Assembly: GCF_900167095.1 (NCBI RefSeq)
Contig: NZ_FUXG01000016.1
Span: forward strand, 1 to 62,849
Length of the DNA stretch: 62,849 bases
From: Oceanospirillum multiglobuliferum
GTDB lineage: Bacteria > Pseudomonadota > Gammaproteobacteria > Pseudomonadales > Halomonadaceae
Direction of reading: 5' to 3'
Shown here: one piece after another, positions 1-62,849 of the stretch
How the letters are laid out: the number at the start of each line of letters is the position of its first letter
How positions within the stretch are numbered: position 1 is the stretch's first letter
The notes under the pieces: model-generated
Database searches by the model: none
What the model saw: the letters and a program-made list of their open reading frames with translations, nothing else
What the model was told of the DNA's origin: nothing
Made by a program: the position numbers and the translations under genes

Positions 1-161
1 AACAAATTTTGAATTGATTCGAGTTTGCTTACCTTGATAATCTTGTGACTTTCCAAGACCATCGAAGCAAGCGCCCACACGAATTATCTGATTGAATTTT
101 TAAAGAGCAATTTAGTTAATCGAAGGAGAGACAGAATCTCGATCACTTCGCTCAACTGAGG
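1..161 (-). other. rrn leader: rRNA operon leader (16S lies beyond the left edge)
   Basis: Read on the minus strand, this stretch follows two strong rRNA-type promoters and carries a boxA-like antitermination element, followed by the phrase GTGTGGGCGCTTGCTTCG, which resembles the region just ahead of 16S genes in gammaproteobacteria. No 16S sequence is reached before position 1, so the structural gene should start just outside the window. That an rrn operon follows is inferred from the leader and from the Pseudomonas-like tyrS-rrn neighbourhood. Confidence 0.85.
97..109 (-). promoter_or_regulatory. boxA antitermination site of rrn
   Basis: TGCTCTTTAAAAA on the minus strand closely matches the rrn boxA core (TGCTCTTTA), the RNA site bound by NusB/NusE for antitermination of rRNA transcription. 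It sits about 60 nt downstream of the P2 -10 box, the normal place. Confidence 0.85.
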
Positions 162-167
162 CTGCGT

Positions 168-197
168 ATTCTACAGAACCGAACCTCGTATTGTCAA
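168..197 (-). promoter_or_regulatory. rrn promoter P2
   Basis: Minus-strand TTGACA (197-192) and TAGAAT (173-168) are separated by 18 nt. The sequence downstream of the -10 box is GC-rich (ACGCAGCC), as in stringently controlled rRNA promoters, and an A-rich tract lies upstream of the -35. Confidence 0.85.
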
Positions 198-297
198 CCA
201 CTTTTTTCAACTTTCTTTTCAGTGATCATTTCGAAAACTTAAAGAAAACAAGCGGTTACACAAGCTGCCGAACATCTCTGCCTGACAACGAGGGCGA

Positions 298-325
298 ATT
301 ATACGCACCTCTGAGCACTAAGCAA
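298..325 (-). promoter_or_regulatory. rrn promoter P1
   Basis: Minus-strand TTGCTT (325-320) and a perfect TATAAT (303-298) are 16 nt apart. A GC-rich discriminator (TCGCCCTCG) follows the -10, and an A/T-rich UP-element-like tract lies upstream at about 326-360. With P2 this gives the tandem arrangement usual for rrn operons. Confidence 0.8.
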
Positions 326-454
326 CTGTTTTATTAAACTTTTGTAGTTTTATTTCAAAATGGGGCCAATCAGGCTTCTTCCTTATGTAGCCAACCCAAA
401 AGCCACTCAATGGTAATCAAACTCTCTACAGATTATCGCGAGCCATACAAAAGA

Positions 455-487
455 CACCCCAAAGCCCGCTACGCGGGCTTTGGGGTG
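455..487 (-). terminator. Intrinsic terminator of tyrS
   Basis: A perfect 15-bp stem (455-469 with 473-487) closes a 3-nt loop and is followed on the minus strand by TCTTTTG. It lies just downstream of the tyrS stop and separates tyrS from the rrn promoters. Confidence 0.85.
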
Positions 488-512
488 CGGCAAACCAATA
501 GGCTTGTTTCAC

Positions 513-1712
513 TTATCGAATAGTGACTTTAGCAAATTGCTTTTTACCTGCCTGACAAACATATGTCTGACCTTGTTGCATTTTGAAATCACGATCTACA
601 ACCTGGCCATCAACTTTTACGCTACCTGCAGTTAACATATCGCGCGCTGCATTGGAGTTTTTAGCCAAACCAGCTCTGTTTAATACCGCCATTACAGGTA
701 CTTCAGACTGATCTTCAAAAACCAACTCCACTTCTGGCAAATCATCTGGCAGCTCGCCTTCCTTCAAGCGATTACCTGCGCCTTTATGCGCATTTGCCGC
801 AGCTTCTTCACCATGAAAACGCGCAACAAGCTCTCGCGCCAAGTCCATTTTAATATCTCTAGGATTCGCTCCCGCTGCAACCTGTACTTTTAACTCCTCA
901 ATTTCCGACATAGGGCGGAAACTAAGCAGTTCAAAATAACGCCACATTAACGCATCTGGCATTGATACAATTTTGCCAAACATTTCACCTGGCGCATCAT
1001 TAATCCCCACATAGTTACCCAGCGATTTTGACATCTTCTGGACACCATCTAACCCTTCAAGGATTGGTACAGTAATACAGATCTGAGGCTCTTGACCTGC
1101 ATTCTTTTGCAACTCTCGCCCCATCAGCAAATTGAACTTTTGATCTGTACCACCCAGCTCTATATCAGCTTTCATCGCAACAGAGTCATAACCTTGTACT
1201 AAGGGGTATAAAAACTCATGAATAGAGATTGACTGATTGCCTTTATAACGCTTACTGAAGTCATCACGCTCCAACATGCGCGCAACAGTTTGCTGAGCGG
1301 CTAAACCAATCATATCAACAGCACTCATCTTGCTCATCCAAGTTGAGTTAAAGCAAACTTCTGTTTTGGCTGGATCAAGAATTTTAAAGACTTGCTCGGT
1401 ATAGGTTTTAGCGTTTTTAGCGACATCTTCTTCTGTTAGCGGCTTACGAGTAACATTTTTACCAGTTGGATCACCTATACGACCAGTAAAGTCACCTATA
1501 AGGAACATGACATGATGACCAAGCTCCTGGAAGTGGCGTAGCTTATTAATTAGCACGGTGTGCCCCAGATGCAAATCAGGCGCAGTTGGGTCAAAACCGG
1601 CCTTTACTCGTAGCACTCGCCCGCTTTCAAGCTTTTTAATCAGCTCATCTTCAACCAATATCTCTTCTGTACCACGCTTAATCAGCGCTAAAGCATCTGC
1701 TACGGATGTCAT
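513..1712 (-). CDS. tyrS: Tyrosyl-tRNA synthetase (TyrZ type)
   Basis: This 399-residue class I aminoacyl-tRNA synthetase charges tRNA-Tyr in the cytoplasm. The HIGH-type motif reads HLGH at residues 48-51 and the KMSKS loop is present at 226-230. The C-terminal 60-70 residues form an S4-like RNA-binding domain. Length and motif spacing fit the TyrZ-like class found in Pseudomonas, where the gene likewise lies beside an rrn operon. It is divergent from the M23 peptidase gene; the roughly 125-bp gap between the two start codons should hold both promoters. Confidence 0.97.
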
Positions 1713-1838
1713 TTATAGGGTCCTATTCAAGTTTGTGCTATCAACTAGATCACTAATTGTAACTCGGAAAAAATAGCGTACATTATAGCATTCAGGTAGG
1801 GTTACCCAAGTTTCAGTTTCGTTTTTGGTTTTTTTGCT

Positions 1839-3128
1839 ATGAATTCATACCGCACAAAGTTACTCCACACCCTTTTTCTTACCGCTACAGCCATTGTTGC
1901 GGCACTTTCTATGCTGATTATCAGTCAAGATGTCTCTGCAAAACGTATTGAAATAGATCTTCCATTAAACGTATCTAGCTCAAAGCATATAGAAGAACCT
2001 ATTTCTAACTGGCCGACTCTGTCTGATGACTGGGCTAGCTATTCCATTAAAAGCGGTGAAACGTTAACAGATCTTTTTGTAAGGGCAAAACTGCCTTTAG
2101 ATGATCTTTATCGCTTAATCTACAGCCCAATAAAAACTGATCTATCTCATCTACGCCCGAAACAAAAAATACACGTTCAAACAGATCACTCTGGTGCTAT
2201 TAAAGCAATTCGCTTAGATCACTCGGCTCAATCAGTTGTACTGTTCTCATTGGCTGGCGAAAAGTTCACTGAGAAGCCATTTTTTAGAGAAACAGAGAAG
2301 GTACTGCAATATCGTCAAGGCAGCATTAAAGACTCTTTCTTTGCAGCAGGCGAAAATGCAAATTTGAGCCAACAATCAATTATGGCTTTGGCAAATCTAT
2401 TTGGCTGGGATATTGATTTTTCATTAGACACTCGCCCCAATGACAGCTTTAAGGTTTTGTATTACCAAGAGTTTCTGGATGGTGAGTTTTTTAAGGATGG
2501 TGATATTTTAGCCGCTGAATTTATCAACCAAGGGAAAAGTTATCGAGCAGTACGCTATGTAGATTCTAAGGGTAACATTGACTACTTCTCACCTGATGGG
2601 CGCAACATGCGAAAGCAGTTTTTGCGCTCTCCAGTAGATTTCACCCGTATCAGCTCTCACTTTACCACTAGACGCTTTCACCCTGTATTACACAAGTTCA
2701 GGTCTCATAGAGGAACTGACTATGCCGCTTCGAGAGGCACTCCTGTTAAGTCAACAGGCTCAGGGAAGGTGATTACCGCAGGTTATAACTCAAGTTACGG
2801 TAAACATGTTGTAATTCAGCACGGTACGAGATACACGACGCTTTACGCCCATTTAAATGGCTTTGCAAAAGGAGTTCGTAGAGGCGAGCGTGTTCAACAA
2901 GGGCAAATGATTGGTTATGTAGGTAGTACAGGCTTAGCCAGCGGCCCCCATTTACACTATGAGTTCCGTGTTAATGGCATTCATAAGAACCCCGTTACAG
3001 TACAACTACCTGACGTAGCCCCTATTTCAGACAAAGAGCGCGAACGTTTTCAACAGTATACTCAAAATATCATTGCCAACTTAGACAGCTATCCTAATAT
3101 TCAGCTAGCAAGCCTAGAGAAAAACTAA
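1839..3128 (+). CDS. M23 (LytM) murein endopeptidase, MepM-like
   Basis: A 429-residue envelope protein. Residues about 13-33 form a hydrophobic signal anchor. Next comes a LysM/OapA-like segment (SYSIKSGETLTDLF, near 68-81), a linker, and a C-terminal M23 metallopeptidase domain with the zinc ligands H290-x3-D294 and H371-L-H373. Family members cut peptide cross-links in peptidoglycan so that new strands can be inserted. The gene overlaps anmK by one base (TAATG), so wall cleavage and recycling of wall fragments appear to be co-transcribed. The E. coli counterpart would be MepM (YebA); exact orthology is not proven. Confidence 0.9.
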   Translation: MNSYRTKLLHTLFLTATAIVAALSMLIISQDVSAKRIEIDLPLNVSSSKHIEEPISNWPTLSDDWASYSIKSGETLTDLFVRAKLPLDDLYRLIYSPIKTDLSHLRPKQKIHVQTDHSGAIKAIRLDHSAQSVVLFSLAGEKFTEKPFFRETEKVLQYRQGSIKDSFFAAGENANLSQQSIMALANLFGWDIDFSLDTRPNDSFKVLYYQEFLDGEFFKDGDILAAEFINQGKSYRAVRYVDSKGNIDYFSPDGRNMRKQFLRSPVDFTRISSHFTTRRFHPVLHKFRSHRGTDYAASRGTPVKSTGSGKVITAGYNSSYGKHVVIQHGTRYTTLYAHLNGFAKGVRRGERVQQGQMIGYVGSTGLASGPHLHYEFRVNGIHKNPVTVQLPDVAPISDKERERFQQYTQNIIANLDSYPNIQLASLEKN

Positions 3129-4237
3129 TGCACGGGCTTTATATTGGTTTAATGTCTGGCACTAGCGCAGATGGAATTGACGCAGTCTTAGTTGAGTTCG
3201 ATAAAGAGGAACGCTTTCACTTGATAGGTAGCTATAGCTGGCCCTATCAAGACCACTTTCGGACTCGCTTATTAGCCTTAGCACTTAATGATCAGGTCAG
3301 CCTTTCTGAACTGGGACAGGTTAGTACTCTGTTAGCAGAGCAATCAGCCAAAGCCTGCCATTTGCTATTAAAGCAATGTAATGTAGAGCCTAGCCAAGTT
3401 ATTGCTATTGGCAGCCATGGACACACTATAGACCATGCACCCTCGATTGACTCTCCATATAGCATGCAGATTGGTAATCATGCCGCTCTCGCTGAACGCA
3501 CATTAATCACGACCATTTCAGACTTTAGAAGTCGAGACATTGCAGCAGGTGGACAAGGCGCGCCATTGGTACCTGCATTCCATCAGTGGTTATTCAAGAG
3601 CTGTGATGCTAATAGCGCCATTATCAATATCGGTGGAATCAGTAATATTACTGTTCTGCATCGCACGGACTCTGTTGGCTATGATATCGGCCCAGGCAAT
3701 TGTTTATTAGATAGCTGGCATCAACTGCATACAGGTGAATACTTTGACCATAGCGGGGAAAATGCGCGCTTAGGAGAGGTCATACCAGAACTACTCCAAA
3801 CTCTATTAGATGATGACTTTTTCAATAAGCCTGCACCTAAAAGCACTGGACGAGAATATTTCAATTTAGACTGGCTCAATCAGAAGCAAGCAAGACTTAC
3901 TACAAAAGCAACTATATGGCATAACGTCGCTCGAACGCTTTTAGAGTTCTCGGCACAAGTGATCGCAAACTGCGCTCAAGCGGAAGGCTGTGAAAGGCTT
4001 TTTATCTGCGGAGGCGGTACACACAATCAGTTTCTAGTTGAGCGTATTGCAGCAATATGCGCTACTAAAAATATTTTTACAGATACAACCGAAACTTTGG
4101 GGTTAGATCCTGACTGGGTCGAGGCTGCTGCTTTTGCATGGCTGGCATATCGTACTAAAGCAGGGCTTTCAGGGAATTTACCATCGGCAACAGGAGCACG
4201 AGGCTATCGCATACTAGGTGCGATCTACCCCGCTTAA
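3128..4237 (+). CDS. anmK: Anhydro-N-acetylmuramic acid kinase
   Basis: This 369-residue sugar kinase of the ASKHA fold phosphorylates and opens 1,6-anhydro-MurNAc during cell-wall recycling. The N-terminal GLMSGTSADGID motif (residues about 7-18) is diagnostic. Other family segments are the GHTIDH stretch, INIGGISN, and GYDIGPGN, which carries conserved acidic residues. The start overlaps the stop of the M23 gene, which implies translational coupling. Confidence 0.96.
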   Translation: MHGLYIGLMSGTSADGIDAVLVEFDKEERFHLIGSYSWPYQDHFRTRLLALALNDQVSLSELGQVSTLLAEQSAKACHLLLKQCNVEPSQVIAIGSHGHTIDHAPSIDSPYSMQIGNHAALAERTLITTISDFRSRDIAAGGQGAPLVPAFHQWLFKSCDANSAIINIGGISNITVLHRTDSVGYDIGPGNCLLDSWHQLHTGEYFDHSGENARLGEVIPELLQTLLDDDFFNKPAPKSTGREYFNLDWLNQKQARLTTKATIWHNVARTLLEFSAQVIANCAQAEGCERLFICGGGTHNQFLVERIAAICATKNIFTDTTETLGLDPDWVEAAAFAWLAYRTKAGLSGNLPSATGARGYRILGAIYPA

Positions 4238-4267
4238 CTGTCACTGAAAGCAAACTGGAAAAGTCGA

Positions 4268-4618
4268 TTAAATTGTAAAGGAAGATCCACAACCGCAAGT
4301 CGTTGTGGCATTAGGGTTTTTAACCAAAAACTCTGCGCCTTTTAACCCCTCTTGATAATCAACCGTTGAGCCAACCAAATATTGATAGCTCATCGAGTCA
4401 ACCACCATTTTAATACCAGAGTTTTCAATAACGGCATCATCGTCTTGAACTGACTCGTCAAAGTCAAAGCCATATTGAAATCCAGAGCAGCCGCCGCCAG
4501 TAACATAAACTCGCAGCTTTAACTCCGGATTTTGCTCTGACTCTATCAGATCCCGAACTTTTTGAGCTGCAGCATCTGTCAAAATCATAGGTTGTGGAAT
4601 AAACACATCCGCCGTCAT
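4268..4618 (-). CDS. erpA: Iron-sulfur cluster insertion protein ErpA
   Basis: This 116-residue A-type carrier passes Fe-S clusters to apoproteins such as those of isoprenoid synthesis. The three cluster-binding cysteines are in place: C44 in the GGGCSG turn, and C108 and C110 in the CGCG tail. Length matches the family. It faces anmK convergently, with a gap of only 30 bases. Confidence 0.96.
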
Positions 4619-4688
4619 ACTTCACTCCGAGTTTTAGTTTCAGAGGGAATTATCCGCTTATCCAACCAAAACAGTCAACTATAACTGC

Positions 4689-5210
4689 TTAAGATTTTTT
4701 CTCATTTACTACCGCAGCATCTGTTTTTGCATTGGCAGCAGCCAGCTTAACAGGTGCAACAGCTTTTTCTGGTTCAGCATCAGCTGCCGAAATTTTAGGT
4801 TTCTCTTGTGTCACATTTTTTGGCATCGCAGGCCTATTTTCCGGCTTACCACGATAGCGATGCATAAGCGTGCCACTGACTTGTGACCCCATAACCATCT
4901 CTATCATGTTATAGTGCACATTGCCCTTAACAGTTGCTTTTGATGCTAACTCAATATGTTCACACGAGTGAATATCGCCAATAACCTGCCCATTGATGAT
5001 AATATGTGGCGCAGATATTTCACCTACCACCATACCTTTTTCACTAATACGAACAACCGCTTTTGAGTCATCTTCAGCGATAATATTACCGAAGACTTTA
5101 CCATCAATATGCAAGCCTCCGCTAAAATGCAGATCACCAACCAATTCTGCTTTTGCAGAAATAAGGGTGTCAAAATGGTGGGATGAGGGTTTGCTGCTAC
5201 TTCCAAACAT
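4689..5210 (-). CDS. Bactofilin-family cytoskeletal protein
   Basis: Bactofilins are polymer-forming proteins that scaffold cell-shape and wall functions. About 100 residues of short beta-helical repeats (for example AELVGDLHFSGGLHIDGKVFG) are followed by a low-complexity tail rich in Lys, Ala and Pro. I place the start at the ATG at 5210 (173 residues, MFGSSSKPSS), because an AGGAGG lies 10 nt upstream of it; a longer frame would begin at 5237 but overlaps the upstream gene. It follows the coiled-coil membrane protein by 2 bases, so the two are probably co-translated. Confidence 0.85.
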   Translation of the reverse strand: MFGSSSKPSSHHFDTLISAKAELVGDLHFSGGLHIDGKVFGNIIAEDDSKAVVRISEKGMVVGEISAPHIIINGQVIGDIHSCEHIELASKATVKGNVHYNMIEMVMGSQVSGTLMHRYRGKPENRPAMPKNVTQEKPKISAADAEPEKAVAPVKLAAANAKTDAAVVNEKKS

Positions 5211-5212
5211 AA

Positions 5213-5956
5213 TTAAACGGCCTCCTGAACTGACCATTCGTAATTCTTCTCAACCCGCATCGCCTTTTGGCCAGTGGACTGTAAAATCACTTCTATTTTC
5301 TCGGGTTTAAATCCTTTAGGTAACACTAGCTCTCCACTGATATCTTGGAAAAATCGGAAGCGAAACCGTATTCCTAAATCTTTTATATCGTCAGAAACAT
5401 CGCGTAGTGGTAGCACTCTACGATCATCCCCTTGTGAACCAATCACACTAATGAGTGCACGCCCTTCAATGAAATTTTTATTATCGGCAACCTGTGTCAA
5501 CACTAGTTTGTAATTGTAACGAGCTGGATCTAAAGTTTTATTTAACGCCCAGCTTTCAACCCTTAAACCTTTATCCTCTACGCTAGGCGCCATAACTCGC
5601 TTATAAAATGACACCTCATTTTCAAGCTGAGCAATACGCGCATTCAGCTCAGTAATGGTACTGCGTACTTCAGCGTAACTCTTCTGATCAATCTGGTTAC
5701 TACGAGACAGTACTGCAACTTCTTGCCGTAAAGCCTCATTTTCTTGGCTGAACTCAGACACCTTCACTCTAAGCTCATCTCGTTCAGAGACTGCACTTTG
5801 GCGCTCATCCCAGCTTTGACGCTGACCATAGCCATAGCCCGCCAGCACAACCACAACTAAAATAAGTATGATCCCCAAGCGTATAAAAAATCGTTGCCAA
5901 GGACTATAGGCAACGATTTCTAGCTGATCTTGTTTACTTCCTTTGACCATAGCCAT
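5213..5956 (-). CDS. Coiled-coil inner-membrane protein (DUF6776-like)
   Basis: A 247-residue protein with one predicted transmembrane segment (about residues 24-43), a heptad-rich coiled coil (about 50-115) and a beta-rich C-terminal domain. Its topology recalls divisome or cytoskeleton adaptors, but no function is established. It sits directly before a bactofilin gene and after argC, an order also seen in Pseudomonas, so a role together with the bactofilin is a reasonable inference. The family name is from memory and was not checked. Confidence 0.75.
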   Translation of the reverse strand: MAMVKGSKQDQLEIVAYSPWQRFFIRLGIILILVVVVLAGYGYGQRQSWDERQSAVSERDELRVKVSEFSQENEALRQEVAVLSRSNQIDQKSYAEVRSTITELNARIAQLENEVSFYKRVMAPSVEDKGLRVESWALNKTLDPARYNYKLVLTQVADNKNFIEGRALISVIGSQGDDRRVLPLRDVSDDIKDLGIRFRFRFFQDISGELVLPKGFKPEKIEVILQSTGQKAMRVEKNYEWSVQEAV

Positions 5957-5982
5957 ATCCGGTAATCATCAAACCAATTCCA

Positions 5983-7023
5983 TTAAGGCATCAGGGCAAC
6001 CTGATTTAAGCCCGTCGCTTCTGGCAAACCAAACATTAAATTCATGTTCTGAATTGCTTGGCCTGAAGCACCTTTGACTAAATTATCGATCACCGATAGT
6101 ACCACTACTCGCTTACCATTCTGTGGGCGGTGTATCGAAATTCTACACATATTCACACCTTTTACACTACGTGTTGCAGGGTGTGATCCAGCAGGCATTA
6201 CGTCGACGAATGGTTCATTTGCGTAACGCTTCTCAAATAGAGTTTGCAGATCAACCTCTGCATCATCAAGCAATTGCGTGTAAACAGTTGCATGAATACC
6301 ACGAATCATCGGTGTTAAATGAGGCACGAACGTCAAGCCAACATCAGACTGAGCCGCTTCTTCTAAACCTTGCTGGATTTCAGGCAAATGACGGTGACCT
6401 GCCACAGCATAAGCCATCATAGACTCGCTTGATTCACATAATAAAGAACCAACACTTGCGCCACGACCTGCTCCACTCACACCTGATTTGCAGTCTGCAA
6501 TAATATCATCAGCACTGACTAACCCTGCTTCAAGCAATGGAATTGTCGCCAATTGGACTGCTGTTGGATAGCAGCCTGGAGCCGCAATTAAACGCGCTTG
6601 TTTGATCTTCTCACGATTCACTTCTGGCAAACCATAAACCGCTTCTTTTAAAAGCTCAGGCGCACCATGTGGTTGACCATACCATTTTGCCCATAGCTCA
6701 GGATCACGAATACGGAAATCTGCCGATAAATCGATCACTCGACCACCTTTATCTAAGATCTCACCCGCCAAACTATGTGCTACACCATGCGGTGTCGCGA
6801 AAAAAACCACGTCACAGGCTGCTAGTCGGTCTGCATCAGGCTCGGTGAAACGCAGATCATAGTGTCCACGCAAGTTTGGATACATATCTGCAACGGCCTG
6901 CCCCGCCTCGGAACGAGAAGTAATAACGTCAACATTCGCTTCAGGATGCTGTGCCAGTAAACGCAACAACTCAACACCGGTATAACCTGTACCACCAACA
7001 ATGCCGACCTTTATCACTGTCAT
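5983..7023 (-). CDS. argC: N-acetyl-gamma-glutamyl-phosphate reductase
   Basis: This 346-residue enzyme performs the third step of arginine synthesis, the NADPH-dependent reduction of N-acetylglutamyl phosphate. The Rossmann motif GGTGYTG is at residues 10-16, and the catalytic cysteine is C151 in APGCYPTA. Length is standard for the long ArgC type. It is the first gene of a minus-strand run argC, membrane protein, bactofilin, erpA. Confidence 0.97.
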
Positions 7024-7134
7024 TCTCCATTAAAAAGCTGTTGTCTATATTATGACCTGAGGTTTGTATTCTCGGTATAATACACAAATATTATTGATCA
7101 TGTCTCTGCGACCTATAGTATCAAGGATGTCACT

Positions 7135-8895
7135 TTGGTAAATAAAAGAAGAAGGACTTGGCGACAAGCGCTCTCACTAAATGACTTTAGAGCACAGCTG
7201 GCACATTTAGATGCGCTTCCACAACTGGCTATCTTGGGCTTAATATCAGGATTAAGTACTGGATTAATCATGATGCTATTTATGTGGGCATTAAACCTAC
7301 TCGCGCATCAACTATTTTCAACTGATCCAGAAAACTATGAGTCACTCCCTTTGCACATTAGGGCTCTTGCGCCTGTAATTGGCTGTTTGTTACTTGCGGC
7401 TGTAATTCGACTGAGCAAGCAAGCTTGGCGCCCACAGGGATTGGGGCATGTCATTGAGCGATTTACCTTTTATCAAGGTTATTTACCTTGGCAAAACACC
7501 CTACACCAGTTCTTCAGTGCATTAGTTGCTCTTGCCTCAGGATTGTCGGCAGGAAGAGAAGGCCCTGCCGTACACTTAGGCGCAGGAGTCAGCAGTTATT
7601 TAGGCCAACTATTTAAGCTGCCTAACAATAGCATTAGGTTATTGGTAGGCTGTGGTACAGCGGCAGCCATTGGTGCATCATTTAATACCCCTATTGCTGG
7701 TGTTATCTTTGCGATGGAGGTGATTATGGCAGAGTACACACTGGTGGGCTTTACACCAATTATTATCGCCTCCGTCAGTGCGACTGCGGTTAGCCAGTGG
7801 TTTCTTGGTTCTGACAGCCTGTTTGCGCTTACACCCAGCAAGTTATTCACCCTTGCAGAGCTCCCTTGGGTAACTGCAAGCGGCATTATTATTGGTATAT
7901 TTGCCAGTGTTTTTATGACTATTGCCGCACAGCTACATAGCAAGCACCATTGGCTTTTGGAACTACGCTTTTTACTGGCAGGTGCTTTAACTGCATTGGC
8001 TGCATGGTTACTGCCAACACTATTAGGCACAGGCTATGACTTAGTTAACTTATCATCATCTGGTGAGTTCTCTTTGTTGTTTTTGCTGCTACTAGCGATC
8101 GGAAAGCTAGTATTAACGGCCACAACAATGGGGTTAGGTGTACCTATAGGAATTATTGGCCCACTATTGGTGATTGGTGCGCTACTGGGTACTGCATTAG
8201 GTCAGATTGGTGGTTATCTTGTAGACATTCCTGTTTCACATATCAGCGTTTATACGATGATAGGTATGGCGGCGATGATGGCCGGTTCTCTCCAAGCACC
8301 ATTGGCAGCGCTTATGGCGCTACTTGAGCTAACAAATAACTCTCATATTATTTTACCAGGCATGTTGGCCGTGATTTCCGCAACGCTGTCATGCCGCTAC
8401 CTGATTGGGCAACCATCCCTGTTTCATTACATCGCCCGTGTGAAAGGCGTCAGCTTGGAGCACACGCCTTTATCTCAGTTGCTCAGTAGAACAGGTGTAG
8501 GCGCAGCAATGAGTCGCAGCTTTGTTACCACCGAGAATGTATTAACCTATGATGCTGTTCGTATTCTTTTAACACACAAGCCAGACTGGATTTTGATGTT
8601 AGACGAGGAAAAAGCACCACGCTTCTTAATGGCAACAGCTGAACTGGCAAACTATTTTTATTTGATTGAGCAACAAAGTGATACAAAAGCCCCCTCTGAG
8701 CAGCTGTCACTGAAGCTGTCCAACATACCAGCGGATCAACGCTTCAGCGTGCAAGAGATTCCATTGCAAGCCACTTTAGACCAAGCCTTAAAGCAGATTA
8801 CACAAACTCAGGCTGAAGCCTTATTTGTGATACAAAGCAATCGCAAGATACAGGGCATTCTCACACGTTCGATGATCGAACAATATTATCGTTAA
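7135..8895 (+). CDS. ClC-family chloride channel/antiporter
   Basis: This 586-residue polytopic membrane protein carries the ClC selectivity signature GREGP at 140-144. The gating glutamate is present (E142), which favours a proton-coupled chloride exchanger over a pure channel. A second conserved loop (GVPIGIIGP) and a final hydrophobic block follow. The C-terminal 150 residues look like a pair of weakly conserved CBS-type domains. The start is TTG at 7135, with AAGG eight bases ahead; no in-frame ATG lies upstream without an intervening stop. Confidence 0.88.
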   Translation: MVNKRRRTWRQALSLNDFRAQLAHLDALPQLAILGLISGLSTGLIMMLFMWALNLLAHQLFSTDPENYESLPLHIRALAPVIGCLLLAAVIRLSKQAWRPQGLGHVIERFTFYQGYLPWQNTLHQFFSALVALASGLSAGREGPAVHLGAGVSSYLGQLFKLPNNSIRLLVGCGTAAAIGASFNTPIAGVIFAMEVIMAEYTLVGFTPIIIASVSATAVSQWFLGSDSLFALTPSKLFTLAELPWVTASGIIIGIFASVFMTIAAQLHSKHHWLLELRFLLAGALTALAAWLLPTLLGTGYDLVNLSSSGEFSLLFLLLLAIGKLVLTATTMGLGVPIGIIGPLLVIGALLGTALGQIGGYLVDIPVSHISVYTMIGMAAMMAGSLQAPLAALMALLELTNNSHIILPGMLAVISATLSCRYLIGQPSLFHYIARVKGVSLEHTPLSQLLSRTGVGAAMSRSFVTTENVLTYDAVRILLTHKPDWILMLDEEKAPRFLMATAELANYFYLIEQQSDTKAPSEQLSLKLSNIPADQRFSVQEIPLQATLDQALKQITQTQAEALFVIQSNRKIQGILTRSMIEQYYR

Positions 8896-8936
8896 CCCAA
8901 CCACTCTAATACGGATTAGAGCAAGGACTGTTCAAC

Positions 8937-9368
8937 ATGGCTTTTTTCTGGTTAAAAGCATTTCACATTATCGCTATTGTCACTTGGTTCAGCGGGCTTT
9001 TTTACCTGCCAAGACTGTTTGTTTACCATGCAGACACACAAGATGAGGCTGGAAATGCCCGCTTTAAAATTATGGAGCGTAAGCTATATCGAGGCATCGC
9101 AACCCCCTCAATGATTGTTGTGCTACTACTGGGCACAGGATTATTGAGCACAAACTTTGGCTATTACCTGTCACAACCTTGGATGCACGCTAAACTGCTA
9201 TTGGTAAGCCTGTTGGTGGTTTATCACTTTTATTGCGGCTATCACCTAAAACAGTTTGCCCAAGACCAGAATCAACGCAGCCATGTCTATTATCGAATAT
9301 TCAACGAGCTGCCCGTGTTTGCTCTAATCGGCATCGTGATTTTGGTTGTGGTTAAGCCTTTTGGCTGA
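8937..9368 (+). CDS. hemJ: Protoporphyrinogen IX oxidase HemJ
   Basis: A 143-residue protein with four membrane helices. The N-terminal pattern of a histidine in helix 1 (H10) and the stretch YLPRLFVYH is typical of HemJ, the heme-binding enzyme that oxidises protoporphyrinogen IX in many proteobacteria lacking HemG/HemY. The next genes (thiD, thiE, hemL) make a vitamin/tetrapyrrole cluster, and hemL acts earlier in the same heme pathway. Confidence 0.9.
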   Translation: MAFFWLKAFHIIAIVTWFSGLFYLPRLFVYHADTQDEAGNARFKIMERKLYRGIATPSMIVVLLLGTGLLSTNFGYYLSQPWMHAKLLLVSLLVVYHFYCGYHLKQFAQDQNQRSHVYYRIFNELPVFALIGIVILVVVKPFG

Positions 9369-9391
9369 GGCTAACTATAAGGAGCTCTTCG

Positions 9392-10213
9392 ATGCCCTCT
9401 CATGTAACGCAGCATTATACCCAACCGATCAAACCTGCCGTCACCTTGGTACTCGCTGGCCATGACCCTTCTGGTGGTGCAGGTATTCATGCCGACATTG
9501 AATCAATTCGAGCAATGGGCGGATATGCCGCAACCGTAATCACCGCGACCACTAGCCAAGACACTGTGAACGTACAGGCGATACATCCCGTATCCTCCAA
9601 TGACCTGATCACTCAGGCAAGGATGATTTTGGATGACCTACCCGTCGCCGCCATCAAAATTGGCTTACTGGGCAGTATTAACAATATTGAGGCGATTCAT
9701 ACCTTATTGAGAGACTACCGCGACCTTCCTGTGATTCTAGATCCAATTTTGCGCGCAGGGGGCGGCTCCAATCTCAGCAATCAGGAGATGATCGATGCTA
9801 TTAAAACCCTGCTACTGCCTTATGTGACCTTATTAACACCTAACACCAACGAGCTGCGTCAACTCAGTCCAGAGGCAGACTCCATCGGCGCTGGCTGCCA
9901 GCAACTGATTGAAAGAGGCTGTCAGTACGTGATTGCCACAGGCACCCATGCGGCAACTGAGGATGTGATCAACACTTTGTTCAGTGCTCACGGTGAACTA
10001 CAGCGCAAACACTGGCCTCGATTACTTGGCGAATACCACGGCAGCGGTTGCACCTTTGCCTCAGCAACCGCTGCGCTGCTAGCTCAAGGCGCTGATATTT
10101 GTAACGCTGTGGAGATGGCGCAACAATTCACTTGGAACAGCCTGAAACACGCCTATCAGTTAGGTAAAGGCCAATATTTACCCAACCGTTTTTTCTGGAG
10201 TACCCCCTCTTGA
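9392..10213 (+). CDS. thiD: Hydroxymethylpyrimidine/phosphomethylpyrimidine kinase
   Basis: This 273-residue ribokinase-fold enzyme phosphorylates HMP and then HMP-P in thiamine synthesis. It shows the GHDPSGGAG substrate motif (23-31) and the C-terminal anion-hole motif GSGCT (C220). An AGGAG lies upstream of the ATG. Its stop overlaps the next ATG (TGATG), so thiD and thiE are translationally coupled. Confidence 0.95.
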   Translation: MPSHVTQHYTQPIKPAVTLVLAGHDPSGGAGIHADIESIRAMGGYAATVITATTSQDTVNVQAIHPVSSNDLITQARMILDDLPVAAIKIGLLGSINNIEAIHTLLRDYRDLPVILDPILRAGGGSNLSNQEMIDAIKTLLLPYVTLLTPNTNELRQLSPEADSIGAGCQQLIERGCQYVIATGTHAATEDVINTLFSAHGELQRKHWPRLLGEYHGSGCTFASATAALLAQGADICNAVEMAQQFTWNSLKHAYQLGKGQYLPNRFFWSTPS

Positions 10214-10875
10214 TGCCAACGCTCAATCTCCACGCACCCCATCAATCACGACTATATGGCATCACCGATGATGTCTTAATGCCTAATGAGCAACTCTTTT
10301 CCAAAGTTGAAGCCGCATTAAAGGCAGGCTTGGCCTTTTTACAATATCGCCAGAAAAGCGGCACCTTTGTGGAACGGGAGCAACAAGCTCGCAGATTATT
10401 GACACTATGCAGGCGCTACAACACCCCTTTGATTATTAATGACGACCTTGAGTTAGCCCTCAGCATTGATGCAGATGGCGTACATTTGGGACAAACAGAC
10501 AGCTCAATCAAAGAAGCGCGCCAGAGACTGGGTGTGGATAAAATTATTGGGGCAACCTGTCATGATTCTCTTGAGTTAGCAGAACAAGCGGTTCAAGAGG
10601 GCACGTCTTATATCGCCTTTGGCCGATTTTTCCCATCGAACACCAAACCCAACGCACGCCCAGCAGATTTAGCAATATTGCAGCAAGCCAAACAACGATT
10701 TCAGTGCCCAGTGGTTGCTATTGGCGGAATCAATCAGGACAATGCCCAGCAACTAATCGAAAATGGTGCCGACTATATCGCCGTAGTGCACAGCCTCTTT
10801 GCCTCAGATCAGCCCGATCAAGCGGTCAAAGGCTTCCAACAGGCGCTGTCACCAGCCCTACACGAAGGCTATTAG
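10213..10875 (+). CDS. thiE: Thiamine-phosphate synthase
   Basis: This TIM-barrel enzyme joins HMP-PP and thiazole phosphate to give thiamine phosphate. The conserved FLQYRQKS, INDD and GADGVHLGQ segments bind the substrates and magnesium. I start it at the ATG at 10213, inside the thiD stop (220 residues); a TTG three bases earlier is the only alternative. It is co-transcribed with thiD. Confidence 0.95.
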   Translation: MPTLNLHAPHQSRLYGITDDVLMPNEQLFSKVEAALKAGLAFLQYRQKSGTFVEREQQARRLLTLCRRYNTPLIINDDLELALSIDADGVHLGQTDSSIKEARQRLGVDKIIGATCHDSLELAEQAVQEGTSYIAFGRFFPSNTKPNARPADLAILQQAKQRFQCPVVAIGGINQDNAQQLIENGADYIAVVHSLFASDQPDQAVKGFQQALSPALHEGY

Positions 10876-10940
10876 CACCAGATTACGCATTAAAATAACC
10901 CTTTTAATCTGCTCTATTTTTGTTGAATACAGGGAACTCC

Positions 10941-12224
10941 ATGTCTACGTCAGAACAACTTTTTGCCAAGGCCCAACAATATATTCCAGGTGGCGTTAAC
11001 TCTCCGGTACGTGCGTTTAAAAGCGTGGGCGGTACACCTGTTTTCATCAAACGCGCCAAAGGTGCTTATTTGTACGATGAAGACGGCAACCAGTACATCG
11101 ACTACGTAGGCTCTTGGGGCCCAATGATTATGGGACACGCCAACCCACAGGTTTTACAAGCGGTACGTGACCGTCTAGATGATGGCATGAGCTACGGTGC
11201 GCCAACCGCTATCGAAACCACAATGGCTGAACGCATCTGCCAACTGATGCCCAACATCGAAATGATTCGCATGGTGAGTTCCGGTACAGAAGCCACCATG
11301 AGCGCCATCCGCTTGGCACGGGGTTACACGGGGCGTGACAAAATTGTAAAGTTTGAAGGCTGCTACCATGGCCACTCTGATTCACTATTAGTGAAAGCTG
11401 GCTCTGGTGCTTTAACTTATGGCGAACCTAGCTCTCCGGGCGTACCTGCGGCACTGGCAGAACACACCATCACGCTGACCTATAACGACATCGACAATGT
11501 GCGTGAGTGCTTTGCCAAAATGGGCGATCAAATCGCCTGTATCATTGTGGAACCCGTTGCGGGCAATATGAACTGCATCCCGCCTGTTGCGGGCTTTCAT
11601 GAGTGTCTGCGTGAGGTCTGTGACGAACATGGCGCGTTGCTGATTTTTGATGAAGTGATGACCGGCTTCCGCGTCGCACTGGGCGGCGCTCAAGCGCTGT
11701 ACAACATCAAACCTGATCTCACCACCCTAGGGAAAATCATCGGCGGCGGTATGCCAGTCGGTGCATTTGGTGGCCGCAAAGAGATTATGTCTAAAATCTC
11801 ACCTTTAGGCCCTGTGTACCAAGCCGGTACTTTATCTGGCAACCCTTTAGCAATGGCAGCAGGCTTAGCTCTACTGGATGGCATCAGCGCGCCCGGTTTT
11901 TACGATGCCCTCACCGCCAAAGTTGACAAACTTTGTGCAGGTTTAGAAGCCGCCGCCAAAGACGCTAACATTCCATTTATCACTCAAAAAGTGGGCGGTA
12001 TGTTTGGTATTTTCTTCACAGACAAACCTGAGGTAAACGGCTTTGCTGATGTAATGAACTGTAATATTGAGCGTTTCAACCAGTTCTTCCACGCCATGTT
12101 AGAAGAGGGTGTTTATTTTGCCCCCGCTTCTTACGAAGCTGGCTTTGTGTCTTCAGTACACACCGATGAAGACCTAGACAACACCATCGCAGCAGCACGA
12201 CGCGCGTTTGCAAAGCTAGCCTAA
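10941..12224 (+). CDS. hemL: Glutamate-1-semialdehyde 2,1-aminomutase
   Basis: This PLP-dependent enzyme makes 5-aminolevulinate in the C5 pathway. It has 427 residues when started at the ATG at 10941, which has AGGGA just upstream; a TTG 21 bases earlier opens the frame but lacks a site. The PLP lysine is K265 in [11 protein letters not shown], the same number as in E. coli. The GSGT-type phosphate loop and substrate segments are intact. A strong terminator follows. Confidence 0.97.
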
Positions 12225-12257
12225 TCCGCTATAACTGGCTATTGATACAGCACAACT

Positions 12258-12290
12258 GTAAAGTCACCCCCTGCTTTCGGGTGACTTTAC
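12258..12290 (+). terminator. Terminator of hemL
   Basis: A 12-bp perfect stem (12258-12269 with 12279-12290) with a 9-nt loop, followed by TTATATTG. It ends the thiDE-hemL transcript. Confidence 0.75.
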
Positions 12291-12354
12291 TTATATTGTG
12301 AACAGCCGATAAAGTACAAAGTAGTTTTTAGAAAACCTATTTAGGAGAATGCCT

Positions 12355-13923
12355 GTGAGTCAGACGCTGATTGAAGCCCTGCAAAATCCGGCACTGTATA
12401 ACCATCCAACATCGGAGTTCCGTCTTTATCAAACCCATATCTCTTGGGTGCTACTGACGGGTGACTATGCCTACAAAATTAAAAAGCCGATGGACTTTGG
12501 TTTTCTGAACTTCACTACGCTTGAAAAAAGACGCTTCTTCTGCGAACAAGAAGTGCGCTTAAATCAACGTCTAGCGCCAGAAATTTATCTAGATGTATTG
12601 CCTATCTCAGGTACAGAGTCTGAGCCTCGTTTAGGTGATGACAGCGCCCCATTTGAATATGCCGTACGCATGAAACAGTTTGATGCCGAGCGCTTACTGA
12701 GCAATTTGCAGGCAGAAAGTGGTTTAAATCAAGACCACATTGACGTGATGGCAGAGCAGATTGCTCAGTTCCATCAACGCATCAACAAAGCTGACAGCAG
12801 TACAGTTCTAGGGGATGCTGATCAAGTGATGCTGCCCGTTCAGCAAAACTTTGATCAAGTCCGTGCGTTACTCACCAAGAAAACCGCACTGGCACAGCTA
12901 GAGCAGCTGGAAGGTTGGGCACAAGATACCTTTACCCGCCTGCGCCCACTTTTTGAGCGCCGTAAACAGGAAGGTATGATTCGCGAATGTCACGGTGACA
13001 TTCACTTAGGTAACGTTGCGCTAATTGGCGATCAAGTTACCTTGTTTGACTGCATCGAGTTTAACGACGAATTCCGCTGGATCGACGTGATCAGTGAGGT
13101 CGCCTTTTTGGTGATGGATTTAGAATCCCGTGGCGAGCAAGCCCTTGCCCGTCACTTTATCAATCACTATTTAGAACTGACAGGCGACTACGAAGGTATT
13201 CAGCTACTGAGTTTCTATAAAAGTTATCGTGCGATGGTACGCGCTAAAGTCAGCCGCTTTATGTTGGGTGATCCAAGCCTTAGCGATGAAGCACGCGCCA
13301 ATCTAGAAGCCGATTATCAGCGCTACATTGATCTGGCTGAAGCTTACACCGTGTTTAAACACCCATTTATGTTGATCACCAACGGTGTATCAGGCTCCGG
13401 AAAAAGTTGGATCAGCCGTGCGGTGATTAAAGAGCTTGGCGTCATTCGTATTCGCTCTGATGTCGAACGTAAACGCCTGTTTGGCCTAGAAGCGAATGCT
13501 GATAGCCACTCAGAGTTAGAACAAGGCATCTACACTCCAGAAGCCACTGAAAAAACCTATCAGCGTTTAGCCGAGCTGGCAGGTTTTGTGATTCAATCAG
13601 CAACCCCTGTGATTATTGATGCCACTAATCTAAAGCTTTGGCAGCGAGAAGCACTGCGTGAAAAAGCAGAGCAACTGGCGGTGCCAGTCTTAATCCTGTC
13701 CTTCACCGCCAGCGAAGAAACTTTACGTCGTCGCGTACTGAAGCGTCACGCAAAAGGCGACGATGCTTCAGAGGCGGATGTTGCCGTATTGGAAAAACAG
13801 CTGCAACAACAAGAAACAATCAGTGCAGAGGAAGCCAGCTATACTGTCACTATCAATACCGATGAAGACAACGCCAGCCAACGGTTACTGGACAGTATTC
13901 GCCGGAATTTCGGTTTGCAATAA
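12355..13923 (+). CDS. APH-like / P-loop kinase fusion protein
   Basis: A 522-residue two-domain protein. The N-terminal half resembles aminoglycoside phosphotransferases, with the Brenner motif starting at H213 (HGDIHLGN) followed by a metal-binding aspartate (FDCIEF). The C-terminal half is a P-loop kinase of the zeta-toxin/polynucleotide-kinase type, with Walker A GVSGSGKS at 344-351. Such fusions are widespread but their substrate is unknown; antibiotic resistance should not be assumed. I start it at GTG 12355, because the AGGAG at 12343-12347 is seven bases from it but only one base from the upstream ATG at 12349. Confidence 0.8.
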   Translation: MSQTLIEALQNPALYNHPTSEFRLYQTHISWVLLTGDYAYKIKKPMDFGFLNFTTLEKRRFFCEQEVRLNQRLAPEIYLDVLPISGTESEPRLGDDSAPFEYAVRMKQFDAERLLSNLQAESGLNQDHIDVMAEQIAQFHQRINKADSSTVLGDADQVMLPVQQNFDQVRALLTKKTALAQLEQLEGWAQDTFTRLRPLFERRKQEGMIRECHGDIHLGNVALIGDQVTLFDCIEFNDEFRWIDVISEVAFLVMDLESRGEQALARHFINHYLELTGDYEGIQLLSFYKSYRAMVRAKVSRFMLGDPSLSDEARANLEADYQRYIDLAEAYTVFKHPFMLITNGVSGSGKSWISRAVIKELGVIRIRSDVERKRLFGLEANADSHSELEQGIYTPEATEKTYQRLAELAGFVIQSATPVIIDATNLKLWQREALREKAEQLAVPVLILSFTASEETLRRRVLKRHAKGDDASEADVAVLEKQLQQQETISAEEASYTVTINTDEDNASQRLLDSIRRNFGLQ

Positions 13924-13963
13924 GTACAAGTATCAAGGACTGTTTATTTAAGAGGGCTGCATT

Positions 13964-14311
13964 ATGACTGCCGCGCCAAAAATCAGTGATAACCCGATGT
14001 ATCAGATGTTACGCAACGAAGACACTGAAACATTTAATCGTGCTCGCGCCAGCGGTGAGGGTTGCGACCTTAGGGGCTGTGACTTCCGAGGTCTTGATCT
14101 ACGAGGGCTTGATGCACATGGGTTAGATCTCAGCAACGCTTACTTCCGAGGTTCAGACTTGAGAGGCATAGACTTCAGCCATGCGCGCTTGGAAGGCGCC
14201 AGTATTGCTGCTGCTAATATCTCTGGCTGTTTATTCCCAAAAGAACTTTCTGCCGACGAGCTATTGCTATCGCTAAACCATGGTACGCGGATGCGCTATG
14301 ACAGTCGTTAG
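13964..14311 (+). CDS. Small pentapeptide-repeat protein
   Basis: This 115-residue protein has about ten tandem pentapeptide units of the A(D/N)LxG kind between residues 28 and 85 (CDLRG, CDFRG, LDLRG and so on). Such units form a right-handed quadrilateral beta-helix. The C-terminal 25 residues are not repeats. It is far shorter than the gyrase-protecting Qnr/MfpA proteins, so that role is not supported. The gene follows the kinase fusion by 40 bases and may share its transcript. Function unknown. Confidence 0.8.
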   Translation: MTAAPKISDNPMYQMLRNEDTETFNRARASGEGCDLRGCDFRGLDLRGLDAHGLDLSNAYFRGSDLRGIDFSHARLEGASIAAANISGCLFPKELSADELLLSLNHGTRMRYDSR

Positions 14312-14453
14312 GTCAGCGAAGCCATAGCGCTATGTGGGCGTTTGTCATTTTACTGTCATTGTTTAACGCAATAATCCCTGTCGTCCGAACAGGGGTTCTT
14401 AAGTTCGAGCTAGAAAGTAGCGTTCAGGAAGCAGGCAACTGATTCCAACTTCT
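14312..14453. other. Intergenic stretch with a hairpin
   Basis: No convincing ORF. A 9-bp stem with one G-T pair (14373-14381 with 14389-14397, 7-nt loop) precedes the stronger terminator at 14454. The stretch could be the 3' UTR of the pentapeptide gene or hold a short RNA; I see no clear promoter. Confidence 0.4.
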
Positions 14454-14482
14454 GCCGTTTGCATTTGCAAGCGGCTTTTTTA
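14454..14482 (+). terminator. Intrinsic terminator
   Basis: A 9-bp stem (14454-14462 with 14467-14475, one G-T pair) closes an ATTT loop and is followed by six T. It ends transcription coming from the kinase/pentapeptide genes or from an unrecognised short RNA. Confidence 0.8.
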
Positions 14483-14574
14483 TTGCGAGCGCTTTCTCCT
14501 AAAAAGCCATTAGCAAAAATTTAAACCTACAATAATCACTGCTGTGCGTACTCAGCCTTATTATGGAGAACATC

Positions 14575-14907
14575 ATGTATACACTTTGCACACTAGATGA
14601 GATCGAAGAAGGTGATAGCAAAGGCTTTAGCAGTCCTCTAGGTCCTATTTTTGCCGTTAAAAAAAAGCAGAAACTCTATCTCTATGCCAATAATTGCCCT
14701 CATATGGGAATTACGCTGGAGTGGGAAGCTGATCGCTTTTTAGACAGTTCCAAGCAGTTAATTCAATGTGCTACTCATGGTGCTCAATTTTTGATTGAAA
14801 ATGGCAGTTGCATTTATGGCCCCTGCAAAGGGCAGAAACTGCGTCCTATTCCCTACGAGCTAGATGCCAATAACAATGTTTGCTTATTGGTGAACGCTAC
14901 TGCTTAA
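14575..14907 (+). CDS. Small Rieske [2Fe-2S] protein
   Basis: A 110-residue single-domain protein with the two Rieske halves C41-x-H43 and C65-x2-H68, which ligate a [2Fe-2S] cluster. It has no signal peptide and no oxygenase domain, so it is probably a soluble ferredoxin-like electron carrier. I start it at ATG 14575, six bases after GGAG; the ATG at 14563 precedes that site. A terminator upstream makes it a separate unit, and the convergent sfsA ends 5 bases after it. Redox partner unknown. Confidence 0.85.
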   Translation: MYTLCTLDEIEEGDSKGFSSPLGPIFAVKKKQKLYLYANNCPHMGITLEWEADRFLDSSKQLIQCATHGAQFLIENGSCIYGPCKGQKLRPIPYELDANNNVCLLVNATA

Positions 14908-14912
14908 CACTG

Positions 14913-15635
14913 TCACACATGAGTGATGACTGGAATGGTATGACTCAAAACAATCTGCTGCTGGTCAATTTTAGATTGATATGCCAAAACCTCGACGCCT
15001 GAGGCCATAGCCTCAACAAGCGCATCATGATAGGCCTGATCAATATTCGCCGCAGGGCTGACCTGTTGAATGCCCGTATGATTAGCACAAAAGAGGAGTA
15101 CCGCTCGGTAGCCTTGCTGCACCATCTGCTGTAACTCTCGTAGATGTTTAACTCCTCGAGTTGTTACTGCATCAGGGAAAAAACCCTGCCCAGTACCATA
15201 CTGATCATCAAGCAAGGTGGCGCTTTTCACCTCAAGGTAACAATCTGGCAAGTTCGAAGCAGTCAGCAGAAAATCGATCCGACTGTTCTCTGTACCATAC
15301 TTGACCTCGGCTTGAATGGTCTCATATGCCGCTAGTTCAACGACTACTTTAGATAAAAGTGCTTCAGATACAATACGGTTAGCTTGAGCCGTATTAATAC
15401 AGATCAAATCACCCGCAGGTGTTTCGCTTAACTCCCACGAACAAGGGTATTTACGCTTGGCACTGCCCGAGTCAGAGTACCAAACCCGCCAACCTTCACC
15501 CATACAGTTACGCATAGAGCCCGTATTGGCACAATGCAGGGTGAGAAGCTGCCCATCAGGCAACTCCACATCCGCCATAAACCGCTTATAACGCCGAATT
15601 AACGTGGCAGGTTTTAGCGTCGACACCCATTGCAT
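14913..15635 (-). CDS. sfsA: Sugar fermentation stimulation protein SfsA
   Basis: This 240-residue protein belongs to the SfsA family, with an N-terminal OB-like part and a C-terminal nuclease-like fold. Recognisable segments are RRYKRFMADVEL, CANTGSM near residue 40 and CYLEVKSATL. Its biochemical role remains poorly defined. It starts 1 base after the aminotransferase stop, so the two form an operon, as in Pseudomonas upstream of dksA. Confidence 0.9.
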   Translation of the reverse strand: MQWVSTLKPATLIRRYKRFMADVELPDGQLLTLHCANTGSMRNCMGEGWRVWYSDSGSAKRKYPCSWELSETPAGDLICINTAQANRIVSEALLSKVVVELAAYETIQAEVKYGTENSRIDFLLTASNLPDCYLEVKSATLLDDQYGTGQGFFPDAVTTRGVKHLRELQQMVQQGYRAVLLFCANHTGIQQVSPAANIDQAYHDALVEAMASGVEVLAYQSKIDQQQIVLSHTIPVITHV

Positions 15636-15636
15636 C

Positions 15637-16815
15637 TTAAGCCGCCTTTTGAATAAAGCGCGCGATACGTTCGACGGCCTGCTCTAGCTTGGCAAGGTCA
15701 GTCGCATACGCAAAACGAACCGTTTTACGTGCGCCTTCAATGCCAAAGTCTAGCCCTGGTGTAGCGGCCACCCCTTCCTGCTCAAGCAGATCAAGGCACC
15801 ATTGATAACTGTCATCTGTCAGATGATCAATACCCGCATAAATATAGAACGCGCCCTCAGGAGTAACGGGAACAGACATGCCTAAGTCACGCAACGCAGG
15901 TAACAAATAATCACGACGTTTGGCAAACTCCGCTCGACGGCTTTCTAAGATCGCAATAGTATCTGGCTGGAAAGCCGCCAATGCTGCGTACTGAGAAGGG
16001 GTTGGTGCCGATAAGAACACATTCTGAGCCAGTTTTTCTAAATCAGAAATCGCACACTCCGGTGCCACCAACCAGCCCAAGCGCCAGCCCGTCATACCGA
16101 AGTACTTTGAAAAACTATTAATCACAAAGGCATCGTCGTTCACTGAGAGCGCCGTCAGAGCATCTACACCATAAGTTAAGCCTTGATAGATCTCGTCAAC
16201 AATCAAAGCCCCTTTGCGAGCGGCTACTGCTTCACTGATCGCCTTCAACGCTGCCTTGTTAACCAAAGTACCTGTCGGGTTTGAAGGGGTTGCCAACATC
16301 GCTGCACGGGTATTCGGCTGCCAATACTGCTCAATATGAGCTGCACTTAACTGGTAATCGGACTCTGCACCAACAGGGATCAGCTGAGGCTTACCCTCAA
16401 ACATACGCATAAAGTTACGGTTACAAGGGTAGGTCGGATCCGCCATCATCACCTGATCACCTGGATTCACCAATAACGCTGCCAATAATAGCAGCGCGCC
16501 GGATGCACCTGGCGTTACAATAATACGCTTAGGGTCAACATCAATACCGTAGGCTGTTTGATAATGCCCTGCAATCGCTTGGCGTAACTCTGGCAAACCC
16601 GCAGCTGGAGTATATTGAGTTAACCCTTTTGCCAATGCTTCTTGCCCCGCAGCAATGATAGGAGCAGCAGTAGAAAAGTCGGGTTCACCCACTTCCATGT
16701 GTATAATGTCGCGGCCGGATGCTTGTAGTCGCTTCGCCTCTTCCAGAATAGCCATCACATGAAAAGGTGCAATATCGGTAACACGGGCTGCCCACTTGAA
16801 TTCTGACAGAGACAT
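15637..16815 (-). CDS. PLP-dependent class I/II aminotransferase
   Basis: This 392-residue fold-type I aminotransferase has the PLP lysine K237 in NSFSKYFGMTGWR, the ATPSNPTGT segment near 175-183 and the VDEIY aspartate. It is related to aspartate/aromatic aminotransferases, but the substrate cannot be fixed from sequence. It is divergent from dksA across 289 bases that hold no supported gene. Confidence 0.88.
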   Translation of the reverse strand: MSLSEFKWAARVTDIAPFHVMAILEEAKRLQASGRDIIHMEVGEPDFSTAAPIIAAGQEALAKGLTQYTPAAGLPELRQAIAGHYQTAYGIDVDPKRIIVTPGASGALLLLAALLVNPGDQVMMADPTYPCNRNFMRMFEGKPQLIPVGAESDYQLSAAHIEQYWQPNTRAAMLATPSNPTGTLVNKAALKAISEAVAARKGALIVDEIYQGLTYGVDALTALSVNDDAFVINSFSKYFGMTGWRLGWLVAPECAISDLEKLAQNVFLSAPTPSQYAALAAFQPDTIAILESRRAEFAKRRDYLLPALRDLGMSVPVTPEGAFYIYAGIDHLTDDSYQWCLDLLEQEGVAATPGLDFGIEGARKTVRFAYATDLAKLEQAVERIARFIQKAA

Positions 16816-17104
16816 AAACTACTCCAAACCGGGAAAACAGTTACAATTGCTGCTTATAATAGAGAAAAGCGCCAGTTCATGCACCATTCAGACGAATGAT
16901 AAGATCTGACAAAACAACAAAAGCACACTAAACTTGATGCGGGTTTGTTGGATCAGGTTGCATTCCGAACGCTTTTCCGCTAAATAAGCAAAGCTTTCAA
17001 AGACGTGGCACATTTTTTGTCCGTTGCTGAGGGTGCCAATGATGGACTCAATATCGGCAGGCATCCCCCAGATCACCTATAAACTCTAAATATGGGGCAG
17101 TCGT

Positions 17105-17542
17105 ATGCCAGACAACGCTAACAAAAACATCAATCTGAAATCATTCGTTCCGTACGAAGCCAAAGATGGCGAAGAGTACATGAATGAAGGTCAGCTTGAG
17201 CATTTCCGTCAGATTCTTCTGACTTGGAAACAAGAGCTAATGGAAGAGGTTGACCGTACGGTGCAACACCTTCAAGAAGATGCAACTAACTTTGCCGATC
17301 CGGCTGATCGCGCAACACAGGAAGAAGAGTTCAGCTTAGAACTGCGTACTCGTGACCGTGAGCGCAAACTGATCAAAAAGATCAATGAAGCTCTTGAAGA
17401 TATCGACAGCAAAGATTACGGCTACTGTGAATCTTGCGGCATTGAAATTGGTATTCGCCGCTTAGAAGCTCGCCCAACGGCTACTTTGTGCGTTGACTGC
17501 AAAACGCTGGCTGAAATCAAAGAGCGTCAAATTGGCGGCTAA
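17105..17542 (+). CDS. dksA: RNA polymerase-binding transcription factor DksA
   Basis: This 145-residue protein enters the RNA polymerase secondary channel and works with ppGpp in the stringent response. The coiled-coil tip has the needed DxxDxA motif (DPADRA, residues 65-70), and the zinc finger has all four cysteines (C108, C111, C129, C132). Its targets include rrn promoters such as those at the left end of this window. It lies upstream of gluQ with a terminator between. Confidence 0.97.
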
Positions 17543-17553
17543 GTTTTCCTGCT

Positions 17554-17582
17554 AAAAGACCCGCTCATCAACAGGTCTTTTT
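17554..17582 (+). terminator. dksA terminator overlapping the gluQ translation start region
   Basis: An 8-bp stem AAAAGACC/GGTCTTTT (17554-17561 with 17574-17581) runs into a T tract and stops about 6 bases before the gluQ ATG at 17588. The only AGG that could serve gluQ as a Shine-Dalgarno core (17573-17575) lies in the 3' arm, so the hairpin may limit both transcription into gluQ and its translation. Confidence 0.8.
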
Positions 17583-17587
17583 ACCTT

Positions 17588-18511
17588 ATGCGTCCCACTG
17601 CCCCAGATTATGTAGGCCGGTTTGCCCCAACCCCCTCCGGCCCGCTACATTTTGGCTCCTTGGTAGCGGCTCTAGCCAGCTATCTAGATGCAAAATCTGC
17701 TCAAGGGCAGTGGTTACTGCGTATTGAAGATATTGACCCTCCCAGAGAGCAAGCAGGGGCTTCGGATCTCATCTTAAGCACCTTAGATGCATTTGAACTG
17801 CACTGGGATGGCGAAGTGTTCTATCAAAGCCAGCAAACTGAGCGCTATCAGGCCGCTGTCGATGCTTTACTCAGCGCTCAAAAAGCCTATTACTGCCAAT
17901 GCAGCCGCAAACAGCTACAGACCCATCCGGTTTACCCTAACTGGTGCCGAGATCGTCACGACTTGAGCGCCCACAACAATGCTGTTCGACTGAAAACCGA
18001 TGGCGACTTTACACTGGTTGATCGCATTCAAGGCGAGTGCCACTGGGCAATGGCTGCGCTAGGCGACTTCATTATCCAACGTCGAGATGGCTTATTCGCT
18101 TACCAACTGGCGGTTGTCTTAGATGATGCCGAACAAGGGGTCAATCAAGTGGTGCGAGGCTACGACATATTAGACAGCACCCCCCGTCAGTTACAGCTGA
18201 TTGAGCAGCTCAATGAGGTTAAACTGATCCATACACCTGCACCTGATTATGCGCATATTCCCGTGATCATTGGTACTGATGGACAGAAACTAAGCAAGCA
18301 AAACTTAGCGCCCGCCATCTCACCGCCAGAACGCCTCAAACTCTTACAAAAAGCCTTGCTTGCATTGGGACTGCCTTTATCCCAAGCGCAACAAGAGGCA
18401 TCCTACTCAGAGTTGTTACATTGGGCGGTTGCAAACTGGAATATCCAGCGCATCAAAGCGGTGGCTGAAATTACGGAAGCTAGCTTACAACGCCCCTTTT
18501 CGCGCTGTTAA
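17588..18511 (+). CDS. gluQ: Glutamyl-Q tRNA(Asp) synthetase
   Basis: This 307-residue paralogue of the GluRS catalytic core lacks the anticodon-binding domain. It attaches glutamate to queuosine-34 of tRNA-Asp. The HIGH-like motif is HFGS at 21-24 and the KMSKS-like motif is KLSK at 234-237. Zinc-site cysteines appear as CQC followed by YPNWC. The dksA-gluQ pairing is common in gammaproteobacteria. Confidence 0.95.
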   Translation: MRPTAPDYVGRFAPTPSGPLHFGSLVAALASYLDAKSAQGQWLLRIEDIDPPREQAGASDLILSTLDAFELHWDGEVFYQSQQTERYQAAVDALLSAQKAYYCQCSRKQLQTHPVYPNWCRDRHDLSAHNNAVRLKTDGDFTLVDRIQGECHWAMAALGDFIIQRRDGLFAYQLAVVLDDAEQGVNQVVRGYDILDSTPRQLQLIEQLNEVKLIHTPAPDYAHIPVIIGTDGQKLSKQNLAPAISPPERLKLLQKALLALGLPLSQAQQEASYSELLHWAVANWNIQRIKAVAEITEASLQRPFSRC

Positions 18512-18545
18512 TCTCCACCCATCTCAACCCTTTTTAAGGTGATTT

Positions 18546-18722
18546 ATGTATATGTACCGCCTAATTCTCTTTTTAGTCTTTGCGGGCTACCTGTATTCAC
18601 CGGTTTTGATGGATTGGTGGGGAGACAGCAACGGCAGTTGGTATCGCCCCTATCTGATTTGGGCTTCGCTGATCGGACTATCCATCTGGTTGGAGCAGAA
18701 GAGGAAGTTAGATGAACTTTAG
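18546..18722 (+). CDS. cbrX: Small membrane protein, CbrX-like
   Basis: A 58-residue ORF (MYMYRLILFLVFAG start, [11 protein letters not shown] end) with AAGG six bases before its ATG. Two hydrophobic stretches (about residues 4-20 and 36-50) suggest a small inner-membrane protein. Its last 11 bases overlap the cbrA start, so cbrA translation should be coupled to it. Position, size and overlap match the cbrX ORF described upstream of cbrA in Pseudomonas; the sequence itself was not compared. Function unknown beyond possible coupling. Confidence 0.75.
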   Translation: MYMYRLILFLVFAGYLYSPVLMDWWGDSNGSWYRPYLIWASLIGLSIWLEQKRKLDEL

Positions 18723-21678
18723 CTTCAGCCTTGGGCAAATCTTCGCCATTGGCGTTGGCTATCTACTGATTTTATTTGCCTGCGCTTACGCAACGGAGAG
18801 ACAGTGGCTACCACGCAAATTGACACGCCATCCTGTTGTCTACGTCCTCTCACTGGGGGTTTACGCCAGTGCTTGGGCAGTCTATGGCTCCGTAGGCTTG
18901 GCCAATCAATATGGCTATGGCTTCTTATCCTACTATTTAGGCGTGGCGGGCGCTTTTGTATTAGCCCCTGTGCTGTTGGTGCCCATTTTGCGCATCAGCC
19001 GCACCTATCAACTGTCATCCCTGGCAGATTTGTTTGCTTTTCGCTTTCGAAGCCGCTGGATCGGTAGTTTAGTCACCGTCTTCATGCTGATGGCGTCAAT
19101 GCCATTATTGGCCTTGCAGATTCAAGCGGTGGCGGACTCAATCTATATTTTAACCAACGAGGCCTCCCCTCATACCCTAGCGTTAGCCTTCTGCTTGGTG
19201 ATCACCACATTTGCGATTTTATTCGGTGCTCGCCACACCTCCTTAAGGGAAAAACATGAGAGCTTAGTGGCGGCAATCGCTTTTGAGTCCATTATCAAAC
19301 TGGCCATTATGTTGGCTATTGGCAGTTATGCATTATTTGAAGTTTTTGATGGCTTTCAAGGCTTAGAGGTTTGGCTGCAAAGCCACAGCGACCAACTACA
19401 AGCACTACAAAAGCCGCTTGAAGCGGGGCAGTGGCGCACCATGTTGCTACTGTTCTTTGCAGCAGCAGTGGCCATGCCCCATATGTTCCACATTATTTTC
19501 ACAGAGAACCAATCTACAGAAGTGCTATTTCGCGCCAGTTGGGCCGTACCGCTCTACCTACTGCTGCTGAGTTTACCCGTCCCCCTAATCCTTTGGGCCG
19601 GTATGGCTGAAGGCATTAACTTAAAACCTGAATATATGATCTTGGGGTTAGGAAAAGAGGAGACGCAAGGCCTCCTCGGCATTTTAGCTTTTATTGCGGG
19701 TCTCTCGGCGGCCAGCGGCACCATTATTTTGGTCACACTGGCGCTTGCGGCAATGACATTGAACCACTTGGTATTAGCGGTTTACCAGCCCGGTGCCAAG
19801 TTTGACATTTACAATTGGCTACTTTGGTTCCGCCGATTATTAATCGGCACTATTATTGTTGCAGCTTATCTGTTTTATCGCACATTGGGCGTACGCCACA
19901 ATCTGGCCAGCTTGGGTTTAACCTCTTTTGTTGGCATCCTTCAGTTTCTACCCGGCATCTTAGCGGTACTCTATTGGCCAACGGCCAATCGCATCGGCCT
20001 AATTGCAGGCCTGTGCAGTGGTATTGGCATCTGGATCTTTGGTCAAGTCATCCCGCTTTTATACAACCTTGAACAGGTCACATTACCTGCATCCAATTTG
20101 GTTTTTCATTCGGGAAGTGAGGGCTGGTATCAAGTTGCGCTGGTATCGATCACACTGAATATTACTGTTTTTATTGTCACATCCTTGTTTATCCAGCCCA
20201 GTGAAGAGGAAAAAGAGGGCGCCAGCAGTTGCTCTGTTGATGCACTGTCACGCCCACACCGTTTACAACTGAATGCACGAACCTGCCAAGACTTTGTCAC
20301 CTTTCTCAGCGTTCCGCTCGGTGAAAGCACTGCCAAACGAGAGGTTCAAACCGCATTGAACGGCCTCAAACTGGAGATGGAAGACAGCCGGCCTTACGCT
20401 ATGCGGCGTTTGCGTGATCGGATTCAAGCCAACTTATCAGGGTTGATGGGGCCTGCCATTGCACAAGAAATTGTTGATCAATACCTACCTTATCAACCCG
20501 CGAATGTTCAAGGACACACCGAAGATATTCACTTCGTTGAAAGTCGCTTGGAAAGCTACCGCTCGCAGCTGACAGGGTTAGCAAAAGAGCTGGACAGCCT
20601 ACGTCGCTATCACCGCCAAACGCTACAGTATTTGCCAATTGGTGTTTGCTCCTTAGGTACAGACCGCGAAGTCTTAATGTGGAACAACGCAATGGCTGAG
20701 CTGACCAGTATCTCAGGTGAGCAGGTGATCGGCTCACGCTTTGATGCCCTGCCGGAGCCTTGGAAAAACTTACTAGATGACTTTATCCAGCAGAATCACA
20801 ACCACCATATGTTCCAGAAAGTCAGCCAGAAAAATGGACAACCCCGCTGGTTTTCTCTGCACAAAGCTCGAATAGAAGAGCCACTGTCTCATATGGGAGG
20901 CATGGTGATTTTGTTAGAAGACCATACTGAAACTCAACGCTTAGAGGAAGAGCTGGTACACAGCGAACGATTGGCCAGTATTGGGCGCTTGGCTGCTGGG
21001 GTCGCTCATGAAATTGGCAACCCTATTACCGGCATCTCTTCACTTGCGCAGAATATGAAGTATGAAACCGATAACCCCGAGGTGATTCAAACCTCTGAGC
21101 AAATTCTACAACTCACTAAGCGCGTCACACGCATTGTGCATTCGCTGGTCAGCTTTGCCCATGCAGGTCGTCATACTGGACAAAACCAGCAAGAACCGAT
21201 GCAGCTGAATCAGGCCATCACAGAGGCGATCAATCTCATCTCCTTAGCAGATAAGGGTAAAGAGCTTGAGTTTATCAACCTTTGTTCCGATGACATCATC
21301 GTTATTGCCGACATACAAAAGCTGGTACAGGTCTTTGTTAACCTTTTAGGTAATGCAAGAGATGCCTCAGAAGTGGGAGATAGTGTTACTATTAGCGCAC
21401 AGGTTTCGGAACATACCGTAACAGTCTCGGTAACTGATCAAGGCTGCGGTATTCCAGAAGACCAACTTGAACATATTTTTGAACCCTTCTTCACCACAAA
21501 AGAACCGGGTGAAGGAACCGGACTTGGGCTGGCATTGGTGTACAGCATAGTGGAAGAACACTATGGCCAGATCCATATCATTAGCCCTGCGGACCGGATG
21601 CAAGGTAGAGGAACTCAGGTCGATATCACCCTGCCTCTTCACCATGCTGAAGCCAAAAGCGAATCTGCGTGGACTTAA
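18712..21678 (+). CDS. cbrA: Transporter-histidine kinase CbrA
   Basis: This 988-residue hybrid has an N-terminal sodium/solute-symporter (SLC5-like) region of about 13 membrane helices (to about residue 500). A linker, a PAS domain (about 640-740) and a histidine kinase core follow. The phospho-acceptor is H766 ([10 protein letters not shown]), and the ATPase boxes [17 protein letters not shown] and GEGTGLGL are intact. In Pseudomonas, CbrA controls carbon/nitrogen balance through CbrB and the RNA CrcZ, and in some species also transports histidine. The adjacent cbrB and RNA locus support the same role here. Confidence 0.93.
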
Positions 21679-21680
21679 AC

Positions 21681-23117
21681 ATGCCCCAAATATTGGTAGT
21701 AGAAGACGAAGACATTATCCGCTCCGCTCTGAAAAGATTGCTGGAACGGCATCAGTTTGAAGTTCAAGAGGCCGCCTCCGTTGATGAGGCTTTGTCACGC
21801 TTCAAGCTGAAAGATTTTGATCTGATTATTTCTGACCTGCGTTTACCTAAAACACCAGGCACAGACCTAATCAAATTGGCAGAAGGTATTCCCGTACTGA
21901 TCATGACCAGCTACGCCAGTCTACGCTCAGCGGTGGACTCCATGAAAATGGGGGCGGTGGACTATATCGCCAAACCATTTGATCACGAAGAGATGCTCAA
22001 CGCAGTCAATCGCATCCTTGCCAACCATGCCAATCAGCGTTTACAAGAAGCGGATGCCGCCAGCATCGTGGAAGAGGAAAACAGTGAACCCGGCACAATG
22101 GGCATGATTGGACATTGCCCCACCATGCAGGTGGTTTATCAGCGCATCCGAAAAGTTGCACCAACCGACGCGACCGTCCTAATCCAAGGCGAATCAGGTA
22201 CAGGTAAAGAACTGATTGCCAAGGCGATCCATAACAACAGTCGTCGCCGAAATGCACCACTGATCTCCGTTAACTGTGCCGCAATTCCTGAAACCCTTAT
22301 TGAATCCGAACTTTTCGGTTATGAGAAAGGGGCTTTCACTGGTGCAAACACCAATCGTTGCGGCTTAGTCGAAGCGGCAGATGGCGGCACGCTTTTCTTA
22401 GATGAAATTGGCGAACTGCCACTAGAAGCACAAGCACGCTTACTGCGGGTACTCCAAGAAGGTGAAATTCGTCGCATTGGCTCAGTGCACTCTAAGAAGG
22501 TTGATGTACGCCTAGTCGCTGCAACACACCGCAATTTAAAGAAACTTTCCAGCGAAGGTGATTTCCGCCTTGATCTCTACTACCGTCTAAATGTAATGGA
22601 ACTCACCCTGCCGCCACTAAAGCAGCGTGGAGATGATATTTTAGAGATCGCAGAGTTTTTACTCAGCAATGCCTGCAAAAGAATGGAGCGCCCCAACCTT
22701 CGTCTATCCAAGCACGCTGCGGATGCGATTTCACAATATGACTGGCCTGGAAACGTGCGTGAGCTGGAGAATGCCATTGAGCGAGGTGTGATACTAGCTG
22801 AAGGTAATCTGATTCATACTGATGACTTGGGCATTGAGCCAGTATCCACTGTTGCTCATCGTCCTTCAATCCCACAAGTACAGTCTGCATTGCCTTCTAT
22901 TGGTGCGCCCTCACGTGTGATTCCGCGTAATGATGGCACTAAAGCACCTGAAGATCTTTCTCTTGAAGACTATTTTCAACACTTTGTCTTAGAGCACCAA
23001 GATCAGATGAGCGAAACCGAATTGGCACAAAAACTGGGCATTAGTCGAAAATGTTTATGGGAGCGGCGCCAGCGCTTAGGAATTCCACGAAGAAAAAGCC
23101 CAACTCGCAAAGCCTAA
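21681..23117 (+). CDS. cbrB: Sigma-54-dependent response regulator CbrB
   Basis: This 478-residue NtrC-family activator has a receiver domain with phospho-acceptor D52 (ISDLRLP). The AAA+ domain carries the Walker A GESGTGKE and the sigma-54 contact loop GAFTGA at 217-222. A Fis-type helix-turn-helix lies at the C-terminus (ELAQKLGISRKCLWERRQRL). I start it at ATG 21681, two bases after the cbrA stop; an in-frame GTG at 21669 would overlap cbrA. It should activate -24/-12 promoters such as the one found at 23435. Confidence 0.94.
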   Translation: MPQILVVEDEDIIRSALKRLLERHQFEVQEAASVDEALSRFKLKDFDLIISDLRLPKTPGTDLIKLAEGIPVLIMTSYASLRSAVDSMKMGAVDYIAKPFDHEEMLNAVNRILANHANQRLQEADAASIVEEENSEPGTMGMIGHCPTMQVVYQRIRKVAPTDATVLIQGESGTGKELIAKAIHNNSRRRNAPLISVNCAAIPETLIESELFGYEKGAFTGANTNRCGLVEAADGGTLFLDEIGELPLEAQARLLRVLQEGEIRRIGSVHSKKVDVRLVAATHRNLKKLSSEGDFRLDLYYRLNVMELTLPPLKQRGDDILEIAEFLLSNACKRMERPNLRLSKHAADAISQYDWPGNVRELENAIERGVILAEGNLIHTDDLGIEPVSTVAHRPSIPQVQSALPSIGAPSRVIPRNDGTKAPEDLSLEDYFQHFVLEHQDQMSETELAQKLGISRKCLWERRQRLGIPRRKSPTRKA

Positions 23118-23135
23118 CTGGTGAAGAGCTATCGT

Positions 23136-23161
23136 AGGGATGCTAACTGCATCCCTTTTTT
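23136..23161 (+). terminator. Terminator of cbrAB
   Basis: An 8-bp stem (23136-23143 with 23149-23156) with a TAACT loop, running into six T. It isolates the downstream RNA locus from read-through. Confidence 0.85.
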
Positions 23162-23202
23162 ACACAGAGACGAAGCGCTACAAACCTCTAAACATCATAC
23201 TT

Positions 23203-23216
23203 TTGACCTTGATCAA
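23203..23216. promoter_or_regulatory. FNR/Anr-box-like dyad
   Basis: TTGACCTTGATCAA differs from the FNR/Anr consensus TTGAT-N4-ATCAA at one base. A perfect palindrome AGGTTAACCT follows at 23221-23230. It is about 245 bases upstream of the predicted crcZ start. Whether it is functional is unknown. Confidence 0.35.
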
Positions 23217-23309
23217 ATAGAGGTTAACCTAAAGTAGAGTACGCCTAAGTATTGCCTTTTCTAATCCTTTTAGCCTGTTCACTTTTTAATAATTATTTTT
23301 GTGACTGAG

Positions 23310-23360
23310 TGTTACCGTAACACACAGCACCAGTAAAATAAGATTGTTTCACTGGTAACA
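23310..23360 (+). promoter_or_regulatory. Candidate CbrB enhancer sites
   Basis: Two dyads of TGTTAC/GTAACA half-sites: TGTTAC-C-GTAACA (23310-23322) and TGTTTC-N4-GTAACA (23345-23360, within GATTGTTTC...GTAACAATC). CbrB of Pseudomonas is known to use TGTTAC/GTAACA-type upstream sites at crcZ. The dyad centres lie about 145 and 108 bases before the predicted start, a normal enhancer distance for a sigma-54 activator. Confidence 0.65.
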
Positions 23361-23434
23361 ATCTCAGTAGCCTACCAAAACCATATCCGTACAATTATCT
23401 ATAACTCAATGTTTTTTAAAGGTTTTTTAAAAAC

Positions 23435-23450
23435 TGGCACAGCATCTGCA
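23435..23450 (+). promoter_or_regulatory. Sigma-54 promoter of the CrcZ-like RNA
   Basis: TGGCACAGCATCTGCA carries the invariant GG (23436-23437) and GC (23448-23449) exactly 10 bases apart, the -24/-12 spacing for RpoN. It matches TGGCAC well and the -12 half (CTGCA) acceptably. Transcription should begin near 23461. Confidence 0.8.
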
Positions 23451-23460
23451 ACTACCTAGT

Positions 23461-23965
23461 CAAGAACAACAAGAACGGCGGTTAACGTTCTAGCCGAAAC
23501 AAAAACAATAAGCGGCAATAAAAATTAAGCTCAAAAAATAAAAACAATAAGCGAGCGAAAAAACAGGTCGGCACTGGGAAAACAACAATAAACACCCAAC
23601 AAGATGACCAACCCTGAAATAAAAACAATAAGTCAGGATGAAAAGTTAACCGTAGCGAACTGATGCACAAAAGATTATTTGTAACAAAAATAATAAAACA
23701 GATAGCGATGTGCCTGCCCTGCAATAAAAACAATAAGCGGGCTGAGAAAGAATCATTGGATAATTGTTTTGAATACGAGGCGGTCCAAACTAGAAATCTC
23801 TGTATAGAGTTTTGAATTGGAAAATAAAAATAACTAGGCCAAGCCACCAAAGTTTGTAATTGACTGTCATTGCGCATTCAGAGCGATTTACCGAAGTCTG
23901 ACATATCGTTTGCATGGATGCAGACAATTTTATAGCGGAGCCAATTTGGCTCCGCTTTTGTTTTT
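23461..23965 (+). ncRNA. crcZ: CrcZ-like catabolite-repression RNA
   Basis: A non-coding stretch of about 505 bases between cbrB and pcnB, the location of crcZ in Pseudomonas. It begins with AAGAACAACAAGAA and contains about nine runs fitting AANAANAA, the A-rich motif through which CrcZ titrates Hfq/Crc. Four copies are identical 12-mers, AAAAACAATAAG, at 23501, 23540, 23621 and 23726. A sigma-54 promoter precedes it, CbrB-type dyads lie further upstream, and a strong terminator ends it. The longest frame (minus, 23482-23877) reads repeated LLFLF from the motifs and is not a gene. Length exceeds the roughly 400 nt known in P. aeruginosa. Ends are predicted, not mapped. Confidence 0.82.
23934..23965 (+). 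terminator. Terminator of the CrcZ-like RNA
   Basis: A 9-bp perfect stem AGCGGAGCC/GGCTCCGCT (23934-23942 with 23948-23956), an AATTT loop, then TTTTGTTTTT. It lies upstream of the pcnB ATG at 24009, which argues against the longer pcnB frame that starts at 23910. Confidence 0.9.
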
Positions 23966-24008
23966 AGGGTACACTCCCTGCTCCTATTCAGAGATTCAAG
24001 ATCCAGAG

Positions 24009-25424
24009 ATGCTAAAAGGAATTCATTCATTTCTAAAGCGTCCCGGTAAGACGATCAAGCAGCTGCTAAAATCAAATGGCAGTGAACCGCAATCCTCCCC
24101 ATTTGAATTGCGTATTGTGTCCCGTGACGAACACCCCCTCAGCCGAAGCAATGTTTCAGACAGCGCCTTAAAGGTACTTTATCGCCTCAAAAAAGCCAAC
24201 TATGATGCTTTTTTAGTAGGCGGTTGCGTTCGGGATGCCCTGCTCGGATTACACCCAAAAGACTTTGACGTTGCCACCAACGCCACACCAGAACAGGTAA
24301 AATCTCTTTTCCATAATGCCCGCATTATTGGTCGTCGATTTCGTATTGTTCATGTGCGTTATGGTCGTGAAGTCATAGAAGTGACAACCTTTCGTGCACC
24401 ACCAGCTGAAGACTCTGCGAAGAGCCTTGCTTCACAATCTGAGCATGGCTTGTTATTGCGCGATAACGTCTATGGGACAATCAACGAAGATGCGGTACGC
24501 CGTGACTTCACTATTAATGCCTTGTATTACAATATCGCTGATTTTGCCATTTATGATTATGCTGATGGCATTAGAGATATTCAGCATCGCTGCATTCGCA
24601 TGATTGGTGATCCTGAAACTCGTTACCGAGAAGATCCTGTTCGTATGTTACGGGCTGTTCGTTTTGCTGCTAAGCTTGATTTTAATATTGAGCCAGTAAC
24701 AGAAGCCCCTATTCGTCCGATGGCAAGCCTACTGCGTCAAATACCCGCCGCACGATTATTTGAAGAAGTGCTAAAACTGTTTTTATCAGGACAGTCAGTA
24801 CAAACGTTCTTGCTACTCAAAGAATATCGCCTCCTTGAACAACTATTCCCTTATGCTGCTGAGCAACTTCAATCCCAGCCGCATAAAGAGCAATTTATCA
24901 TCAAGGCGCTAGAAAGTACTGACTTGAGAGTAGCTGAAGACAAGCCTGTCACCCCAGCTTTCTTGTTCGCCGCCTTGCTGTGGCCTGTAGTACAAAAAGC
25001 CTTTGTTGAATTGACGCAAAAGGGTGGTCTTCCCCCTGTACCCGCCATGCAGCAGGCTGGTCAGCAAGTGTTAGCAGCTCAGTCTGACTTCACTTCTATT
25101 CCCAAGCGCTTCAGCCAGCCAATGCGTGAGATCTGGGAGTTTCAGTTGCGTCTAGAGCGTCGGCAAGGCAAGCGGGCTTTCCAAACGGCAGAACACCCTC
25201 GTTTCAGGGCCGCTTACGACTTTTTAGTGTTACGTGCTGAATCCGGTGAGAAAGTGCAACCACTTGCAGACTGGTGGACCGCCTATCAAGAGAGCAATCA
25301 CAGCGGAAAACGGTCGCTCGTCCTAGACGATGTTGAGATCAACAGCGAACCCGTTAAAAAGCGCCGTAAGCGTAGCCGTTATCGAAATAACAAACCTCAA
25401 CATGATAGAAACATCCACGAATGA
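24009..25424 (+). CDS. pcnB: Poly(A) polymerase I
   Basis: This 471-residue nucleotidyltransferase adds 3' poly(A) tails that speed RNA decay. The catalytic region shows GG (71-72) and the metal-binding pair D85/D87 in KDFDVAT, with RNA-binding helices and a basic Lys/Arg tail (KKRRKRSRYRNN). I start it at ATG 24009 (MLKGIHSFLK), because a longer in-frame opening at 23910 would run through the terminator of the preceding RNA. Its TGA overlaps the folK ATG (ATGA), so the two are coupled. Confidence 0.94.
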   Translation: MLKGIHSFLKRPGKTIKQLLKSNGSEPQSSPFELRIVSRDEHPLSRSNVSDSALKVLYRLKKANYDAFLVGGCVRDALLGLHPKDFDVATNATPEQVKSLFHNARIIGRRFRIVHVRYGREVIEVTTFRAPPAEDSAKSLASQSEHGLLLRDNVYGTINEDAVRRDFTINALYYNIADFAIYDYADGIRDIQHRCIRMIGDPETRYREDPVRMLRAVRFAAKLDFNIEPVTEAPIRPMASLLRQIPAARLFEEVLKLFLSGQSVQTFLLLKEYRLLEQLFPYAAEQLQSQPHKEQFIIKALESTDLRVAEDKPVTPAFLFAALLWPVVQKAFVELTQKGGLPPVPAMQQAGQQVLAAQSDFTSIPKRFSQPMREIWEFQLRLERRQGKRAFQTAEHPRFRAAYDFLVLRAESGEKVQPLADWWTAYQESNHSGKRSLVLDDVEINSEPVKKRRKRSRYRNNKPQHDRNIHE

Positions 25425-25912
25425 GCGCTATCGCCTATATAGGGCTGGGCAGCAATCTTGACCAGCCTATACAACAGCTTCTTACAGCCTATCAAGAACT
25501 TGCAAATTTACCTGAAACAACTTTCTTGGCAGGCTCCTCTTTATATTCTAGTAAGCCTGTAGGCCCCCAAGACCAACCTGACTTTGTTAATGCGGTTGTA
25601 AAGCTAGAGACCAAACTATCTGCAATTGCGCTACTTGATGCACTACAAGCACTAGAGCAACAGCATCAAAGGGTACGCCTAAGACACTGGGGACCACGCA
25701 CCCTAGACCTTGATTTGTTACTTTATGATCAACAGCAGATAGCACTACCAAGACTCAGCGTACCACACCCACAAATGCACCTCAGAGGCTTCGTTTTGCT
25801 ACCATTGGCAGAAATTAGCCCCGAAATTGTGATACCGGGTAAAGGATCTATTACAACTATTCTGTCGAATATCACCATAGATGACTTGCAGATATTGTTA
25901 AAGACAGAGTAA
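25421..25912 (+). CDS. folK: HPPK, 6-hydroxymethyl-7,8-dihydropterin pyrophosphokinase
   Basis: A 163-residue folate-pathway enzyme that transfers pyrophosphate from ATP to the pterin before FolP (encoded at 41076) adds p-aminobenzoate. The N-terminal YIGLGSNL motif and the RWGPRTLDLDLL-like signature (RHWGPRTLDLDLLLYD) with its magnesium aspartates are complete. It overlaps pcnB by four bases. Confidence 0.96.
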   Translation: MSAIAYIGLGSNLDQPIQQLLTAYQELANLPETTFLAGSSLYSSKPVGPQDQPDFVNAVVKLETKLSAIALLDALQALEQQHQRVRLRHWGPRTLDLDLLLYDQQQIALPRLSVPHPQMHLRGFVLLPLAEISPEIVIPGKGSITTILSNITIDDLQILLKTE

Positions 25913-25968
25913 AGTTACGACAACTTGTTACCTTAAGATGCAGGTAACGTCAAAGTAACACATTTCGA

Positions 25969-25998
25969 AACGCCCACTGGTCAAAAGCCGTGGGCGTT
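25969..25998 (+). terminator. Hairpin between folK and panB
   Basis: A 9-bp perfect stem (25969-25977 with 25990-25998) closes a 12-nt loop that can form a short inner stem. The tail ATTGTAATG is only weakly T-rich, so termination may be partial. Confidence 0.55.
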
Positions 25999-26020
25999 AT
26001 TGTAATGGCGGAAGATAACA

Positions 26021-26815
26021 ATGAAGACAGTGACAATCAGTACCCTGAACAAACTGAAAGCAGCGGGCGAAAAGTTCAGCTGTTTAACAGCGTACGATGC
26101 AACCTTCTCTCATCAAATCAGCAGCACCGGTATTGAGGTCATACTGATTGGTGATTCGATGGGCATGGTACTACAGGGACATAACAGCACACTTCCAGTC
26201 AGTGTTGATGATATCGCCTACCACACGCAATGTGTTGCCCGTGGTAATCAAGGCGCGCTAATCATGGCAGACATGCCATTTATGAGTAACGCTTCAATAG
26301 AGCAACTACTGCTTAATGCTGGCAAATTAATGCAGGCTGGCGCGCATATGGTGAAAATTGAAGGCGAAGCTTGGCTAGCAGAAGGCATTACCGAATTGAC
26401 TCGTCGCGGCATACCTGTTTGCGCACACTTGGGGTTAACACCTCAAATGGTCAACCAGTTTGGCGGCTATAAGGTGCAAGGTAAAACAGAAGCGGCTGCT
26501 CAAGCGATTATAAGCGCCAGCCAACAACTGGTGGATGCAGGCGCCAGTGTGATTCTGTTGGAGTGCGTTCCCACAGAAGTTGGTCGCCTAGTTACAGAGG
26601 CCGTTAACGTACCCGTAATTGGCATTGGTGCAGGCCCTTATACCGATGGGCAGGTACTGGTACTCCATGACATGCTGGGGATCACCGTAGGGCATACTGC
26701 CAAATTTGTGAAAAACTTTATGGCTGATGCTCGCTCAATTCCTGAAGCACTTAGCCAATATCATCAGGCAGTTAAAGCAGGTACCTTTCCAGCTGAGGAG
26801 CATTGTTTTTCATGA
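26021..26815 (+). CDS. panB: 3-methyl-2-oxobutanoate hydroxymethyltransferase
   Basis: This 264-residue TIM-barrel enzyme makes ketopantoate, the first committed step of pantothenate/CoA synthesis. Conserved segments are the start of strand 1 ([11 protein letters not shown]), [10 protein letters not shown] with the metal-binding aspartate, and EGEAW. It heads panB-panC(-panD) and overlaps panC by four bases. Confidence 0.97.
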
Positions 26816-27669
26816 TCGTCTGTCACAGCATTCTGTCATTACGCGAAACGGTACAGGCTTATCGTAAGTCCGGTAACAAAATTGCATTTGTACCTACTAT
26901 GGGTAATTTGCACTCAGGCCACATCCAGCTAGTGCACGAAGCCAAAAAAGTGGCTGACGTAGTGATCAGTAGCATTTTTGTTAATCCAATGCAATTTGGC
27001 CCAAACGAAGATTTGGACGCATACCCAAGAACATTAGAAGCCGACAAAGAAAAGCTTACTGACGCAGGCTGTCAGGTGCTATTTGCCCCTAATGCCAGCG
27101 AGATGTACCCCAATGGTACAGGCGTACAAACGCAAGTGATTGTACCAGAGCTGACAGACGAGCTTTGCGGTGCTAGCCGACCAGGCCACTTCACCGGAGT
27201 GTCTACAGTTGTGACAAAGCTATTCAACATTGTCCAACCTGATATCGCACTGTTCGGCCAAAAAGATTTTCAGCAACTAGCTGTTATTCGCAAAATGGCC
27301 GCAGACTTATGTATGCCAATTGAGATTATTGGCATCAGTACAGTACGTGCGGCCTCTGAACTAGCGCTAAGCTCTCGTAACGGTTACCTGACGGAACAAG
27401 AGTTAGCTACAGCACCCACTTTATATCGCACTTTGGTTCAAATCAAAGATGCTATTGAAGCAGGCAGCAAAGATTTTGACACACTGTGTCATCAAGGTAA
27501 CTCGGCCTTAGCAAGCGCAGGCTTTAAGCCAGATTACCTGAGTGTTAGACGTCAGTCTGACCTCAAACATGCTACCGCAAATGACGACCAGCTGGTCATC
27601 TTAGCAGCAGCAAACTTGGGCAGTGCCCGCCTTATTGATAACATCGCGTTTGCGTTGAATCAAAACTAA
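26812..27669 (+). CDS. panC: Pantothenate synthetase
   Basis: This 285-residue ligase joins pantoate and beta-alanine using ATP. The HIGH-like MGNLHSGH motif is at 30-37 and FGQKDFQQL follows in mid-protein. In the KMSKS-like region, SSRNGYL is normal. I use the ATG at 26812, which overlaps the panB stop (ATGA) and has GAGGAG about 11 bases upstream; a TTG at 26803 is less likely. Confidence 0.96.
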
Positions 27670-27760
27670 TATTCGGGCATACTGCGCGACTTGCCCGCCT
27701 AGTGCGGTCAACGTGTGCTCGCTCAAAAATCAGGAAAACAGTGGTCAAGGGTTAAGAATC

Positions 27761-28141
27761 ATGCAATCCATCATGCTGAAAGCAAAACTGCATCAGGCTC
27801 GTGTAACCCACGCGGTACTGGAGTATGAGGGTTCTTGTGCTATTGACGGCAACTTGCTAGATATGGCCGGTATCCGAGAATATGAGCAGATCCAGATCTA
27901 TAACATCGAAGGCGGCCAACGCTTCACGACCTACGCGATTCGTGGTGAAGAGGGTTCAGGTATCATTTCTGTAAATGGTGCTGCGGCTCATCAGGCCAAG
28001 GTCGGTGACCGAGTCATTATCTGTGCATATGCCAACTACACAGAAGCTGAATTGGCAACATTCAAACCAGCTCTGATCTATTTGGCGGCAGGCAATGAAG
28101 TTACACACACAAGTAACGCCATTCCTGTACAGGTAGCTTAA
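27761..28141 (+). CDS. panD: Aspartate 1-decarboxylase
   Basis: This 126-residue pyruvoyl enzyme makes beta-alanine for PanC. The self-cleavage site Gly24-Ser25 lies in YEGSCAID, and the C-terminus AIPVQVA equals that of E. coli. Starting at ATG 27761 gives the family length, with AAGG ten bases upstream. The 91-base gap after panC contains a 6-bp hairpin (27674-27679 with 27692-27697) but no terminator, so panBCD may be one unit. Confidence 0.96.
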
Positions 28142-28170
28142 TCCTGTATTGAGCAATATCTGATTTTTCT

Positions 28171-28199
28171 AAAGCTGACCTAAGGTCGGCTTTTTTTTT
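28171..28199 (+). terminator. Terminator of panD
   Basis: The stem GCTGACC/GGTCGGC (28174-28180 with 28184-28190, one G-T pair) is extended by AAA/TTT and followed by nine T. Confidence 0.85.
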
Positions 28200-28295
28200 G
28201 TCATCATTTTAGTGTATTTTCTTTTTACCGTGCCTGTAGCATTATGCTATGTTGCAAAGCACAATAAAACCGCCACTGCTAGGAAGGAAATACTT

Positions 28296-29477
28296 ATGCA
28301 AGAAGTTGTAATCGTCGCAGCAGGTCGTACCGCTATTGGTAGTTTCAATGGCAGCCTTAGCTCAGTATCAGCTGTTGACTTAGGCGCGGCCGTCATCAAA
28401 GGATTGTTAGAACAAACTGGTATTGATCCAAAACAAATTGATGAAGTGTTACTAGGCCAAGTACTAACTGCAGGTGAAGGCCAAAATACTGCACGTCAAG
28501 CCTGCATCAAAGGCGGCTTGCCTGAAACAACACCAGCGATGACCATTAATAAAGTTTGTGGCTCTGGCTTGAAAGCACTGCATTTAGCAACTCAAGCGAT
28601 TCGTCTAGGCGATGCCGATATGATCATTGCTGGTGGCCAAGAGAATATGTCTCAGTCAGCTCACGTGCTGCCTAACTCTCGCAACGGTCAGCGCATGGGC
28701 AATTGGGCACTACAGGACACTATGATTGTTGATGGCCTATGGTGTGCATTTAACGACTACCACATGGGCATCACTGCTGAAAACCTAGCAGAAAAATATA
28801 GCCTAAGCCGTGAAGAGCAAGATGCATTTGCTGCAATGTCACAGCAAAAAGCAGAAGAGGCGATCAAAGGCGGTCGCTTCTCTGATGAAATCATCCCTGT
28901 TTCAATTCCACAACGCAAAGGCGATCCAGTAGTATTCAACACGGATGAAAACGCTCGCTTTGGTACCACCGCTGAGAAGCTAGCGGCGATGCGTCCTGCA
29001 TTCAAAAAGGACGGCACTATTACAGCAGGTAACGCCTCTACACTGAACGACGGTGCAGCTGCTGTTATTCTATGCAGCGCGAAAAAGGCTGAAGAACTGG
29101 GCTTACCTGTTCTGGCTAAAATCGCAGCCTATTCTAACGCCGGTGTTGATCCTGCGATCATGGGTATCGGCCCTGTACCTGCGACTAAGCTGTGCTTGGA
29201 AAAAGCAGGTTGGGATATTAACGACCTAGACTTGATCGAAGCCAACGAAGCGTTTGCATCACAGGCTCTAAGCGTGAACAAAGAACTGGGCTGGGATACT
29301 GGCAAAGTTAACGTGAATGGTGGCGCGATTGCACTGGGTCACCCAATTGGCGCATCAGGCTGCCGTATTCTGGTTTCTCTGGTACATGAAATGATCAAGC
29401 GTGATGCGAAGAAAGGTCTAGCGACTTTGTGCATCGGTGGCGGTCAAGGTGTTGCATTGGCAATTGAGCGTGCGTAA
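28296..29477 (+). CDS. Acetyl-CoA C-acetyltransferase (thiolase)
   Basis: A 393-residue biosynthetic-type thiolase that condenses or cleaves acetoacetyl-CoA. The nucleophile is C88 (NKVCGSG), with H349 (GHPIGASG) and the second cysteine C379 (CIGGGQG). Length and motifs fit AtoB/PhaA; which pathway it serves (PHB, acetoacetate or ketogenesis) cannot be told, since no phaB or phaC lies nearby. I start it at ATG 28296, after AAGGAA. It has its own terminators on both sides. Confidence 0.93.
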
Positions 29478-29515
29478 GCCCCTCTGATTAACCAAGGTTA
29501 ATCTGCCAAATAAAC

Positions 29516-29549
29516 AAAAGGCCCAAGCTGAATCAGCTTGGGCCTTTTT
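29516..29549. terminator. Bidirectional terminator between thiolase gene and pnp
   Basis: A 15-bp perfect stem (29516-29530 with 29534-29548) has a 3-nt loop and T-runs on both strands, serving the converging thiolase and pnp transcripts. Confidence 0.92.
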
Positions 29550-29571
29550 ATTCGCCTGTGTAAGACAAGGA

Positions 29572-31677
29572 CTACACTGCCAGTGCAGCTGCCTTCTCTT
29601 CTTCAGTGACTTCTTTAACCGTTAGCTTAACGCGGCCACGGTTATCAACATCCAACACTTTAACTGCAATCACGTCACCTTCTTTCAGGTAATCGCTTAC
29701 TGCGTTAACACGTTCTTGTGCAATCTGAGAGATGTGCACCAGACCATCCTGACCCGGCAGGAAGTTAACAAATGCGCCGAAGTCAGCCAAACGCACCACG
29801 GTGCCTTTGTAAACTGCACCAATCTCAGCTTCGGCAGTGATGCCAGCCACTTCGTTGATTGCCGCTTGTGCTGAAGCTTTGTCTTCTGCGTAGATCTTAA
29901 CCAGACCGTTGTCATCGATATCAATAGAGGCACCAGTACGTTCGCAGATGCCGCGAATAGTTGCGCCGCCTTTACCGATTACGTCACGGATTTTCTCTGG
30001 ATCAATTTTGATCGTGGTCATCGCTGGGGCGTTTTCTGACAAAGTTTCACGGCCAGTGCTGATCACTTTGTTCATTTCACCAAGAATATGGATACGCGCT
30101 TTGTGAGCACGGTTCAGTGCCACTTCCATAATCTCTTCGTTGATCCCTTCGATTTTGATATCCATCTGCAATGCAGTGATACCTTCAGCAGTACCCGCGA
30201 CTTTAAAGTCCATATCGCCTAGGTGATCTTCGTCACCCAGAATGTCGGTCAGTACAGCAAAACCTTCGCCTTCCTTAACCAGACCCATTGCGATACCCGC
30301 AACTGGTGCTTTTAGAGGAACACCTGCGTCCATCAGGGCTAAAGATGCACCACAAACTGACGCCATTGAGCTAGAGCCGTTTGATTCAGTGATCTCAGAT
30401 ACTACGCGAATAGAGTATGGGAATTCTTCTTCAGTCGGTAAAACCGCCTGAACACCACGACGCGCCAGACGACCGTGACCGATTTCACGACGCTTAGGAC
30501 CACCCATGAAGCCCGCTTCACCTACAGAGTAAGGAGGGAAGTTGTAGTGCAGCATGAAAGGATCACGCACTTCACCCGCCAGAGACTCACTTATCTGTGC
30601 ATCACGCGCCGTACCTAGGGTCGCAGTTACGATGGCCTGTGTTTCACCACGAGTGAACAACGCAGAACCATGAGTTTTTTGCAACAAACCTACTTCAACT
30701 GCGATGGCACGTACAGTATCTTGATCACGACCATCAATACGTGGCTCGCCGTTTACAACCGCTTGACGCACGATCTGCTTCTCTAAGCTACCAAATGCAG
30801 CTTTAATCGCATCTGCACTGGTTTCTTCATTAGACAGTGTTTCTACAGCTTCCGTTTTCAATGCACCTAGTAGGGCATAGCGATCCTGCTTAACGGTAAT
30901 TTTGTAAGCGTCTTTGATCTTGTTGGTATAAGCCATCGCAACCAGTTGCTTGGTTGCAGTGTCTTCTGGCTTCGGCTGCCAATCCCAAGCAGGCGTTGCC
31001 ACTTCAGCAGCAAATTCTTTAATTGCGCTAACTACGGCTTGCATCTCTTTATGAGCAAACAATACTGCGCCTAGCATTTCGTCTTCTGTCAGCTCTTCTG
31101 CTTCAGACTCTACCATCAGTACGGCATTCTCAGTACCCGCAACCACCATGTCTAACAGTGATTCTTCCAACTTGTCGTTGTTCGGGTTCAGAATGTAGCC
31201 TTCATCATCAGTGAAGCCCACACGAGCGGCACCCACAGGGCCACTGAACGGTACACCAGAGATGCTCAACGCGGCAGAAGTACCAATTAACGCTGCAATA
31301 TCTGGGTTCTCATTCTTTTCAGCCGACATCACCGTACAGATGATCTGTACTTCATTCATGAAGCCATCTGCAAACAAAGGACGGATCGGACGATCAATCA
31401 AACGAGAAGTTAAGGTTTCATTTTCTGTTGGACGGCCTTCACGCTTGAAGTAACCACCTGGAATCTTACCTACAGCGTAAGTTTTTTCTTGGTAGTGAAC
31501 AGACAGTGGAAAAAAGCCCGCATCCGGAGCTGCATCTTTCTTGGCCACAACTGTACAAAGTACAGAAGTATTATTAATCGTTACCAGTACAGCAGCAGTC
31601 GCTTGACGTGCGATTCGACCTGTTTCTAAGGTCACGGTCTGGTTGCCGTATGTAAATGTTTTGATAACCGGATTCAC
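29572..31677 (-). CDS. pnp: Polynucleotide phosphorylase
   Basis: This 701-residue 3'-5' phosphorolytic exoribonuclease is a core part of the RNA degradosome. Order: RNase PH-like domain 1, helical linker, RNase PH-like domain 2, a KH domain ([15 protein letters not shown]) and an S1 domain ([14 protein letters not shown]). I start it at GTG 31677 ([10 protein letters not shown]), preceded by AAGGAA. The longer frame opening at 31770 runs through the rpsO terminator and should be disregarded. Confidence 0.97.
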
Positions 31678-31730
31678 GGTGATTTCCTTCCAATATCTAT
31701 TGCTTTCATGTTTGTCTATTCTCACACAAA

Positions 31731-31761
31731 GAAGCCCGCTATCAAAGAGATAGCGGGCTTC
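31731..31761 (-). terminator. Hairpin between rpsO and pnp
   Basis: A 13-bp perfect stem (31731-31743 with 31749-31761), 5-nt loop, then TTTGTGTG on the minus strand. In E. coli the same interval holds a terminator and RNase III processing sites that control pnp. Confidence 0.85.
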
Positions 31762-31793
31762 CATAGACAATCAATTGAAAGATTGTCAGCGTA

Positions 31794-32063
31794 TTAGCGG
31801 CGTAGGCCTAGACGCTTGATCAAATCACTGTAACGAGTAACGTCTTTACCTTTCAGGTAGTCCAGCAGTTTACGACGCTGGTTTACCATGCGGATCAGAC
31901 CACGACGTGAGTGGTGATCGTGCTTGTGAGATTTGAAGTGATCTTGCAGACCATTGATGTTCAAAGTTAACAGAGCAACTTGAACTTCTGGAGAACCAGT
32001 ATCGCCTTCGCCACGCTGATAGTCTTTAACGATTGCTGCTTTTTCTGCTGCAGATAGAGCCAT
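31794..32063 (-). CDS. rpsO: 30S ribosomal protein S15
   Basis: This 89-residue protein binds 16S rRNA early in 30S assembly. The core [15 protein letters not shown] and LLDYLKGKD segments are typical and the length is exact. It sits in the conserved truB-rpsO-pnp order. Confidence 0.98.
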
Positions 32064-32129
32064 GATATATCTCCTAGTGAATATGCAAATAAATAAGATT
32101 CAGGTTAACCGTGCATATTTACAGCTAAC

Positions 32130-33053
32130 CTAATCGGTTACCGTCTCATCGGTAACAATCAGGCGACGCGGCATTAAACGCCCCGTCTCTGATGCTTCAG
32201 CCAAACCTAAAAACTGCTGTTCTGGGTCGTACAAACGTACCATTCCAGTTAGATTTTCTGTATTGGCGATATCTTGGCCGTGCAGGATACGCGCAGTTTC
32301 TGCTGCAGACAAATTTTTCTTGGCAAAATGACTGACTAAAATATCTGCTGGCAATAAATAGTGATCAATAGACCCCTCATCATCGCGTACTTGTTGAAGC
32401 TGATCCATTGAGATCATTTCAGCAGCCTCAAAACCACCAGTATGCGTACGATGTAGGCTAATCAGATGTGCACCACATCCAAGCTGCTCGCCAATGTCTT
32501 CTGCTAACGTCCTCACGTAAGTGCCTTTTGAGCAACGTACCGAGAAAGTTAAGTCAGGCGCTTGCCAATTGATAAGCTCAATAGAGTAAATCGTTACAGG
32601 GCGTGCTTTACGCTCAACCGTTTTGCCTTCTCGGGCAAGTTTGTACAGCGGCTGACCATTCTGCTTAAGTGCCGAGTACATCGGTGGCACTTGTTCAATA
32701 GCGCCGACAAAACCTTGCATCACTTGCTGTAGCTGCTCAATGCTCAGCTCCGGTACGGAACGCTCATGGATAATTTCACCATCTGCGTCGCCAGTATCAG
32801 ACACTTGGCCTAAACGCGCACAGGCGATATAAGCTTTATCGGCATCAAGTAAATAGCTGGAAAACTTAGTGGCTTCACCAAAGCACAATGGCAACAAGCC
32901 TGTTGCCATTGGATCAAGATTACCGGTGTGTCCGCCTTTGCTGGCAAACAGCATCGCACGAACCTTCTGTAGCGCCTTGTTACTAGAAATACCCGTAGGT
33001 TTATTCAGTAACAAGACCCCAGAAATCGCGCGACCTTTGCGACGTCGAGCCAC
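32130..33053 (-). CDS. truB: tRNA pseudouridine-55 synthase
   Basis: This 307-residue enzyme modifies U55 in the T loop of tRNAs. The catalytic aspartate is D47 in GHTGNLDPMATG, and a C-terminal PUA-like domain is present. Its start overlaps the rbfA stop, indicating coupling within the nusA-infB operon. Confidence 0.97.
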   Translation of the reverse strand: MARRRKGRAISGVLLLNKPTGISSNKALQKVRAMLFASKGGHTGNLDPMATGLLPLCFGEATKFSSYLLDADKAYIACARLGQVSDTGDADGEIIHERSVPELSIEQLQQVMQGFVGAIEQVPPMYSALKQNGQPLYKLAREGKTVERKARPVTIYSIELINWQAPDLTFSVRCSKGTYVRTLAEDIGEQLGCGAHLISLHRTHTGGFEAAEMISMDQLQQVRDDEGSIDHYLLPADILVSHFAKKNLSAAETARILHGQDIANTENLTGMVRLYDPEQQFLGLAEASETGRLMPRRLIVTDETVTD

Positions 33054-33472
33054 TATTGACCATCCTTCTGATCATCAGCACCCGCATCAGCCTGCTCATC
33101 TGCGATACGCTCTTTATCAGCGGCCACCGCTTTATCGATCAAGCTCGACAGTTTCTGACCATACACAACGCTAGCATCATAATGAAAACGCAGCTGAGGT
33201 ACGGTACGCAGCTTGATCGCTTTGCCAATCTGCGTACGCAAAAAGCCAGAAGCACGACGCAGTACTTCTACGTCTTCTTTGGCCTCTGCTTCAGTATCTT
33301 TGTTTAGTACGGTGATATAAACATCGGCATAACCCAAATCAGAACTGATCTTCACTTGGTTAACCGTCACCATGCCTAAGCGCGGATCTTTTACTTCAAA
33401 CTGAATCAGCCGAGCCAGCTCCTTTTGGAGCTGCTCAGAGATTCGGTCAGTTCGTTTGAACTCACGAGCCAT
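33053..33472 (-). CDS. rbfA: Ribosome-binding factor A
   Basis: A 139-residue KH-type protein for late 30S maturation and cold adaptation. The N-terminus REFKRTDRISEQLQKELA and the DPRLG segment are diagnostic. The C-terminal tail is acidic and Gln-rich. It lies 24 bases after infB and overlaps truB. Confidence 0.96.
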   Translation of the reverse strand: MAREFKRTDRISEQLQKELARLIQFEVKDPRLGMVTVNQVKISSDLGYADVYITVLNKDTEAEAKEDVEVLRRASGFLRTQIGKAIKLRTVPQLRFHYDASVVYGQKLSSLIDKAVAADKERIADEQADAGADDQKDGQ

Positions 33473-33496
33473 TCGAGTTTGTTCCTCAGTGACGCC

Positions 33497-36124
33497 TTAC
33501 AGCGTGCGCTCAACTTTAACTTTGTCAAAGACTTCGATTTTATCGCCGACTTTAACATCGTTGTAGTTTTTCACGCCGATACCACACTCTACGCCGTTAC
33601 GAACTTCGTTTACGTCATCTTTAAAGCGACGTAGTGACTCAAGTTCGCCTTCGTAGATAACAACGTTATCACGTAAAACGCGGATCTTCTTATTACGGAA
33701 TACGCTACCTTCAACCACCAAACAACCTGCAATAGCGCCCAGTTTCGGAGAGCGGAAGACATCGCGCACTTCTGCGATACCCACGATCTCTTCTTTGAAT
33801 TCTGGCGCTAACATACCAGTCATTGCTTGTTTCACATGGTCGATCAGCTCATAAATAACGCTGTAGTAGCGTAAGTCTAGCTCTTCACGCTCAATAATCG
33901 CGCGTGCTGATGCGTCTGCACGCACGTTGAAGCCAACTAGAATAGCATTAGATGCCAATGCTAAGTTTGCGTCAGTCTCAGCAATACCACCTACACCAGA
34001 AGAGATAATGCTTACTTTCACTTCATCAGTAGACAGCTCTTGCAATGAGGCAGAGATCGCTTCCAAAGAACCACGTACATCTGTTTTCAGTACGATATTC
34101 AAGCTAGCAATTTCACCTTTGCCCATGTTTTCAAACATGTTCTCAAGCTTAGCAGCTTGCTGACGAGCCAGTTTCACATCACGGAACTTGCCTTGACGGA
34201 ACATTGCCACTTCACGCGCTTTACGCTCGTCTTTAACAACGGTGAACTCATCACCAGCGTTAGGCGTGCCATCTAAACCTTGAATTTCAACTGGAATAGA
34301 AGGACCTGCTTCTGCTGTTTGCTGACCATTTTCATCTAACAAGGCACGTACACGACCATAGTGCAGACCTGCAAGAATGATATCGCCTTTACGCAGCGTT
34401 CCGTTCTGAACTAGAACTGTTGAAACTGGGCCACGACCTTTATCCAAGCGCGCTTCTACCACAACACCTTTCGCAGGTGCTTCAGGTACAGCAGTCAGCT
34501 CAAGCATTTCAGACTGTAATAGAACAGCGTCTAACAGTTCATCAATACCTGTGCCCACTTTCGCCGAAACGTGGATGAACGGCACATCACCGCCCCACTC
34601 TTCAGGGATAACATCTTTAGCTGACAGCTCGTTCTTAACGCGATCTGGGTCTGCGCCTTCTTTATCAATTTTGTTCACAGCAACAACGATGGGTACACCA
34701 GCAGCTTTAGCGTGTTGAATCGCTTCTTCCGTTTGAGGCATCACGCCATCATCCGCAGCAACCACAAGGATTACAACGTCAGTGGCTTTAGCACCACGTG
34801 CACGCATTGCGGTAAACGCAGCGTGGCCTGGAGTATCCAAGAAAGTGATCATACCGTGACCAGTTTCTACGTGGTACGCACCGATGTGCTGGGTAATACC
34901 ACCTGACTCGCCTGACGCTACTTTGGCACGACGAATATAATCAAGTAACGACGTCTTACCGTGGTCAACGTGACCCATAACAGTAACAACAGGCGCACGA
35001 TTCATCTCATGGCCTTCGTAGCTGATTGAGTCTAATACGTCATCCTCAAGCGCATTATCATTCAGCAGCTTGAACTTGTGACCCATCTCCTCCACTACAA
35101 GCTGTGCAGTGTCTTGATCAATCACTTGGTTGATGGTCACCATGGCGCCCATCTTGAACATAACTTTGATTACTTCAGCTGCTTTAACGGTCATACGTTC
35201 CGCTAGTTCAGCTACTGTAATCGCTTCTGGAATCGCAACTTCACGTACGATTGGCGCAGTTGGGCGCTCAAAACCATGCTCACGCTTTGGCCCAGAAGAA
35301 CGATCATTGCCATTAGTACTGCCACTGCGCTTAGCAGTTTTCTTCGCGCTACGTACTTCCTTCTTACCGCGACGAGGTGCAATTTCTTTCTCTTTACGCT
35401 CAGCATATTCAGGCTTGCCAGAAGTTTTCTTAGACTTACCGGCACCCGCACCTTTAGTGCTAGCAGGGGACTCGTCACGGAACTTCTTCGCCACTTCTTC
35501 TTTCTTACGCTCAGGAGAAGGAATATCAACTATGTCACTGACAACAACTGGCTCAACAATATCGACTGGCTTAGGTGCTTGTGCTGGGCGTGGAGGTTGT
35601 GATGAACGCGGTTGCTGAGCAGGACGCTGCTGTGGAGCAGGGCGCTGCTGCGGGGCAGCTTTCTGACCTGAACCATCTTGCGAGGCGCGTTGCGCAGGTG
35701 CTTCTGCTTTACGCTTTTCATCAGCAGATTTACGCTTAGCCTCATCAGCTGCTTTGCGCTTAGCGTTCTCTGCAGCTTTACGCGCAGCTTCTTCTTCCTT
35801 CAAACGAGCCGCTTCTGCGGCTTGTTCTGCTTCAGTGTTCTTAACGTAAGTACGCTTTTTACGCACCTCGATATTAACCGTCTTTTTACCTGCATTCGTT
35901 TTCAGCTTGGTCGTAGTACGGCGATTCAGAGTAATTTTCCCTGGCTCCGCTGCATCACCACCATGGCTTTTTTTCAGGTATGCTAACAAGCTCTGCTTGT
36001 CCTTTTCTGATACGGTTTCCTGTTCACTTTTGTGTGGTAGGCCTGCTTCGCTCATCTGCTCCAGCAAACGTCCCACAGGTCGGCCAACGCTCTCGGCGAA
36101 CTCTTTTACAGTTGTTTCTGCCAT
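33497..36124 (-). CDS. infB: Translation initiation factor IF-2
   Basis: This 875-residue GTPase delivers initiator tRNA to the 30S subunit. It has a short N-terminal IF2N domain, a long charged linker rich in Ala, Lys, Glu and Pro/Gln (about 90-290), then the GTPase domain with G1 at 384-391 (GHVDHGKT), DTPGH and NKID motifs, and C-terminal beta-barrel domains. The gene for its cargo, tRNA-fMet, heads the same operon. Confidence 0.98.
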
Positions 36125-36152
36125 TCATTAATCTCCTGTGACTTTGCTGCGC

Positions 36153-37646
36153 TTATTCGCCGCCTTCGAACCAAGGGGCACGGGCTGTCATGATGAGCTG
36201 ACCCGCTTTTTCCTCAGACATACCATCAATATCGAGCAAGTCATCAATTGACTGTTCGGCTAGATCTTCCATAGTACGGATGCCTTTGCTTGCAAGAGTA
36301 AATGCAAGATGCTTATCCATACCATCCATTGTCAGAAGATCTTCTGCTGGTTCAGAATCTTCCAGCTGCTCTTCAGTTGCGATAGCAAGGGTTAACAGCT
36401 CATCTTTTGCACGGCTGCGCAGATCTTTAACTAAATCTTCATCAAATCCATCGATGGACAACATTTCATCGATAGGTACATAGGCAACTTCTTCCAAGCT
36501 GGTGAAGCCTTCGTCTGCAAGTAGACGGGCAAGCTCTTCATCAACATCAAGGTGGCTAATAAACAGCTGTATAATGCTGTCGAACTCTTCACCTTGTTTG
36601 GCGTCCGCTTCCTCTTCGGTCATAACATTAATTTTCCAACCAGTTAACTCACTGGCCAGACGTACGTTCTGCCCATTGCGACCGATGGCTTGAGCCAAAT
36701 TCTCGGAGGCAACCGCAACGTCCATTTCATTTTTATCTTCATCAACAATGATCGAGGCCACTTCTGCCGGTGCCATTGCGTTGATGACCAACTGAGCCGG
36801 GTTGTCATCCCACAACACAATATCAACACGCTCGTTACCCAGTTCAGAGGATACAGCTTGCACGCGTGAACCACGCATACCAACACAAGCACCTACTGGG
36901 TCAATACGCTTGTCGTTGGTTTTTACTGCAATTTTGGCACGCAGGCCAGCGTCACGCGCTGCACCACGAATTTCGATAAGCTGCTCTGCAATTTCAGGTA
37001 CTTCAATGCGGAACAACTCAATCAAAAACTGTGGACGAGAGCGGCTCAGTAATAACTGTGCCGAACGAGCCTCTGGGTTAACCTCTGCCAATAGCGCACG
37101 CACACGGTCGTTGATGCGATATTTCTCACCAGAAATCATCTCGTCACGAGGTAGGTAAGCTTCAGCATTCCCACCCAGATCAACGATAATGCCGTCTCGG
37201 GTCACTTTCTTTACAGTACCGTTAACAATCTCGCCCTGCTTTTCAGCATACTGCTTGACGATCTCTGCACGCTCAGCTTCACGTACTTTCTGTACGATCA
37301 CTTGCTTTGCGGTTTGTGCTGCAATACGGCCGAATGCGATGGATTCAATCTGCTCTTCAATCACATCACCCAGCTTTAGGGCGGCGTCTTTTTTCAGCGC
37401 GTTTGTCAGCGATATTTCATGGTCAACATCATCAAGCTCGATGTCCTCAACCACAGTCCAACGACGGAACGTCTCATAGCCACCCGTGCGACGATCAATA
37501 GAAACTCGAACATCCGCTTCTTCATCTTCGAAACGTTTTTTTGAGGCACTCGCTAGCGCAAGTTCGATCGCCTCAAAAATCACTTCTTTAGAAACGCCTT
37601 TCTCGTTCGAAACGGCATCTACTACCAGAAGAATTTCTTTACTCAT
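36153..37646 (-). CDS. nusA: Transcription termination/antitermination factor NusA
   Basis: A 497-residue RNA polymerase partner for pausing, termination and rrn antitermination. Order: N-terminal polymerase-binding domain, S1 domain ([18 protein letters not shown]), two KH domains (the second with [11 protein letters not shown]), and two C-terminal acidic repeats (about 365-490). In the usual rimP-nusA-infB operon. Confidence 0.97.
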
Positions 37647-37669
37647 GCCATTGCCTCAACAAAAAGTCC

Positions 37670-38131
37670 TTAGTCATCAAACTGTGGTACGATCCGAGCC
37701 TGATCTATATTTTCAATCGGCAGACAGTATTCGTCCTGCCCGATAACCAGTAGCACTTCGTCATTTTCAGTGCCATTTATAATACCGATGAATTTACGAC
37801 GGCCTTCAAAGGCTACATTCAAGCGCAAACTCACCTTATGTCCACGGTAACGCGCATATTGCTCAATAGTGAACAGCGGGCGATCCATACCAGGGGATGA
37901 TACTTCTAGGGTATATTCACTGCTGATGGGGTCTTCAACATCCATCACGTTACCCAACTGACGGCTAACCTCTCCACAATGCTCGACAGTGATGCCATCT
38001 GGCCCGTCAATATAGATTCTCAGCAGAGAGTGATTACCTTGTGGCTTATATTCTAGCCCCCAGAACTCAAGCCCTAACGCCTCGACGACTGGTCTAGCCA
38101 GATCGATAAGCAAAGTCTCTTTCTTTGCCAT
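37670..38131 (-). CDS. rimP: Ribosome maturation factor RimP
   Basis: A 153-residue two-domain protein needed for 30S maturation. Typical segments are RIYIDGPDGITVEHC and EVSSPGMDRPLF. I start it at ATG 38131, four bases after GGTGA; a TTG directly before it is the other option. First protein gene downstream of the initiator tRNA gene, as in E. coli. Confidence 0.96.
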   Translation of the reverse strand: MAKKETLLIDLARPVVEALGLEFWGLEYKPQGNHSLLRIYIDGPDGITVEHCGEVSRQLGNVMDVEDPISSEYTLEVSSPGMDRPLFTIEQYARYRGHKVSLRLNVAFEGRRKFIGIINGTENDEVLLVIGQDEYCLPIENIDQARIVPQFDD

Positions 38132-38171
38132 CAATTCACCCCAAAATTGTTAACCGATAATTTTCAGAAGC

Positions 38172-38206
38172 TAACAAAAAGCCCCTATAAAAGGGGCTTT
38201 TTGTTA
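38172..38206 (-). terminator. Terminator/attenuator between tRNA-fMet and rimP
   Basis: A 14-bp perfect stem (38172-38185 with 38193-38206) with a 7-nt loop and T-runs on either strand. On the minus strand it follows the tRNA gene, so it probably lets only part of the transcripts proceed into rimP-nusA-infB. Confidence 0.85.
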
Positions 38207-38212
38207 AAAAAT

Positions 38213-38289
<77 letters not shown>

Positions 38290-38345
38290 TCAAGAAGCTG
38301 TGCATTCTATTGACTAACTCATCATTAGTCAAGGAAAGCTGCATT

Positions 38346-38432
38346 TGGTGCCGAAAGCGGGACTTGAACCCGCACGATCATACGATCACCACCCCCTCAA
38401 GATGGCGTGTCTACCAATTCCACCACTTCGGC
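38346..38432 (-). tRNA. leuU: tRNA-Leu (GAG anticodon)
   Basis: An 87-base class II tRNA with a long variable arm (GTGATCGTATGATCGT region), CCA encoded and acceptor stem GCCGAAG/CTTTCGGC. The anticodon loop TTGAGGG gives GAG. It lies between secG and tRNA-fMet, the same order as secG-leuU in E. coli. Confidence 0.96.
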
Positions 38433-38479
38433 ATATCCGATACTGCGAGCAAGCTTATAAAACAACCTTTTATTATCGG

Positions 38480-38839
38480 CTATTTTGTTACAGGTACATC
38501 ACCATCTGCTGGCGCTTTATTTTCCTCAAGAACTGGAAGTGCGTTAGACTCCTGCACTGCTTCTTGAGTCACAATACCTGTTGTTGCTGCACTGTTCACC
38601 GATTTAGCCTGCTGACTGGCATAAACAGCCAGCGCCAAACTAGTCACGAAAAACAGGGTCGCAATTATAGCCGTGATTCGGCCTAAAAAGCTAGTATTTC
38701 CTGTACTGCCAAAGATCGTTTGCGAGGCACCACCACCAAAAGATGCACCAGCTTCAGCACCTTTACCTTGCTGAATTAATACCAGCGCGACCAAAGCCAC
38801 AGCAAGTATAACGTGCACAACCAAAATTAAGGTTTCCAT
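38480..38839 (-). CDS. secG: Preprotein translocase subunit SecG
   Basis: A 119-residue membrane protein with two helices (about 3-20 and 52-72) and the conserved loop LIQQGKGAEAGASFGGGASQ. It assists SecYE in export. The C-terminal tail is longer than the minimal family core and has no recognised feature. Confidence 0.95.
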   Translation of the reverse strand: METLILVVHVILAVALVALVLIQQGKGAEAGASFGGGASQTIFGSTGNTSFLGRITAIIATLFFVTSLALAVYASQQAKSVNSAATTGIVTQEAVQESNALPVLEENKAPADGDVPVTK

Positions 38840-38860
38840 CGTTTTTGACCTTTTTAGAAA

Positions 38861-39607
38861 TTAACCCGCCTGCTGGCAGATTGAAATAAATTCTTTTGCA
38901 TCCAACGATGCACCACCAACCAATGCGCCATCAATATCAGGCTGGGCAAATAGCTCACTAGCATTATCAGCTTTTACACTGCCGCCATATAAAATAGGCA
39001 TCTGTGCTGCTGCGTCGGCACTTTGCTCTGCTAAAGCAGCACGAATTGCAGCATGAACAGCCTGCGCCTGCTCACTTGTCGCAGTTTTGCCTGTACCAAT
39101 AGCCCAAACAGGCTCATAGGCAATTACAAGGTTCGACCAGTTCGTGACCGACAGCACTTTAGTGACAGCAGCCACTTGAGACAATACCACGTCTAGCGTA
39201 CGACCAGATTCACGCTCTTCCAAGGTTTCGCCAACACAGAGCACTGCTATCAAATCAGCCTGAACCGCAGCAACAACTTTTGCAGCGACCTGTGCATCGG
39301 TTTCGCCAAATAAGGCTCGACGCTCAGAGTGGCCAATTAACACATAACCGACCGACAACTCTTGCAGCATACCCACCGAGATTTCACCCGTATAAGCACC
39401 TGATGGCTGATCATGACAATTTTGCGCCCCAATTAAAACACTTGAGCCAGCGTGAGCTTTTGCTGACACCAGATAGGGTGCAGGTGGACAGACCAACACC
39501 TCTGCACTCAAGGTCTCTGCTACTTCAGCCAATTGTGGCAACAGTGTATTTATCAGCTCATTTGAGCCATTCATTTTCCAGTTGCCAGCAACAATCTTCT
39601 TTCGCAT
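38861..39607 (-). CDS. tpiA: Triose-phosphate isomerase
   Basis: This 248-residue TIM barrel interconverts DHAP and glyceraldehyde 3-phosphate. Active-site residues are present: K11 (GNWKMNG), the histidine in IGHSERR, and the glutamate in AYEPVWAIGTG. Located between glmM and secG, as in many gammaproteobacteria. Confidence 0.98.
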   Translation of the reverse strand: MRKKIVAGNWKMNGSNELINTLLPQLAEVAETLSAEVLVCPPAPYLVSAKAHAGSSVLIGAQNCHDQPSGAYTGEISVGMLQELSVGYVLIGHSERRALFGETDAQVAAKVVAAVQADLIAVLCVGETLEERESGRTLDVVLSQVAAVTKVLSVTNWSNLVIAYEPVWAIGTGKTATSEQAQAVHAAIRAALAEQSADAAAQMPILYGGSVKADNASELFAQPDIDGALVGGASLDAKEFISICQQAG

Positions 39608-39702
39608 AAAATTTCCTGTATTTCAGGGCGCAAAATATTACTGCATAGCCCTCAATCTGACAAGCTGCATAGTCAAGTCGACAGCTCTGTTAACGGCCTT
39701 AA

Positions 39703-41049
39703 TCAGCGATTTACAACCGCTGTAATCACATCTGCAAGCTGTTGCGCTAAAGCAGAGACCTCTTCTTCATTTTGCCCTTCTGTCATCACTCGAATCAAAG
39801 GCTCTGTACCCGACGCACGTAAAAGTAAACGACCACGCCCCGCCAGCTGCTGCTCTACTTGTGCAATACAAGACTGCACCTCAGGCTGACGCTGTACCTC
39901 TGCAGCTGAGTCAGCTCCCAAGCGCACATTCACCAATACCTGTGGCAACTTCTCAAGACCTTGCAACAGTTGCGTTAAACTTTTATCGCTACGCTTCATT
40001 GCCGCAAGCACCTGCAACGCAGATACAATGCCATCACCTGTCGTTTGTACATGCTTGCAGACTAAGTGCCCAGAGTTCTCTCCGCCAAGACGCCAGTCAT
40101 TTTCTTTTAGCAACTCCATGACATAGCGGTCACCCACCTTGGCACGCTTGAATGCGATGCCTTGCTCATCAAATGCTTTCTCTAGACCGTAGTTACTCAT
40201 CAGAGTGCCAACCACGCCTCCATTCAAAACACCTTGCGCCTGCATATCCTTTGCAATGATATATAACAGGTCATCACCATCTAGAATGCGACCTGATTGA
40301 TCCACCATTATCAAGCGATCGCCATCACCATCCAAAGCAATCCCCAAGTCAGCTTTGTGTGCTAGAACAGCCTCAACCAATGCCTCTGGGTGCGTAGACC
40401 CCACGCCCTCATTGATATTCAAACCATCAGGCTTCGCGCCAATGGAGATAACTTCAGCGCCCAGCTCATTAAGCACCGCAGGGGCAATGTGATAGGTCGC
40501 ACCATGTGCACAATCTACCGCGATCTTCAGACCTTTCAGGTTAAACTCATTTGGGAAGGTGCTTTTGCAAAACTCAATATAACGACCTGCTGCATCATCA
40601 ATACGCTTGGCTTTACCTAGCTTACTTGGTGCAACAGTCTGCATCGGCTGATCCAGCTCTGCTTCTATTTGCAGCTCAATGTCATCAGGTAGCTTAGTTC
40701 CCGTTGCAGAGAAGAATTTGATGCCATTGTCTTGAAACGGGTTATGGGAAGCGCTGATCACGATACCCGCTTGCGCATGGAAGGTACGCGTAAGATAAGC
40801 AATGCCAGGCGTAGGCATTGGGCCTAACAGATAAACATCAACACCGGCAGCAGACAAGCCAGCCTCTAGTGCCGACTCGAACATATAACCAGAAATACGT
40901 GTGTCTTTACCAATTAAAATTTTATTATGGCCATTACGATTAAAAACTCGACCCGCAGCCCAGCCTAACTTCAAAACAAACTCAGGCGTCACTGGAAACT
41001 GGCCTACTTCTCCACGAATACCATCCGTACCAAAATACTTACGACTCAT
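39703..41049 (-). CDS. glmM: Phosphoglucosamine mutase
   Basis: This 448-residue enzyme makes glucosamine 1-phosphate for peptidoglycan and LPS precursors. The phosphoserine loop ISASHNP includes S101, the metal loop is DGDGDR, and [12 protein letters not shown] binds the phosphate of the substrate. It follows folP in the standard order. Confidence 0.97.
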
Positions 41050-41075
41050 TTTTCAACCTATAAATTATTATATTC

Positions 41076-41924
41076 TTAAGGTGCAATAAGCATAGAGTGG
41101 GCAACTTTAATTGCATCAACTGTCGCCGCCACATCGTGCACTCTAATAATGGAAGCGCCACGCTCTACCGCTAAAGCTACAGTCGCCAAGCTTCCCGCCA
41201 AACGCTCATCTACTTCACGACCTGTAACTGCACCAATCATGCTTTTGCGCGATGTGCCAATTAACAACGGGTACCCCATCGCTTCAATTTCTTGCAGATT
41301 TTTCAACAGGCTATAGTTTTGCGTCACAGTTTTACCAAAACCAAAACCGGGATCTAACAATATCTGCTGCTTTTTGATACCAGCAGCATGACAGGCTGTA
41401 ATACGGGCTTGTAAATAGCTTTTAACTTCGAGCAAAACATCGTTGTAGCTCGGATTCAGCTGCATATTTTTAGGCTGTCCTTGCATATGCATCAAACACA
41501 CCGGCAATCCAGTTGCCGCTGCTGCTGCCAACGCGCCTTCACGCTCTAGGGCACGCACATCATTAATCAAGCTTGCCCCTACTTTTGCAGACGCGGTGAT
41601 AACGGCCGCCGTACTGGTATCGACTGAAACTAAAGCATCAAAACGCGCTACAACCGCCTCAACTATAGGAACAACTCGATCAAGCTCTTCTTGTTCTGAC
41701 ACATCTGCCGCACCGGGCCGAGTGGATTCCCCGCCGACATCGATCAGGGTAGCGCCCTCTTTTAACATCTGTTCTGCATGGCGTAGCGCTTGATCTAACC
41801 CTTGGTGCCGACCACCATCAGAAAATGAATCAGGGGTAACGTTTAAAATACCCATAACCTGAGACTGCTTTAAATCAAGGCAATGCTTACCACAAAAAAA
41901 AAGGCGTGATTCCAGATCCGACAT
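41076..41924 (-). CDS. folP: Dihydropteroate synthase
   Basis: This 282-residue TIM barrel condenses pterin pyrophosphate with p-aminobenzoate; it is the sulfonamide target. Signatures are MGILNVTPDSFSDGG, GGESTRPGA and the C-terminal IIRVHDVAAT. Codons 8-10 form a run of nine T (CTTTTTTTT) that is also the tail of a terminator-like hairpin enclosing the start codon (see 41894-41968). Confidence 0.96.
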   Translation of the reverse strand: MSDLESRLFFCGKHCLDLKQSQVMGILNVTPDSFSDGGRHQGLDQALRHAEQMLKEGATLIDVGGESTRPGAADVSEQEELDRVVPIVEAVVARFDALVSVDTSTAAVITASAKVGASLINDVRALEREGALAAAAATGLPVCLMHMQGQPKNMQLNPSYNDVLLEVKSYLQARITACHAAGIKKQQILLDPGFGFGKTVTQNYSLLKNLQEIEAMGYPLLIGTSRKSMIGAVTGREVDERLAGSLATVALAVERGASIIRVHDVAATVDAIKVAHSMLIAP

Positions 41925-41968
41925 CCAAGTTTACTCTGCTTGAAAATCGAACACTTTAATCACGCCTT
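41894..41968 (-). terminator. Terminator-like hairpin enclosing the folP start
   Basis: On the minus strand AAGGCGTGATT (41968-41958) is perfectly complementary to AATCACGCCTT (41911-41901), and the 3' arm runs into a nine-T tract ending at 41894. The 46-nt loop contains the folP ATG (41924-41922). It could end ftsH transcripts or attenuate folP; the long loop lowers confidence. Confidence 0.55.
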
Positions 41969-41983
41969 CTCGTTTAGGCAACC

Positions 41984-43954
41984 TTATGCGTCAGGTTTAC
42001 CTTCGTCAGAGTCACTTTGAGTTCGCCCCTCTTGACCTTTATCAGTGTCTTTAGGCTCCACGTCTGCACTTGGCTTCAACTCAACAACCGTTGATGCGAC
42101 TGAAGCATCAGGCTTACGCTCTTTCTCAACCCAACCTTCTGGAGCATCAGGCTCTAGTCCGGCCATAATGGCATCAATCTGTTTTGCATCAATGGTTTCA
42201 TAATGCATCAGTGCTTGTGCCATCTTGTCCAGCTTATCTCGATTATCAAGCAACAGCTGATGCGCGCGGGCGTAGCATGAGTCCGTAATTTTACGAATCT
42301 CTTTGTCTAGCTTGCTAGCCGTTTCTGCCGACGCAAACTTGCCACGCCCACCACCCGATGGCCCACCCAAGAACTGATGAGACTCATCTTCGTTATACAT
42401 GAGCGGCCCCATCTCTTGAGATAAGCCCCATTTGGTGACCATGCTATGCGCCAGCTCTGTTGCCCGCTTAATGTCGTTAGAAGCACCCGTAGTCACGCCA
42501 TCAAAGCCTAAGGTCATCTCTTCTGCAATGCGGCCACCGTACAAGCTACAAATCTGGCTTAGCAGAGCCTGACGACTGTGGCTGTAACGGTCTTCTTCTG
42601 GCAGGAACATCGTTACACCTAGCGCACGGCCACGTGGAATGATACTGACCTTGTACACTGGGTCATGATCAGGCACTAAGCGCCCAACAATCGCATGGCC
42701 TGCCTCGTGATAAGCCGTATTCAGTTTCTCTTTGTCCGACATCACCATCGACTTACGCTCGGTGCCCATGATGATTTTGTCTTTTGCCAGATCAAACTCT
42801 TCCATGCGTACTAAACGCTTGTCTGAACGCGCTGCAAACAGTGCCGCTTCGTTTACCAAGTTCGCCAAGTCTGCACCAGAGAAACCCGGTGTACCACGTG
42901 CGATAATGGCTGCATCCACATCATCCGCAATCGGCACTTTACGCATATGCACTTTTAGAATCTGTTCACGACCTCGAATATCTGGCAAGCCAACAGTCAC
43001 CTGACGGTCGAAACGTCCGGGACGCAGCAAGGCCGCATCGAGCACATCAGGACGGTTAGTTGCTGCAATAACGATGATACCTTCGTTGCCTTCAAAACCA
43101 TCCATCTCAACCAATAACTGGTTAAGGGTCTGTTCGCGCTCATCATGACCGCCGCCCATACCAGAGCCACGCTGACGACCTACGGCATCAATCTCGTCAA
43201 TAAAGATGATGCAAGGGGCCTGCTTTTTGGCCTGCTCAAACATGTCGCGTACACGGGATGCACCCACACCCACAAACATTTCAACGAAGTCAGAACCTGA
43301 AATAGTGAAAAACGGTACTTTCGCTTCACCCGCAATGGCTTTGGCCAGCATGGTTTTACCCGTACCCGGTTGCCCCACCATTAAAACACCACGAGGGATT
43401 TTACCGCCAAGGCGCTGAAACTTACCCGGATCCCGTAGGAAGTCGACCAGTTCTTTTACTTCTTCCTTCGCCTCATCCACACCTGCCACATCAGCAAAAG
43501 TGGTTTTGATTTGGTCTTGTGATAACAAGCGCGCTTTAGACTTACCGAAACTCATCGGGCCTTTGCCACCGCCGCCGCCACCCTGCATCTGGCGCATGAA
43601 GAAGATGAAGATCCCCAAAATGATCAGAATAGGGAAGCTTGCCACCAGTAAACGTGACCACATGCTTTGCTGCTCTGGCTGACGCCCCTCCACCACCACT
43701 TGGTGACGAATCAGGTCATCCATCAGCTTTGGATCTTGAATTGCTGGACGAATCGTCTCAAAACGACTGCCATCAATACGTTCCCCCGCAATGTTGTAAC
43801 CATCTACAACAATCTTTCGGACTTGGTCCTGTTGAACTTCTTCAACAAAACTCGAGTAGTTCAATCTCAACGGAGAAGAATCAACGCTGAAGTTGTTAAA
43901 CACTGTAAGCAACACTGCAGCAATGACTAGCCACAAGATTAGATTTTTTGCCAT
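41984..43954 (-). CDS. ftsH: ATP-dependent zinc metalloprotease FtsH
   Basis: A 656-residue membrane AAA+ protease that degrades unstable and misassembled proteins such as sigma-32 and LpxC. Two membrane helices (about 4-20 and 102-120) flank a periplasmic domain. Walker A is at 194-201 (GQPGTGKT), the SRH region follows, and the zinc motif is HEAGH. The tail after about 600 is charged and variable. I start it at ATG 43954 (MAKNLILWL); an in-frame TTG lies nine bases earlier. Confidence 0.97.
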
Positions 43955-44061
43955 ATCGTTCAAGGGCTCACCCTCTGTTTTGACTGCTTTGGTTACCTGT
44001 AAATTCAGGCTCTTGAATAGACAATACTATACACAATTCAGTTCAACCATCCGACCTGTGT

Positions 44062-44330
44062 TTAGCCTTTAAAACCTTTCGCTAATAAATATCACCTCTT
44101 CAGTGAGTAAAGCATCAGGTTTGAGTGTCATGATCGCTTTAAATTTTTATTGGGTTCGCATACTGCCTGCATCAAAGTTTGCACATGAAACGCCTTTACC
44201 CAAAGAGTTGTCCTTTTCTCAAGAATCGGAGCCTCCTAATCAGAGAGTACGACATCCACTGGGTAGTCGCCAATAGCTTGCATGATTTCTTCAAAACAGC
44301 CTACTCAGCGTGACTGCCCTGAATAAATTT
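44062..44330 (-). pseudogene. rlmE: Decayed rlmE (23S rRNA 2'-O-methyltransferase) relic
   Basis: Between ftsH and yhbY, where rlmE (ftsJ) normally lies intact, only pieces of its C-terminal half remain, in shifting frames with stops. Reading on the minus strand: KFIQG (from 44330), then QAIGDYPVDVVLSD followed by a stop (near 44280-44236), then NFDAGSMRTQ, stop, KFKAIMTLKPDALLTEEV, and after a one-base shift YLLAKGFKG with its stop at 44062-44064. These correspond in order to RlmE segments (FIQGD.., AIGD.PVDLVLSDMAPN, GFD..LKEMR.QF, RKPDASRARSREVYLLAKGFKG). The N-terminal SAM-binding half is missing. RlmE methylates U2552. Confidence 0.82.
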
Positions 44331-44452
44331 TGCGCTAGACACACTATTTTCCTGCTAACATAACTCTACTGGTTATTATCAACCGAGCAGCTCTTAGCTA
44401 CAATGTGGGTTTTCCCAAAGCCAAATTCAAGGCAAGCACTTCAGGAAGTTAT

Positions 44453-44776
44453 ATGTCTCTGACATCAGCAGTAAAAAAACAGTACCGCTCAATCGCTCAT
44501 CATCTTAATCCGGTTGTGATCGTATCAGAAAACGGCTTGAGCGAGGGACTAATCGCTGAGGTCGACCGCGCACTTACCGATCACGAACTGATCAAAGTCC
44601 GTATCAGTGTGGCAGACCGCGAATCAAAGGGCCTACTGATTGAGGAACTTTGTCAGCAAACTAAAGCTGAGCTGGTACAAACCATTGGTAAAATGGCTGT
44701 CCTGTTCCGTAAATCACGTGAGCAGAATGTTAAGCTATCCAACCTTGTGCGTTATGAGCACTATTTGAATCGCTAA
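44453..44776 (+). CDS. yhbY: Ribosome-associated RNA-binding protein YhbY
   Basis: A 107-residue CRM-domain protein associated with pre-50S particles. The motif LNPVVIVSENGLSEG corresponds to the family consensus. I start it at ATG 44453, with AGGAAG five bases before; an in-frame earlier start at 44405 lacks a site. It is usually divergent from rlmE-ftsH; here the relic and ftsH lie on that side. Confidence 0.93.
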   Translation: MSLTSAVKKQYRSIAHHLNPVVIVSENGLSEGLIAEVDRALTDHELIKVRISVADRESKGLLIEELCQQTKAELVQTIGKMAVLFRKSREQNVKLSNLVRYEHYLNR

Positions 44777-44795
44777 TTTTGACCGATTCACTAAA

Positions 44796-44823
44796 AAAAC
44801 AGGGGGCTGATGCCCCCTGTTTT
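44796..44823. terminator. Bidirectional terminator between yhbY and greA
   Basis: A 12-bp perfect stem (44796-44807 with 44812-44823), TGAT loop, A/T runs on both sides. A weaker 9-bp stem with a 20-nt loop (44841-44849 with 44870-44878) lies on the greA side. Confidence 0.9.
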
Positions 44824-44904
44824 CATTTCAAGCCTTGGCACTGAAAGCCACTAAGGGGATCCACTCAGCGGCTTTCAGTTCCACATCCTAACCGCTAACC
44901 GCCG

Positions 44905-45387
44905 TTAGATGTGGTGTACTTGGTCGATCTCATACTCCACATCACCACCTGGGGTGATCACGACTACAACATCGCCTTCTTCTTTGCCAATTAGCGCACG
45001 CGCAATAGGTGAGCTGACAGAAATTTTGCCAGCTTTAATATCCGCCTCATCATCGCCCACAATCTGGTAACGCACTTCTGCATCTGTGTCCAAATTGATC
45101 AGGTCAATGGTGGTGCCAAAAATCACTTTGCCCGTTTTCGGGATCGCCGTGATATCAATCACCTGAGAGGTTGACAGTTTGCCTTCCAACTCTTGAATAC
45201 GGCCTTCAATAAAACCCTGCTGCTCACGAGCCGCATGGTACTCCGCATTCTCTTTAAGATCACCGTGCGCACGCGCCTCAGCAATGGCTTCAATCACACG
45301 CGGACGCTGAACTGTTTTCAGGTCTTCCAACTCTTCCCGTAGACGTTTTTCACCGGCTACGGTCATCGGGAAACGAGTCACACTCAT
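44905..45387 (-). CDS. greA: Transcription elongation factor GreA
   Basis: A 160-residue factor that rescues backtracked RNA polymerase by stimulating transcript cleavage. The coiled-coil tip carries the required acidic pair ([14 protein letters not shown]), followed by an FKBP-like C-terminal domain. It overlaps the carB stop by four bases; the carAB-greA order is conserved. Confidence 0.97.
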
Positions 45388-48300
45388 GATTTAACCCCTG
45401 CATGAATTTCTTGCAAGCTACGCACGTTAATTTCGCTACCAAATTCTAGCGCCATACACACCGCTTTAGCCGCTGCCAAAGTCGTGGTGTAAGGTACTTT
45501 ATGTTGTAGCGCGGTACGACGAATCATGGAAGAGTCTGCAATCGCCTTGCGACCTTCAGTGGTGTTCACAATGTACGCCACTTCATCATTCTTCAGCATA
45601 TCCACCAAGTGCGGACGGCCTTCAGTCACTTTGTTCGCCACTTTCACTGGAATGTTTGCCGCCTCAAGCACTGTAGCAGTACCTTTGGTTGCCAACAGTT
45701 CAAAGCCCAGTTTCTGTAGTGAACGCGCCAGCTCAACCACATAAGGCTTGTCAGCATCACGTACGCTCAGAATCACGCGACCACCATTTTGTGGTAGACG
45801 CTCGCCAGCACCTTGCTGTGCTTTTAGGAAAGCTTCACCGAAGGTTTCGCCTACGCCCATCACTTCGCCTGTCGATTTCATCTCTGGGCCTAAGATCGGG
45901 TCAACACCTTGGAACTTGTTGAACGGGAACACGGCTTCTTTCACGTTGTACAGAGTAGGTACGATCTCTTTAGTGAAACCTTGCTCTTCCAATGTTTTAC
46001 CAGCCATGCAGCGTGCCGCCACTTTCGCCAGAGAGACGCCAATACACTTGGACACGAATGGCACAGTACGTGACGCACGAGGGTTAACCTCGATCACGTA
46101 AACTTCATTGTCCTGCCAAGCCAACTGTACGTTCATCAAACCTACTACGCCTAGCTCAAGCGCCATACGCTTAACCATATCACGCATCTGATCTTGTACA
46201 TCAGATGGCAGGCTGTAAGGTGGCAATGAGCAAGCAGAGTCACCAGAGTGAACACCCGCCTGTTCGATATGCTGCATGATACTACCGATCACCACGTGTT
46301 TACCGTCAGATACCGCGTCGATATCCACTTCAACAGCCGCATTCAAGAAGTGATCCAGCAAAACAGGGCTGTCGTTTGACACTTGCACCGCAGTGTTCAT
46401 GTAACGGTTCAGCTCTTCATCGCTGTAAACGATCTCCATTGCACGACCACCCAATACATAGGAAGGACGCACAACCAGCGGATAACCAATCTCTTTCGCT
46501 TGAACCAAAGCTTCTTCTAAGCTGCGCACTGTCGCATTAGGCGGCTGACGCAGTTCTAAACGCTCGATCATTTTCTGGAAGCGTTCACGGTCTTCTGCAC
46601 GGTCAATCGCATCAGGAGAAGTACCAATAATCGGTACACCGGCTTCTTCCAAAGCACGCGCCAGTTTCAACGGTGTTTGACCGCCAAACTGTACAATCAC
46701 ACCTTTTGGCTTCTCTTTCTCAACAATCTCTAACACATCTTCTAAGGTGATCGGCTCGAAGTACAAACGATCAGAGGTGTCATAATCCGTTGAAACGGTT
46801 TCAGGGTTACAGTTCACCATAATGGTTTCGTAACCGTCTTCGCGAGCGGCCAGTGCTGCGTGTACACAGCAATAGTCGAATTCAATACCCTGACCAATAC
46901 GGTTAGGGCCACCACCGATGACCATGATTTTTTCACGGTCAGATGGCTCTGCCTCACACTCTTCTTCGTAAGTGGAGTACATATAAGCGGTATCAGATGC
47001 GAACTCAGCCGCACAAGTGTCCACACGCTTGTAAACTGGGCGTACACCCAATTTCTGACGCAGTTTGCGGAACTCTTTTTCCGACACACCCAGCAATGTT
47101 GCCAAACGCGCATCAGAGAAACCTTTGCGCTTCAGGCGATACACCACGTCATAGGTCAGCTCGGCCATGCCCATTTTGGCCACGCGAGCTTCATCTTTGA
47201 TTAGGTCTTCGATTTGCGCCAAGAACCAAGGATCTATACCAGAAACAGCGTAGATCTCATCAATGCTCATACCAACGCGGAAAGCATCACCTACGTACCA
47301 AACACGATCGCCACCTGGGTTTTGCAACTCACCCATCAGCACTTCCATATGGTCGTCAGCAGTGATGTCTAGAATAGGGTCAAAACCAGTTGAACCCACT
47401 TCTAGGCCACGCAATGCTTTCTGCATAGACTCTTGCAGTGTGCGACCAATCGCCATCACTTCACCCACAGACTTCATCTGTGTAGTTAGACGGCTATTCG
47501 CTTGCGGGAATTTCTCGAAAGTGAAACGAGGGATTTTGGTCACAACGTAATCGATAGACGGCTCAAACGATGCAGGGGTACGACCACCAGTAATATCGTT
47601 TTGTAGTTCGTCTAAGGTGTAACCCACCGCCAACTTCGCCGCGATTTTCGCAATTGGGAAGCCCGTTGCTTTAGAGGCCAGTGCAGATGAGCGGCTTACG
47701 CGCGGGTTCATCTCGATCACTACCATACGGCCAGTCTTCGGATCCATACCGAACTGTACGTTAGAACCACCCGTCTCAACACCAATCTCACGCAGTACCG
47801 CTAGGGAAGCGTCGCGCATGATTTGGTATTCTTTGTCAGTCAGTGTCTGGGCTGGTGCAACAGTGATCGAGTCACCGGTGTGAACACCCATCGCGTCAAA
47901 GTTTTCGATGGCGCAGACGATGATGCAGTTGTCGTTTTTATCACGCACAACTTCCATCTCGTACTCTTTCCAACCAATCAGCGACTCATCAATCAGCAGC
48001 TCATTAGTTGGCGACAGATCTAGACCACGCTCACAAATCTCTTCGAACTCTTCTTTGTTGTAAGCGATACCACCACCCGTGCCACCCATAGTGAATGAGG
48101 GACGAATGATGCAAGGGAAGCCTAGCTCAGCCTGTACTTGACGCGCTTCTTCCATGCTATGGGCGATGGCTGCGCGAGGGCACTCTAGGCCAATCGCTTT
48201 CATCGCTTTATCGAAACGCTCACGGTTTTCAGCTTTGTCGATGGTATCGGCGTTAGCACCGATCATTTCTACACCGAATTGCTCTAATACGCCGTGCTTT

Positions 48301-48608
48301 TCTAGATCAAGCGCACAGTTCAGCGCAGTTTGACCACCCATAGTAGGCAGCACTGCATCTGGGCGCTCTTTCTCAATAATTTTTGCAACAGTTTGCCAAG
48401 TGATTGGCTCGATGTAAGTCGCATCGGCCATCGAAGGGTCTGTCATAATGGTGGCAGGGTTTGAGTTCACCAGAATAACCCGGTAACCCTCTTCGCGCAG
48501 CGCTTTACAGGCTTGCGCGCCAGAGTAGTCAAACTCACAAGCCTGACCAATGATGATCGGGCCAGCGCCCAGAATCAGAATACTTTGTATATCGGTACGT
48601 TTTGGCAT
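45384..48608 (-). CDS. carB: Carbamoyl-phosphate synthase, large subunit
   Basis: This 1074-residue subunit makes carbamoyl phosphate from bicarbonate, ATP and ammonia for arginine and pyrimidines. Two homologous ATP-grasp halves (each starting with a GAGPIIIGQ- or GGGPNRIGQ-type motif), an oligomerisation domain between them, and a C-terminal MGS-like allosteric domain are complete. It pairs with carA upstream. Confidence 0.98.
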
Positions 48609-48666
48609 TGCTCTTCACACACTAAATCAGGTTGATATCACTCTCAGTTTGCGTTTCGGCAGACTG

Positions 48667-49812
48667 CTAGCCGCGCTTGGCCACGTGCGCTTTGATGTTT
48701 TCAATGAAACGATCAAACAGTGGCGCTACATCACGAGGACCTGGGCTTGCTTCAGGGTGGCCTTGGAAGCTAAACGCCTTCTTGTCCGTACGCTCAATAC
48801 CTTGCAGCGAGCCATCAAACAGTGATTTGTGCGTCGCACGCAGCGTCGCTGGCAAGCTGTTCTCATCTACCGCAAAACCGTGGTTTTGACTGGTGATCAT
48901 CACAACTTGTGTATCCAGATCTTGTACTGGGTGGTTGGCACCATGGTGACCAAACTTCATCTTTTCTGTTTTTGCACCGCTGGCCAAAGCCAACAGTTGG
49001 TGACCTAGGCAGATACCAAAAACTGGAATATCTGTTTCTAGAATCTCTTTAATCGCCGCGATCGCGTAATCACAAGGCTCTGGGTCGCCTGGGCCGTTCG
49101 ACAGGAACACACCATCTGGATTTAACGCAAGCACTTCGCTTGCTGGCGTTTTCGCAGGCACAACCGTCAACTGACAACCGCGCTCCACCAACATACGTAG
49201 AATGTTTTGCTTCACGCCGTAGTCATAAGCAACAACATGGAAAGGCAGCTCGCTATCATCACGGTGTGCGTGACCTTTACCTAGCGCCCAGCTTGATTGG
49301 TTCCAGCGGTATGACTGACGGGTAGTCACTTCTTTTGCCAAGTCCATGCCCTTCAGGCCTGGGAAGGCTTTAGCCGCTTCAAGTGCTGATTCAACGCTAA
49401 TATCCGCACCCGCAACAATCGCACCCCGCAGAGAACCTTTCTCACGTAAAATACGTGTTAAGCGACGAGTATCAATATCAGCAATGGCAATGATGCCATT
49501 GGCTTTTAGGTAGTCGCCTAAAGATTGTTGATTACGGAAGTTACTAGCAAGAAGAGGAAGATCACGAATAATTAAACCAGCAGCACAAACATTGTCAGAC
49601 TCGGCGTCTTCACTGTTGGTGCCGGTATTACCGATATGTGGGTAAGTTAGCGTTACTATCTGTTTGGTATAGGATGGATCCGTCAGGATCTCCTGATAAC
49701 CGGTCATTGAGGTATTAAAAACAACCTCACCACTTGTAATACCATCGTTTCCAATGGCGATACCCTGAAAAACACTGCCGTCTTCAAGGGCCAGTATGGC
49801 TGGTCTAGTCAA
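48667..49812 (-). CDS. carA: Carbamoyl-phosphate synthase, small subunit
   Basis: This 381-residue glutaminase subunit has an N-terminal CarA domain and a class I amidotransferase domain with the nucleophile in [10 protein letters not shown] and a C-terminal HPE (QGHPEASPG). Translation starts at TTG 49812, five bases after GGAGGAGG, which recalls the UUG start of E. coli carA. No nearby in-frame ATG gives a full N-terminus. Confidence 0.97.
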
Positions 49813-50003
49813 GTCAACCTCCTCCCGTCACGCGATCTGAACTTAAATTCTTTGAGCTGCATTTTGCGCAGCTGCGATAATCCTAGGCCTTCACCCTGTA
49901 GGGTCAAAGCTGAATAATTTGTTTTTAAAACTGAGCGACAAAGCTGGTTCGCCACAGGATCTGTTAGAACACTACAGATTGGGCCACAAAAAGCTAAGTT
50001 GTA
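49813..50003 (-). promoter_or_regulatory. carAB leader region
   Basis: About 190 bases between the dapB terminator and carA without a supported gene. A small hairpin AGCTGC/GCAGCT (49855-49860 with 49868-49873) lies about 45 bases before the start codon. CarAB promoters are often controlled by arginine and pyrimidines, but I cannot point to a specific operator. The 96-codon frame over this stretch is an artefact. Confidence 0.5.
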
Positions 50004-50040
50004 AAAAAGCGAGATGAAACAATGTTCCATCCCGCTTTTT
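50004..50040 (-). terminator. Terminator of dapB
   Basis: On the minus strand a 17-bp stem (50040-50024 with 50020-50004) with two G-U pairs and a 3-nt loop ends in a T-run. The two imperfect positions are wobble pairs only on this strand, so it is oriented for dapB. Confidence 0.8.
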
Positions 50041-50176
50041 TTATTATTCGATGAGATACGACCTGCACTGAAGCCGTTAATCTGCCGTATTCTATGCAAT
50101 TTACCTAAGCGCTGTCCACGATTTAAACGGGCTAATCGCGCATTATTCCCTGTTTAAAATCTTTACAGCTGTTGTG

Positions 50177-50212
50177 CACAACCTTATGCACAGAGTTGTT
50201 CATAAGGTTGTG
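50177..50212. repeat. 12-bp perfect inverted repeat downstream of dapB
   Basis: CACAACCTTATG (50177-50188) and CATAAGGTTGTG (50201-50212) are separated by 12 bases. No T-run follows on either strand. The left arm and loop include TTATGCACA (50185-50193), which fits the DnaA-box consensus TTATNCACA. Role unknown. Confidence 0.6.
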
Positions 50213-50223
50213 TAAGACATGGC

Positions 50224-51063
<840 letters not shown>

Positions 51064-51891
51064 TTATTCAGCTTTTGCAGGCTGACCAACAGCCTCACAA
51101 TGGGAGATTTGCTGATTCATGTCTAAGGCAGGCTTTTCACACTCTGGGCGACCAACAATTTTAGCGGGCACCCCCACTACAGTGGTATGAGGCGGTACAC
51201 TTTCAAGCACTACCGAACCTCCGCCTACTTTAGCACCTGCGCCAATTTCGATATTACCAAAGATCTTAGCCCCTGCTGCAATCAATACACCTTCCCGAAT
51301 TTTAGGATGACGGTCGCCGGACTCTTTACCCGTTCCGCCTAAGGTGACGTTCTGCAAGATGGACACATCATTTTCAATCACACAGGTTTCACCAATGACA
51401 ATACCTGTGGCGTGATCAAACATCACCCCTTGGCCAATTTTAGCCGCAGGATGGATATCCACTTGAAACACTGAGCTGATACGGCTTTGCAAGTAAAGCG
51501 CCATGGAGCGTCGACCGTGACACCACATACAGTGCGCCACGCGATAAGCTTGCAACGCATGAAAGCCTTTTAGAAACAGTAAAACAGTGGATAACTTATC
51601 CACCGCAGGATCACGCTCGCGCACTGCCATAAGGTCTTGGCAAGTGGCCGTGATGATTTCACACTCACTTTCTAGTGCTTGGTCGATCAGCTCACGCAGC
51701 ATTACGGCAGGCATTACATCATCCGCCAATTTCACGGATAACAGATAAGAAAGCGCACTCGACAAGTTGCTATGAGCAATAATGGTCGAATGAAAATAGC
51801 TGGCAAGGAATGGCTCTCGCTCAGCTTCTAGACGGGCTTCGTCTTGAATGACCTGCCAAAGTGCAGGCTTATCGATAGAGATAGGGGCCAT
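51064..51891 (-). CDS. cysE: Serine O-acetyltransferase
   Basis: A 275-residue enzyme making O-acetylserine for cysteine synthesis. It has the long N-terminal helical domain of the E. coli type and the left-handed beta-helix with DHATGIVIGETCVIEN and GGTGK segments. It lies 37 bases before dapB on the same strand. The conserved DG.GI-type regulatory C-terminus is not obvious, so feedback control by cysteine is uncertain. Confidence 0.95.
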   Translation of the reverse strand: MAPISIDKPALWQVIQDEARLEAEREPFLASYFHSTIIAHSNLSSALSYLLSVKLADDVMPAVMLRELIDQALESECEIITATCQDLMAVRERDPAVDKLSTVLLFLKGFHALQAYRVAHCMWCHGRRSMALYLQSRISSVFQVDIHPAAKIGQGVMFDHATGIVIGETCVIENDVSILQNVTLGGTGKESGDRHPKIREGVLIAAGAKIFGNIEIGAGAKVGGGSVVLESVPPHTTVVGVPAKIVGRPECEKPALDMNQQISHCEAVGQPAKAE

Positions 51892-52007
51892 ACAATCACC
51901 TTAGCGCCAGCTTAAACTTCAGCGCTAGCTTTGAGAAAATAGAGAAGTTGCTATTTTAATAATGGCTAAAATAGCCTTCGATAAACAGGGTGTAAAACTA
52001 AACGTAG

Positions 52008-52060
52008 AAATAAAAACAGGGAGTTAGCACTCAAGCACTTAGCCCGAGCATTACTCCCTG
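52008..52060 (-). terminator. Terminator of dnaJ
   Basis: On the minus strand CAGGGAGT (52060-52053) pairs with ACTCCCTG (52024-52017) around a 28-nt region that can fold further, and TTTTTATTT follows (52016-52008). Confidence 0.65.
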
Positions 52061-52079
52061 CATCGTAATGCGCTATCAA

Positions 52080-53213
52080 TTAGCCTTTGATATCTTCAAA
52101 GAACTTTTTCACACCTTCAAACCAGTTGGCTTTTTTAGGTGAATGATGATCGCTGGTTTCATCTACGCTGCCTTGGAATTCACGCAGAAGTGCTTTTTGC
52201 TTCTCAGTCAAATTGACTGGTGTTTCAACCAACACTTTACACAGCAGATCACCCTGCACACCGCCACGCACAGGCTTCACACCCTTACCACGTAGGCGGA
52301 ACAGCTTGCCCGTTTGGGTTTCGGCTGGAATCTTCAGCTTCACACGACCATCTAAGGTCGGCACTTCCAACTCACCACCTAAGGCCGCATCGACAAAGGA
52401 TACTGGCACTTCGCAATACAGATCTTTACCGTCACGCTCAAAGATCTTGTGCTCACGCACACTCACCTGAACGTATAAGTCGCCCGTTGGGCCACCGTTA
52501 ACACCCGCCTCACCTTCGCCCGACAGACGGATACGATCACCCGTATCAACACCCGGTGGAATTTTAACTGACAGGGTTTTCTGATCCTGAACACGGCCTT
52601 CGCCACGACACTTACGGCAAGGGTTGGTCACTTTAGTACCGCGACCATGACAGCTTGGGCAAGTTTGCTGCACAGAGAAGAAGCCCTGCTGCATTCGTAC
52701 TTGGCCATGACCACCACAAGTTGAACAGGTTGTCGGTTTAGACTTATCTGCCGAACCTGTGCCGTCACAGCTATCACAAGCCACTTGAGTTGGAATTTTA
52801 ATGCTGACGGTTGTACCGTGAACGGCTTCTTCTAGATCCAGATCTAAACGATAACGCAGATCCGAACCACGCTGAGGCGCATTTGGGTTATGGCGACCAC
52901 CGCCGCCACCGCCAAAAATATCACCAAATACATCACCAAAAATGTCGCTAAAGCCACCCTGACCGCCACCACCAAAACCAGACTGCCCATCAACGCCTGC
53001 ATGACCATATTGATCATAAGCTGCACGCTTATTGGCATCGGTTAGCACTTCATAGGCTTCAGTGGCTTCTTTAAACTTTTCTGCCGCTTCTGCGTCATCC
53101 GGGTTACGATCCGGGTGATACTTCATCGCCAATCGACGATAAGCCTTTTTAATGCTCTTTTCGTCGTCGCTGCGACTGACACCCAGAATCTCGTAAAAAT
53201 CACGCTTTGACAT
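52080..53213 (-). CDS. dnaJ: Chaperone protein DnaJ
   Basis: This 377-residue Hsp40 has a J domain with HPD (KYHPDRNP), a Gly/Phe-rich linker (about 75-115), four CxxCxGxG-type zinc repeats (about 145-210) and a C-terminal substrate-binding region. I start it at ATG 53213 ([11 protein letters not shown]); a TTG nine bases upstream opens the longer frame. Confidence 0.97.
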
Positions 53214-53341
53214 TGCTAGCAACCATCTTTTTATCTTGGTGAAGGAAGTGGGGTTAAGCTACTTTTTCACAAATTTATTAACGACTTACAGAGAAACCTC
53301 TGTGTACATAAAATAAGTTAGGTAATCACAAGAGACGACAA

Positions 53342-53361
53342 CGCGGGAGAGTACTCCCGCG
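53342..53361. other. Hairpin between dnaK and dnaJ
   Basis: An 8-bp stem CGCGGGAG/CTCCCGCG with an AGTA loop. The T-run (TTTTT) is on the plus-strand side, so on the minus strand it is not a classical terminator and may instead stabilise or process the dnaK mRNA. Confidence 0.55.
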
Positions 53362-53385
53362 CGTTTTTAGCCTTGTGTAAACGAC

Positions 53386-55314
53386 TTATTTCTTGTCGTC
53401 TTTCACTTCTTCAAACTCAGCATCAACCACGTCGTCAGCTTTAGCTGAGCTTTGTGATTGTTGCGCGCCACCTTGGCCTTGTTGAGCTTGCTCTGCTTGC
53501 TCGGCGTACAGTTTCTGCGCCAGCTCACCAGAAGCTTCGGTCAAAGCGTTAGTTTTGGCTTTGATCTCTTCAACATCATTGCCTTTCAGTGCTTCTTCAA
53601 GGTCTTTGATAGCTGCTTCAATCTTTTCTTTCTCTTGTGCAGAGGCTTTGTCACCTGCGTCCACTAAGGTTTTCTTAGTGGCGTGTACCATCGCATCGCC
53701 TTGGTTGCGTGCCTGTACTAACTCTTCGAATTTCTTATCTTCTTCAGCGTTAGCTTCTGCATCGCGTACCATTTGCTCGATTTCGTCATCCGACAAACCA
53801 GAAGAAGCTTTGATCACGATAGACTGCTCTTTGCCTGTCGCTTTGTCTTTTGCTGATACGTTCAGAATACCGTTCGCATCAATGTCAAAAGTCACTTCAA
53901 TCTGCGGTACGCCACGCGGTGCTGGTGGAATGTCAGCCAAGTCGAAACGACCTAGAGACTTATTCTGCTGCGCTTGTTTACGCTCACCTTGTACCACATG
54001 AATGGTTACTGCAGTTTGGTTGTCATCTGCGGTTGAGAACACTTGAGATTTCTTAGTTGGAATCGTGGTGTTCTTATCGATTACTGGAGTTGCAACGCCA
54101 CCCATTGTTTCGATACCCAGCGTCAGTGGTGTAACGTCTAGCAGTAGAACGTCTTTTACGTCACCTGCCAATACACCACCTTGGATAGATGCGCCAATCG
54201 CAACGGCTTCATCTGGGTTAACATCTTTACGCGGCTCTTTACCAAAGAACTCAGCCACTTTAGCTTGCACTAAAGGCATACGCGTTTGACCGCCCACCAA
54301 AATGATGTCGTCAACCTCTGATTTAGACAGACCAGAGTCTTTCAATGCGATAGCGCAAGGTGCCAAAGAACGCTCAACCAGATCACCCACTAGAGATTCT
54401 AACTTAGAGCGAGTCATTTTAACGTTCAGGTGTTTAGGGCCTGACGCATCCGCTGTGATGTAAGGTAGGTTTACATCAGTTTGCTGGCTGCTGGACAGTT
54501 CGATTTTCGCTTTCTCTGCCGCTTCTTTCAGACGTTGCAGCGCTAAAGGATCGTTGTGCAGGTCGATGCCAGTGTCTTTTTTGAACTCATCCGCTAAGTA
54601 GTTGATCAAGACTAGGTCAAAGTCTTCACCACCTAGGAAAGTATCACCGTTAGTCGCCAATACTTCGAACTGGTGCTCGCCATCTACTTCAGCAATTTCG
54701 ATGATAGAGATATCGAAAGTACCACCACCCAAGTCGTAAACCGCTACAGTACGGTCACCACGGGCTTTGTCCATACCATAAGCCAGAGCGGCTGCGGTTG
54801 GCTCGTTGATGATACGCTTAACATCTAGACCCGCAATTTTACCCGCATCTTTAGTGGCTTGACGCTGAGAATCGTTGAAGTAAGCTGGCACCGTGATTAC
54901 CGCTTCAGTCACTGGCTCACCCAGATAATCTTCTGCAGTTTTCTTCATCTTTTTCAGCACTTCAGCAGAGATCTGTGGTGGCGCTTTTCTGTCGCCGCGC
55001 ACTTCAACCCATGCGTCACCGTTGTCTGCTTTAGTGATGGTGTAAGGCACCATTTTGATGTCTTTCTGTACTACATCATCTTCAAAGCGACGACCGATCA
55101 AACGCTTAACAGCAAACAGTGTATTTTTAGGGTTGGTCACAGCCTGACGCTTTGCAGACTGACCCACCAGAATTTCGTTATCATCTGTAAATGCAATGAT
55201 TGATGGGGTGGTACGATCACCCTCAGCATTTTCAATCACTTTTGGCTTACCGCCATCCATGATAGCTACGCAAGAGTTTGTTGTACCTAAATCAATACCG
55301 ATAACGCGACCCAT
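53386..55314 (-). CDS. dnaK: Chaperone protein DnaK (Hsp70)
   Basis: A 642-residue Hsp70. The ATPase domain starts with [12 protein letters not shown], and DLGGGTFD and the substrate-binding domain follow. The C-terminal lid ends in an EEVKDDKK tail. It works with DnaJ and GrpE, both adjacent. A heat-shock promoter lies at 55402-55429, about 90 bases upstream. Confidence 0.98.
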
Positions 55315-55401
55315 GATATTCTCCGATTTTTCAATCTAATTCTGTCAATATCAGCGACGTTGTTTATATTTTCGCCGCTGTTACTTGCTATTTGTTTGCT
55401 T

Positions 55402-55429
55402 ATATAAGGCCTTGTTTTTTTGTTTCAAG
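55402..55429 (-). promoter_or_regulatory. Sigma-32 promoter of dnaK
   Basis: On the minus strand CTTGAA (55429-55424) and CCTTATAT (55409-55402) are 14 bases apart, close to the heat-shock consensus CTTGAA-N13/14-CCCCATNT. It lets dnaKJ be induced apart from grpE. Confidence 0.7.
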
Positions 55430-55466
55430 CGCCTTGATCAATTTTTTCTTAATTGCTTTTTGGTAA

Positions 55467-56042
55467 TTAAGGCGCCTTGGCAACCATTACCATTGCTGGA
55501 CGTACAAGACGACCATTGAGCAGATAACCTTTCTGCATTACGGCAATTACAGTGTTTGGTTCCACATCTGGATTTGGCACCATCGCCATCGCTTCATGCT
55601 GCTGCGGATCAAACGGCTCACCCACTGGGTTGACCGATTCCACATTGAATTTGCTTAACGTGCTCGCAAACAGGTCAAGAGTCATTACAACACCCTCTTT
55701 CACAGCATCTGCAACTTCATGCTGTGCAAAGGTTTCAACGGCACGCTCAAGACTATCAATTACAGGCAACAGCTCTTTTGAGAACTTTTCTAAAGCAAAT
55801 TTATGCGCTTTTTCAACGTCTTGCTCTGCTCGACGGCGTATATTTTGCGCATCAGCATAAGTGCGTAAAGCCTGATCTTTTGCTTGTTCAAGTTGAAGAG
55901 TCACGGCAGCCAACTGCGCTTCTAAGCTGTCTTCGGCGGCTTCATTCACGTCAACTTCTTCAACAGTGGCATCAGCCTGTTCAGCAGTTTGTTTAACTTC
56001 TTGCTCAACCTGCTCCTGAAATTTCTGCTCTTCTGTTGTCAT
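55467..56042 (-). CDS. grpE: Nucleotide exchange factor GrpE
   Basis: A 191-residue DnaK co-chaperone with a long N-terminal acidic coiled coil and a C-terminal beta domain ([28 protein letters not shown]). It is the first gene of grpE-dnaK-dnaJ and is divergent from recN. A near-consensus sigma-32 promoter precedes it. Confidence 0.97.
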
Positions 56043-56092
56043 GCGCTTTTATCTCTCTCACTAAAAGATCTGTTATCACCAACTGCTAACCG

Positions 56093-56120
56093 ATATGGGG
56101 TTAGCGTCTGCTATTTCAAC
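56093..56120 (-). promoter_or_regulatory. Sigma-32 promoter of grpE
   Basis: On the minus strand GTTGAA (56120-56115) and CCCCATAT (56100-56093) are 14 bases apart. The -10 is a perfect CCCCATNT and the -35 has one change. Confidence 0.85.
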
Positions 56121-56179
56121 CCTCTGTTTTTAACAAACCCTACAAAAACAGAGACAAATAAAAAAAATTGCGAGGCAAT

Positions 56180-56215
56180 TGTCGAATACAGGATAAATAC
56201 TGTATAAATACACAT
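56180..56215 (+). promoter_or_regulatory. recN promoter with LexA-type operator
   Basis: CTGTATAAATACACAT (56200-56215) agrees with the LexA box CTGTATATATATACAG at 13 of 16 positions. It overlaps a TATAAA -10 whose -35 would be TTGTCG near 56179-56184. A dyad ATACAG-N8-CTGTAT (56186-56205) overlaps it. SOS control is expected for recN. Confidence 0.65.
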
Positions 56216-56248
56216 CTATTATTGACCGCGCCGAATGAGGGTGCATTT

Positions 56249-57955
56249 ATGCTGACCTACTTAGCTATTCGTAACCTTGCCATTGTTGAAGCACTTGAGC
56301 TGGATCTGCCTTCAGGCATGACCGTCATTACAGGGGAAACAGGAGCAGGTAAATCTATTCTGCTAGACGCCCTTGGTCTTGCATTAGGCGACCGAGCCGA
56401 CGCAGACAGCGTACGCCACGGTGCAGCCAAGGCTGAAATTTTGGCACAATTCGACATCAGCCAATTACCACAGGCACAACATTGGCTACTGGAAAACGAG
56501 CTAGAAGAAGGTGAGCACAAACCCAACCAGACAGCCTCTACTCAAGAGTGCCAACTCAGACGTGTCATTCACAACAATGGTCGCTCAAAAGCTTGGATCA
56601 ACGGCCAGCCTTGCTCTGTACAGCTTCTAAAGAAACTTGGCAGCCACTTAATTGACATTCACGGCCAGCATGAGCATCAATCACTATTACAGCGCGAAAG
56701 TCACCTGCGCTTACTAGACGCTTTCGCTCATTTAGAGCCACAAGTACAAGACCAGCAAGCCCTCTTCAAAAACTGGCAACACTGTCGCCGACAATTAGAA
56801 ACCTTAAAAAACCAAGATGACAAACAGCAAGCCCGTATTGAGCTACTGCGTTATCAGGTAGAGGAACTAGAACAGCTCGCCCTTGAGGAGCAAGAGCTAC
56901 AAAGCCTAGAAGAGGAGCAACAACACCTTGCCAATGTCGATACCTTAATACTAGAAGGCCAAGCGGCTTTTAATTTGTGTGATAGCGACGAAGGCGGCGC
57001 TCGCCAGCTATTGAATCAAGCTTGCAATCGCATCAATCACCTACCGTCACAAGATGCTCGCTTGAACGACATTCGGCAGATGTTAGGTGATGCTTTGATT
57101 CAGATAGAAGAAGCTTCACGGGAACTCGAACACTTTGTCTCAAGCTGCGAGCTAGACCCTGAGCGCCTACAGTTTGTAGAAGAGCGCCTATCAACTATCT
57201 ATCAACTGGCGCGTAAACATCACATCACCCCGGAAGAACTATACCAGCACAGCCTCAAATTAAGAGCAGAACTCAACAGCATCGAAAATGGCAGCCAAAA
57301 CATAGAACAACTTGCCGAACAGCTTCAGCAGCTTACTGAAGCCTTCCGCCAACAGGCGGCACAACTAAGCCAACAACGTAAAACTGCGGCTTATCAGCTG
57401 AATCAAAATATCAACGAACAACTCAGCCTACTGGGCATGAGCAACGCACGCTTTGAAGTTTCTATTCAGAACTCAGAACAGTTTCAAGCCCATGGTTTAG
57501 ACAATGTTGAATTTCTAATCAGCACCAACCCCGGCCAACCGCCTAAACCTATGATCAAAATTGCCTCGGGTGGCGAGCTATCGCGTATCAGCCTTGCCAT
57601 TCAAGTGGTCACCGCACAAACCTCAGCCATTCCAACCTTAGTTTTTGACGAAGTAGATGTCGGCATCAGCGGCGGCACGGCAGAAATTGTTGGACAGCTG
57701 CTGCACAATCTCGCACAGAAAGGACAGATTTTATCGGTGACACACCTACCACAAGTAGCCGCGCAAGGTGATCAACATCTGTTTATTAAGAAAAGCAGCA
57801 CAGAAAACAGCACGCACTCTGAAATGGTTTGGCTAGAGCAGGAACAGCGCGTAACAGAGCTGGCGCGCATGTTAGGTGGCATTGATCTAACAGAGCAAAC
57901 CTTAGCCCACGCACATGAAATGCTACAACACAGCCAACAACGCCTTACCTGCTAA
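56249..57955 (+). CDS. recN: DNA repair protein RecN
   Basis: A 568-residue SMC-like ATPase for double-strand break repair. Walker A is GETGAGKS (29-36), two coiled-coil arms span about 160-380, and the C-terminal signature SGGELSRISLAI and VFDEVDVGISG complete the ATPase head. I start it at ATG 56249 after GAGG; the longer frame from 56168 would run through the operator. Confidence 0.97.
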   Translation: MLTYLAIRNLAIVEALELDLPSGMTVITGETGAGKSILLDALGLALGDRADADSVRHGAAKAEILAQFDISQLPQAQHWLLENELEEGEHKPNQTASTQECQLRRVIHNNGRSKAWINGQPCSVQLLKKLGSHLIDIHGQHEHQSLLQRESHLRLLDAFAHLEPQVQDQQALFKNWQHCRRQLETLKNQDDKQQARIELLRYQVEELEQLALEEQELQSLEEEQQHLANVDTLILEGQAAFNLCDSDEGGARQLLNQACNRINHLPSQDARLNDIRQMLGDALIQIEEASRELEHFVSSCELDPERLQFVEERLSTIYQLARKHHITPEELYQHSLKLRAELNSIENGSQNIEQLAEQLQQLTEAFRQQAAQLSQQRKTAAYQLNQNINEQLSLLGMSNARFEVSIQNSEQFQAHGLDNVEFLISTNPGQPPKPMIKIASGGELSRISLAIQVVTAQTSAIPTLVFDEVDVGISGGTAEIVGQLLHNLAQKGQILSVTHLPQVAAQGDQHLFIKKSSTENSTHSEMVWLEQEQRVTELARMLGGIDLTEQTLAHAHEMLQHSQQRLTC

Positions 57956-57978
57956 CTTTACAGGCATACCGCTGACAC

Positions 57979-58008
57979 AAATAAGCCCAGTGCATACTGG
58001 GCTTATTT
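57979..58008. terminator. Bidirectional terminator between recN and fur
   Basis: A 13-bp perfect stem AAATAAGCCCAGT/ACTGGGCTTATTT (57979-57991 with 57996-58008) with a GCAT loop; usable by both converging genes. Confidence 0.85.
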
Positions 58009-58043
58009 GCAACATAACCGAATAAGTTAAACCTTAGAAGGCG

Positions 58044-58451
58044 CTATTTAGCCTTTCTAACGTATAGCACTAAAGAATGCTCAACCAATTCAAAGCCATG
58101 TTCTGCAACGATCTGGCGTTGACGACGCTCAATTTCAGCATCAAAAAACTCAATCACCTCACCAGAATCAACGCATACCATATGGTCGTGATGTTCATCT
58201 TTTGCTAGTTCAAATACCGCATGACCACCATCAAAATTGTGGCGCACAGCTAAGCCAGCAGACTCAAACTGTGTTAGCACCCGATAAACGGTTGCCAAAC
58301 CTACGTCTTCTCCCGACTCTAGTAATGATTTATAAACATCTTCAGCACTCATGTGGTGACTGTCAGCACTTTCCAGCAACTGAAGAATCTTGATGCGGGG
58401 TAGCGTCACTTTTAAACCCGCTTTTTTAAGCTCTTGATTTTCGTCGGCCAT
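58044..58451 (-). CDS. fur: Ferric uptake regulator Fur
   Basis: A 135-residue iron-sensing repressor with an N-terminal winged helix and a C-terminal metal-binding dimer domain (DEHHDHMVC). Only one cysteine is present, as in Pseudomonas-type Fur, so the four-cysteine structural zinc site of E. coli Fur is absent. Divergent from bamE across about 80 bases. Confidence 0.96.
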   Translation of the reverse strand: MADENQELKKAGLKVTLPRIKILQLLESADSHHMSAEDVYKSLLESGEDVGLATVYRVLTQFESAGLAVRHNFDGGHAVFELAKDEHHDHMVCVDSGEVIEFFDAEIERRQRQIVAEHGFELVEHSLVLYVRKAK

Positions 58452-58533
58452 GTTTTTTCTGGTCTCGCTTCGCAGTCGCTGTGTATTCCGGTATTATCCC
58501 AGACTTGCACAACAAGGTGAAAGATATTCTCAA

Positions 58534-58848
58534 ATGCAAAGACTGATCATTTTAGTCATCTTTTCTTCATTCGTCACACTTTCTGGCTGTATTTTTCCAG
58601 GAGTGTACAAACGTGAGCTGCAACAAGGCAACGTTATGACCGATGAGATGATCAATCAATTAAAACCCGGCCTCACCAAAGAGCAAGTCACCTACGTGAT
58701 GGGCAACACTTTGGCTCCAGCAACCTTTAACCCTAATCGCTGGGACTATCTCTATTGGTCAAAAGACCCTAGAGACAATGTCACACAACAGCGTATTACA
58801 CTTTTTTTTGATGACAATCAGCTAAGCCGCATCGAAAAGCAGCAATAG
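58534..58848 (+). CDS. bamE: Outer-membrane assembly lipoprotein BamE
   Basis: A 104-residue lipoprotein of the BAM complex. The signal peptide ends in the lipobox LSGC with the lipidated cysteine at C19. The body has the SmpA/OmlA fold markers GNVMTDEMINQLKPGLTKEQV and GNT. I start it at ATG 58534; the longer frame begins inside the fur promoter region. Confidence 0.95.
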   Translation: MQRLIILVIFSSFVTLSGCIFPGVYKRELQQGNVMTDEMINQLKPGLTKEQVTYVMGNTLAPATFNPNRWDYLYWSKDPRDNVTQQRITLFFDDNQLSRIEKQQ

Positions 58849-58881
58849 CCAAGCATCAAACCTGCCAGCTAGCGGCAAGCC

Positions 58882-59172
58882 CTACTGCTTAGCCGCTCGA
58901 TTGGCACGGGCTTTTTTCGGATCAGCTATTAAAGGCCGATAGATTTCAACGCGGTCATTTTCTCGCAAAACTTGCGTCTTAGGCTGCTTCACCAGCTTAC
59001 TGAACAAACCCATTGGCGCTGATTCTAAATCAATTTCTGGAAAATGGGCTACCAAACCAGAACGTTCAGCCGCTTGAAATACCGTTGTACCCTCAGGCAC
59101 AAACAGCTCAACCACACGCTGATCATGCGCCAGCGCGTACACCACCTCAACACGAATTAACTTATCGTCCAT
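58882..59172 (-). CDS. rnfH: RnfH-family ubiquitin-like protein
   Basis: A 96-residue beta-grasp protein with the family end motif NDRVEIYRPLIADPK. Its function is not settled; it usually neighbours ratA, as here. The start (MDDKLIRVEVVYAL) was chosen by similarity to RnfH N-termini and overlaps the ratA stop by 11 bases; an ATG at 59181 is the alternative, and neither has a well-spaced ribosome site. Confidence 0.88.
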   Translation of the reverse strand: MDDKLIRVEVVYALAHDQRVVELFVPEGTTVFQAAERSGLVAHFPEIDLESAPMGLFSKLVKQPKTQVLRENDRVEIYRPLIADPKKARANRAAKQ

Positions 59173-59596
59173 AGACTTCATTTGCTCTCTGACAAAACGC
59201 ATCCACCAACGTATTGGCCGCTTGGTTAAACACTCCACCCAACGCCATACTCAATACCTTGCTTGAAAACTCAAACTCCATCGTCAACGACACCTTACAA
59301 GCCTCATCGGATAACGCATCAAAGCGCCACTCGCCCTCAAGCTTTTTAAACGGCCCGTCAACCAGCTTTAACTCAATACGATTAGGCTCCTGTAGCGTAT
59401 TACGCGTTGTAAAACTGTGTTTCAAACCCGCTTTAGCAATTTCCAAACGCCCAACCATATGCGTAGCAGAGGACTCAATTAAGGTTGCACCACTACACCA
59501 AGGCAAAAACTGAGGGTAAGACTCACAATCGTTCACCAAATCATACATCTGCTTCGCAGAATGCATCACCAGCGCAGTTCGAGTCACAGTGGTCAT
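59162..59596 (-). CDS. ratA: RatA-type START-domain protein (ubiquinone-binding family)
   Basis: A 144-residue protein of the polyketide-cyclase/Coq10 START fold (SYPQFLPWCSGA, GPFKKLEGEWRF). E. coli RatA was reported as a toxin blocking 70S assembly, while the fold suggests lipid or ubiquinone binding; which applies here is open. ATG at 59596, with AAGGG eight bases upstream. Confidence 0.9.
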   Translation of the reverse strand: MTTVTRTALVMHSAKQMYDLVNDCESYPQFLPWCSGATLIESSATHMVGRLEIAKAGLKHSFTTRNTLQEPNRIELKLVDGPFKKLEGEWRFDALSDEACKVSLTMEFEFSSKVLSMALGGVFNQAANTLVDAFCQRANEVYGR

Positions 59597-59768
59597 CAAT
59601 CACACCCTTCATCTAATAACAAAATCTCAATGACAAACGCCTTTCAACCCAGAAAAAAATCACAGATTTGTAAGCCTGCCAGATAAAAAAGCCGATTGTA
59701 GCATGATTTTGATTTTTAACGGTTTCACCACGTAGCCCTTTAACTCAGTTCGCTTTATAATGCCCAAC

Positions 59769-60251
59769 ATGGCTACGAAAAAGAAATCAAAACCAAGCAG
59801 CGGCACCATCGCCCTGAACAAACGCGCCCGTCACGAATATCATATTAATGAGAAATTCGAAGCGGGTATTGCGCTATCGGGCTGGGAAATCAAAAGTATC
59901 CGTGAGGGCAAAGTCCAAATCACCGATGCTTACGCCATTATCCAGCGTGGCGAAATGTGGTTAGTTGCTGCACATATAACACCGTTGATCACGGCGTCTA
60001 CGCACGTCATCGCGGAACCTATGCGCGCACGTAAACTACTGCTGCACAAAAAAGAGATTGCGAAAATTTTTGCCGCGCTTCAGCAAAAGGGTCACACCTG
60101 TGTGCCGTTAGCACTGTACTGGAAAGCCAACTTGGTGAAATGTGAAATCGCCTTGGTAACAGGTAAACAGCTACACGACAAACGCGCAACAGAGAAAGAC
60201 CGAGACTGGAACCGTCAAAAACAACGTATTGTCCGCGACTACGCCGGATAA
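59769..60251 (+). CDS. smpB: SsrA-binding protein SmpB
   Basis: A 160-residue partner of tmRNA that puts the tRNA-like domain into stalled ribosomes. The OB-barrel ([13 protein letters not shown]) and the basic C-terminal tail ([17 protein letters not shown]) are intact. Start at ATG 59769 (MATKKKSK); an in-frame ATG at 59760 is possible. The tmRNA gene begins 44 bases downstream. Confidence 0.96.
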
Positions 60252-60294
60252 ACTAGCAGTTAAGCTGACTATTCGGTAGAATGGTCAGACTATT

Positions 60295-60654
60295 GGGGGC
60301 GACATGGCTTCGACGCCGGTTACAAACCCTGAGGTGCATGTCGAGAGGGTAGCGTTATCTCGTAAATCAAAGCGTTACAAACAAATAGTCGCAAACGACG
60401 AAAACTACGCTCTAGCTGCTTAATTGTAGCTCCCTTCGACGGAAGTTGCCTGTAACTTCTTGACAAGGTATGAGCCCGCGAAACAGGCTCGCAGCAAAGT
60501 CCGCCTTAGACCGCGCTGCTAAATTCTTCAAGGCTCGTGTTCGACAATCCTGTTCATTGGAGTGTTGGGCATTAAACTAAAAAATGAAACTAAACATGTA
60601 GAGCTGATGGCAGCGGACTGGCGGACGCGGGTTCGATCCCCGCCGCCTCCACCA
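60295..60654 (+). ncRNA. ssrA: Transfer-messenger RNA
   Basis: A 360-base tmRNA. The acceptor ends GGGGGCG and CGCCTCC pair with the conserved G-U at position 3, and CCA is encoded at 60652-60654. The GACATGGCTTCGACG 5' part and the TTCGATCCCCGC T-arm are typical. The tag frame at 60391-60423 reads ANDENYALAA-stop, the same peptide as in E. coli. Its 3' end appears to serve as integration site for the following element. Confidence 0.97.
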
Positions 60655-60680
60655 AACAAAGACCTTCAATGGTCGCAAAC

Positions 60681-60722
60681 AAGCCTGAAACACCTGATAA
60701 ATAAAGGGTTTCGGGCTTTTTT
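60681..60722 (+). terminator. Terminator downstream of ssrA
   Basis: An 11-bp stem with one G-T pair (60681-60691 with 60708-60718) and a 16-nt loop, followed by TTTTTTG. It ends tmRNA transcription, although it may belong to the integrated element. Confidence 0.8.
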
Positions 60723-60779
60723 GTGTCTTATAAAACCTTAATCAACCTTATCTAATCTTGCGTTTTTAGATACACCAGA

Positions 60780-60817
60780 AGTAACATCAAGCCTAAACCA
60801 CGGATTGCGGTGTTACT
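60780..60817. repeat. Inverted repeat before the integrase start
   Basis: AGTAACA (60780-60786) and TGTTACT (60811-60817) are 24 bases apart. The repeat ends three bases before the integrase ATG, and no clear Shine-Dalgarno sequence is visible. It may be an operator or a translation-limiting hairpin. Confidence 0.4.
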
Positions 60818-60820
60818 AAA

Positions 60821-62062
60821 ATGGCTAGACTGACCACCCCTTTAACGAATACTGAAGTAAAGCAAGCAAAGCCCAAAGACAAGGAATACTCACTATCTGA
60901 CGGCAACGGCTTAGCACTAAGGGTTAAACCTAACGGCTCAAAGCTCTGGCTTTTTAATTACACACCCCCTTTCAAGAAAAACCGAACCAATATAAGTTTT
61001 GGTAGCTATCCTGATATATCACTGGCAGATGCTAGAAAAAAGTCGGCAGAAGCTAGACGCTTGCTAAAAAGTGACATAGACCCAAAGCAACATTGGAACG
61101 AACAGCGCCAACAAACAACACAAGCCTATAACAACACCTTTAAAGCCGTTGCCGAACTTTGGATAGAGGTGAAACAGAAAAATGTTTCCAAAGGTCATGC
61201 GAAAGATATTTTCAGATCGCTAGAACTACACGCATTTCCTAGCTTTGGCGATACACCCATTCATCTACTAAAAGCCCCTATCACTATTCAAGCACTCAAA
61301 CCATTAGAGGCCAAAGGCAGCCTAGACACTGTAAAAAGAATGTGCCAAAGGATTAATGAAGTGATGTATTTTGCCGTGAATAGTGGACTGATCGAGGCTA
61401 ACCCTCTAGCAAAAATTAGTGCCATATTTGAGCCGCCTAAAAAACAACACTATCCCACCATTAAGCCGGACGAACTCCCCAAGTTTTTGCACGACCTCGC
61501 CAATGCTAACATTAAGAGAACCACCCGCTGCCTGATCGAATGGCAGTTGCATACAATGATCAGACCGAATGAGGCCGCAGGCGCTCGCTGGGATGAGATA
61601 GATTTTGATAACCGAATCTGGACAATTCCCGCCATTAGGATGAAAAAAAAGTTAGAACATAAAGTCCCATTGTCCGACCAATGCCTAGCGCTACTGGAAA
61701 CGATGAAACCCATCAGCCAATACAGTGAGTATATTTTCCCCAGTGATCGAAACTCTAAGAAACCCACCAACTCCAGCACTGCCAATGTGGCAATTAAACG
61801 CATGGGGTACGGTGGTTTACTCGTTTCTCACGGACTCAGAGCGTTAGCCAGTACCACCCTGAATGAGCAAGGTTTTGATTTTGATGTGGTCGAATCAGCA
61901 CTTGCCCATATTGAAAAAAATGAGGTTCGCAGAGCCTACAACCGAGCGGAATATATCGAACGCAGACGCAAGCTAATGGAGTGGTGGAGCCAACATATAG
62001 AACAGGCCGCTATGGGTAATTTGAGTATGGCAAGCGGCCATAAGATGCTGAGGTCTGTTTAG
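60821..62062 (+). CDS. int: Tyrosine-type site-specific integrase
   Basis: A 413-residue integrase of the P4/DUF4102 type. It has an N-terminal arm-binding domain (SDGNGLALRVKPNGSKLW), a core-binding domain, and a catalytic domain with R248, H337-x-x-R340, H363 and nucleophile Y373, all present. Adjacent to ssrA, the likely attachment site. ATG at 60821. Confidence 0.93.
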   Translation: MARLTTPLTNTEVKQAKPKDKEYSLSDGNGLALRVKPNGSKLWLFNYTPPFKKNRTNISFGSYPDISLADARKKSAEARRLLKSDIDPKQHWNEQRQQTTQAYNNTFKAVAELWIEVKQKNVSKGHAKDIFRSLELHAFPSFGDTPIHLLKAPITIQALKPLEAKGSLDTVKRMCQRINEVMYFAVNSGLIEANPLAKISAIFEPPKKQHYPTIKPDELPKFLHDLANANIKRTTRCLIEWQLHTMIRPNEAAGARWDEIDFDNRIWTIPAIRMKKKLEHKVPLSDQCLALLETMKPISQYSEYIFPSDRNSKKPTNSSTANVAIKRMGYGGLLVSHGLRALASTTLNEQGFDFDVVESALAHIEKNEVRRAYNRAEYIERRRKLMEWWSQHIEQAAMGNLSMASGHKMLRSV

Positions 62063-62124
62063 TGATGATCCAGTCGAATTATGAGAGATGCCGATAACGT
62101 GGTTAGTCTGAGGGAGATTAGAGT

Positions 62125-62490
62125 ATGACGGATTTATACGGGCTAAATGCAGAACTATACTTTATGTATGGGGATCCTAGAGAGTTAGCCAAGTGGATCA
62201 GGCAAGGTGGGGAAATAACACCATCTATGCGGCTACTTATTGCTGATGCATTAGACGGCAGCCAGAAAAAACGGCCTGGTCAAAAAAGAACATGGGAAAA
62301 ACAAATGATAGAACTTGAGATTGTTCAACGCCTAGAGTATATGGAATTGCTATACCAGAACAAAAGAGGATATAAAACTAAGGCGTTAGAAGCGATAGCG
62401 GAAAACTTAGGGATTAGCGTTGAAGCATTGAAACTATACAGGAAAAACATCAGGTGCTGGCGCAAGCAACAGTTTAAGGGTAGTGAATGA
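62125..62490 (+). CDS. Hypothetical protein with possible helix-turn-helix
   Basis: A 121-residue acidic-to-basic protein with no family I recognise. The C-terminal part (ALEAIAENLGISVEALKLYRKNI) looks like a helix-turn-helix of the kind that scans DNA in phage or element regulators. Its stop codon (62488-62490) directly abuts the end of the IS256-type element, so the natural C-terminus could have been longer. AGGGAG lies about 8 bases before the ATG. Confidence 0.6.
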   Translation: MTDLYGLNAELYFMYGDPRELAKWIRQGGEITPSMRLLIADALDGSQKKRPGQKRTWEKQMIELEIVQRLEYMELLYQNKRGYKTKALEAIAENLGISVEALKLYRKNIRCWRKQQFKGSE

Positions 62491-62849
62491 GGGTGTTCAT
62501 AGTTCTGTGTCACCCATTTCTTAAAGATCGACGTGCTGGTCTATTCGGCCTTCGAAGTGGATGCTCAACTGAGACAATGTCAGGTTCCAGTTTTGCACCG
62601 GATGCGTCCACTTCTCTGATGCCTTCAACATACCCGCGTATAGCAGCTTGAGCAATGCATTTTCATTAGCAAAGCCCCCTTTCGTCTTGGTCAGTTTACG
62701 GAACTGACGGTGCACCGCTTCAACCGCATTCGTTGTATAAATCGCCCTTCGCACTTGCTCTGGGTATTTGAAGTAAACTGAGAGATTTTCCCACTTACTC
62801 CGCCAAGACTTTATCACCAGCGGGTACTGAGCACCCCATTTCGCTTCCA
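62491..62849. mobile_element. IS256-family insertion sequence (partial)
   Basis: A transposase fragment of the IS256 (mutator) type occupies the window end. The sequence GGGTGTTCATAGTTCTGTG from 62491 resembles IS256-family terminal repeats and probably is the end downstream of the transposase stop. The other end is outside the window, so target duplication cannot be tested. Confidence 0.75.
62521..62849 (-). CDS. IS256-family transposase, C-terminal part
   Basis: The frame is open to the right edge (reading EAKWGAQYPL ahead of VIKSWR), and the gene starts beyond it. The visible 109 residues carry the family hallmark IYTTNAVEAVHRQFRKLTK, which includes the catalytic glutamate region of the DDE triad. 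The rest cannot be judged for intactness. Confidence 0.88.
   Translation of the reverse strand, partial: EAKWGAQYPLVIKSWRSKWENLSVYFKYPEQVRRAIYTTNAVEAVHRQFRKLTKTKGGFANENALLKLLYAGMLKASEKWTHPVQNWNLTLSQLSIHFEGRIDQHVDL

Follow-up and report, generated by a model that had tools for sequence, protein, structure and literature searches.

A predicted non-coding RNA, encoded between cbrB and pcnB in Oceanospirillum multiglobuliferum, in all likelihood works like the CrcZ RNA of Pseudomonas, driven by CbrB and RpoN and sequestering Hfq, or Hfq together with Crc; judged from the DNA sequence and its relatives, we put the probability of this reading at roughly 0.85. The RNA fails the test of the Rfam model for CrcZ, yet its place in the genome, its sigma-54 box, its CbrB subsites and its motifs for Hfq are those of a CrcZ. 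A first-pass annotation of the same DNA (a stretch of 62,849 nucleotides, the whole of which is here termed the window; contig NZ_FUXG01000016.1) had recognized the basic locus. What is added here is the spread of this arrangement over the order, the hairpin-loop form of the RNA, a conserved 3' core and the CbrB subsites upstream.

In the proposed mechanism, a low supply of the preferred carbon source would lead CbrB to activate the sigma-54 promoter, and a non-coding transcript some 500 nt long would result. Its AAN runs, mostly displayed in hairpin loops, would each fit about one distal face of an Hfq hexamer (up to six triplets), and the RNA would in this way draw Hfq, with Crc, off the start regions of catabolic mRNAs, relieving their repression. 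A long-range helix at the 3' end would serve as a stable end module, and a terminator would end the RNA. The outcome is probably a cell that is freed for second-choice foods.

The locus and the predicted RNA

The frames of the window and a reading of the neighbourhood give the gene order dksA, gluQRS, cbrA, cbrB, RNA and pcnB; next after pcnB come frames that we take to be folK-, panB- and panC-like. The cbrA-like gene (18712 to 21678; all features are on the plus strand unless stated otherwise) encodes a membrane N-terminus followed by PAS, HisKA and HATPase_c domains (Pfam), and its membrane part gave no match to SSF/SLC5 or any other transporter family of Pfam at E<=0.001. The cbrB gene (21669 to 23117) encodes a sigma-54 response regulator with receiver, sigma-54 interaction and lid domains, of which 13 orthologues with 59-68% identity, Halomonas included, are found among the best 80 loci listed. 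The RNA gene fills the interval between cbrB and pcnB, the place in which a functional RNA of the CrcZ kind is expected. Elsewhere in the window, Rfam matches mark an S15 leader (32007-32132, minus strand) near a polynucleotide phosphorylase-like gene and an ordinary tmRNA (60295-60654, plus strand).

The sigma-54 promoter that had been said to head the interval is borne out, as a predicted promoter, by the box TGGCACAGCATCTGCA at 23435 to 23450, which lies one mismatch from the sigma-54 consensus used. Boxes of this type are not rare on their own (53 matches with at most two mismatches in the window, as against 50.9 expected). The source genome holds one RpoN match and one Hfq match, so that the -24/-12 box and rpoN, a pair that a functional RNA of this kind would need, are present together. 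Placing the start from the box and the end from the terminator gives a predicted RNA of 502 nt (23461 to 23962), with a G+C content of 37% as compared with 47% in the window and a folding z-score of -5.0 against 100 shuffles. The strong terminator of the earlier description was likewise found, as a stem (23935-23943/23947-23955) with a T-run that together span 23935 to 23962; in the best fold of the RNA, part of the 5' A-rich run also pairs with this T-run.

The same interval had been described as about 505 bases without a coding frame. Its position between cbrB and pcnB stands, but a minus-strand frame of 131 codons is present (23482-23877). In five RNAs of the same genus the longest stop-to-stop frames measure 68-123 codons on the minus strand and 81-145 on the plus strand, as compared with 131 and 57 in the window; since these lengths differ among the window and its five relatives, neither strand conserves a frame of constant length.

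A-rich motifs

The short motif AANAANAA occurs 90 times on both strands of the window, against 67.2 expected (a count attained in 2 of 100 shuffles), and 24 of these matches are found on the plus strand within 23462-23833. They form nine clusters after the box, in agreement with the 'about nine' A-rich runs first reported. When counted as runs of at least four AAN triplets, the 502-nt RNA contains eight, whereas 2000 dinucleotide shuffles give a mean of 0.64 and a maximum of 4; these eight runs supply the multiple (ARN)n motifs expected for the distal face of Hfq, and are predicted Hfq sites. The run at the 5' end (23462 to 23476) is located outside any simple hairpin, and the last A-rich run (23823 to 23834) is located within an insert of the 3' core.

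Four identical 12-mers, AAAAACAATAAG, had been reported at 23501, 23540, 23621 and 23726, and all four are there. Some 12-mer is present at least four times in 25 of 2000 shuffles of the A-rich local composition, so that, given the A-richness of this region, their identity is only mildly unusual. The five same-genus relatives hold 0, 0, 0, 0 and 1 exact copies of AAAAACAATAAG while keeping the AAN pattern and the surrounding hairpins. The four identical 12-mers were therefore rejected as a conserved feature, and the suggestion that 'regularised motifs' are a property of the system does not hold within the genus. The whole assembly contains six copies of AAAAACAATAAG. The two outside the RNA (L185, L186) lie 94-97 nt upstream of starts and not on ribosome sites: one is 97 nt before a frame that we take to be proline racemase/hydroxyproline epimerase-like, and the other is at the end of a presumably TRAP binding-protein-like gene, 94 nt before what we take to be a small-permease-like frame.

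Predicted hairpin loops and their display of AAN runs

The predicted fold places a series of hairpins along the RNA. Hairpin 1 (23493 to 23516; stem GCCG/CGGC) carries AACAAAAACAATAAG in its loop, and hairpin 2 (23529 to 23556; GCTC/GAGC), which is also seen in the genus alignment, holds six AAN triplets in its own. They are followed by hairpin 3 (23575 to 23598; TGGG/CCCA), hairpin 4 (23613 to 23637; CCTGA/TCAGG), hairpin 5 (23673 to 23706), which is enclosed by an outer GCACA/TGTGC stem (23665-23669/23709-23713), and hairpin 6 (23716 to 23742; GCCC/GGGC); the last three are covarying.

The five same-genus RNAs (L203-L207) can be aligned with the window RNA over its whole length. Covariation was counted over five helices that enclose A-rich runs, comprising 28 pairs chosen from the consensus fold; hairpins 1 and 3, which are unpaired in that consensus, were left out. 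In these helices 92.9% of the cells are paired, as compared with 29-44% when the strands are slid against one another, and double changes are found in 11 of the 28 pairs, against 5.3 in shuffled alignments (none of 500 reaching 11, a count that is not a probability because the aligned rows are related) and 1-5 when slid.

The display of the motifs by hairpins was assessed by comparing the pairs enclosing each A-rich motif with those formed by shuffled flanks. Across 15 genera of the window's family, 104 of 116 motifs have at least four enclosing pairs, with a mean of 7.61 versus 4.88 (p 5e-12); the window by itself gives a weak signal (six of nine motifs with at least four pairs, and a mean of 4.56 versus 2.88 or 3.32 in two runs). 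The display is not significant in five Pseudomonas-type genomes (28 motifs, 15 with at least four pairs; 3.82 versus 3.26, p 0.26), in 21 further loci (2.40 versus 1.91 over 111 motifs, of which 39 have at least four pairs; p 0.22), or in an earlier run of 124 motifs outside the family (2.21 versus 2.02, p 0.57). As a general trait of CrcZ-type RNAs it was therefore discarded, the significant signal being confined to the window's family; single loci elsewhere, such as L165 (7.33 versus 2.98 shuffled), may display their motifs in modelled hairpins as well.

In Pseudomonas aeruginosa, one A-rich stretch is able to fill the six distal pockets of one Hfq hexamer, and a CrcZ fragment with three such stretches produced three shifted bands, which fits one hexamer each (both from the accessible part of PMC4063720). 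By that measure, loops of four to six AAN triplets would each present about one Hfq hexamer site. Cryo-EM of Hfq-Crc on mRNAs, as given in the available portion of PMC9890229, has hairpins contacting the proximal side of Hfq, and repression rose slightly after one of them was removed.

The 3' core and its covariance models

Downstream of the hairpins, the two strands of the long helices of a 3' core are found at 23756 to 23785 and at 23862 to 23894. In an alignment of 20 sequences, 99.1% of the cells in its 32 pairs are paired (31-50% when slid), and 7 of the 32 pairs contain double changes, against 1.7 in shuffles, of which none in 500 reaches 7; as for the hairpins, the rows are related and this count is not a probability. 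A covariance model of the core (R1), built from these 20 sequences (15 from genomes of the family, the window included, and five named Halomonas/Litchfieldella records), finds the RNA in 118 of the 121 genomes of the window's family, with one match in each; 15 of the 118 are model-source genomes that match by construction, and the other 103 are not. The named records suggest that this family is Halomonadaceae or close to it, the five Halomonas/Litchfieldella loci being presumably members of the same family as the window.

A covariance-model search for CrcZ, proposed as a check by the first-pass annotation and here run with Rfam RF01675, did not recognize the RNA: the window reaches at best 11.2 bits against a gathering threshold of 95 bits, and the source genome, under stricter filters, gave no match at E<=0.001. 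Membership in the Rfam CrcZ family was accordingly rejected. The same model matches 75 of the 390 genomes of the order at E<=0.001 and reaches its gathering threshold in 20. Conversely, R1 gave no significant match among 32 loci that carry RNAs of Pseudomonas type or related ones, its one match there reaching 10.9 bits (E 1.2), and a single covariance model for all CrcZ-type RNAs was also rejected, R1 being confined to the window's family.

The long helix itself can be followed further. In 46 loci from six family groups it aligns in one register, with 843 of 1104 cells (76%) paired as compared with 35-49% when slid by 1-4; with five motif-chosen anchor columns removed, 70% are paired versus 28-49% when slid. 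This set comprises 23 distinct strand pairs in related rows; of 53 rows picked, L103 and L106 were excluded because the pick fell outside the core, and five others because they repeated genomes already included. Column -6 is unpaired in all 46 loci; at columns -8 and -9 the window's family has G-C, and the other loci mostly have A-T. No such core was found in 51 of 104 loci searched, including four of Pseudomonas type (L084, L099, L100, L134). Where it is present, the shared register is suggestive, without being proof, of common descent.

Distribution over the order

Of the 390 genomes of the order, 267 have a CbrB-like protein at E<=1e-140. Among 76 distinct loci, which were selected among the top matches to CbrB with a view to family coverage and not at random, 72 (from 23 family codes, the named records not counted) have a sigma-54 box and an A-rich array after cbrB; the count is 73 of 77 if L009 and L161, which represent one place, are both included. 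The array was defined by an A-rich run 20-60 bases after the start of the box together with a minimum of two runs within 450 bases. Six of these loci had been found by way of the CrcZ model, which is circular, and the count without them is 66 of 70. On the opposite strand none of the 77 loci (0 of 77) fits the same definition, and among 1540 shuffles 1 does. Ten of the 13 orthologues from the best 80 loci listed entered the count; the sequences of two others, L015 and L007, stop too early, and L013, outside the count, showed no array in 950 bases. The four negatives are two f7 genomes in which the RNA lies elsewhere than at cbrB (L180 = G006, L181 = G180), an f28 genome with none (G146), and an f6 locus (L175) where A-rich runs follow a sequence that is possibly a poorer box. 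A sigma-54-type box was also found in 15 of 16 loci of a second set, and the Halomonas records keep their A-rich motifs in G+C-rich surroundings.

Eight loci (L014, L122, L143, L156, L157, L163, L165 and L176) have two sigma-54-type boxes in tandem after cbrB, each followed by A-rich runs, and possibly represent duplicated CrcZ-like RNAs. Four loci (L010, L011, L012, L014) share the sequence GACCTGGRTGGGGAAG, which comes after the A-rich runs and leads into a terminator-like hairpin; these RNAs are short (Spongiibacter, Pseudohaliea, Dasania and a gammaproteobacterium), and GACCTGGRTGGGGAAG is perhaps a second protein or pairing site.

Probable control by CbrB, and genomes that lack it

CbrB subsites have been described as TGTTAC in the forward and GTAACA in the reverse direction, with neighbouring centres 20-25 bp apart (PMC6296734, accessible text). 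Upstream of the box in the window, a predicted forward subsite, TGTTAC (23310 to 23315), and a predicted reverse subsite, GTAACA (23355 to 23360), match this description and are 45 bp apart; half way between them is GTAAAA (23333 to 23338), one mismatch from GTAACA and at distances of 23 and 22 bp from its two neighbours, which may be a middle subsite. An exact GTAACA also adjoins the forward subsite at 23317-23322. Subsites upstream of the box are what a functional CrcZ locus would have.

Within the window's family, at least two subsite hexamers are found within 220 bases upstream of the box in all 27 CbrB-positive loci (five of which are the named records), and in none of eight loci from CbrB-less genomes, four of which come from one genus and one of which has a single hexamer. 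When GTTACC/GGTAAC had been counted earlier, the result was 25 of 27 versus one of eight (Fisher p 4e-5, kinship being ignored); GGTAAC lies at -80 to -82 in 26 of the 27 CbrB-positive loci, 23 of the 27 have GTTACC at -123 or -124, and at least two of these hexamers are present in 0.2% of shuffled upstream DNA. The coupled loss of subsites and CbrB supports CbrB as the activator where it is present, and the claim that CbrB controls the RNA gains from the tracking of predicted subsites with the protein.

CbrB at E<=1e-120 was found in 89 of the 121 family genomes: 88 have both the RNA and CbrB, 30 the RNA only, one CbrB only (G404) and two neither. With 30 of 121 genomes holding the RNA without CbrB, the protein is not indispensable, and the RNA can persist after its loss. 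Frames were listed for two of the CbrB-less loci (L191 = G171 and L208 = G126), and in both gluQRS is followed directly by the RNA, with no cbrAB; each of the five CbrB-less genera read retains a sigma-54-type box. The single genome with CbrB only (L216) has no core match and a gene other than pcnB after cbrB.

Hfq and Crc

The source genome has two members of the Exo_endo_phos family, one closest to exonuclease III (1ako, 9.7e-114) and the other closest to the solved Crc of P. aeruginosa (2.8e-82); the gene for the latter lies between what are presumably rph-like and pyrE-like frames. Hfq and Crc, the partners that a functional RNA of the CrcZ kind would have, are thus both encoded. Crc-like proteins at E<=1e-45 are found in 296 of the 390 genomes of the order, of which some may be exonucleases.

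Family f28 is different in this respect. Twelve of its CbrB-positive genomes were examined again and include one with a clear Crc (G027) and seven with no match at 1e-6, all seven of which have Hfq; the matches of 1e-7 to 1e-12 in the other four are taken for exonucleases. Two of the seven were read (L140 and L147), and both have the RNA with 7-8 A-rich clusters, from which it follows that the sponge can be kept without a Crc match; G146, with a weak Crc match only, has no array after cbrB. The reverse situation, Crc without CbrB, is seen in family f26, where 18 genomes have a Crc-like protein and none is among the CbrB matches.

A wider proposal can be framed from these distributions, for which we see the arguments as evenly balanced: a sigma-54-driven, A-rich Hfq sponge would be an old hub of the whole order in which fold, activator and partner are each replaceable, which has survived the loss of CbrAB in five genera or more and that of Crc in another family, and which in the window's family has become a chain of hairpins whose loops each carry roughly as many AAN triplets as one Hfq hexamer takes up.

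Alternative explanations

The competitor that deserves most attention, unlikely as we consider it for the window, is an Hfq sponge of the same build that answers to a signal other than the carbon hierarchy read through CbrAB and Crc, that is, a general Hfq buffer whose activator and partner are exchangeable. The 30 family genomes with the RNA and no CbrB, the box retained in the CbrB-less genera, and the f28 genomes that combine the RNA and Hfq with no Crc match are what such a buffer would lead one to expect; against it, the source genome has CbrB, CbrB subsites and Crc, and in f28 the array is missing after cbrB in G146, where the Crc match is weak. That the sequence is a long 5' untranslated leader of pcnB, and not a free RNA, is improbable: it does stand directly before pcnB on the same strand, but a terminator stem and T-run intervene, aligned in relatives, and in the two f7 genomes the RNA is found apart from cbrB.

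Two further readings have next to no claim on belief. The 131 open codons of the minus strand could be those of a small protein or an antisense transcript, but the frame lengths on that strand range from 68 to 123 codons in the five relatives and the base changes follow the pairing of the RNA. The low local G+C could likewise mean chance A-rich intergenic DNA, a view contradicted by the shuffles, the covariation and the conservation, and by the Halomonas records, whose motifs stand in G+C-rich surroundings. The preferred reading remains an RNA that would work like CrcZ under CbrB and RpoN. The CbrB-less and Crc-less lineages amount to natural deletions that make it testable what else activates the RNA and whether Hfq alone is its essential target; and if the Halomonas strains of biotechnology follow the same rule, the RNA might offer a handle on their carbon preference.

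Comparison with known systems

Like the CrcZ of Pseudomonas (RF01675, with its companions CrcY and CrcX), the window RNA is encoded downstream of cbrB, with a sigma-54 box, CbrB subsites and several A-rich predicted Hfq sites, and, among the loci in which such a core was found, its long helix can be aligned in one register with theirs and leaves a common column unpaired, a suggestive likeness. Unlike CrcZ, it is missed by the Rfam model, has another core sequence, and carries its A-rich runs mostly in hairpin loops; it is also present as one copy per genome in 118 family genomes, whereas nine Pseudomonas-type (f20) genomes show two. The sponge RNAs of the CsrB/RsmZ type have many hairpins, each of which shows a GGA site for CsrA/RsmA. 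The window RNA has AAN runs in its loops instead of GGA sites, and the resemblance is one of design only.

The RNA, at about 500 nt between its predicted ends, is longer than the 426 nt of P. aeruginosa CrcZ (PMC6422490, available text), as had been proposed. The sponge mechanism in P. aeruginosa rests on experiment (PMC4063720 and PMC6422490, as far as their accessible text goes), and CrcZ and CrcY of Azotobacter vinelandii, which is also within the Pseudomonadaceae, are described as Hfq/Crc antagonists under CbrAB in the accessible parts of PMC6292655 and PMC8871633. A review of 2022 states, in its available text, that cbrA-cbrB-crcZ has been described only in Pseudomonas and Azotobacter and is 'unique to the Pseudomonadaceae' (PMC8871633). 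The titles, abstracts and passages of open literature that were searched gave no description of CrcZ/CbrAB beyond that family, of the spread over the order or of the hairpin form. The first-pass proposal of a CrcZ-type RNA outside Pseudomonas is supported by place, box, predicted CbrB subsites and AAN motifs. The box and array that follow cbrB in 72 of the 76 distinct loci, which represent many families, argue against an arrangement unique to the Pseudomonadaceae.
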